Made by a program: the position numbers and the translations under genes
Shown here: one piece after another, positions 1 through 40,863 of the stretch
Layout: the number at the start of each line of letters is the position of its first letter
Numbering within the stretch: position 1 is the stretch's first letter
The notes under the pieces: generated by a model
Databases searched by the model: none
Seen by the model: the letters and a program-made list of their open reading frames with translations, nothing else
Told to the model about the DNA's origin: nothing
Assembly (NCBI GenBank): GCA_020201095.1
Contig: JAIVHM010000164.1
Span: forward strand, 9,660-50,522
Reading direction: 5' to 3'
Length of the DNA stretch: 40,863 bases
From: Halomonas sp.
Lineage (GTDB): Bacteria; Pseudomonadota; Gammaproteobacteria; Pseudomonadales; Halomonadaceae

Positions 1-2
1 CC

Positions 3-182
3 ACCGGCTCAGCCTGCAATTCAGCCAGCGTCGACCCGTCATACGTACTACTCGGCATTGGCGTCCCGCGACGCCTTGCCCTTTCGTCGATTCGTTTTAG
101 TTTTGGACGATTTACAACCGAAGCTGATATCGACCACGCAATAACGCTTATCCGCCACGCGGTAAGCGGGCTGCGCGCTTAA
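3..182 (+). CDS. iscS: Cysteine desulfurase (IscS family), C-terminal fragment
   Basis: The window opens inside this gene; 59 codons in the frame starting at base 3 run to a TAA at 180-182. The visible protein begins [16 protein letters not shown], which carries the active-site cysteine loop (GSAC) of PLP-dependent cysteine desulfurases, and continues with [17 protein letters not shown], the conserved C-terminal part of IscS. The enzyme removes sulfur from cysteine as a persulfide for Fe-S cluster assembly. The protein stops right after the last helix (SGLRA) and lacks the roughly 20-residue tail with which E. coli IscS contacts IscU. iscA follows 39 bp later, with no iscU between them. Family assignment is firm; whether it is a true IscS or a shorter desulfurase cannot be decided from the fragment. 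Confidence 0.85.
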
Positions 183-221
183 CGGCGCCAAGCAGCTGAC
201 TACTTACAGGAGGGCGCCTCA

Positions 222-548
222 ATGGCCACACTCAATATCACTCCCGCTGCCGCCGAGCAGATTCGTCACGTACTGGACGAACGCGGCCAAGGCCTGGGGC
301 TGCGAGTTTCCGTCAAACCCAGCGGCTGTTCAGGCTATAGCTATGTACTGGACTTCGCCGATCAGGTGAAAGACGAGGACGTTCGCTTTGAAGCCAACGG
401 GGCCAGCGTTTACGTCGCCCCCGACGCGGTCGAAATGCTCGACGGCAGCGAAGTCGATTACGTCAATGAAGGGCTGAATCGCTTTTTCCGTTTCAATAAC
501 CCCAACGTAAAAGACGAATGCGGCTGCGGTGAAAGCTTCACCGTCTAG
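222..548 (+). CDS. iscA: IscA iron-sulfur cluster assembly protein
   Basis: A 108-residue A-type carrier protein, the normal length of IscA. The three ligand cysteines are visible: one in [13 protein letters not shown] (about residue 36) and two in the C-terminal CGCGESF. The end [14 protein letters not shown] is typical of IscA rather than ErpA or SufA. It accepts and delivers Fe-S clusters or iron in the cytoplasm. ATG at 222 follows an AGGAGGG ribosome site with suitable spacing. It is probably co-transcribed with the upstream desulfurase gene; a terminator-like hairpin lies about 100 bp downstream. Confidence 0.93.
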
Positions 549-648
549 CGGGTGATACCGGCTCATGCACGGCGGTATTCATCCCCCGGCTTAAGCGCTA
601 TAATCGCGCCACTCGTTTGCCAACAAGGTTGACGACACCTTATTTGTA

Positions 649-681
649 CCGCCCCGGCCCTCCGGGGCGGCAATGTTTTTT
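649..681 (+). terminator. Rho-independent terminator between iscA and ndk
   Basis: A perfect 9-bp stem (CCGCCCCGG, 649-657, with CCGGGGCGG, 662-670) with a four-base loop is followed by six T at 676-681. It lies after iscA and 23 bp before ndk, so it most likely ends the Fe-S transcript. Being so near the ndk ribosome site, it could also be part of the ndk leader if the ndk promoter lies upstream of it. Confidence 0.6.
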
Positions 682-703
682 ATCCTTTCAGGAGACGCTG
701 AAC

Positions 704-1129
704 ATGGCAACTGAACGTACACTGTCTATTATCAAGCCCGACGCCGTCGCCAAAAACGCTATTGGTGAGATCATCGCCCGTTTTGAGAATGCAGGGCTGC
801 GCGTCGTCGCCGCTAAAATGCTGCATCTGTCTGAAGAAAAAGCCGGCGGTTTCTACGCGGAACACAAAGAGCGTCCGTTTTTCAAAGATCTGGTCGGTTT
901 CATGACCTCAGGCCCGGTTGTCGTTCAAGTGCTTGAAGGCGAAGGCGCGATTGGCAAAAATCGTGACCTAATGGGGGCCACCAACCCCAAAGAAGCCGCG
1001 CCCGGCACGATTCGCGCCGACTTTGCGGAAACAATCGACGCCAATGCTGTCCATGGCTCTGACTCTGTGGAAAGCGCTGAGCGCGAAATTAACTACTTCT
1101 TCGGCAACGACGAAATCTGCTCGCGCTAA
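704..1129 (+). CDS. ndk: Nucleoside diphosphate kinase
   Basis: 141 residues, the usual length. Ndk transfers the gamma phosphate of ATP to nucleoside diphosphates through a phosphohistidine. The N-terminus [15 protein letters not shown] and the active-site region NAVHGSDS with the catalytic histidine (about residue 117) are plain. ATG at 704 is chosen because GGAGA lies 9 bp upstream and the protein then starts like its family; the frame stays open upstream to 617, but that extension is not family-like. It stands between two hairpins, so it may be a single-gene transcript before rlmN. Confidence 0.96.
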
Positions 1130-1177
1130 CCCCTCCGTTAGCGCGGCCGTTTCAACGTCTGTTGTCGGCCATTTACG

Positions 1178-1194
1178 CGGGGGCATCGCCCCCG
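1178..1194 (+). terminator. GC-rich hairpin after ndk
   Basis: CGGGGGC and GCCCCCG (7-bp perfect stem, three-base loop) about 50 bp after the ndk stop and 25 bp before rlmN. There is no clear T run, so it is a weak terminator or an mRNA 3'-end stabiliser rather than a textbook terminator. Confidence 0.35.
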
Positions 1195-1218
1195 TCACTT
1201 CCCTAGACGCTGACCGCC

Positions 1219-2397
1219 ATGACCACCACCGTAGCCCAACATACGCCTAGCACTGCCCCCCAACAAACGCCCAGCGGACAAACAACGCCCGAGCGTCAGA
1301 ACCTGCTGGGCATGTCGCGCGAGCAAATGGCGGCTTTCTTTGTCTCCATTGGCGAAAAGAAATTCCGCGCCGCCCAGGTGATGAAGTGGATTCACATCGA
1401 AGGGTGTGACGACTTTTCCGCGATGACCAACCTGTCAAAACCGCTGCGGGAAAAGCTCGCCAAGGTGGCAGAAATTCGCGGGCCGGGGGTGATCTACGAA
1501 GGCACCTCGAGCGATGGCACGCGTAAGTGGGTGCTGGAAGTGGAAGACGGCAGCTACGTTGAAACCGTGCTTATTCCTGCCGAAAACGGCAAGCGCCGCA
1601 CCCTGTGCGTCTCTTCCCAGGTGGGCTGCTCGCTGGACTGCAGCTTCTGCTCAACCGGCAAGCAAGGTTTTCAGCGCAACCTCACCGCCGCAGAAATCAT
1701 TGGTCAGGTCTGGGTCGCCCAGCGCAGTGTCGGGCCGCGTCGGGATACCGCCAACCGGCCGGTGACCAACGTGGTGATGATGGGCATGGGCGAGCCACTG
1801 CTCAATTACGATAATGTCGTGCCGGCCATGAAGCTAATGCTCGATGATGACGGCTACGGCCTTTCCAAGCGACGTGTCACGCTTTCCACCTCGGGCGTTG
1901 TGCCCATGCTGGACAAGCTCGGCGATGAACTCGACGTCAGCCTCGCAGTGTCATTGCATGCCGCCAATGACGAGCTGCGCAACGAACTCGTGCCGCTAAA
2001 CCGCAAGTACAATATCCGGGCGTTGATGGATGCCTGTCAGCGTTATTTAGCCAAATGCCCCGAAAACCGCTTGGTGACCATCGAATACACCCTGATCAAA
2101 GACGTCAATGATCAGCAAGAGCACGCCGAGCAGTTAGCCGCGTTGCTCAAAGAGTTACCCTGTAAAATTAATCTGATTCCGTTCAACCCGTTTCCCAATT
2201 CTGGGTACGAAACGCCATCGCGGAACCAGACGATGCGTTTTCAGCAGTGGCTGCACGACTTGGGCTACACTGCTCCCATCCGGTCGACGCGTGGCGACGA
2301 CATTGATGCTGCCTGCGGACAGCTTGTCGGCCGAGTAAAAGACCGTACCAAACGTAGCGCCCGCTATATTCAATCGATTCAACTGGATGCCGATTGA
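1219..2397 (+). CDS. rlmN: Dual-specificity 23S rRNA/tRNA adenine-C2 methyltransferase RlmN
   Basis: 392 residues (E. coli RlmN is 384). A radical-SAM enzyme that makes m2A2503 in 23S rRNA and m2A37 in some tRNAs. The radical-SAM cluster motif CSLDCSFC (Cys 137, 141, 144) is present, as is the C-terminal [13 protein letters not shown] with the cysteine that carries the methyl group. The first 25 or so residues, rich in Thr, Gln and Pro, are a non-conserved extension. Its position after ndk and before pilW/rodZ/ispG is the common gammaproteobacterial order. Confidence 0.96.
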
Positions 2398-2498
2398 AGT
2401 GATGAGGCGCCTTCTTGACTTCCGGTTAACACAGCGCTTTGATGGACACGGTTTAGTTTAGCGATCCCTCTTTTTACGGTTACCTTGCGAGGATCTAC

Positions 2499-3236
2499 AT
2501 GATGTGTCACCGCAGGCTTTATCACCCATCTCGGGTGCCCTTGTTCGCCGCGCTTGTCGGCAGCATGTGGCTAGCCGGCTGTGCCTCCACTTCCAGTGTA
2601 CCCTCCTCGACGCCAACACCCGAGGCCGCGTCCGCCTACACCCGGCTCGGCGTTGCCTATTTAGAGCGCGACAACCTGCCCAGGGCACTCAATGCATTGG
2701 ATCGAGCTCTCGAAATTGCTCCCGACAATGCAGAAGCGCTGCAGGCCATTGCGCTTGTGTACCAGCAACAGGGAGAAAGCGATCTGGCTGATCAGCACTT
2801 TCAGCGAGCGATAGAGGCTACCCCTGACTTTACTCGTGCGCGCAACAATTACGCCGCGTTTTTGTACCAAGAAGGACAGGTGGAAGCCGCCTGCAACCAG
2901 TTAGAAAGTGCTTCTCAAGATGCCCAGTACGATAATCGTGCGCAACTGTTTGCCAATTTAGGGCAGTGCTATATGGCCCTCGGCGAGAGTGACCTGGCAC
3001 GCGCGCGCTTTGAGCGCGCGCAACGCATCAACCCGCGCAACCCACGCGGCTATTTAATGTTAGCTGAACTGGAATATTCACAGGGTAATTACACCGAGGC
3101 ATGGTCACCGTTGCAGGAATATCTGCAGCTTGCCGGGCCGAACCAGGAGGCGCTAACGCTGGCCATTGATATTGCCGAGGCTAGAGGCGACCACGCCGCT
3201 GTGGCCGACTATCAACGTCAGCTGAGTGCCAATTGA
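2499..3236 (+). CDS. pilW: Type IV pilus biogenesis/stability lipoprotein PilW (PilF)
   Basis: 245 residues with a lipoprotein signal ending in the lipobox LAGC (Cys about residue 28), then a Ser/Thr/Pro stretch and a run of tetratricopeptide repeats starting near residue 45 (AYTRLGVAYLERDNLPRALNALDRAL and its successors). PilW-type outer-membrane lipoproteins act as pilotins for the PilQ secretin. The product is recognised from the TPR architecture and its place between rlmN and rodZ. It overlaps the longest possible rodZ frame by four bases, but the likely rodZ start is 48 bp downstream. Confidence 0.85.
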   Translation: MMCHRRLYHPSRVPLFAALVGSMWLAGCASTSSVPSSTPTPEAASAYTRLGVAYLERDNLPRALNALDRALEIAPDNAEALQAIALVYQQQGESDLADQHFQRAIEATPDFTRARNNYAAFLYQEGQVEAACNQLESASQDAQYDNRAQLFANLGQCYMALGESDLARARFERAQRINPRNPRGYLMLAELEYSQGNYTEAWSPLQEYLQLAGPNQEALTLAIDIAEARGDHAAVADYQRQLSAN

Positions 3237-3283
3237 GCAATGGACGCCCTGATCACCGATTATTTAATGAAGGATGCTCAGCC

Positions 3284-4348
3284 ATGAGCGAGACACCGTC
3301 ACAAGCTAGCGATACCCCAAACGTTAATGACTCCCCCGGCGAGCTGCTTGCCCGCCGCCGCCAACAACTTGACATCGCCATAGACGATGTCGCTCGGGCA
3401 CTAAACCTGCGCCCTGCCGTCGTAGAAGGCCTTGAGCGCGATGATTACAGCGAAATTCCAGTAGTCACCTATCGCCGCGGTTACTTGCGCGCCTATGCCA
3501 AGTATCTCGACATCGATGAACGACAGATACTGGAGGCCTACCGGGCACGCTTCGGCGAAGCCGATGCCGAACGCAAAGTTACCCCCGTCACAGTGACCAG
3601 GCCGCCCTCCCGCATTGGCGCCTGGATATTCAAGCTCGTCACGCTGCTAATTATAGTGGCATTGATTGCCGTAACGGTGATGTGGTGGCAGAGCCGCGGG
3701 GGTAACGAACCCCCCGAGATGGATTCGTCGTCCACAATGGACGCCCCTGCAGAGCAAGACGATACAGGCGAACTCACTGATGAGTCTTCACAGTCTGACC
3801 CGGCGCTTTCCTCCGGTGACCCCGACAACGCCACGGAAGAAGACGCGGCACTGAATGACACGGCTAGCGAGGAAAGCAACTTCGCCGCTGAAAACACCGC
3901 CGAGGACAACAACGACACAGACAGCGAGCCTCTTTCAGGCTCTACTGATTCGACGCCACTGATTGATGAGGAAGAGGAACAAGAGGTCGACCCGTCGACC
4001 GACCTGGCGGCAACGGACAGCGAGTCCGACGGTGACGAAAGCAACGACGACGCCTCCGGCGATGATTCGACTGATAGCGACGAAAATACGGGCAACAACG
4101 ACAACACTAATCGCTTAGAGCTGACGTTTAATGAACAGTCGTGGACAGAAATTATCGATGCTGACGACCAGCGCGTGCTGGTAGGACTTCAAGAACCTGG
4201 CACGTCGGCCAGTGTCGAAGGTCAGCCACCGTTCAGGCTCACCGTGGGCAACGTCACTGGCGTTGAAATGCGCTACCAAGGCGAAGACGTCGACCTGACC
4301 TCTCGCGCTGGCGCCAACAACGTCGCTCGCTTCACTCTGGGAGAGTAA
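3284..4348 (+). CDS. rodZ: Cytoskeleton/cell-shape protein RodZ
   Basis: 354 residues from the ATG at 3284, which gives the family N-terminus [12 protein letters not shown] after a short leader. The layout is a helix-turn-helix domain (about 18-85) that binds MreB, one membrane helix (about 112-135), a long low-complexity linker and a C-terminal DUF4115 beta domain (about 290-354). The linker (about 140-285) is dominated by Asp, Glu, Ser, Thr and Asn, consistent with a halophile's periplasm. RodZ couples MreB to the elongation machinery. Only 7 bp separate it from ispG, so the two are probably co-transcribed. Confidence 0.92.
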
Positions 4349-4355
4349 TCAATTT

Positions 4356-5471
4356 ATGCACGCTCATTCGCCCATCAAGCGCCGGGTCTCGCGCCAAATC
4401 CATGTGGGTAACGTGGCCGTTGGGGGAGATGCGCCCATCGCGGTTCAGAGTATGACCAACACGGATACGCTGGACGTCGAGGCTACCGTTGCGCAAATTG
4501 CCCAGTTAGAGAAAGCCGGGGCCGATATCGTCCGCGTATCAGTACCCGACATGGACGCCGCCGAGGCCTTTGGCAAAATCAAGCGCCTGGCCAACGTACC
4601 GCTGGTCGCCGATATTCACTTCGACTATAAAATCGCCTTGCGCGTGGCTGAGCTGGGCGTTGACTGCCTACGCATCAACCCAGGCAATATTGGCCGGGAA
4701 GACCGTGTCCACGCGGTCGTCAGCGCAGCACGCGAGCATGGCATTCCCATCCGCATCGGCGTTAACGCAGGTTCTCTCGAGAAAGACCTGCAAAAAAAAT
4801 ATGGCGAACCGACACCGGCGGCGCTGGTCGAATCGGCAATGCGACATATCGACTATCTGGATCGCCTGGATTTCCCCGACTTCAAGGTCAGCGTCAAGGC
4901 CTCAGATGTGTTTATGGCGGTAGCCGCCTACCGCGACCTGGCAACGCGCATCGAGCAGCCGCTACACCTGGGCATTACCGAAGCAGGTGGGCTTCGCTCA
5001 GGCACGGTCAAATCCTCCATTGGCCTTGGCATGCTGTTGATGGATGGCATTGGCGACACCATTCGCGTATCGCTTGCCGCCGACCCGGTGGAAGAGATCA
5101 AGGTCGGTTACGACATGCTGAAAAGCCTCAAGCTACGCGCCAAGGGCATTAACTTTATTGCCTGCCCGAGCTGCTCGCGGCAGAATTTCGATGTCATCAG
5201 CACCATGAACCAGCTTGAAGAGCGGCTTGAAGACGTCATGACGCCGCTCAATGTGTCGGTCATTGGCTGTGTCGTCAACGGTCCTGGCGAAGCCAAGGAA
5301 ACCGATATTGGCCTGACCGGCGGCAGCCCCGCCAACCTGGTATATATCGACGGCAAGCCAGCCAGCAAATTGCGCAACGACCACCTTGTCGATGACTTGG
5401 AGCGGCTGATCCGCGACAAAGTACGTGAAAAACAGCAGCAGGAAGACAACACGATCGCCCGCAGCGTTTAA
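4356..5471 (+). CDS. ispG: 4-hydroxy-3-methylbut-2-enyl diphosphate synthase IspG (GcpE)
   Basis: 371 residues, equal to the family norm. IspG catalyses the penultimate step of the MEP isoprenoid pathway, converting MEcPP to HMBPP with a [4Fe-4S] cluster. The cluster cysteines are visible in ACPSCSR (Cys 270, 273) and [10 protein letters not shown] (Cys 305). The N-terminal TIM-barrel starts with [19 protein letters not shown]. Its dependence on Fe-S clusters fits the nearby isc genes, though that linkage is only positional. hisS follows after 35 bp. Confidence 0.96.
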
Positions 5472-5506
5472 GTGCGACGCGGGATAGCCGACCCAGGGAG
5501 TTTGCC

Positions 5507-6802
5507 TTGAGCAAGTCTGTAGCGAAAAAAATCCAAGCCATTCGAGGCATGAACGATCTATTGCCCAGCGAGAGCCCCCGCTGGCAGTTTTTTGAAGATA
5601 AAATACGCCAGTTAATGAAGCGTTACGGCTTTGCAGAAATCCGTACGCCGATCGTCGAGCAAACCGCGCTGTTTGCACGCTCCATCGGCGAAGTTACCGA
5701 CATCGTCGAAAAAGAGATGTATACCTTTGAGGATCGCAATGGCGACAGCCTTACTCTGCGCCCCGAAGGCACCGCCAGCTGCGTTCGCGCCGCCATGGAA
5801 AACGGGCTTCTCTATAACCAGACCCAACGGTTGTGGTACCAAGGGCCCATGTTTCGCCATGAACGACCCCAAAAAGGGCGCTATCGCCAGTTTCACCAAG
5901 TTGGCATTGAGGCTTACGGTTTTGAGGGCCCAGATATTGATGCCGAAGTAATTCTGCTCTCTGCTCGCCTGTGGAAAGAGCTTGGGCTGATGGAACACGT
6001 TACCCTCGAGCTCAACTCACTGGGTTCCAGCGAGGCCCGTGCGGCTTACCGCGACAAACTGGTCGCCTACTTCGAAGAGCACCGTGAAGTGCTCGACGAA
6101 GACGCCAAGCGACGCTTGACTAGCAACCCGCTGCGCATCCTCGATTCCAAAAATCCGGCCATGGCAGAGGTGCTCGACGGCGCACCACGCCTGCTGGATA
6201 ACCTGGACGCACCTTCACAAGCCCACTTTGAGCAGTTAAAAGCCATGCTCGACGCGGCGGGTATTGCGTATGTCATCAACCCACGACTGGTTCGTGGGCT
6301 CGACTACTACTCGCGTACCGTCTTCGAATGGACCACCACTGCGCTGGGTAGCCAGGGCACGGTATGCGCGGGTGGCCGCTACGACGGCCTCGTCGAACAG
6401 CTGGGCGGCAAACCCACCCCCGGGGTAGGTTTTGCCATGGGCATTGAGCGCCTGATTTTATTGCTCGAAACCCTCGACCTTGTGCCCAACGAAGCTGGCA
6501 GCGATGTGTATTTGCTGGCGATGGACGATACGGCGACGATTGCCGCGATAACCCTGGCTGAACAGCTTCGCAGTGAGCTCCCCTGGCTTCGCCTGCAGCT
6601 GCATTGCGGCGGCGGCAGCTTCAAAAGCCGTATGAAAAAAGCCGATAAAAGCGGTGCAGCATTTGCCCTGCTATTGGGCGAAGACGAAATGAACGAACAC
6701 ACCGTCACACTCAAGGCTCTGCGCGACGATCAGGCACAGCAACGCGTCCCACAGGCCATGCTTGCCCACACGCTCAGCGAACAGCTATCACAAACACCTT
6801 AA
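5507..6802 (+). CDS. hisS: Histidyl-tRNA synthetase
   Basis: 431 residues (E. coli 424). It starts at a TTG with CAGGGAG upstream; the protein then begins with the family motif [12 protein letters not shown]. Class II motifs are present: motif 2 in [18 protein letters not shown], the histidine-specific [15 protein letters not shown], and motif 3 [11 protein letters not shown]-terminal anticodon-binding domain follows. No sign of damage. Confidence 0.96.
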
Positions 6803-6883
6803 ACGGGTGGCAAGCATTGCCTGCCACTCAACCCATTATAACCGTGGCCAGAGCGGCGGTTATTGCTGAATAGGAGACCGCCC

Positions 6884-7540
6884 GTGGCGGATAGAAGCGA
6901 AGACGAACAGCTGGATGTGATTAAGCGCTGGTGGAAAGAAAACGGCACGTCATTAATAGCTGGCGCTGCGCTGGCAGCAGCCGGTGTATTTGGCTGGAAC
7001 GCCTGGCAAGATTATCAAGCCGGCAAATCCGAGGCAGCGTCAGTACGTTATCAGGAACTGGTAAGCCTTGCGGCGGGCAACGAACTCGAAGGCGAACAGC
7101 TTAGCGAAGCACGTGAGATGGTCGACGAGATCGTCGCTGAGCATGACGATACCCTTTACGCTGAGTTAGCCTTGTTGCTTGATGCGCGCCTTGCCGTTCA
7201 ACAGGACGACCTGGAAAGCGCCGCTGAGTCGCTCACCCAGGTAGCGGAATCCTCTTCGCGGCGCTATGTGCAAAGCCTGGCCTGGCTGCGGTTAGCGCGT
7301 ATCGCCATTGCCAACGATGACCCCGAACGTGCGCTCGAATTACTCGATGAACCAATCACCGAATCCCTGGCAGCGCAGCAAGCCAATGTCCGGGGCGACG
7401 CCCACATGGCGCTTGGCCAGAACGATCAGGCTCGCAATGCCTGGCAAGATGCTCTTGAGCTGGCACAGCAGCAAGACCAGCCGCTTTATGGCGTGCAGTT
7501 CAAGCTTGACGATCTCGGCGCTGAGGAGACAGCTCAATGA
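6884..7540 (+). CDS. yfgM: YfgM-like ancillary SecYEG translocon/periplasmic chaperone subunit
   Basis: 218 residues from the GTG at 6884, selected because AGGAG lies 7 bp upstream and the protein then begins ADRSEDEQLDVIKRWWKENG, the usual YfgM start. A single membrane helix (about 28-46) anchors a periplasmic TPR domain. YfgM associates with SecYEG and PpiD. The stop overlaps the bamB start by four bases (ATGA), indicating translational coupling. Confidence 0.88.
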   Translation: MADRSEDEQLDVIKRWWKENGTSLIAGAALAAAGVFGWNAWQDYQAGKSEAASVRYQELVSLAAGNELEGEQLSEAREMVDEIVAEHDDTLYAELALLLDARLAVQQDDLESAAESLTQVAESSSRRYVQSLAWLRLARIAIANDDPERALELLDEPITESLAAQQANVRGDAHMALGQNDQARNAWQDALELAQQQDQPLYGVQFKLDDLGAEETAQ

Positions 7541-8718
7541 AATCCCCGTTTTCAACATCTAGGTTTTCAACCCCCATGATGCGCGCCACGCTTGGCGCTG
7601 CGGCACTTGCCCTGTTGGCTGGCTGCGCAAGCAAGAGTGAGCCCGCCTACACACCCAAAGAGCTTAAAAGCTTCGAAGAAAGTTCAAGCCTTGAGAGCCT
7701 TTGGCAACACGATGTGGGCGACGGACTCGGCCGTGCGCGCTACCCGATTACCCCAGCGCGTGAGGGCGATAATGTTTTCGCCGCCGACGCCGAAGGCGTG
7801 GTGATGTCCTTCAGCGCCGACGACGGCGAAGAACGTTGGGAAGTCGACCTTGAGACACCCATCTCCAGTGCTCTGACTGCGATCGCCGGCCAGGTTTATC
7901 TGGGCACGCGCAACGGCGAAGTCATTTCCCTGGATCAGCGCGACGGCAGCGTTAACTGGCGCTCGCGTGTATCCAGCGAAGTATTGGCTGCCCCCCAGGC
8001 CAACCCGGAGCTTCTGGTGGTACAAAGCATCGACGGCCAGGTGACGGCACTTGATCGCGCCAGCGGTGACGAGCGCTGGGTGTTTTCCAGTTCGCTGCCG
8101 TCGCTGACGCTGCGTGGCACCGGCACACCGATGGTGATCGAACCGGTCAGCTTTGTCGGCCTGGCCAACGGTCGCTTGACAACCATTGATAACCGCAATG
8201 GACAGCCACTTTGGGACATGCAGGTTGCTACGCCTGAAGGTCGCAGCGAAGTCGAGCGCCTTGTCGACCTTGCCGGCCAGCCGGTTCTCAGCCAGGAAGG
8301 TCGCCTGTTCGTGACCAGCTATAACGGCCAACTGATGGCACTGGAAGCGACCCGCGGCAACGTCATTTGGGAGCGCGAACTCTCCAGCCGCCACACGCCC
8401 TTACTGGTAGGTGACCTGCTGTTTGTGGTCACCGACGATAGCCATATGGTCGCCATTGACAGTACTAACGGCCAGGAAGTATGGCGCAATGAAGATCTGG
8501 AAGACCGTCAACTGACGGCGCCATCATTTGCCGATGGACGTGTGGTGGTTGGTGACTTTGAAGGCTATGTTCACCTGATCGACGCCCGCGAAGGTGATCT
8601 GGTGGGTCGTAGCGAGGTCGACAGCTCGGGTATTAGCATCCCGGCGGTCACTGAAGGCAACATCATTCACGTGCTGGCGAATGATGGACATCTTGAAACG
8701 CTGGAAGTCTCTCAATGA
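7537..8718 (+). CDS. bamB: Outer-membrane assembly lipoprotein BamB
   Basis: 393 residues (E. coli 392). A lipoprotein signal with lipobox LLAGC is followed by PQQ-like beta-propeller repeats, seen as recurring W/D-G patterns such as [33 protein letters not shown] and NGQEVWRN. BamB is a scaffold of the BAM complex that folds outer-membrane proteins. It overlaps both yfgM and der by ATGA, so the three are one operon. Confidence 0.95.
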
Positions 8719-10118
8719 CACCTGTGATTGCGCTGGTTGGACGTCCTAATGTGGGTAAGTCGACGCTGTTTAATCGTCTTACCCGCTCGCGGGATGCGCT
8801 GGTCGCTGACTTTCCTGGCCTGACCCGCGATCGTAAGTATGGCAACGGTATGCTCGGCAATAAAGCTTATACCGTGATCGACACCGGCGGTATCAGCGGC
8901 GACGAACAAGGCATCGATGCGGCCATGGCAGAGCAATCGCTGGCCGCTATAGACGAAGCGGATATCGTGCTGTTCATGGTCGATGCCCGGGCGGGGTTGA
9001 ACATGGCCGACGAGGCCATTGCCAACCACCTGCGGGTCAATCAGAAGAAAACCTGGCTGGTGGTTAACAAGACCGATGGGTTGGAAGAGCATTCCGCCAT
9101 GGGCGATTTCTGGTCGCTCGGCTTGGGTAACCCATGGCCGATTGCGGCGGCGCACGGTCGCAATGTCTCGACCCTGATGGATACCGTGCTTGAGCCCTTC
9201 CCAGAGCGCGATGCCGACATACCCGCTGATACCGGCACCAAGGGCATTCGTATCGGCGTGATTGGGCGGCCCAATGTAGGCAAATCAACGTTGGTCAATC
9301 GCCTGCTGGGCGAGGACCGCGTTGTCGTCTTCGATGAAGCCGGCACCACGCGTGACGCCATCGAAATCCCCTTCGAGCGCCGCGGCAAGCCATATGTGTT
9401 GATCGATACCGCTGGGGTTCGGCGACGTAAGAACGTCAGCGAAATAGCCGAAAAGTTTTCCATCATTAAAACCCTCGACGCCATTAAAGAATGCCACGTC
9501 GCGGTGATGGTGCTGGATGCACGCAGTGGGTTGGTCGAACAGGATCTACATCTGCTCGATTACGTGCTTACTTCCGGACGTGCACTGGTGTTGGCAGTCA
9601 ATAAATGGGACGGACTGGAAAGCGACGCCAAGGATAAGATGCGCAACGAAATCAAGCGCCGCCTGGGTTTTGCTGACTACGCCGAGATGCACTTTATCTC
9701 AGCGCTCCACGGCACCGCGGTAGGCGACCTCTATCCGTCGATAGAGCGTGCCTTCAACGCTGCCAACGCCCACTGGTCGACCAACCGGCTGACCACGCTG
9801 CTTCAGGATGCTGTCAGCCAACACCCACCGCCGATGATTCACGGGCGGCGCATCAAGCTGCGCATGGCCCACCAGGGAGGCAGCAACCCGCCAATTATCG
9901 TCGTCCACGGCAATCAGACCGATTCACTGCCCGACGCCTACCGCCGTTATCTCACCAACACCTTCCGCAAGGTGTTGAAAGTACGCGGCACCCCCATGCG
10001 CTTCGAGTTTCGCTCTGGCGACAATCCCTTTGATCACATGGCTGGCGCCAGCGACAAAGAAAAAGCCAAAAAGCGTGAGCTCACTCGTACCAAAGAAGCG
10101 CGCAAAAGCCGCCGTTAA
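8715..10118 (+). CDS. der: Ribosome-associated double GTPase Der (EngA)
   Basis: 467 residues with two tandem GTPase domains, each opening with GRPNVGKS (about residues 8-15 and 187-194), G3 motifs DTGG and DTAG, and NKTD/NKWD G4 motifs; a KH-like domain (about 350-440) and a basic tail finish it. Der is needed for 50S subunit maturation. It is complete. Its TAA overlaps by four bases with the stop of a gene remnant on the other strand. Confidence 0.96.
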
Positions 10119-10275
10119 TTGGTGCAATCTCCCTTGCGGCCTACCCAGTGGGTCGCAAACTGCCGAGCCGTGCGGCCATTTCCGTCTAACAATTAACCCG
10201 CTCGGCAGCTGGCGGCAGCCAATGGCCAAGCTGATCGAGTAAGCGGGTTAAACGCTGGTTCATTTCGGCATCCAT
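10115..10275 (-). pseudogene. Remnant of a DUF815-type ATP-binding protein gene
   Basis: On the minus strand a short frame starts at 10275 (or 10263) and encodes MNQRLTRLLDQLGHWLPPAA before a stop at about 10189. About 55 bp further on, in another frame, the sequence encodes NGRTARQFATHWVGRKG and ends with TAA at 10115. From memory, the first piece matches the N-terminus and the second the C-terminus (SGRxARQFxxDWxGR) of the DUF815 family of AAA-like ATPases, about 290 residues. The P-loop and everything between are missing, so about 750 bp appear deleted. This accounts for most of the 255 bp between der and the M48 gene. The family call is inference from two short pieces. Confidence 0.5.
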
Positions 10276-10373
10276 AACCACGTTCTTAATGAATTGTGCT
10301 CATGAGGATTGATTTACCCTGCACAGCCGTTATCTTGGAGCAAGGAATTCACTTTCATAAAAGGAAATACGCC

Positions 10374-11177
10374 ATGCGCTGGTTTCGCCCTTTCGCCATC
10401 ACGGCTCTATGCGCTTCTGTTGCGGCCTGTTCGACATCGCCTACCGGTCGCTCGCAGCTACTGTTGTTATCCGACGATGAACTCAACAACATGGGCAGCC
10501 AAGCCTTCAACCAATATCAACAGGATTTGCCTAGGGCCGACCAGGCGAGTCAGCGCTACGCTCAATGCATTGCCGATGCCATCGTCGCGGAACTCCCAGA
10601 AGACCAGCAACAGCTGGACTGGCAGATCCGCGTTTTCGAAGCTGAAGAGCCCAACGCCTTTGCGCTTCCAGGCGGCTATATGGGCTTACATACCGGCATG
10701 TTGGATATCGCCACCAGCCAAGACCAGGTGGCGTCGGTGGTCGCCCATGAAATTGGCCACGTCTTGGCCAAGCATTCCAATGAGCGGGCATCTACCGAGA
10801 GCGCCACTCAGATGGGGCTTTCGGTCCTTTCCAGTGCGTCGGGTCTTCAAGGCGCTGGCGGTGAGCAGTTGATGGGCGTTCTCGGCATGGGCGCACAATA
10901 CGGCATCATGCTGCCCTTCTCCCGCCGCCATGAAAGCGAAGCGGATACCATTGGCCTGGATTTGATGGCCCAAGCAGGGTTTGACCCCCGCGAGAGCGTT
11001 ACGCTATGGCAGAACATGCAGCAGGCATCTGGCGGCGGCGCACCACCGGCCTGGATGTCGACCCACCCAAGCCAGGGCCAACGGATTGAAGGACTAGAAG
11101 CCGGCATGAGCGATGCCATGGCCACCTTTGAACAGGCACGCAACAACGGCCGCACGCCCAACTGCCCGCGTCCATAA
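10374..11177 (+). CDS. Periplasmic M48-family zinc metalloprotease (LoiP/YggG-like)
   Basis: 267 residues from the ATG at 10374 (AAAGGAAA upstream). A signal peptide ending near VAACSTSPTG with a Cys suggests a lipoprotein. The M48 zinc motif HEIGHVLAKHS is present (about residue 125), with the downstream ESEADTIGLDLM glutamate ligand. ALPGGYMGLHTGMLD is the usual substrate-groove segment. LoiP and related proteases degrade misfolded envelope proteins. It stands alone, followed by a hairpin. Confidence 0.88.
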   Translation: MRWFRPFAITALCASVAACSTSPTGRSQLLLLSDDELNNMGSQAFNQYQQDLPRADQASQRYAQCIADAIVAELPEDQQQLDWQIRVFEAEEPNAFALPGGYMGLHTGMLDIATSQDQVASVVAHEIGHVLAKHSNERASTESATQMGLSVLSSASGLQGAGGEQLMGVLGMGAQYGIMLPFSRRHESEADTIGLDLMAQAGFDPRESVTLWQNMQQASGGGAPPAWMSTHPSQGQRIEGLEAGMSDAMATFEQARNNGRTPNCPRP

Positions 11178-11182
11178 CGCAA

Positions 11183-11212
11183 AGCCGCCGCTGCCTTTCG
11201 GCAGTGGCGGCT
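11183..11212. terminator. Hairpin between the converging M48 protease and aroE genes
   Basis: A 13-bp stem with one G/T wobble (AGCCGCCGCTGCC and GGCAGTGGCGGCT) and a TTTC loop lies 6 bp after the M48 stop and in front of the convergent aroE 3' end. There is no long T run on either side, so it may be a weak bidirectional terminator. Confidence 0.45.
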
Positions 11213-11284
11213 CATCCGGGTGCAATCCCCTTGGTAAACGCGAATATTCGCTAACTGACCATGATTAATTAAACATAGTTCAGC

Positions 11285-13540
<2,256 letters not shown>

Positions 13541-13579
13541 GAAGTCTCCACCCGTTATGGCAAAGGAAACATTATCCTA

Positions 13580-14695
13580 TCATGGGCGGGGTAACCGCAC
13601 CCAACCGCCCGCCCGTGATGCAACCCAACCGTCGATTTCCAGCATCAGCAGGCGCTGCTGGCAGTCACTCACCGAGCTGCCGCTTTGTTGAACCAGCGCA
13701 TCGATAGGCGTTGGCGAGGCGCTCAGCAAGCCGAGTAGCGTATCAGGCAGCGGTTCGGCTGCGGATTCAGTCGCAGGCCGATGGGTAGAGGAATTTTCCA
13801 CCGGGGAGGGCAGAAACTCACTCGCCCAGTGGTGAAGCTCGTTGACAATATCTTCGGGGTCGCAGGCCATGGCCGCCCCCTGGCGCAGCAACTGAAGGCA
13901 GCCACGGGCCTGCTGATTGTGCAGCGAACTGGGCAGGGCAAACACATCGCGGCCCTGCTCCATCGCCAGGCGGGCGCTGACCAGCGAGCCGCTTTTTTCG
14001 GCTGCCTCTACCACCAGCGTGCCCAGCGACAAGCCTGTCACGATACGGTTGCGGCGCGGAAAGAAGGCTGGATGGGCGGTGGTACCCGGCGGATGTTCAG
14101 CTAGTACCAGTCCTCCCGGCGAATCGCTAAGCTGTTGATAAAGCGCACGATGGCGGGCGGGATAAATTACATCAATCCCGCAGCCCAATACCGCTACGCT
14201 GCTGCCTCCCGCGTCAAGAGCGGCCTGCTGGGCGACCCCGTCAATGCCTAACGCCATTCCGCTGACAATGCTCCAGCCCCGCCTGGCCAACTCCCCAGCG
14301 AAGGTCTGCGCATTGTACGCACCTTCCGATGTCGGCCGGCGCGTGCCCACCATGGCAAGCGTCGGACGCTCAAGGGCGCTCAAGTCGCCCTGCGCCCAAA
14401 GGACGGCAGGCGGGTCAGGTATCTGATTGAGTAGTGCCGGCCACGCCGGATGGTCACGATGCAAGATTGCACGCCCTGGCGCACTGGACTGCCAGGCCAG
14501 GCTCGCTTCAACTCCTCGCTGTAAAGGGCTTTTTGTGGGGTGCTCACACCACAATCGCAGCGCACTGGCTGCTTTGCTGGGCAAACTCGCCAGCCACCCT
14601 TGTGGCCACTGCGGCTGTTTTGCTACAAGCTCAGCGATTCGCTGAGGCCCAACCCCCGGCAGCGCGTTGACCACCAACCACTCCCTGGTATCCAT
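13580..14695 (-). CDS. dprA: DNA-processing protein DprA (Smf)
   Basis: 371 residues (E. coli 374). DprA loads RecA on incoming single-stranded DNA during transformation. The Rossmann-like core is plain: MVGTRRPTSEGAYNAQTFAGEL, IVSGMALGIDGVAQQAAL, VLGCGIDVIYPARH, FPRRNRIVTGLSLGTLVVEAAEKSGSL. A C-terminal winged-helix-like domain (about 310-365) follows. ATG at 14695 is preceded by AAGGAGAT. It belongs to the lysM-dprA-tsaC-hemF-aroE cluster. Confidence 0.94.
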   Translation of the reverse strand: MDTREWLVVNALPGVGPQRIAELVAKQPQWPQGWLASLPSKAASALRLWCEHPTKSPLQRGVEASLAWQSSAPGRAILHRDHPAWPALLNQIPDPPAVLWAQGDLSALERPTLAMVGTRRPTSEGAYNAQTFAGELARRGWSIVSGMALGIDGVAQQAALDAGGSSVAVLGCGIDVIYPARHRALYQQLSDSPGGLVLAEHPPGTTAHPAFFPRRNRIVTGLSLGTLVVEAAEKSGSLVSARLAMEQGRDVFALPSSLHNQQARGCLQLLRQGAAMACDPEDIVNELHHWASEFLPSPVENSSTHRPATESAAEPLPDTLLGLLSASPTPIDALVQQSGSSVSDCQQRLLMLEIDGWVASRAGGWVRLPRP

Positions 14696-14737
14696 CCTAT
14701 CTCCTTATCCAACCCATTAACGATTTACCCAACTGAT

Positions 14738-15805
14738 CTAGCGCGGCGGTGTCCTCACGAGATCGCCAACCTCCAGTACACGGGAGGCTTCCATCACCAG
14801 CGCATAACTCACCCGGTCATAGGGACTGAAGACCATCAAGGTGCCAGCGGCCTCACTGGGTAGCGTAAGCGGTGCTTGGCTACGTGGATCATTGATCACC
14901 TTGCCCTGCTGGGCAATCTGGAAGACATGCCCGGCCTGTACGCCATCCAACGTGCCTAAATCGATCGTCACCACCTGCAGACGGCCGATAAAGCGCACTC
15001 CGCCCGGCACGCCGATCAGCGCGCCGGATAGCGCATTGCGCGGCGCGCGGGGCACCATGTCGTTATCCAGTCGCGGGGGTTCCAGCGGCAAGACAAGATC
15101 GTTATTGCGTATTTCCTGGTTGGCGCTGTTCACCCGCAGTTGGGTGATATCCTCTTCGGCACGCAGGTAGCGGGCCTCGCCGATCTTGATCAGCTCGGTA
15201 CCCAACGCTGTGCCATCGCCTGCCGTATAGGTGTCGGCAGGACGATAAATGCCCACGTCCGCTTGCCTTGGCACCTGCCCGCGCACATACAGCGAATCCC
15301 CCGCCCCGCTGATCAAACGGCCCTGGTTTCCGGCCACGACATAAGCCATGGCGTCTGCCGCGGGATCACCCTCGACAATACGATGATCCCGCAAAAATGG
15401 CCGGATAATGTTCGCGTCGATGGGAGCTATCGCTTCGCGGCGAGGTACGGCGCGCATTTTGGGCGAGAGTGTCACGACCCGCTGGCCCCGGGAAAGCGAC
15501 AGGCAAGGAGCCCCCTGGCAATCGCCGAGGGTGAGCACATCGCCGGGGTAAATAAGATGAGGATTGCGGATAGCAGGATTGACCTGACACAGATCAGGCC
15601 ACTGCCAGGGCGCATGCAAAAACCGGCCAGCGATGCGCCACAGGGTATCGCCCTCGACCACCGTGTAGCGCTCGGGCGCCGAGTCGCGAACACGCTCCCA
15701 GGCGCTGACATCAAGTGATATCAACAGCGTCAATGCGCCAATGAACCAACTGCCCGCACCATATCGCCTGCGTTGTCCAACCCCCATTCTGCCCCCTGTT
15801 TTCAC
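14738..15805 (-). CDS. LysM peptidoglycan-binding domain protein
   Basis: 355 residues from a GTG at 15805 (an ATG at 15787 with GGGGG upstream is an equally good start). A signal peptide or anchor (about 18-36) is followed by a LysM domain, YTVVEGDTLWRIAGRFLHAP (about 48-95), and a conserved tail of roughly 250 residues seen in proteins encoded upstream of dprA in gammaproteobacteria (the PA0020-type family). Probably a periplasmic peptidoglycan-binding protein; no catalytic residues are recognised. Transcribed divergently from def across 187 bp. Confidence 0.85.
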   Translation of the reverse strand: MKTGGRMGVGQRRRYGAGSWFIGALTLLISLDVSAWERVRDSAPERYTVVEGDTLWRIAGRFLHAPWQWPDLCQVNPAIRNPHLIYPGDVLTLGDCQGAPCLSLSRGQRVVTLSPKMRAVPRREAIAPIDANIIRPFLRDHRIVEGDPAADAMAYVVAGNQGRLISGAGDSLYVRGQVPRQADVGIYRPADTYTAGDGTALGTELIKIGEARYLRAEEDITQLRVNSANQEIRNNDLVLPLEPPRLDNDMVPRAPRNALSGALIGVPGGVRFIGRLQVVTIDLGTLDGVQAGHVFQIAQQGKVINDPRSQAPLTLPSEAAGTLMVFSPYDRVSYALVMEASRVLEVGDLVRTPPR

Positions 15806-15992
15806 CAGCCACCTGCGTTTACGCTGGTGATCCGCGCTACGCTACCGGGCAGGCATGCCCGGAGCATTAACAGCATGATATAGTGGTAGATCATAAAGTA
15901 CCCGGATCATAAATAAAGCACTTGAGCATGCGACCCGATTGGCGCACTGCTCAAGCGATTACTCAGTTCAGCATAACGGTGGTAGCAACGCC

Positions 15993-16505
15993 ATGGCCAA
16001 ACTCGCCATTCTCGAATTCCCCGACGAGCGCCTGCGCACCAAGGCCAAAGCAGTTCAAAGCGTCGACGATGAAGTGCGCCAACTCGTCGATGACATGCTG
16101 GAAACCATGTATGACGCCAAGGGGATCGGCCTTGCCGCGACCCAGGTGGACGTTCACCGCCGCGTGGTGGTCATGGATGTCAGCGACGATAACTCCCAGC
16201 CGCTGGTACTTATCAATCCCAGTTACACCCCCATCGGCGACGAAAAAGAGCCATTGTCGGAAGGCTGCCTGTCGATTCCGGAGCACTACGCTGAAGTACC
16301 CCGCTACCTGAACGTGGAGCTGAAAGCGCTGGACCGCAACGGTGAGCCCTACACCCTGGAAGCCGATGGTTTACTGGCGCACTGTATTCAGCACGAGTAC
16401 GACCACCTGGAAGGCGTGCTGTTTGTCGACTACCTGTCGCCTCTCAAGCGTGACCGGATTCGCAAAAAAATGGAAAAACGCCACAAGCAGATGCAGGACG
16501 CTTAA
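15993..16505 (+). CDS. def: Peptide deformylase
   Basis: 170 residues (E. coli 169) from the ATG at 15993; the frame is open upstream to 15939 but without family similarity. Def removes the N-formyl group from nascent proteins. All three motifs are present: [16 protein letters not shown] (metal-ligand Cys) and [12 protein letters not shown] (HExxH with two metal ligands and the catalytic Glu). It is followed by fmt, the enzyme that adds the formyl group to initiator tRNA. Confidence 0.96.
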
Positions 16506-16565
16506 CCGCGTCTTACTGTCCAATTTTACCGCCACGTTTACTTTTGCCGCCAGGTCCCTGTGTCC

Positions 16566-17660
16566 ATGTCATCATTGCGCGTTGTTTTTGCGGGTACCCC
16601 GGAATTCGCTGCCTCAAGTCTCGCCGCCCTTCTGAAAAGCCAGCATCAGGTGGTCGCCGCCTATACCCAGCCCGACCGTCCCGCCGGGCGCGGACGCAAG
16701 CTCACCCCAAGCCCTGTCAAGCGTCTGGCGCTTGAGCATGGACTGCCGGTTTACCAGCCTGAAAGCCTGAAAGCGGCCGATGCCCAGGCGACCCTGGCAG
16801 CGCTGAACGCCGACGTGATGGTCGTCGTGGCTTACGGGCTGCTGCTACCCCAGGCCGTGCTGGATATTCCTCGCCTGGGCTGCCTTAACGTTCACGCCTC
16901 ACTGCTACCCCGCTGGCGCGGCGCTGCGCCGATCCAGCGCGCCATTGAAGCCGGTGACAGCGTTTCCGGCGTGACCATCATGCAAATGGATGCCGGCCTG
17001 GATACCGGCGACATGCTGTGTGAGGTGCGTACGCCGATCACCGATCAGACCACCGGCGGCGACCTGCACGACCGGCTGGCCCTTCAAGGAGCCAACGCGC
17101 TGGTGAGCGTGCTGGACGAGCTGGAGACAGGGCGCGTCACTGCGTCGCCCCAACCGCAAGACGGCGTCACCTACGCCGCTAAGCTTACCAAGGCCGAGGC
17201 CGAACTGGATTTCAGCCAGCCCGCCGAGCAGCTGGTGCGCACCATTCACGCCTTCAACCCCTGGCCTGTCGCTTGGTGCGCTCTAGGCGACGACCGCATG
17301 CGCCTGCTGATGGCAAGCGTCGAGCCGGGCGAACAACCGCCAACATCACCCGGTACGCTGCTCGAACACGGTGAGGACCACTTGCGAATCGCCTGTGGCC
17401 CCGAAGGCCGACAGGTTCTTTGCGTCAGCCGCGCCCAACTTCCTGGGGGCAAGGCGCTGCCCGCCCGCGAGCTGCTCAACGCCCGCCAGACACGCCTCAC
17501 CCCGGGCACGCGCCTGGGGAGCGCGACAGCGATATCCAGGCGCTGCTGTTGGTGGGTATCTACCAGCTACTGTATATGCGCATACCGGCTCACGCGGCGG
17601 TTGGCGAGACAGCGGGGGCAGCGCGGTTGCTCGGCAAAGCCTGGGCCACGCGGGTGCTGA
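16566..17660 (+). CDS. fmt: Methionyl-tRNA formyltransferase with a foreign, out-of-frame C-terminal tail
   Basis: The first roughly 318 residues are a full Fmt (E. coli 315): [36 protein letters not shown] with the catalytic Asn/His, [10 protein letters not shown], and the C-terminal domain ending [19 protein letters not shown]. The normal stop after this point is missing; the frame runs another 47 codons through rsmB sequence in the wrong frame to 17660. The junction lies at about 17513-17525. Fmt formylates Met-tRNAi. The body should be catalytically complete, but the tail is a product of the deletion that also removed the rsmB start. ATG 16566 is chosen; a GTG at 16560 is an alternative. 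Confidence 0.9.
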
Positions 17661-18619
17661 ACGGCTGTCTGCGCCGCTTACAGCGAGAATCCGCTGAGCT
17701 TCAGGCGGTCGTTGACCGCGATGCCAACGTGGCGCTTGAGCACCCCACCTGGCTGTTAGAGGCGCTTCGTCACGCATGGCCTGAGCAGTGGCAGGCCATT
17801 GCAAACGCCAACAATCAGCCTGGGCCAATGACTTTGCGAGTCAACCAGCGTCATCACGACCGCGAAACCTACCTGTCCTTGCTTGATAGCAACGGCTTGC
17901 CCGGTCAGTTGTGTGTCCACGCTCCCGACGGCATTACCCTTGATCAGCCCTGCGACGTCACCACCTTGCCCGGCTTCGAGAAAGGCCTTGTCAGCGTTCA
18001 GGATGAAGCTGCCCAACTCAGCGCCGCGCTGCTCGGGCCGGCCCTTGCCCCACGCCCCGGCGCGCGCGTGCTGGACGCATGCTGTGCCCCGGGCGGGAAA
18101 ACTGCTCACCTGCTGGAACAGTTTGATATCAACCTTACCGCAGTGGACAGCGATAACCTGCGCCTGGCGAGAGTTGACGACACGCTACAACGCTTGGGCC
18201 TGACGGCCGAGTTGCAGCACGCTGACGCCACTCAACGCGACTGGTGGAAAGGCACGCCATTTGACGCCATTCTGCTCGACGCCCCCTGTTCCAGCACGGG
18301 CGTCATTCGCCGCCATCCGGATATCAAGAAGCTGCGCCGCCCCGACGATATCCGTAAGCTGGCCGCGTTGCAGCGCCAACTGCTGGATAACCTTTGGCCG
18401 CTATTACGCCCGGGTGGCACGCTGCTATACGCCACCTGCTCGGTGCTGCCTGAAGAAAATATCGATCAGGTAGAGGCATTTTTGGCCCGCACGCCCGATG
18501 CCAAGGCCACCACACCGGGCGACGTCGCCTGGGGTGCGCCAAGCGGCTCAGGCCGCCAGCTGTTTCCCGAAGACGGCGGCCACGATGGCTTTTTTTATGC
18601 CAGACTCGAAAAGCGTTAG
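17516..18619 (+). pseudogene. rsmB: 16S rRNA m5C967 methyltransferase RsmB, lacking its N-terminus
   Basis: Homology starts abruptly at [21 protein letters not shown] and runs to the natural end at 18619. The N-terminal part of the NusB-like RNA-binding domain, about 70-75 residues with the start codon, is gone. The methyltransferase domain is intact: [19 protein letters not shown] (SAM binding), [17 protein letters not shown] and [10 protein letters not shown] with the catalytic cysteines. Sequence upstream of 17516 in this frame is fmt read out of frame. In-frame GTG (17552) or ATG (17576) codons could in theory start a shortened protein, but none has a clear ribosome site. A deletion of about 200 bp or more across the fmt/rsmB boundary is the simplest reading. 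Confidence 0.85.
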
Positions 18620-18632
18620 GGCCTGCTTTTCG
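18607..18632 (+). other. Inverted repeat spanning the rsmB stop codon
   Basis: CGAAAAGC (18607-18614) and GCTTTTCG (18625-18632) form an 8-bp perfect stem with a 10-base loop that contains the TAG stop. There is no following T run, so termination is doubtful; it may only slow or stabilise the mRNA 3' end. Confidence 0.3.
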
Positions 18633-18740
18633 ACAGCGGCTGGTTTACACTGACTGTCGTCATTATTGCAGCGCACGATAGGCCGCCTCGCGTAGCTAAC
18701 GGGGCATTTCTGGCGCTCTAAACGGAACCGATGCTCAGCA

Positions 18741-19893
18741 ATGAAAATCATCATTCTCGGCGCCGGCCAGGTCGGCGGCACCCTTGCGGAGCACCTTGCC
18801 CGTGAGGAAAACGACATCACCGTCATCGATACCGATGCCAAAAAACTGCACGAGCTGCATACCAAGCTCGACATTCGCACGGTGACCGGCGCGGGTTCCT
18901 ACCCCATCGTGCTGCGTCAGGCAGGCTGTGAAGACGCCGACATGCTGATTGCGGTCACCAGCAGCGACGAAATCAACATGATCGCCTGCCAGGTGGCCCA
19001 TACCTTGTTCCGCACCCCGACAAAAATCGCCCGGGTGCGCGCTACCGCCTACCTGACCCGCAAGGGGCTCTTCGCCCACGAAGCGATTCCCATCGACGTA
19101 CTGATCAGCCCCGAGCAGGTGGTCACCGACCACGTCCGCCGCCTGATCGAGCACCCCGGCGCGCTGCAGGTGCTGGAATTTGCCGGCGGGCTTGTGCAAC
19201 TGGTTGCAGTCAAAGCCTTTTACGGCGGCCCGCTGGTGGGCCAGGACCTGGCTTTTCTACGCCGTCACATGCCCAATGTAGATACCCAAGATTATCGAGC
19301 ACAGCCTGGAGCGCTGCACCACGCTCTCCGAGCGGCTCGACCGCACCGTCGTGCTGCATGGCAGCGCAACCAGTAAGCGGCTGCTTGAAGAAGAAAATAT
19401 CGAAGACTGTGATATTTTTTGCGCGCTGACCAACGACGACGAAGTCAATATCATGTCGTCACTGCTGGCCAAGCGGATGGGCGCCAAAAAGGTCCTGACG
19501 CTGATCAACAACGCCGCCTATGTCGACCTGGTTCAGGGCGGCGAGATCGATATTGCCATTTCCCCCCAGCAGGCGACGATCGGCAGCCTGCTGACCCACG
19601 TGCGCCGGGGCGACATCGTCAACGTCCACTCGCTACGCCGCGGCGCCGCCGAAGCCATCGAGGCCATCGCCCATGGCGATAAGCAGTCATCAAGAGTAGT
19701 CGGGCGGACCATTCGCGAGATCGACCTGCCCGACGGCACCACCATCGGCGCGATCGTTCGCGGTAAAGAGGTGATGATCGCCCACGACCACATCGTGGTG
19801 GAAAGCGGCGACCACGTGATCTTGTTCGTCATCGACAAGCGGCGCATTCGCGACGTAGAGCGCTTGTTCCAGGTAGGGCTGACGTTCTTCTGA
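18741..19893 (+). pseudogene. trkA: Trk potassium uptake regulator TrkA with a frameshifting internal deletion
   Basis: TrkA (about 457 residues) is the NAD(H)-binding peripheral subunit of Trk K+ channels, with two RCK halves. Here the first half is intact from [20 protein letters not shown] to RRHMPNVDT (about residue 181). The reading frame then switches: from about 19286 the +1 frame encodes [19 protein letters not shown] and continues normally through [18 protein letters not shown] and [19 protein letters not shown] to the genuine end [12 protein letters not shown]. About 70-75 codons, including the second GxGxxG nucleotide-binding loop, are missing and the two halves are out of frame. 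An ATG at 19351 could start a C-terminal fragment. trkH follows 49 bp later. Confidence 0.88.
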
Positions 19894-19942
19894 TGCTTAG
19901 ACTCAGCGCGCAATTTAATGAACAGTGGAGCCTACGACAGCC

Positions 19943-21391
19943 ATGAGCCTGAGGGTTATTCTACGAATCCTGGGGCTGCTGTTGATGCTATTCAGCCTCA
20001 CCATGCTTCCCCCCATGTTGATCTCCGCGTGGTTTCGCGACGGCGTGTGGGAAGCGTTCATGCTGGCCATGGCGATTACCGTCTCCACCGGTCTGCTGCT
20101 TTACTTGCCTAACCGCCGGGCCCATAAAGAGTTGCGCGTGCGCGACGGTTTTATTATTGCCGCCATGTTCTGGACCGTGCTGGCCCTATTCGGCTCGCTG
20201 CCCTTGATGCTGTTTGGCGAGGAGGCGCTTGGCTTGACCGATGCGGTCTTCGAGTCTTTCTCCGGGCTGACCACTACCGGGGCGACGGTCATGACGGGCA
20301 TCGACTTTCTACCCGAATCGATTCTCTATTATCGCCAACAGCTCCAATGGCTGGGCGGCATGGGGATCGTGGTTTTGGCCGTGGCTATCTTGCCGACGCT
20401 CGGCGTTGGCGGCATGGCGCTGTACCGCACCGAAATACCCGGCCCTTTGAAAGACTCCAAGCTGACCCCGCGTATCACCGAAACCGCCAAGGCTCTTTGG
20501 TACATCTACGCCACACTCACCGTCGGCTGCATGCTGGCCTATATGGCGGCGGGCATGGATTGGTTCGACGCCCTGGGGCACAGTTTTTCCACCGTTGCGC
20601 TGGGCGGTTTTTCCACCCATGATGCCAGCATCGGTTATTTTGACAGCGCCGCTATCGAGCTGATATGCGTGGGATTTATGTTGGTTTCCGCGTTCAGTTT
20701 TAGCCTGCACTTTATTGCCTGGCGCGAAAAACGCCTTACCCACTACTTCCAGGATCCAGAAGCCCGTTTTCTGATGCTGTTCCTCGCCGGGCTGACCATC
20801 ATTACTGTGACCACCCTGTGGCTCAGCGATACCTACAGCGATATTGAAGTGCTGCGCCATGCGCTGTTTGAAGTCGTAGCGGTGGCGACCACCGCCGGGT
20901 TCGCCGTGGCTGATTTTTCAGGCTGGCCAGGTGCTCTGCCCTTTCTGCTGTTTGTGGCGGCCTTCGTGGGTGGCTGTTCCGGCTCCACCGCAGGTGGGAT
21001 GAAAGTCATCCGCATCATTCTGATCATGAAGCAGGGCATGCGCGAGGTCATGCGCTTGATCCATCCCAACGCCGTCATTGCCGTTAAAGTCGGCAAAGTC
21101 AGCGTGCCCGACGGTATCGCCCAGGCGGTATGGGGCTTCTTCTCGGTCTATGTGCTGCTGTTCTTTTTAATGCTGGTGGGCGTCATGGCAACAGGGGTCG
21201 ATCAGGTAACCGCCTGGTCAACCGTTGGCTCTGCCCTGAACAACCTGGGCCCCGCGCTTGGCGAAGCCAGCAGCCATTATGGCGATATGCCAAGCGCCGC
21301 AAAATGGATCCTTGTGTTTGCCATGCTGTTGGGCCGTTTGGAAATTTTCACCGTGCTGGTACTGTTTACACCCGCCTTCTGGCGACGCTGA
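19943..21391 (+). CDS. trkH: Trk potassium transporter membrane subunit TrkH
   Basis: 482 residues from the ATG at 19943 (E. coli 483); a GTG at 19925 in the same frame is less family-like. It is a multi-spanning K+ channel with four pore-loop repeats; filter-like segments are visible in GLTTTGATVM, STVALGGFSTHD, VATTAGFA and ALNNLGPALG, and the SGSTAGGMKVIR block is conserved. TrkH imports K+ under TrkA control, important for osmoadaptation in halophiles. The gene is intact although trkA next to it is broken. Confidence 0.94.
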   Translation: MSLRVILRILGLLLMLFSLTMLPPMLISAWFRDGVWEAFMLAMAITVSTGLLLYLPNRRAHKELRVRDGFIIAAMFWTVLALFGSLPLMLFGEEALGLTDAVFESFSGLTTTGATVMTGIDFLPESILYYRQQLQWLGGMGIVVLAVAILPTLGVGGMALYRTEIPGPLKDSKLTPRITETAKALWYIYATLTVGCMLAYMAAGMDWFDALGHSFSTVALGGFSTHDASIGYFDSAAIELICVGFMLVSAFSFSLHFIAWREKRLTHYFQDPEARFLMLFLAGLTIITVTTLWLSDTYSDIEVLRHALFEVVAVATTAGFAVADFSGWPGALPFLLFVAAFVGGCSGSTAGGMKVIRIILIMKQGMREVMRLIHPNAVIAVKVGKVSVPDGIAQAVWGFFSVYVLLFFLMLVGVMATGVDQVTAWSTVGSALNNLGPALGEASSHYGDMPSAAKWILVFAMLLGRLEIFTVLVLFTPAFWRR

Positions 21392-21434
21392 TCCACCCAC
21401 GCTGCCTGCTTATTTATTGAATTGAGACGTTGTC

Positions 21435-22679
21435 ATGACCCAGGAAGACGTTACATCGACAGTGCCCGATAGCGATGCACTACCCGCGACCAGCGGCCCG
21501 ATAAACGTGATTACAGTGGGCGATACCCGCTACACGCTGTTAGGCACCGCACACGTTTCGGAAGAAAGCGCCAACGACGTTCGCCAGCTGATTGACACCG
21601 GCCGCTTTGATGCCGTTGCCATCGAGCTGTGCGATGCCCGACACCACAACATGGCAAACCCTGACGCCATGGGTGAGCAGGACTTGTTCCAGGTATTCAA
21701 GCAAGGCAAGGCCGGCATGGTGGCTGCCAGCCTCGCCCTGGGCGCGTTTCAACAACGCATTGCCGACCAGTCAGGCATTCAGCCAGGGGCTGAAATGAGA
21801 GCGGCCGTCGAGGCATGCAAGGCAAAACAGCTGCCGCTGATGCTGGTCGACCGGGACGTCGGTGTCACGCTCAGGCGCATTTACCGCAATGTGCCCTGGT
21901 GGCAGCGCTTCTCGCTGTTTACCGGTTTGATTGGCAGCGTGCTGTCGCGGGAAAATGTCTCGAAAGAAGATATCGAGAAGCTCAAAGAAGGCGATATGCT
22001 GGAAGCCACGTTCAGCGAATTCGCCGCTCAGTCGGAAGCGCTTTATAACCCGCTGATCCGCGAGCGCGACCGCTATATGGCGCTACGTCTAGCCGAAGAA
22101 ACGCCTTCAGGGGGCTATCGCAACGTGCTAGTGGTGCTGGGCGCGGGGCATTTGAAGGGTACCGCTGAGCATCTGGAAGCGCCGCTGCCCGCCAACCCCC
22201 GCGAGGAAATCGCCACGCTGGAAGCCACGCCGCCGCCGTCTAAAATTTGGAAACTGGTTCCCTGGCTGATTACCGCCCTGGTACTGATCGGTTTTGCGAT
22301 TGGTTTTTCGCGCAATACCGACTTGGGCTGGCAATTGGTGCTTGAGTGGTTTTTGATCAACGGAATTCTTTCTGGCGGTGCCACGATTATTGCCATGGCG
22401 CATCCAGTTACCGTGATTGCCACCTTCTTTGCCGCGCCGCTGACGTCGCTTAACCCGACGATTGGCGCCGGGTTTGTGGCCGCCGGGGTGGAGCTTTACA
22501 TGCGCAAGCCCAAGGTGCGTGACTTCGCCACCCTGCGCCACGATGTCGTAAACCTGAAAGGCTGGTGGAAAAACCGCGTGTCGCGCACGCTACTGGTCTT
22601 CATCCTCGCCACGCTCGGTTCAGCGGTGGGTACCTGGGTGGCCGGTTTCAGAATTGCCGGTACGCTGTTTGGCGGCTAG
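21435..22679 (+). CDS. TraB/GumN family membrane protein
   Basis: 414 residues. The N-terminal half has the TraB-family signature TLLGTAHVSEES, IELCDARH, and VLGAGHLKGTAEHL (about 240), resembling the EreA/GumN/Tiki fold with possible metal-dependent hydrolase activity. Several membrane helices occupy the C-terminal part (about 275-300, 305-350 and 385-410). Function in bacteria is not established. Its last 60 bp overlap the end of the convergent tapT gene. Confidence 0.85.
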   Translation: MTQEDVTSTVPDSDALPATSGPINVITVGDTRYTLLGTAHVSEESANDVRQLIDTGRFDAVAIELCDARHHNMANPDAMGEQDLFQVFKQGKAGMVAASLALGAFQQRIADQSGIQPGAEMRAAVEACKAKQLPLMLVDRDVGVTLRRIYRNVPWWQRFSLFTGLIGSVLSRENVSKEDIEKLKEGDMLEATFSEFAAQSEALYNPLIRERDRYMALRLAEETPSGGYRNVLVVLGAGHLKGTAEHLEAPLPANPREEIATLEATPPPSKIWKLVPWLITALVLIGFAIGFSRNTDLGWQLVLEWFLINGILSGGATIIAMAHPVTVIATFFAAPLTSLNPTIGAGFVAAGVELYMRKPKVRDFATLRHDVVNLKGWWKNRVSRTLLVFILATLGSAVGTWVAGFRIAGTLFGG

Positions 22680-23351
22680 GCGCTGCATCGCCGCCGTCGG
22701 CGGGTCGATCTTGTGATACGACCGACTCGCCGCGTAGCTGTCGTTAAACACCTCGAAGTAGTCATCCAGCACCTCCGCAGCAGAGGTATCTCCGCCCTGG
22801 CGCAGCAGCTCAACGGCCACTTCAGCGGTGCAAAGATGCGCCTTGGAGGCAGGCTTGCGCAGCCGGTAGCGGGTCTCCCGCTCAGTGCGCAGCGGCAGCA
22901 CCGGTAGTCCATCAAGGTAGGGGCTTTTACGAAAGATTCGCCGCGCCTGGCGCCAGGTGCCGTCCAGCAGGATATATACCGGAACCTTACCGCTTTGCCT
23001 TGCGTCACTCACCGCTGCCAACGACACCACGCGGTCGGCGTAGTCGGGCTGATCATCGGGAAATATCACGAACGGCGCGTAGCGCGAGTCATCCAGCAGC
23101 GCCAATAGTTGTTCATCGGGTGCGGTGCGGTACCAGGTAAACACCCGGGTTTGGGTCAGCACGTCGCCGATCAATCGCCCCGTATTGGTGGGCTTATAGT
23201 GCTCCAGAGGGTGGGTCAGCAGCCACACCTGGGCATGGCTTTCGGCCTTGACCTGATAGGGGCAGAGGCAATTGAGCTCGGGCAGATTGCAACCTTCACA
23301 GCGTCTGACAAAGCTACCCTCTCTCGACGCCTGGGCTACCGGCATCGGCAT
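22620..23351 (-). CDS. tapT: tRNA-uridine aminocarboxypropyltransferase (DTW domain, TapT-like)
   Basis: About 243 residues from the ATG at 23351. The DTW signature is present as LLDGTWRQARRI, with an N-terminal zinc-finger-like cluster CEGCNLPELNCLC and the loop LTHPLEHYKPTNTGRLI. TapT makes acp3U47 in tRNA using the aminocarboxypropyl group of SAM. The start is uncertain: the frame stays open to a GTG at 23429, while a better ribosome site (GGGAG) precedes an ATG in a different frame at about 23383 that stops after 21 codons. Its 3' end overlaps the TraB gene by 60 bp. Confidence 0.85.
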   Translation of the reverse strand: MPMPVAQASREGSFVRRCEGCNLPELNCLCPYQVKAESHAQVWLLTHPLEHYKPTNTGRLIGDVLTQTRVFTWYRTAPDEQLLALLDDSRYAPFVIFPDDQPDYADRVVSLAAVSDARQSGKVPVYILLDGTWRQARRIFRKSPYLDGLPVLPLRTERETRYRLRKPASKAHLCTAEVAVELLRQGGDTSAAEVLDDYFEVFNDSYAASRSYHKIDPPTAAMQRLAAKQRTGNSETGHPGTHR

Positions 23352-23491
23352 TGTGCGTACCGGACTCAGAGACTGACATCTGCGCTCCCACGATTGGTAA
23401 GGGGCGCCGAGTATAAAGCAGGCCCCCACTCAAAACGAACCTGTCTCATCACAACCCCATCTCAGTTCGAATCCATCCACCATGCCCACCG

Positions 23492-23523
23492 TTGTAAACC
23501 TGTATCTTATCCTTAGTTGACAC
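23492..23523 (+). promoter_or_regulatory. BirA-type operator 1 upstream of bioB
   Basis: TTGTAAACC-N14-AGTTGACAC. The left half is a perfect match to the known BirA half-site (TTGTAAACC, N14-16, GGTTTACAA); the right half matches 6 of 9. It overlaps a possible -35 box (TTGACA, 23517-23522), as expected for a repressor that blocks RNA polymerase when biotinoyl-AMP is plentiful. Confidence 0.65.
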
Positions 23524-23546
23524 TTGAACCGAGTCGCCGATAAAGT
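23517..23546 (+). promoter_or_regulatory. Predicted promoter of the biotin operon
   Basis: TTGACA at 23517-23522 (consensus -35), a 17-base spacer, then ATAAAG at 23540-23545, a weak -10. It sits between the two BirA-like boxes, about 35 bp before the bioB start. Prediction by eye only. Confidence 0.45.
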
Positions 23547-23547
23547 C

Positions 23548-23579
23548 TCGTCAACTTCCAAAAGAATATAGGTTTACCT
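23548..23579 (+). promoter_or_regulatory. BirA-type operator 2 overlapping the bioB ribosome site
   Basis: TCGTCAACT-N14-GGTTTACCT: the mirror image of operator 1, with the degenerate half first and the good half (GGTTTAC, 23571-23577) next to the GTG start. The inner halves of the two boxes, AGTTGAC (23515-23521) and GTCAACT (23550-23556), are perfect inverted repeats of each other. Confidence 0.5.
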
Positions 23580-24563
23580 GTGACCGCCACTGCTGCCAAT
23601 CCCCAGACTGCCGCCGCCCGCCACGACTGGACACTGGACGAGATCAACGCGCTGTTTGCGCTGCCCTTCAACGACCTGCTGTTTCAAGCCCAGCAGGTAC
23701 ACCGCGCGCATTTTGACGCCAATGCGGTGCAGATTTCGACCCTGCTGTCGATCAAGACCGGCGCCTGCCCTGAAGACTGCAAGTACTGCCCCCAGTCCGG
23801 CCACTACAATACCCAGCTGGAAAAAGAGAAGCTGCTGGAAGTTAAAAAAGTCGTCGAACAGGCCAAGGCCGCCAAAGAAGCAGGCGCCAGCCGTTTTTGT
23901 ATGGGCGCAGCGTGGCGCAGCCCGCGGGATAAAGATCTGGTGCTGGTGGAAGAGATGGTTCGCCAGGTCAAAGCCCTGGGGCTTGAAACCTGCATGACGC
24001 TCGGCATGGTCGACGGCGATCAGGCGAGCCGCCTGGCCACGGCGGGGCTCGATTATTACAACCATAACCTGGACACCTCGCCCGACTATTACGGCGAAAT
24101 CATCACTACCCGCACCTTTAGCGACCGGCTGGATACCCTGGCCACCGTGCGCGAGGCGGGCATGAAAGTCTGCTCCGGCGGCATCCTCGGCATGGGTGAA
24201 GACGCCCAGGACCGCAGTGCCCTGTTGCAACAGCTGGCCAAGCTGTCGCCACACCCGGAATCGGTGCCAATCAATATGCTGGTCAAGGTGCCCGGCACGC
24301 CGCTGGAAAACGTCGAAGACTCCACCCAGGCGCTGGCGTTCCTGGCCGGCGCCAACTCGATCTTCTACGGCGATACACTGCTGACCACCGGCAACCCCCA
24401 AGCCGATATCGACCGTGCGCTCTTTGCCAAGCTGGGCCTTCATCCGGAGCGCCGGGAAACCTGCGAAGATGACGCGACCCACGCCCAGCGTCTGGCACAG
24501 CAGGCCGAACAGCACGCCCGCGCAGAACGTGTCGCCGAGCTCGCGGTCGACGCCAGTGTCTAA
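23580..24563 (+). CDS. bioB: Biotin synthase BioB with an internal in-frame deletion
   Basis: 327 residues from GTG 23580 (E. coli 346). A radical-SAM enzyme that inserts sulfur into dethiobiotin. The cluster motif [11 protein letters not shown] is present, and most of the barrel is normal ([49 protein letters not shown]). The sequence then jumps from LENVED to [17 protein letters not shown]. About 33 residues are missing (junction near 24310-24325), including the strand with the RLSAGRE motif whose arginine ligates the [2Fe-2S] sulfur donor. As written the enzyme should be inactive. The C-terminal 30 residues are acidic and Ala-rich. Its stop overlaps the bioF start by 8 bp. Confidence 0.9.
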
Positions 24564-25722
24564 AGCGTGGCGAGAGCGCTTGGTTGATGCCCGCTCGAGC
24601 CGCCAGCAGGCAAATCGCTGGCGGACACGCCGAGTCATGGCAACGGGTGCACTCGACTTTGCCGGCAACGACTATCTGGGCTTGGCCCAGGATCCAAGGG
24701 TGCGTGAGGCCCAGGCAGAGGGCGCACGCCGCTACGGGGCGGGCGCCGGGGCATCGCATCTGGTTAGCGGTCATTTGCAGGTTCACGAGGCCCTGGAAGA
24801 CGCCTTGGCACGCTGGACAGGCCGCGAGCGTGCGCTGCTTTTTTCCACCGGTTATATGGCCAACCTCGGCGTTTTGCAGGCATTGGCCGACGCCGATACG
24901 GCGATATTTCAAGACCGCCTCAACCATGCCTCATTGCTGGATGGCGCCACGCTAAGCGGCGCTCGTTCGCGGCGTTTTCATCACCGCGATGCCAACGACC
25001 TGAACCGCCTGCTCGCGCGCAGTAAGTGCCCACATAAACTTGTGGTTAGCGACGGCGTATTCAGCATGGATGGCGATGTGGCGGATATTGCCGCGCTGAC
25101 CCGGGTGAGCCGGCAACACCGCGCCTGGCTGATGATCGACGACGCCCACGGCTTTGGCGTGCTGGGCCATCACGGCAGCGGCTGCGTGGGCGCTTCTTGG
25201 GGCAGCGCAGAAGTGCCTGTCCTGGTCGGCACTCTGGGCAAGGCACTCGGCACAGCCGGCGCCTTTGTTGCCGGGGATGCTGCACTCATCGAGCATATCA
25301 CCCAGTTTGCCCGCAGCTATGTGTACACCACCGCCCAACCCCCCAGCATTGCCGCCGCAACGCTTAAAGCGTTGGAGATTGTTCAGGGTGAACCCGAACA
25401 CCGCGACCATCTCAATGCCAACATCGCTTACTTCCGCCGCGAGGCGTTGCAGCTGGGACTGCCGCTTGGCGCGTCGTCCACCCCGATTCAGCCACTGCTG
25501 CTGGGCAGCGAAATCCGCACCCTCGCCTGGTCGGCAACGCTTGCCAAGCACGGCTTACAGGTCGGCGCGATTCGTCCGCCCACGGTTGCCAACGGTGAGG
25601 CGCGCCTGCGAATCACGCTCAGCGCCCGCCACACCCGCAGTGACATCGATCGTTTACTGGACGGCTTAAAGGTCTGCCAGCGCGAGGAGGCAAGATGCCA
25701 CGCCCACCTTCACAACGCCTAG
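24556..25722 (+). CDS. bioF: 8-amino-7-oxononanoate synthase BioF
   Basis: 388 residues from the GTG at 24556, which gives the family start SKAWRERL and overlaps bioB by 8 bp; no upstream extension resembles BioF. A PLP enzyme that condenses pimeloyl-ACP with L-alanine. Visible: [33 protein letters not shown] (cofactor Asp and His) and [11 protein letters not shown] with the PLP lysine. Complete (E. coli 384). Confidence 0.95.
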
Positions 25723-26423
25723 TATTGCTCTCGGGCTGGGGCATTGATCAACGCATCTGGCAGCCACTCGAGAGCTGTTGGCCCGCGTCTGTCGAAGCCC
25801 ACGCCGTTGACTGGCCGGGCTACGGCGATATGCCTGCCCTGCCCGACAACGCCACGCTTGACCAGCTGGCCAGCACCATTGCCGAACAACTGCCCATTGA
25901 TGCCATTTGGGTCGGCTGGTCGCTGGGCGGGCTACTGGCGACGGCGCTGCTTGATTATCTCCCCGCACCGCGCGGTTTGATTCTTATCGGCGCGGGCAAG
26001 CGGTTTTACAGCGATGATGGCGTCACCTGGTCAGAACTTGCCAGTTTTCGCCGCGCCTTTGCCCGTGAGCCACACGCCACCTGGCGACACTTTTTGCGCT
26101 GGCAAGCGCAAGGCGAACCCAACGCCCGCCAAGCCCACCGACAGCTGCAAGCACTTCTGGGTGATACCCCCAGCGCCAACCACAGCACGCTGGCCCTGGG
26201 GCTTGATTGGCTTGCCACCCTCGATAACAGCCAACGTCTACACACTGCCCCCTGCCCGGTGACGCGCTTGGTCGGCGAGCACGACCCGCTGGTCAGCACA
26301 TCGGCTCGTGACGAGGCAGCAACGCTAGCAAATGTCGGGCATTGCCCGATGCTCTCCCAGCCCGTTCAACTGGCTGAGTCACTCGCAACGCAGGCGGCGC
26401 TTGCCGTTAAGGAGCGAGCATGA
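25695..26423 (+). CDS. bioH: Pimeloyl-ACP methyl ester esterase BioH
   Basis: 242 residues (E. coli 256). An alpha/beta hydrolase that cleaves pimeloyl-ACP methyl ester, ending the BioC-BioH pimelate route. The triad is visible: nucleophile in GWSLGG (about residue 77), Asp in GEHDPLV (about 196) and His in GHCPML (about 218). ATG 25695 has GAGGAGG 5 bp upstream and lies 28 bp inside bioF. It overlaps bioC by ATGA. Confidence 0.93.
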   Translation: MPRPPSQRLVLLSGWGIDQRIWQPLESCWPASVEAHAVDWPGYGDMPALPDNATLDQLASTIAEQLPIDAIWVGWSLGGLLATALLDYLPAPRGLILIGAGKRFYSDDGVTWSELASFRRAFAREPHATWRHFLRWQAQGEPNARQAHRQLQALLGDTPSANHSTLALGLDWLATLDNSQRLHTAPCPVTRLVGEHDPLVSTSARDEAATLANVGHCPMLSQPVQLAESLATQAALAVKERA

Positions 26424-27208
26424 GCACGACCGCCACCCCGCCACAGTCAGCCAACTGGCAGGCAAGCGTCGCGCATGCGTTTTCCCGCGCGGCCCCGCGT
26501 TACGACGCCCTGGCAGGCGCCCAGCGGCATATCGGCGACACCCTTTGGAGCACCTTACCTGGCAGGGCAAGCCAAGTGCTGGATCTTGGCTGCGGCACCG
26601 GTTACTGGACACATCGATTAGCCCAGCGTTACCCCGACGCCCAGCTAACGGGGCTGGATATTGCGCCCGGCATGCTCGCCCAAGCCCAGGCGTGCTATGG
26701 GCCCCGCATTCGTTGGCAACTGGGTAATGCCGAGGCGCTCCCCTTTGCCGCAGAAAGGTTTGATCTGGTGTTTTCCAACCTGGCGATTCAGTGGTGCCGC
26801 GATATTGGCATGGTGATGAACGAACTCCAGCGGGTACTTGCACGCGGGGGCCAGGCGCACCTCACGACGCTACTGCCCGGCACGCTGGTTGAGGTCGCCC
26901 ATGCCTGGCAGCGCCCGGAGGCGCTATTGCAGACACCCGACCGGAATGAACTGGTGCGCGCCATCGAGCACAGCGGGCTGACGCCTATTCATCAGCATGC
27001 CGAGCGGCGCACCTTCCACTACCCCGACCTGAACGCCGTGATGGCCTCCATCAAGGGCGTCGGCGCTCAGGTCTCAAGGCCCCACGCCCGGCGGCTGACG
27101 CGTCGCGAGCTGCAGACTGCCCGCGAGCGTTTTGAAACGCTGCGTGAGCCCCAAGGCCTGCCCCTCAGCTACCAGTGTCTTACCCTGCACCTGGAAAAAC
27201 CGTTATGA
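26420..27208 (+). CDS. bioC: Malonyl-ACP O-methyltransferase BioC
   Basis: 262 residues (E. coli 251). A SAM methyltransferase that caps malonyl-ACP so that fatty-acid enzymes can build the pimeloyl chain. Visible: FSRAAPRYDALAGAQRHIG at the N-terminus, SAM loop LDLGCGTGYWT, LDIAPGML, and FDLVFSNLAIQWC. AAGGAG lies just before the ATG. The gene overlaps bioH and bioD by ATGA on either side, so the operon is translationally coupled. Confidence 0.94.
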   Translation: MSTTATPPQSANWQASVAHAFSRAAPRYDALAGAQRHIGDTLWSTLPGRASQVLDLGCGTGYWTHRLAQRYPDAQLTGLDIAPGMLAQAQACYGPRIRWQLGNAEALPFAAERFDLVFSNLAIQWCRDIGMVMNELQRVLARGGQAHLTTLLPGTLVEVAHAWQRPEALLQTPDRNELVRAIEHSGLTPIHQHAERRTFHYPDLNAVMASIKGVGAQVSRPHARRLTRRELQTARERFETLREPQGLPLSYQCLTLHLEKPL

Positions 27209-27842
27209 ACACATTCTTTGTTACTGGCACTGACACCGATGCGGGCAAAACGCTGGTGACCAGCACCCTGCTCGCGACTGCCAGCGCGCAAGGGCTTACC
27301 ACGCTGGGCTTGAAGCCGGTCGGCCGCCCGTCAGTTACGCAACGGTCAATCCCTGGGCGTTCGAGCCCGCCATTGCGCCGCACTTGGCCGCAAGCGAGGC
27401 GGGGCAAGCGCTTAAGGTTAGCGACATCGTGGCAACACTTGGCGCGACCCTTGCGCAAACGCAACGAGACCTGACCCTGATCGAAGGCGCGGGCGGCTGG
27501 CGGGTACCGCTCAACGACCGCGAGGATTTTTGCGCTATTCCCCGCCTCATGCGCCTGCCGGTGATTCTGGTGGTCGGCCTGAAGCTGGGCTGTCTTAACC
27601 ATGCCAGACTCACCGCCGAGGCCATTCTCGCCGACGGCCTGACGCTTGCGGGCTGGGTGGGCAGCGTGGTCGACCCGGCGTTTGCCGCTGAGTCGAACCG
27701 CTTTGCTGCCAACCTTGACGTGCTCAAGCGAACCTTACCGGCTCCCTGCCTGGGCGTTATCCCGCAACTCGCACAGCCGTCGCCGGAAACCGCACAGCTT
27801 TACCTTTGCCTGCCGCCGTTACGCACACTGGAGACCCTATGA
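27205..27842 (+). pseudogene. bioD: Dethiobiotin synthetase BioD with a frameshifting internal deletion
   Basis: The start MNTFFVTGTDTDAGKTLVTS carries an intact P-loop and leads to TTLGLKPV. The frame is then lost: from about 27330 another frame encodes VSYATVNPWAFEPAIAPHLA and continues with LIEGAGGWRVPLND to the natural stop at 27840-27842, which overlaps bioA. About 30 codons after GLKPV are missing; they include the conserved region with substrate contacts. The first frame continues only as unrelated residues to 27474. An ATG at 27384 could start a C-terminal fragment without P-loop. BioD makes the ureido ring of dethiobiotin with ATP and CO2. Confidence 0.87.
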
Positions 27843-29671
27843 CCTCGCCTGTCTGGCATCCCTATGCCGATCTCAAACATCAAACGCCGGCGCCCAAGGT
27901 GGTGGGCGGTGACGGCGCTCACTTTGTACTTGAGAGCGGTGAACGCCTGCTGGATGCCACCTGCTCCTGGTGGTGCATGATTCACGGCTACGCCCACCCG
28001 CGCCTGGTGGCGGCCATTCGCGAGCAGGCCGGTGAGCTGTGCCACGTGATGCTCGGCGGCCTCACCCACGAGCCCGCCGATCGCCTGGCGCGCGAGCTGG
28101 TGCGCATCACCCCCGCTGGGCTTAACCACGTGTTCTATTCCGACAGCGGCTCGGTGGGCATGGAAGTGGCGATGAAAATGGCCTTGCAGTATCAGGTGCT
28201 CACCGGCAACCCCGGCAAGCGCAAGATGCTATCGCTGATGAAGGCCTATCACGGCGACACCACCGGCTGCATGGCGGTGTGCGACCCGGAAGAAGGCATG
28301 CACGGTCTGTTTACAGGCCTGCTGCCCCAGCACCATTTTGCCCCGGCACCCAACGCCCCTTATGACGCCACTGCTGAGCAGGTCGAACACGATCTTAGCG
28401 CCCTGCGTGAGGTGCTTGAACGCCACCATGATGAGATCGCCGCGCTTCTGATGGAGCCGCTTTTACAGGCCGCGGGCGGGCTCAATATGACCTCGCCGGA
28501 CTATATACTGGGTGCCAGGGCACTGTGCGATGAGTTTGGCGTACTGCTGATTTTCGACGAAGTGGCCACCGGCTTTGGCCGCACCGGCAAGCTGTTTGCC
28601 GCCGACCACGCGGGGGTTACGCCGGATATCATGGTGCTCTCCAAAGGCTTGACCGGCGGTTATCTAGGCCATGCCGCGACGCTTGCCACGGATCGCGTTC
28701 ACGACGCCTTTATCGGCGACAGCGAGCACCACGCCTTTATGCACGGGCCGACATTTATGGGCAACCCGCTGGCTTGTCGCGTGGCGCTTGAAAGCCTGCG
28801 GGTGTTCGAGGAAGAGGATTACCTTGGCAAGATCACAACGCTTAACCAATTACTGCGCCGCGAGCTTCTGGATGACCGGGCGCTCAACGCGCACCCAGCC
28901 GTGGCTGATGTTCGCGTACTTGGCGCTACAGCGGTGATTGAAGCGCACGCCGCAGAAGAACTGAAAGGCGTGGCAAGCTTCGCCCGCGAACGCGGCGTCT
29001 GGCTGCGCCCCATCGGCCGCTGGCTGTATACCATGCCCGCCTACATTACTTCCGAAACGGAGATGGTGAAGATTACTGACGTTATGAAGGCATGGTTTTT
29101 CGAAAGCTCAAGGCAGCATCAAATTACCCTGCTTGCGCCACTGGTTGACCAGCGCGGGGACGCCTTCGCCGGCGGTGGTGTTAATGGCCACTACCAGGAA
29201 AAAATCCGCTTGGCCTGCGATCTCGCAGGCGTCTTCAAACAGCGGTACCGATTCACCAAACCAGACAACGTCCGGGCGCAGTTGGCTGCCCTTATCGCAG
29301 ATATCTCCCAGCTCAATACCGCCTTTGGGAAGTGGATAACGCAGCCGGGGATCCACTGTAGAACGCGCTTTAAGGATTTCACCGTGCAGGTGCAAGACGT
29401 GGCGCGACCCTGCCCGCTCATGCAGATCATCAATGTTTTGGGTAATCACGCTGACCTTGAAGCCCTCCTGCTCAAGCGCAGCCAGCGCTTTATGGGCCGC
29501 ATTGGGCTTGGCGCGACGAATCTGATCTCGGCGCTGATTATAAAACCCCAGTACCCGCTCGGGATCGTGCCGCCAGCCTTCCGGCGTCGCCACCTCCTCT
29601 ACCGGGTGCTCTTCCCACAGGCCGTCACTGGCGCGAAAGGTTTTTATCCCGCTCTCGACGCTGATACCTGA
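27839..29671 (+). CDS. bioA: Adenosylmethionine-8-amino-7-oxononanoate aminotransferase BioA; stop codon lost
   Basis: Homology covers 27839 to about 29101 (421 residues; E. coli 429): WHPYADLKHQTP, CSWWCMIHGYAHP, FYSDSGSVGMEVAMKMA, KAYHGDTTG, LLIFDEVATGFGRTG, SKGLTGGYLGH with the PLP lysine, HGPTFMGNPLAC, and the end YTMPAYITSETEMVK...MKAWF. No stop follows; the frame runs on for about 190 codons through the complement of the cobB gene to 29671. That extension has no biological meaning, so the natural stop and the intergenic segment were probably removed. BioA converts KAPA to DAPA with SAM as amino donor. ATG overlaps the bioD stop. Confidence 0.9.
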   Translation: MTSPVWHPYADLKHQTPAPKVVGGDGAHFVLESGERLLDATCSWWCMIHGYAHPRLVAAIREQAGELCHVMLGGLTHEPADRLARELVRITPAGLNHVFYSDSGSVGMEVAMKMALQYQVLTGNPGKRKMLSLMKAYHGDTTGCMAVCDPEEGMHGLFTGLLPQHHFAPAPNAPYDATAEQVEHDLSALREVLERHHDEIAALLMEPLLQAAGGLNMTSPDYILGARALCDEFGVLLIFDEVATGFGRTGKLFAADHAGVTPDIMVLSKGLTGGYLGHAATLATDRVHDAFIGDSEHHAFMHGPTFMGNPLACRVALESLRVFEEEDYLGKITTLNQLLRRELLDDRALNAHPAVADVRVLGATAVIEAHAAEELKGVASFARERGVWLRPIGRWLYTMPAYITSETEMVKITDVMKAWFFESSRQHQITLLAPLVDQRGDAFAGGGVNGHYQEKIRLACDLAGVFKQRYRFTKPDNVRAQLAALIADISQLNTAFGKWITQPGIHCRTRFKDFTVQVQDVARPCPLMQIINVLGNHADLEALLLKRSQRFMGRIGLGATNLISALIIKPQYPLGIVPPAFRRRHLLYRVLFPQAVTGAKGFYPALDADT

Positions 29672-29707
29672 ACCGGTGAATACCACCAAGTGTGGGGCGT
29701 CTGCCAT
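29108..29707 (-). CDS. cobB: NAD-dependent sirtuin deacylase with an internal in-frame deletion
   Basis: 199 residues, shorter than the usual 235-245. The NAD-binding N-terminus FTGSGISVESGIKTFR (Ser in place of the common Ala), TQNIDDLHERAG, the catalytic His in HLHGEI, and LRPDVVWFGESVP are all present. After ADFFLVV the chain jumps to AINTTAGEGVPALV; about 35-40 residues are missing, including the GTSLxVxP loop and NP motif that complete the NAD pocket (junction near 29186-29192). No zinc cysteine pairs are seen, as in the zinc-free subgroup. ATG 29707 lies 33 bp after aceK. Likely inactive as written. Confidence 0.85.
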   Translation of the reverse strand: MADAPHLVVFTGSGISVESGIKTFRASDGLWEEHPVEEVATPEGWRHDPERVLGFYNQRRDQIRRAKPNAAHKALAALEQEGFKVSVITQNIDDLHERAGSRHVLHLHGEILKARSTVDPRLRYPLPKGGIELGDICDKGSQLRPDVVWFGESVPLFEDACEIAGQADFFLVVAINTTAGEGVPALVNQWRKQGNLMLP

Positions 29708-29740
29708 AGTGTCCTCGCCGTGATTGCTGTATGTCTCGCC

Positions 29741-31492
29741 CTAATATACCAGCTGGCCCACGGTACCCGCGAAACGCTGCTTGTTACGATACGGGTAGAC
29801 ATCAATCACCCGACCATCGCGAATGGCTTTTTGTACCTCCAGCCAGTAGTCAGGGTCGAAGAGCTCGGGGTGCTGCTCCATGAATATGTCGCGCAGCGTT
29901 TTATTGGCAAACATGAAAGGGCCAAATTCCTCGGGGAAAATATCGTTGGGGCCTATCGACATACTCGAGGCATCGACGCCCTGGCCTTTTGGCATGTGCC
30001 GAAACCGGCACTCGGTGATGTAGCACACCTCGTCGTAATCGTAAAAAATCACCCGGCCGTGGCGGGTAACGCCAAAATTCTTGAGCAACATATCGCCAGG
30101 GAAAATATTCGCCGCCGCCATTTGCTTGATGGCGTTGCCATAATCCTTGAGCACCGTGGCCCGCTCGGTCTCGCTGCACTGCTCAAGGTAAATATTCAGC
30201 GGCGTCATCATCCGCTCGGTGTAGCAATGTTTGATGATCACCTTGTCGTCTTTAAGCGAGACAATTGAAGGGGCCACCTCGAGAAGATGCGCCAGACACT
30301 CGGGCTCAAAGTGATCCTTGCGAACGGTAAAATTGGAGAATTCCTGGGTATCCGCCATGCGCCCTACCCGGTCGTGGCGCTTCACCAGCCGGTACTTTTC
30401 GCGCACCACGGCGTGGGTCACATCCTTGGCCGGGTCGAATTTATCCTTGATGATCTTGAACACGGTGCGAAAGCTCGGCAGCACAAACACCGCCATCACC
30501 ATGCCACGCACGCCAGGTGCAATAATGAACTTGTCCTCGCGCTTGGCAACCTGTTGGTTCAAGGCACGGAAAAACTCGGTCTTGCCGTGCTTGAAAAAGC
30601 CGATCGCGGCATACAGCTCGCCTTCCGGCTTATGCGGCATCAGCTGTTTCAAGTAGTCGACAAACTCGCCGGGCACCGGTACGTCGACCTGAAAGTAGGC
30701 CCGCGTGAAGGAGAAAATAATTGATACCTCGTCGGTCTCGGTGAGCACCGTATCCAGATGCAGGCAAGGGTCGCCGCCCTGCTCCTCGCCAAAGCCTTCG
30801 CCATGCAAAATCGGTAGAACCAGCGACACCTGCTCACCGCCGCCCAGAATCCGCCCCACAAGATAAGCGCCTTTGTTGCGATAGAAGACACTTTTCAAAA
30901 GCTCTATCTGGGCATCATCGGCCTGTAAGATGGCGGCAGGCAGCTGCGCTTCGAGAAGCGCCGTCCCAAGCCCGACATCACGCTCCAGGTCGGCAAATGG
31001 GTTATCGAACGGGGCTTCTTCCAGCGCCCACCTCAGGGCACTTGGCCAGTCCCCATTGACCGAGCAGCGACGGCACAACTCAATGCCCGAGCGATGCGCG
31101 GCATCTTCGCGCGAGCTGTACACGAACATCCATTCATTGCGGATATGACGGTGTTGAAAAATCGAGCAAAACAGTGAGTTAAAAAAGGTTTCGGCCAGCT
31201 CGTAATCGAGCCGCTTGCTGATCAGTTCCGCATAGTGGTGGCGCGCTTCGCCCCAGGTCTCGCAGTGGGCCAGCACGTCTTGGGGGAAGGTACGCTGCAG
31301 GCGCCCCAGGGTGTCATCCACCTTTTCGCCATAGAGGTTGATACGCGCCGCGGATGCCTGCTGGGCGTCGCGCCAAGCCGCCTCGCGGAAGCGGCGACTG
31401 GCATCGAAAGTAATCTGTTTGAAGCGCGCACGGTACTCGTCAAAGCCGTGCAGAATGGTGGCCGCTAGGCGATACGCGGGAGAAAGTTTCAC
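29741..31492 (-). CDS. aceK: Isocitrate dehydrogenase kinase/phosphatase AceK
   Basis: 583 residues (E. coli 578) from the GTG at 31492 with GGAGG 8 bp upstream. AceK phosphorylates and dephosphorylates isocitrate dehydrogenase to switch carbon into the glyoxylate shunt. Visible: the ATP loop APGVRGMVM, VFKIIKDKFDP with the ATP-binding lysine, HDRVGRMADTQEF, ANIFPGDMLLKNFGVTRHG and VIFYDYDEVCY. Complete. It lies 96 bp downstream of the p-coumaroyl-CoA ligase gene, so separate transcription is possible. Confidence 0.95.
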   Translation of the reverse strand: MKLSPAYRLAATILHGFDEYRARFKQITFDASRRFREAAWRDAQQASAARINLYGEKVDDTLGRLQRTFPQDVLAHCETWGEARHHYAELISKRLDYELAETFFNSLFCSIFQHRHIRNEWMFVYSSREDAAHRSGIELCRRCSVNGDWPSALRWALEEAPFDNPFADLERDVGLGTALLEAQLPAAILQADDAQIELLKSVFYRNKGAYLVGRILGGGEQVSLVLPILHGEGFGEEQGGDPCLHLDTVLTETDEVSIIFSFTRAYFQVDVPVPGEFVDYLKQLMPHKPEGELYAAIGFFKHGKTEFFRALNQQVAKREDKFIIAPGVRGMVMAVFVLPSFRTVFKIIKDKFDPAKDVTHAVVREKYRLVKRHDRVGRMADTQEFSNFTVRKDHFEPECLAHLLEVAPSIVSLKDDKVIIKHCYTERMMTPLNIYLEQCSETERATVLKDYGNAIKQMAAANIFPGDMLLKNFGVTRHGRVIFYDYDEVCYITECRFRHMPKGQGVDASSMSIGPNDIFPEEFGPFMFANKTLRDIFMEQHPELFDPDYWLEVQKAIRDGRVIDVYPYRNKQRFAGTVGQLVY

Positions 31493-31588
31493 AGGCTGGC
31501 CTCCAGTCGATTTTAACTAGCGTTACCCAACGGCAAACACCATGCAAGACGACATTGGTGGACGGGGTATCGCGCCAGGTATCGACGC

Positions 31589-32719
31589 TTACCAGTCAGC
31601 CAGCTTACCCATCGCATTGCTGGGCAGGGTATCGCCGTAGTCTACCCGAACGGGGCGTTCGGCGGCAGGCCACCGCGATATGGCTTGAGTGATCGCATCG
31701 GCGGCTTCCTGCTCGCTGCCTCGGGGCACCACAAACGCCTTCAAGCGACATTGATTGGTCGAGCCTGTAGTGCGTATCGCACAGTCAACAACGCTATCCA
31801 GCGACTTTAGCCGTTGGGCCACGTGCTGTGGGTTTACATTGACCCCACCAATGACAACCACATCGTCATGACGACCAAGTAGCGTAAAGGTCGTTTCATC
31901 GTGCCAACGCGTGTTATCCAGCAGTGGAGTGACCATGCCCCCCTGAACACGCTCCAAGTGATGCGCATCGTGGCGCTGCCAGTGGCCAAGTAGCTGATAG
32001 TCAGCGTCTCGCCGCCAGCGGGTAGCAACACCACCGGTTTCCGTACTGCCGTAAATATCCAGTAACCCGGTTAGCCCCCGGGCGATCAATGCATCCGACG
32101 TAGCAACCGATAAAGGCGCGGTAGACGACACGCCCATTATGCCTTCAGGCCATTCCTTTACTGACCTGGCCAAATAGTCCCAACGCGGCGGCACGGTGAC
32201 CAACAAATCGCCGGACGATAAGGGAGGTAAGGTCGTTGTTTCCACGCTCAGGCGGGGGATATTCAGGGTACCAGGCAACGCCACACCCAGCATGAAACCG
32301 TACAGATGATGCAACGGCAGCCAGCTGACCACGCGTTGTATCGGCATCAGCGTTGCAAAACGGTGGGCCAAGGCATGCGCCTCGGCTTCGATATCTTCCC
32401 AGCGGTGTAAATGAGGGGTGGGGGTTCCCGTGCTTCCCGATGTTCGAAACGTCACCCCAGACGTGTCGGCGACAGCATCCACAACTAAAGCGGCCCAATC
32501 ATCGACGCTTTGCGTCATTAACAGGCGGTCTTCGACGCCTTTCTCATGCAGACAAAAGAATTCATTGACGCAGGCGGCCAGGTGCAGTCTTTCGAGAGAA
32601 TCAATACTCGGTGAATATTGCCAGTCTGGCGCAGGCGCTCCGCGATAGGCCGCCAGTTCGGCGCTCAGCAATGACTTAAGGACCGCTTTACCATCGGCTT
32701 CGCTCAGCCACTGAGGCAT
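31589..32719 (-). CDS. Short AMP-forming acyl-CoA ligase, probable p-coumaroyl-CoA ligase for PYP chromophore
   Basis: 376 residues, much shorter than the usual 500-550 of acyl-CoA ligases but like the compact p-coumaroyl-CoA ligases found beside pyp genes. Adenylation motifs are present: phosphate loop TSGSTGTP (93-100), IYGSTETGG (222-230), LGRHDD (281-286), VIGGVNVNP and a C-terminal NAMGK whose lysine (372) is the expected catalytic residue. Immediately upstream on the same strand, 90 bp away, is pyp. The inferred role is activation of p-coumaric acid as a CoA thioester for attachment to the PYP cysteine. Substrate is inferred from context only. Confidence 0.75.
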   Translation of the reverse strand: MPQWLSEADGKAVLKSLLSAELAAYRGAPAPDWQYSPSIDSLERLHLAACVNEFFCLHEKGVEDRLLMTQSVDDWAALVVDAVADTSGVTFRTSGSTGTPTPHLHRWEDIEAEAHALAHRFATLMPIQRVVSWLPLHHLYGFMLGVALPGTLNIPRLSVETTTLPPLSSGDLLVTVPPRWDYLARSVKEWPEGIMGVSSTAPLSVATSDALIARGLTGLLDIYGSTETGGVATRWRRDADYQLLGHWQRHDAHHLERVQGGMVTPLLDNTRWHDETTFTLLGRHDDVVVIGGVNVNPQHVAQRLKSLDSVVDCAIRTTGSTNQCRLKAFVVPRGSEQEAADAITQAISRWPAAERPVRVDYGDTLPSNAMGKLADW

Positions 32720-32809
32720 CTGATTATCCTTAATGACACCAACACATCATTTGTAAATGCACAAAGCCGCTCACTCATGTTAACCGAAGAGCAAACGGCC
32801 GCAGGGGGG

Positions 32810-33193
32810 TTACAGACGCTTAACGAAAATCCAGTACGTATCACCTGAAATGGCTTTCTTCATGTGCACTTTTACTTTGGTGGGCGTCATCTTATAATCG
32901 AAGACGTATTCAAACATGGTGTTCAGATCACCACTTTTGACGCCTTCTTTAAAGCGGCCCTGGAATTCCTTGCTTTGCGTGCAGGGTGCAACGTCAGTAA
33001 AGAAGTTCTTGCCGATAACGCTTTTGGGATCTCGCCCCGTTATGCCGCCTTCTGCTGCGTTGTATTGAATAATTTTACCGTTGGCATCTAGTTGGATTGC
33101 TCCAAAGGCCAACTCATCCAGCTTTTTATCGTCCATCTTGGCAAGCGAGTTTTCGATATCATCGCCACCAAACTTAACCATTTCCATCGCCAT
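32810..33193 (-). CDS. pyp: Photoactive yellow protein (blue-light photoreceptor)
   Basis: 127 residues from the ATG at 33193, with GAGGAG 8 bp upstream; a later ATG gives a 125-residue form colinear with Halorhodospira halophila PYP, and a GTG at 33199 is less likely. A single PAS domain. By the 125-residue numbering all chromophore-pocket residues are present: Tyr42 and Glu46 (QYNAAEG), Thr50 and Arg52 (ITGRD), Cys69 (DVAPCTQS, the thioester anchor of p-coumarate) and Met100 ([12 protein letters not shown]). Compared with the recalled H. halophila sequence about three quarters of positions are identical, with no gap. GC content is about 45%, against roughly 58-60% in sampled neighbours. Partner proteins are unknown; the gene probably shares a transcript with the downstream ligase. 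Confidence 0.95.
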
Positions 33194-33244
33194 TACCACA
33201 TCTCCTCAGCAAAATAGACTGCTAATGTTGTTATCTTTCAAAAT

Positions 33245-33272
33245 CTTTACAAACGTACAATATCTGTAAAAG
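33245..33272 (-). promoter_or_regulatory. AT-rich leader of pyp with an inverted repeat
   Basis: The 150 bp between the CIA30 gene and pyp are markedly AT-rich. They contain CTTTACA (33245-33251) facing TGTAAAAG (33265-33272), a dyad about 50 bp before the pyp start. On the pyp strand, TTTACA followed 15-16 bases later by TAAAGAT is promoter-like. No known regulator site is recognised. Confidence 0.3.
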
Positions 33273-33344
33273 CAATCTCAAATTAGCAGCATCGATCAGG
33301 TAAGGCAATCAACTCATACAAATGGATGAGATCCGTTTAATACT

Positions 33345-33848
33345 TTACGAATGTTTGAGTAATGCATCCAGCTTAGTCACCCGCAAGCAGAAAGGGCCGG
33401 CAGTGCGGTCGGCAATCAAAAACCCCACCTGGGTAATATCCGCTGGTTTGATAGGCGGTGCGTCGGTCAGCAGTGTGCCTCGGCGGACGGCCTCAAAATC
33501 TTCCCATGAAAAGCTCAGGGTTTCCCAACTATCCTGGGCAGGGGTAAATTTCACTCGGTAAGCGGAAGCATCACCAAGGGAAGTGCTTTTAAGACGCAGT
33601 TGATAGGTGCGGCCATCGCCGCACACGGTTAGCGTGATGCCTTGGGCATCCGCTAGCGTTGCTTCAAAATCGTGGGGCTCGCGACGAACGGAAGCAAAGC
33701 CACCGCCGTTTTCCAGCGATACCTCGCCATGAAAGCGCCCCATACCGTCAATAACACCGAACTGGCTCCGGGATTGGCCGCCCATCACGCCATCATCGAC
33801 GGCGTACCAGCGCGGCTGTTCATTGGGATCATTAAAGGTCAGCGTCAT
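33345..33848 (-). CDS. CIA30 family protein
   Basis: 167 residues from the ATG at 33848, preceded by GAGGTGG at good spacing; the frame is open to 33905, but that part overlaps the terminator hairpin and is not conserved. The domain resembles the NADH:ubiquinone oxidoreductase intermediate-associated protein 30 fold (galactose-binding-like beta sandwich): PRWYAVDDGVMGGQSRS, FHGEVSLENGGGFASVR, DSWETLSFSWEDFEAVRRG, and DITQVGFLIADRTAGPFCLRV. Bacterial members have no established activity. It is on the same strand as pyp, 150 bp upstream, and lies after the eat terminator. Confidence 0.8.
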   Translation of the reverse strand: MTLTFNDPNEQPRWYAVDDGVMGGQSRSQFGVIDGMGRFHGEVSLENGGGFASVRREPHDFEATLADAQGITLTVCGDGRTYQLRLKSTSLGDASAYRVKFTPAQDSWETLSFSWEDFEAVRRGTLLTDAPPIKPADITQVGFLIADRTAGPFCLRVTKLDALLKHS

Positions 33849-33884
33849 AAGACCACCTCGCAACGGCTCATAAATACATTGATA

Positions 33885-33918
33885 AGAAAAAGCCCCTGGC
33901 GTCATGCCGCCAGGGGCT
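33885..33918 (-). terminator. Rho-independent terminator after eat
   Basis: A perfect 11-bp stem (AGCCCCTGGCG, 33891-33901, with CGCCAGGGGCT, 33908-33918) and a six-base loop. On the minus strand the stem is followed by TTTTTCTT. It lies 30 bp after the eat stop and ends the eutBC-eat transcript, separating it from the CIA30 and pyp genes. Confidence 0.85.
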
Positions 33919-33946
33919 TATCACACTAGCTTAATCTTAGGTTCGC

Positions 33947-35151
33947 TTATAGCTTGGCGGCGGCGGCCGATGCGGGTTCGCTCTCATCTAGCTCCTCAGG
34001 TGAAGCGGACACCAGCGCAAACTCCTCCTCGGCGGTTTTTGCGACCAGATGATGTTGACTGTAGAGGAAGTAGTAGGCTGCCCCGGCAATAAACAGCACG
34101 ATAGTGTAGTTAAACGCGCGGGGATCGAAGGCGTATACACCTGTGAGCGCCACCAGCGAGAGCACTAATGCAATGCCCGAGGTGACTACGCCGCCCGGCG
34201 TTTTATACGGGCGCGGCAGGTCGGGCTGTTTTACCCGCAGCATAATGTGGCTCAACGCCATCAGTGCATAGGAGATAGTGGCACCGACCACGGCCATGCC
34301 CAGCATGAGATCGCCCTCACCGCTGAGTGACACCAAAAAACCAAACACACCGGGGACAATCAGCGCTAGATAAGGCACTTTGCGTTCGCTGGTCAGCGAT
34401 AGCGATTTCGGTATATAGCCCGCACGGGAAAGTGCGAATACCAGACGGCTATAGCCGTAGATAATCGAAAAGAAAGAAGCAATCAGCCCGGCCAGGCCCA
34501 GCACGTTAACCAAGGTGGCAAGCATGGGGTTACCCGCCGCATTCAGCGCATCCACAAGCGGCACGCCGCTTTGACCAATCATTTCAGCCCCCGCCGCACC
34601 GGCGAGCAGTACCACGACTAACAAGGCGGTGAACAGCAGAAACAGCATCGCGCCGATAATGCCTTTGGGCATATCCCGCGCCGGGTCTTTGGCTTCTTCC
34701 GCGGCCAGCGGCACGCCTTCCACCGCCAGGAACAGCCACATGCCGAAGGGAAGCGCCGCCCAAATCCCGTACCAGCCAAACGGCATAAAAGCGCTCGCAC
34801 CTGCGGCATCGGTGGGGGCGATATCAAACAGGTTGGCGGCGTCAAAACTACCGATCAATGCCACGGCGGTGGCAATAATGGCAAACACCGCCAGGCCACT
34901 AATCACCATCATGACTTTTAGCGCTTCCCCTACGCCTGCCAAGTGAATGCCGATAAACACGGCGTAAAACAGCAGGTACACCAGCGGGCCATTAATGCCC
35001 AGTAACGACTCCACCGCCGCCCCGATAAAAATCACAATCGCCGCTGGGGCCAGGGCGTATTCGATCAATACCGCAAGCCCCGTCAGATAACCACCGGCCG
35101 GCCCCATTGCCTTGCCAGATACGCTTGATCAACGGATGGTTGTGTCATCAT
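33947..35151 (-). pseudogene. eat: Ethanolamine permease gene with an internal deletion
   Basis: An APC-superfamily transporter. The 386 C-terminal residues are well preserved from GPAGGYLTGLAVLIEYALAP to the end (about ten membrane helices). The N-terminus of such permeases (about 90-100 residues, first two or three helices) is absent before this point. A genuine start remains upstream: ATG at 35151 with GAGGG ahead encodes MMTQPSVDQAYLAR, matching the start of ethanolamine permeases, and then enters the wrong frame and stops at about 35083. The junction lies at 35108-35114; about 260 bp are missing. Placed after eutBC, it would have imported ethanolamine. An ATG at 35107 could only give a truncated transporter. 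Confidence 0.85.
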
Positions 35152-35251
35152 TTTGCCCTCATGGTGTGGAACGAAAGTGTCGTCAGCGGCGTGCTTTGCT
35201 TTGTGCTGCTTACTGCGTTCCATATTGTTATTGGATAATCGTTACGTCGTT

Positions 35252-35279
35252 GTTGTTATACGGCTGTTGTTATACGGCT
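35252..35279. repeat. Tandem 14-bp repeat between eutC and eat
   Basis: GTTGTTATACGGCT occurs twice without a gap (35252-35265, 35266-35279) in the spacer between the eutC stop and the eat start, which otherwise shows no recognisable site. Confidence 0.85.
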
Positions 35280-35299
35280 GCTGCCGTACGCTAAGGTTG

Positions 35300-36136
35300 T
35301 TAATCAGCGATCAGAAAGTTGCGTATTGAACCGGGGGCGGTGTTCCCCTCCAACACATCGTCTTCACTACGGTCTTTCAACTTAACCCCCGACAGCTTGA
35401 GCTGACGGGCCTCCTTTAACAGCAGAAAGAAGCGCCGCGCGGCCTCTTCAATCTGCAAACCTGCCGGGCGCACGTTGGAAATACAGTTGCGCCGGTCATC
35501 TTTTAGCCCCGGTTCTGGTGCCCAAGTCATATACAGCCCCAGGCTGTCCGGCGAGCTCAGGCCTGGTCGTTCGCCGATCATCACCAGCACGGCTTCGGCA
35601 TTGAGCAGCGCGCCAATCTCATCGCCAATCGCCACTCTCCCTTGCTCAACAATGGTCAGCGGAGCTAGCTGCCAATCGGCAGCATCGCTGTTGAACATCT
35701 GATACAGCGTGCTAAGAAACGGTGCGCTGTTCTGCTGCACGGCCAGCGCAGAGAGTCCGTCAACCACCACCACCGCCAGGTCATAGCGCTGCTGAGCCGC
35801 GGCGGCTTGCTGTAATTGCGCATGGGTTTCATCGTTGAGGCGGCGGCCATAGTCAGGCCGCTGCAGATACATGGCGCGGTCTTGGGCATGGCTATGTAAG
35901 CGTACGGGCGCCTCTGATAAATCAAGCGCTGCGGTTAACTCGCTGGCAAGCGCGTCGACATCCAGTGCGGTGTGAACGGCGTCTTGAGCCTGAGCGTGGG
36001 CCAGTTGAAACGCCAGTAGCTTGCTGGTCGGCAGGCTGATACCCGCGCGCCCCAGACCAATCCGTGCGTCGGTAAACGCATTCAGTCGCTCCCAAGGATT
36101 TTCCACCACTATGGGTGATGTTGACTTATCAACCAT
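35300..36136 (-). CDS. eutC: Ethanolamine ammonia-lyase small subunit EutC
   Basis: 278 residues from the ATG at 36136 (AAGGAG 8 bp upstream), overlapping the eutB stop by 8 bp. With EutB it forms the adenosylcobalamin-dependent enzyme converting ethanolamine to acetaldehyde and ammonia. Visible: ARIGLGRAGISLPT, LHSHAQDRAMYLQRPDYGRRL, VVVDGLSALAV, GERPGLSSPDSLGLYMTW with the cobalamin-contact region, and RNCISNVRPAGL. Complete (E. coli 295 with a longer leader). Confidence 0.95.
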   Translation of the reverse strand: MVDKSTSPIVVENPWERLNAFTDARIGLGRAGISLPTSKLLAFQLAHAQAQDAVHTALDVDALASELTAALDLSEAPVRLHSHAQDRAMYLQRPDYGRRLNDETHAQLQQAAAAQQRYDLAVVVVDGLSALAVQQNSAPFLSTLYQMFNSDAADWQLAPLTIVEQGRVAIGDEIGALLNAEAVLVMIGERPGLSSPDSLGLYMTWAPEPGLKDDRRNCISNVRPAGLQIEEAARRFFLLLKEARQLKLSGVKLKDRSEDDVLEGNTAPGSIRNFLIAD

Positions 36137-37541
36137 GACGAGGCTCCTTGGGCAGGTGGCGCAGGCTGTTGGCAAAGGCAGCGGGGAGTTGGTCGTTAAG
36201 CCGATGGGTGCTGACATCCTGGAAGATCTGCATCTCTTCAAGCCAGCGTTCAAACTCCGGTGCCGCTTTTAGCCCCAGCACCCGCCGGGCGTAGAGCGCA
36301 TCGTGAAAGGAGGTGGTCTGGTAATTGAGCATAATGTCGTCGGAACCGGGGATGCCCATGATGAAGTTGCAGCCCGCCACGCCGAGTAACGTGAGCAGGT
36401 TATCCATGTCGTTCTGGTCGGCCTCGGCGTGGTTGGTATAGCAAACGTCGCAGCCCATGGGCACGCCTAACAGCTTGCCGCAGAAGTGATCCTCAAGCCC
36501 TGCCCGAGTGATCTCTTTGCCGTCGAACAGGTACTCGGGGCCGATAAAGCCCACCACGGTATTGACCAGCAGCGGGTTAAACTTGCGCGCCACCGCGTAG
36601 GCGCGGGCTTCGCAGGTCTGCTGGTCGAGCCCGTGGTGGGCATCGGCGGAGAGCGAGCTGCCCTGCCCGGTTTCGAAATACATCACGTTACGCCCCACCG
36701 TGCCGCGGTTAAGCGACTGGGCCGCCACTTCGGCTTCCGCCAGAGTGCTCAAGTCAAAACCAAAGCTGCGGTTGGTGGCTTCGGTGCCGCCAATCGACTG
36801 AAACACCAGATCAACCGGTGCGCCCTGCTCGATCGCTTCCAGCGTATTCGTGACGTGGGTAAGCACGCAGGACTGGGTGGGGATTTGATACTTCTGAATC
36901 ACCTCGTCCATCAGGCGCATCAGCTTGACGCTCTGGGCGACGTTATCGGTGGCGGGGTTGATGCCGATCACCGCGTCGCCGCTGCCGTAGAGCAAACCAT
37001 CCAAGATACTCGCAGCAATGCCGGTGACATCATCGGTGGGGTGATTGGGCTGGAGCCTTGTTGAGAGCCGACCCGGCAGGCCGATGGTGTTACGAAACGC
37101 CGTAGTCACCCGGCACTTCTTGGCCACCAGAATCAGATCCTGATTGCGCATCAGTTTGCTGACGGCAGCGGCCATCTCGGGGGTAATGCCCGCTCTTACG
37201 TGTGTTAGCACGTCACTGGTCGCGTGGTCAGACAGCAGCCAGTTACGCAAGTCGCCCACGGTCAGATGGCTTATCGGCGCGAAGGCATCGGCGTCATGGT
37301 CATCCATAATTAACCGAGTAATCTCATCCTCTTCATAAGGAATCAGCGCCTCGTTCAAAAAGGTGGTGAGCGGAAGCTCAGCCAGCACCATCTGGGCTAC
37401 CACCCGCTCTTCAGCACTCTCGGCCATCACGCCAGCCAAGCGGTCGCCTGAACGAGGCGGCGTGGCTTTGGCCATCAGCTCGGCAAGGCTTGCGAAGCGG
37501 TAGCTGCGGCTGCCCACCGTAAAGTGATAGGTTTGTGCCAT
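36129..37541 (-). CDS. eutB: Ethanolamine ammonia-lyase large subunit EutB
   Basis: 470 residues from the ATG at 37541 (AAAGGAA upstream), in line with 453-464 in relatives. The catalytic TIM barrel binds adenosylcobalamin and ethanolamine. Visible: GDRLAGVMAESAEERVVAQ, RLSTRLQPNHPTDD, DAVIGINPATDN, FQSIGGTEATNRSFG, YFETGQGSSLSADAHHG, GFIGPEYLFDG and MGCDVCYTNHAEAD. No carboxysome-like eut shell genes or eutA reactivase lie in the window. Divergent from the eutR-like activator. Confidence 0.96.
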   Translation of the reverse strand: MAQTYHFTVGSRSYRFASLAELMAKATPPRSGDRLAGVMAESAEERVVAQMVLAELPLTTFLNEALIPYEEDEITRLIMDDHDADAFAPISHLTVGDLRNWLLSDHATSDVLTHVRAGITPEMAAAVSKLMRNQDLILVAKKCRVTTAFRNTIGLPGRLSTRLQPNHPTDDVTGIAASILDGLLYGSGDAVIGINPATDNVAQSVKLMRLMDEVIQKYQIPTQSCVLTHVTNTLEAIEQGAPVDLVFQSIGGTEATNRSFGFDLSTLAEAEVAAQSLNRGTVGRNVMYFETGQGSSLSADAHHGLDQQTCEARAYAVARKFNPLLVNTVVGFIGPEYLFDGKEITRAGLEDHFCGKLLGVPMGCDVCYTNHAEADQNDMDNLLTLLGVAGCNFIMGIPGSDDIMLNYQTTSFHDALYARRVLGLKAAPEFERWLEEMQIFQDVSTHRLNDQLPAAFANSLRHLPKEPRHG

Positions 37542-37632
37542 AGCGCGTTCCTTTTGGCGAAATGAGGCGCTACAAAGCGCCAAGGTACAAAACTTGCTTG
37601 TTTCTACCTTAGCGCTAACCCTTAATAGGAAG

Positions 37633-37667
37633 TATCGAGTTTCGGCAAACTCACCAAACCTTCGATA
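37633..37667. promoter_or_regulatory. Nested dyads in the eutB/eutR divergent spacer
   Basis: Between the divergent eutB and eutR-like genes (about 200 bp), TATCGA (37633-37638) faces TCGATA (37662-37667), and GAGTTT-CGGC-AAACTC forms a perfect dyad at 37637-37652. These are candidate operator or hairpin elements for the AraC-type regulator; no experimental motif is known to me for comparison. Confidence 0.3.
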
Positions 37668-37741
37668 ACTCAAATTAAAACAAATAGATGCATATTAAAA
37701 AGAGCCATTAGCATCCTCAAAAGGCCCCAAAGGAGTTGATC

Positions 37742-38713
37742 ATGGACTCGTCTGGCAGTGCTCGCGCACCAAAAAGATGCATTCAGGAAGCGTTTGATGC
37801 TGATGAGCACGCCAGCAACCTGACGCGCTGGCAACAGCAATACGACCAGTTAAGCCCTGGCCGATTTTATGGTCGGCTGGATGAAATCGAGCTGACCGGT
37901 ATGCAGGTGTTTAAAGAGCACACCGGCCAAGCGCTGCGCCAGGACTGCTGCGTTTGGCCCAACTCGCTGTGGATTGGCATACCGCCATTAACGCAAGGGT
38001 CGCGCATTAACGGGCAGTCGCTGAATGTCGATGAGGTCATGTGTCGGCCAGGCGGCCACGACTTTGAGCTCGTCACTCCAGACGCGTTTGATATTTACGG
38101 TTTGGTGGTTGACCTGCCCACGCTGAGCGCTGCTGCAGCGCAGCAGGGGATTACGCTGGACGAACGATGGCAGCAAGTACCCCGCCGCCATGTGCCACAT
38201 AACACCCTGAGTGCCGTTACGTTTTTGCTAGAAAGGCTATTGGTTAAACCGACGGGTGCAGTTGCCGAACAGCTGCATCAAGATATTTTTTTGATGGCCC
38301 TGCTTGAGTTACTTCAGGCCGAAAAGCCTTGCCAGGAAGCACCACCCAGCTATGCACACCGAAAAGAAGTCGTCGACCGCGTGAAGCGCTACGTCGACGA
38401 GCATTTGGAAGGGCCGGTCACCATGGAGGCGCTGTGTGAACTGACCCATGTTAGCCGGCGCACGCTGCAGTACAGCTTCACCACCATTCTTGGCATTAGC
38501 CCGCTACAGTTTTTACGCCTAACGCGGCTGAATCGCGTGCGTCGGGCGCTAAGAGCAGCATCACCGGAGCAGTCGGTCACCGACATTGCCACCTATTGGG
38601 GATTCTGGCATCTGGGCCAGTTCGCCCACGACTATAAGCAGCAGTTTGGTGAGTGCCCCTCACAAACGTTGAGCGCCAACCAGCCAGCGGTCAGCAAATT
38701 GGTCGGCGGGTAG
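37742..38713 (+). CDS. eutR: AraC-family ethanolamine operon activator (EutR-like)
   Basis: 323 residues from the ATG at 37742 with AAAGGAG 6 bp upstream. The C-terminal AraC domain (about 215-315) has two helix-turn-helix units: VTMEALCELTHVSRRTLQYS and VTDIATYWGFWHLGQFAHDY. The N-terminal domain shares EutR features (QALRQDCCVWPNSLWIGIP, CRPGGHDFEL). EutR of enterobacteria senses ethanolamine plus adenosylcobalamin and activates eut. Divergence from eutB supports the role. The last 54 bp overlap the end of the convergent cyclic-di-GMP gene. Confidence 0.88.
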   Translation: MDSSGSARAPKRCIQEAFDADEHASNLTRWQQQYDQLSPGRFYGRLDEIELTGMQVFKEHTGQALRQDCCVWPNSLWIGIPPLTQGSRINGQSLNVDEVMCRPGGHDFELVTPDAFDIYGLVVDLPTLSAAAAQQGITLDERWQQVPRRHVPHNTLSAVTFLLERLLVKPTGAVAEQLHQDIFLMALLELLQAEKPCQEAPPSYAHRKEVVDRVKRYVDEHLEGPVTMEALCELTHVSRRTLQYSFTTILGISPLQFLRLTRLNRVRRALRAASPEQSVTDIATYWGFWHLGQFAHDYKQQFGECPSQTLSANQPAVSKLVGG

Positions 38714-40863
38714 CGGCCGGTCAAAATAGTAGCCTTGCGCCTGGGTACACCCCATCGCAACTAGCGCTTCTGCCTGGGAAGCATGTTCAATGCCTTCCGC
38801 GATCGTTTCGAGCCCCAAGGTGGTCGCCATGGCAATAATTGTCTCGACAATAACGCGGTCATTGTCACTGGTGAGCATGTCACGGACGAACGAGATATCA
38901 ATTTTGATTTTATCGGCGGCAAAGCGCTTTAAATAGGCCAGCGACGAATACCCTGTGCCAAAGTCATCAATGGCCAACCCCAATCCTTTCTCTTTCAGAG
39001 TTTTGGTCATGGCAATGGCTTTTTCGGGATTCACCATGATACCGCTTTCGGTGATTTCCAGGCTGAGCATTGAGGCTGCCACCTGAAACTGCTGACAGTA
39101 GTCCAATAGTGACGTTACCAAGTCGCCGTCTTCAAACTGGTCGGCCGCAATATTGATCGCCAACTGCCCCGGTAGCCGCAGGCCCTGTTGGTGCCATTGC
39201 GCCAATTGCCGACAGGCTTCCTCAATCACCCAGTTGCCCAGCGCCACTATCATGCCGCGCTCTTCGGCAATGGGAATAAACTTGCTGGGCGAGACGACAC
39301 CTAACTCCTCGTCGTGCCAACGGCATAGCGCTTCAGCGCCAATTAACTGCCCGTTGCGAAGGTCGATTTGAGGCTGAAAATGCAGACGCAGCTTTTTTTC
39401 TGTGATGGCAATGGAAAGACGTTTGGCGATCTGCAACTGCTCAGCGACTTCGCACTCCATCCAGGGCTCAAAGACACACACGGCTAACTTCTGGCGTTTG
39501 GCCTGATACATGGCAATATCGGCACTTTTCAGAAGATCCAAAGGCGTTGTCGCATGCCGGGGGTAGAGCGAGATACCGACGCTGACCGCGAGTTCAAAGG
39601 ATTGCTGGTGAATGCTGAAAGGATATTCGATGCACTCACACAATCGCCGGGCATTTGCCAGTGCATCGGCCTCATTGCGAGCAGGACAGACCACAACAAA
39701 TTCATCACCGCCCAACCGCGCCAGATACTCGTTGTTCATCAATGATGCCGCCAAGCGACTTGCCACCTCTTTAAGAACGAGATCCCCCAGATCGTGCCCG
39801 GCGGTGTCATTAATCTCTTTGAAATGGTTAAGGTCCAGAATTAACAGTGCCAAGCCCGGGGTCGGCGTGTCGGTGAGCACATGCTTTAAGTGGCGCATGA
39901 ACGCCGCTCGGTTGGGCAATTGCGTACCCGCATCACTGAAGGCCAGTTGCCTTATACGGTTTTCATCTTGCTGTCGTTCCAGCTCTGAGGCTGCCCGGGC
40001 TGCAAATATCTGCAGCACATTACGCACAATATCCACATCGGCCAATGGCTCTTTAAACATCACACCAATCAGCCCCATAGGCTGGCCATGGCTGTTATCT
40101 AACCGCCTCCCTACGTAACCGTTTACCCAACTAAGTGCCCCGTTCGCTTCATCGGGAAGCATCATGGCGGCATCGTTATAAACAATGCACTCCCGTTCGA
40201 ACATCACCTTGTGGCAAGGCACGCCGGGCAAGTAGTAGGCAAAATTATCCTGTAACTGGCCTTCTATGTAGAGCGTTAATGTACAAGCGAAATCAGTATC
40301 TTGTTCGTCCAGCAGCGCAATAAACCCGACGTCTGCCGATAAGGCTTCGGCCATGTGCACCGTGAGTTGATGAAGAAACGCCTCGCCATTGCTGGCCGAG
40401 ACAGCCGTCGCAATTCTTGTTACCGCATGCTGGATACGTGCTTCTGCTTGTTGTTGACGACGGCTATAAATCCCTAATGATACTTCACTAGCCAACTCTT
40501 CCAACAACTGTGTTTCATCGGCATCCAGCCTATCCGGCTGTCTATGATAGAGCGTCATAACGCCGTACTGTTTATCGGCATACTGAAGCGGCAAAGCAAC
40601 AATCTGTCCGGCACCCAACACACTGAGGGCCTGATTAACACCCGAGGGCAAGGTTTCATCATTGGGGCGTTCAATGACAACAGGGCGTTTAAGTTGCAGG
40701 GCTCTTTCGGCTAGCCCCTGGCAGTAACGTGAAATAAAAAGCTGGGCAGGGCTCAACCAGGAAGCGGCCTCACCATCTTCATCCGCCATTGCCTCTATGG
40801 ATAAAGTATCGTCTGATTCAGCATCAGGCGTTAACGCGGTAATCCAAGCACCAGCGTACCCGC
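38660..40863 (-). CDS. GAF-GAF-GGDEF-EAL cyclic-di-GMP enzyme, 5' end outside the window
   Basis: The frame is open to the window edge, so the start is unseen; an internal ATG at 40789 is probably not the start because GYAGAWITALTPDAES upstream is GAF-like and in frame. The order is a GAF domain (start missing), a second GAF domain (about 40450-39970), GGDEF with an intact RLGGDEF site (near 39710), and EAL with AEAL, INIAADQF, EITESG, DDFGTGYSSLAYLK, KIKID and ETIAEGIE. Both catalytic sites look complete, so it could make and degrade cyclic-di-GMP. Input ligands are unknown. Confidence 0.92.
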   Translation of the reverse strand, partial: GYAGAWITALTPDAESDDTLSIEAMADEDGEAASWLSPAQLFISRYCQGLAERALQLKRPVVIERPNDETLPSGVNQALSVLGAGQIVALPLQYADKQYGVMTLYHRQPDRLDADETQLLEELASEVSLGIYSRRQQQAEARIQHAVTRIATAVSASNGEAFLHQLTVHMAEALSADVGFIALLDEQDTDFACTLTLYIEGQLQDNFAYYLPGVPCHKVMFERECIVYNDAAMMLPDEANGALSWVNGYVGRRLDNSHGQPMGLIGVMFKEPLADVDIVRNVLQIFAARAASELERQQDENRIRQLAFSDAGTQLPNRAAFMRHLKHVLTDTPTPGLALLILDLNHFKEINDTAGHDLGDLVLKEVASRLAASLMNNEYLARLGGDEFVVVCPARNEADALANARRLCECIEYPFSIHQQSFELAVSVGISLYPRHATTPLDLLKSADIAMYQAKRQKLAVCVFEPWMECEVAEQLQIAKRLSIAITEKKLRLHFQPQIDLRNGQLIGAEALCRWHDEELGVVSPSKFIPIAEERGMIVALGNWVIEEACRQLAQWHQQGLRLPGQLAINIAADQFEDGDLVTSLLDYCQQFQVAASMLSLEITESGIMVNPEKAIAMTKTLKEKGLGLAIDDFGTGYSSLAYLKRFAADKIKIDISFVRDMLTSDNDRVIVETIIAMATTLGLETIAEGIEHASQAEALVAMGCTQAQGYYFDRPLPADQFADRWLVGAQRL

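Follow-up and report, generated by a model that had tools for sequence, protein, structure and literature searches.

Two BirA-type operators at the bioB promoter of Vreelandella and most other Halomonadaceae

BirA and bioO are the classic example of a bifunctional enzyme-repressor that acts on a single operator. The bioB promoter analyzed here carries two BirA-type operators, one over the -35 element and one over the predicted transcription start, and this pair is conserved in most sampled Halomonadaceae. By far the best reading of the arrangement, and in our view a very probable one given the sites and their position, is that two BirA dimers, located at -45 and +11, would block the same promoter. 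The tandem operators are a variant within a known system.

Results

Two BirA-type boxes at the bioB promoter

The published BirA consensus is TTGTAAACC-N14/15-GGTTTACAA (PMC545781), and the consensus used here goes back to the BirA sites of RegPrecise and of Rodionov et al. 2002, as cited in PMC545781 and PMC4016012. Inverted repeats matching this consensus with a variable central half-site base were accepted as boxes. Box 1 fits, and so does box 2, in which the core GTNAACY/RGTTNAC is exact and some flanking and central bases deviate from the 2002-type consensus. Both boxes have a 14-bp spacer, and they are separated by an inner gap of 24 bp, with their centers 56 bp apart (Table 1). When the whole genome (a draft assembly of 3.04 Mb, 90% complete) was searched for GTNAACY-N14-RGTTNAC, the only exact matches were box 1 and box 2. 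The same two boxes had the top two BirA-like scores in the window (the whole stretch of DNA analyzed, 40.9 kb) with a simple half-site score, and none of 100 dinucleotide shuffles of the window reached the score of either box.

Table 1. Features of the bioB promoter and the downstream biotin genes (window coordinates)
Feature	Position	Strand	Remarks
BirA operator box 1, TTGTAAACC-N14-AGTTGACAC	23492..23523	+	right half holds the -35 element
-35 element TTGACA	23517..23522	+	core of box 1 right half
-10 element TAAAGT, 18-bp spacer	23541..23546	+	TA.AGT conserved in Vreelandella
BirA operator box 2, TCGTCAACT-N14-GGTTTACCT	23548..23579	+	spans about -5 to +27 relative to the predicted transcription start
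Weak ribosome-binding AGG	23570..23572	+	overlaps box 2 right half, 7 nt before GTG; read from the sequence
bioB, biotin synthase	23580..24563	+	TIGR00433, Pfam Radical_SAM/BATS; in-frame 33-residue gap versus relatives
bioF (ORF limits)	24415..25722	+	TIGR00858 above cut-off; true start probably lies past the bioB stop
bioH-like esterase	25695..26423	+	TIGR01738, E 3e-37, below cut-off
bioC	26420..27208	+	TIGR02072 above cut-off
bioD, reading frame disrupted	27200..27842	+	TIGR00347 matched by the C-terminal part, below cut-off; the N-terminal part is in a different frame
bioA (ORF limits)	27806..29671	+	TIGR00508 above cut-off

The first-pass annotation of this DNA had placed two BirA-like operators around the bioB promoter, with box 1 over the -35 element and box 2 over the ribosome site. 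The first two of these statements are borne out, as TTGACA lies inside the right half of box 1. The third applies to this genome, where the AGG lies within box 2 and the GTG start codon of bioB directly follows its 3' end, but it does not hold as a general feature of the Halomonadaceae. The inner half-sites had also been regarded as degenerate, which we had to correct: the middle base of the half-sites across the Halomonadaceae is A, C, or T, with C (GTCAAC/GTTGAC) being the commonest, and it is this commonest form that the inner halves in the window carry. The mirror symmetry noted for the halves is present in nearly all Vreelandella genomes, which have GTAAAC in the outer and GTCAAC in the inner halves, but the other genera of the Halomonadaceae do not keep this pattern. 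To serve as the -35 element, the inner half of box 1 has to read GTTGACA, and in Vreelandella the ribosome site may favor a T-rich sequence in the outer half of box 2.

The biotin operon and its BirA

The boxes are located at the promoter of biotin genes, and since bioB, bioF, bioH, bioC, bioD, and bioA follow downstream, they head a biotin operon, bioBFHCDA. The divergent upstream gene encodes a DTW-domain protein. The genome contains one biotin ligase, which combines the N-terminal DNA-binding domain HTH_11 with the ligase domain BPL and has its best match with models of bifunctional BirA, below their strict cut-offs. In 61 of 61 Halomonadaceae genomes, BirA is present in one copy and aligns over nearly its full length, including the DNA-binding end.

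Conservation of the tandem boxes in the Halomonadaceae

Upstream regions of bioB from 148 Halomonadaceae genomes were examined at a single score threshold, which gave two boxes in 124, one in 22, and none in 2. One of the 124 was a spurious overlap with centers only 29.5 bp apart, leaving true tandem pairs at 123 of the 148 bioB genes, and both boxes are therefore conserved among the relatives. Neither finding that would have spoken against the first-pass reading, conservation of a single box or a BirA that lacks an N-terminal DNA-binding domain, was obtained. The window belongs to the genus Vreelandella, of which 24 genomes were sampled; all 24 have the tandem pair, and 23 have the 24-bp inner gap with a center distance of 56 bp. 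One Vreelandella has a 12-bp insertion. In other genera, the centers are mostly 48–51 or 54–58 bp apart, and in two genomes of one genus box 2 is found about one helical turn (11–12 bp) further downstream. A true pair is absent in 25 of the 148 genomes, comprising nearly all of our genera g5, g8, g16, g17, g18, and g21 and part of g19, and box 2 is therefore dispensable.

Four g19 genomes (G051, G083, G110, and G118; loci L175, L174, L172, and L166) have lost box 1 and kept a strong box 2. This box is near-perfect, of the type TTGTTAACC-N15-GGTTAACAA, and touches the bioB start codon. In these genomes, bioB appears to sit behind another gene.

The promoter and the proposed mode of repression

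TTGACA-N18-TAAAGT is the single promoter-like match in the region and predicts a transcription start at about 23553, in the left half of box 2. On this basis, we infer that the bioBFHCDA operon would have one sigma-70-type promoter with two BirA operators. When biotin is sufficient, BirA loaded with biotinoyl-AMP would bind as a dimer to both of the inverted repeats. Binding at box 1, centered at about -45, would then hide the -35 element, while box 2, centered at about +11, would cover the start site and the early transcribed DNA. Occupation of either box would hinder RNA polymerase, and with both occupied, repression would be expected to be tighter and to respond more steeply than with the lone -35 operator found in related families. 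At high biotin, the second operator thus probably makes for a tighter or a steeper shut-off.

Each box is in register with the promoter

Counted from the first base of the right half of box 1, the best -35 element has an offset of +2 (third base) in 102 of the 123 tandem genomes, and in most of them the -10 element begins 7–9 bp before box 2, even where the box-to-box distance has changed. Salinicola, Kushneria, and two others have box centers only 48–51 bp apart. In 28 of these 29 short-spacing genomes, TTGA[A/G]G, 6 bp further upstream, replaces the -35 element, and a CANNNT-like -10 element is still found 6–8 bp before box 2; this promoter is our own second reading for these genomes. It therefore seems that each box is tied to the promoter and not to the other box.

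This register bears on the question of whether the two dimers also cooperate, in contact over about 56 bp, perhaps through bending of the promoter, in a switch-like repression. Such contact would extend the two-dimer block and does not exclude it, and we regard it as possible but rather unlikely. It would fit the near-invariant spacing inside genera (23 of 24 Vreelandella have 56 bp) and three outliers at 66–68 bp, which are about one helical turn longer. However, the spacing is explained by the anchoring of each box to the promoter, and the two spacing modes of 48–51 and 54–58 bp lie about half a turn apart. The helical phase between the boxes is thus constant within genera but not across the Halomonadaceae, so that one fixed contact geometry cannot be universal. 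In addition, the footprint of E. coli bioO is about 40 bp, which would leave a gap between the dimers. A Halomonadaceae biotin switch in which the dimers cooperate across the promoter, with repression steeper than at the classical single operator and with an altered input of carboxylase acceptor levels into bio control, is a tentative and rather unlikely idea.

The second box in other families and its origin

Among 60 genomes taken from across the order's other families, a single box was found in 51 and no box in nine; none has two. The single box of Pseudomonas, Alcanivorax, and other families is the counterpart of box 1: it has the form GTNAACC-N14 to N16-GGTTGACA, its right half GGTTGACA supplies the -35 element, and it stands without a box 2. 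Because these 60 genomes show one -35-overlapping box or none, box 1 is the ancestral operator and box 2 a lineage-specific addition in the Halomonadaceae that was kept in most genera. Four Marinobacter records (L055, L066, L070, and L105) carry, about 62 bp downstream of the first box, another one of the BirA type that ends just before bioB, and the second operator is therefore not strictly confined to the Halomonadaceae. These Marinobacter promoters resemble those of the Halomonadaceae in having two BirA-type boxes with the first over the -35 element, but they differ in the start-to-start distance of about 62 bp and in a second box further from the -10 element. The second box is absent in some other Marinobacter and is possibly an independent gain.

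On a BioB tree, the two-box character needs 5–6 changes. Within the main halomonad clade, which is well supported (99/96), nearly all genomes carry two boxes; g21 and some of g19 are the exceptions, indicating losses of the two-box state. The Salinicola-Kushneria group is placed with one-box genera, and the deeper branching of the tree is weakly supported. In view of the number of changes and this weak support, we do not claim a single origin of box 2. We also do not claim that box 2 is an inverted duplicate of box 1, as the spacer identity in Vreelandella was 0.41 in inverted and 0.38 in direct orientation, compared to 0.31 after shuffling, which is a weak signal with little orientation preference.

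Box 2 as a relic, and control by RNA hairpins

As related families manage with box 1 alone and several Halomonadaceae genera lack box 2, it could be argued that box 1 is the sole functional operator, with box 2 being a relic or a repeat that arose by chance. We consider this improbable, since the half-sites of box 2 are as well conserved in Vreelandella (0.91 and 0.94) as those of box 1 (0.86 and 0.95), the four g19 genomes keep only a strong box 2, and a second box arose in just 0.15% of trials when the stretch downstream of box 1 was shuffled. Per segment, half-sites and -35/-10 elements in Vreelandella are conserved to 86–95%, and the spacers of the two boxes to 57% and 75%.

That alternative RNA hairpins between the box halves control bioB translation, as the first-pass annotation had also proposed, is so improbable in light of the promoter position, the folding, and the absent covariation that we dismissed it: an RNA of 116 nt that covers both boxes would pair its outer arms (z -3.5), but two inverted repeats always yield such foldable arms; the -35 and -10 elements (23517–23546) lie between these outer arms, so that the predicted transcript begins inside box 2, lacks box 1, and contains only the end of the box 2 left half, the spacer, and the right half; the predicted leader folds no better than its shuffles (z +1.0); box 2 does not generally overlap the ribosome site in the Halomonadaceae; and outside Vreelandella there is no cross-box covariation (outer halves 0.46 versus 0.44 expected, inner halves 0.58 versus 0.59), whereas the two halves of the same box agree somewhat more often than expected (0.62 versus 0.55 and 0.46). 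This pattern of the middle bases fits two separate DNA palindromes.

Comparison with known BirA systems

In E. coli, the one operator has a longer spacer and lies between the divergent bioA and bioBFCD promoters. The system described here resembles E. coli bioO in the inverted-repeat half-sites, in the type of regulator, and in the control of bioB together with other bio genes, but it differs in that a single promoter, heading a unidirectional operon, carries two operators. A comparative survey reported one BirA site per bio locus (PMC545781), and no description of a bioB promoter with two BirA operators turned up in our literature search, which covered a minority of the subscription journals. 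The mostly two-operator Halomonadaceae, together with relatives that have one operator or only the second, offer a natural series in which the contribution of the second operator to depth, steepness, and noise control can be followed. For Halomonas strains used in biotin production, the arrangement implies that the operon may stay repressed when box 1 alone is destroyed.

Disrupted genes in the window

The 33-residue in-frame gap in bioB removes the RLSAGRE motif, whose arginine serves as a ligand of the iron-sulfur cluster in E. coli BioB, and the gap means either that the assembly has a deletion or that the enzyme is dead. Near 19360, a trkA-like gene (18741–19893 of the window) breaks into two frames that overlap. 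Together, the disruptions of bioB, bioD, and the trkA-like gene suggest several small deletions in the draft assembly, or gene decay.
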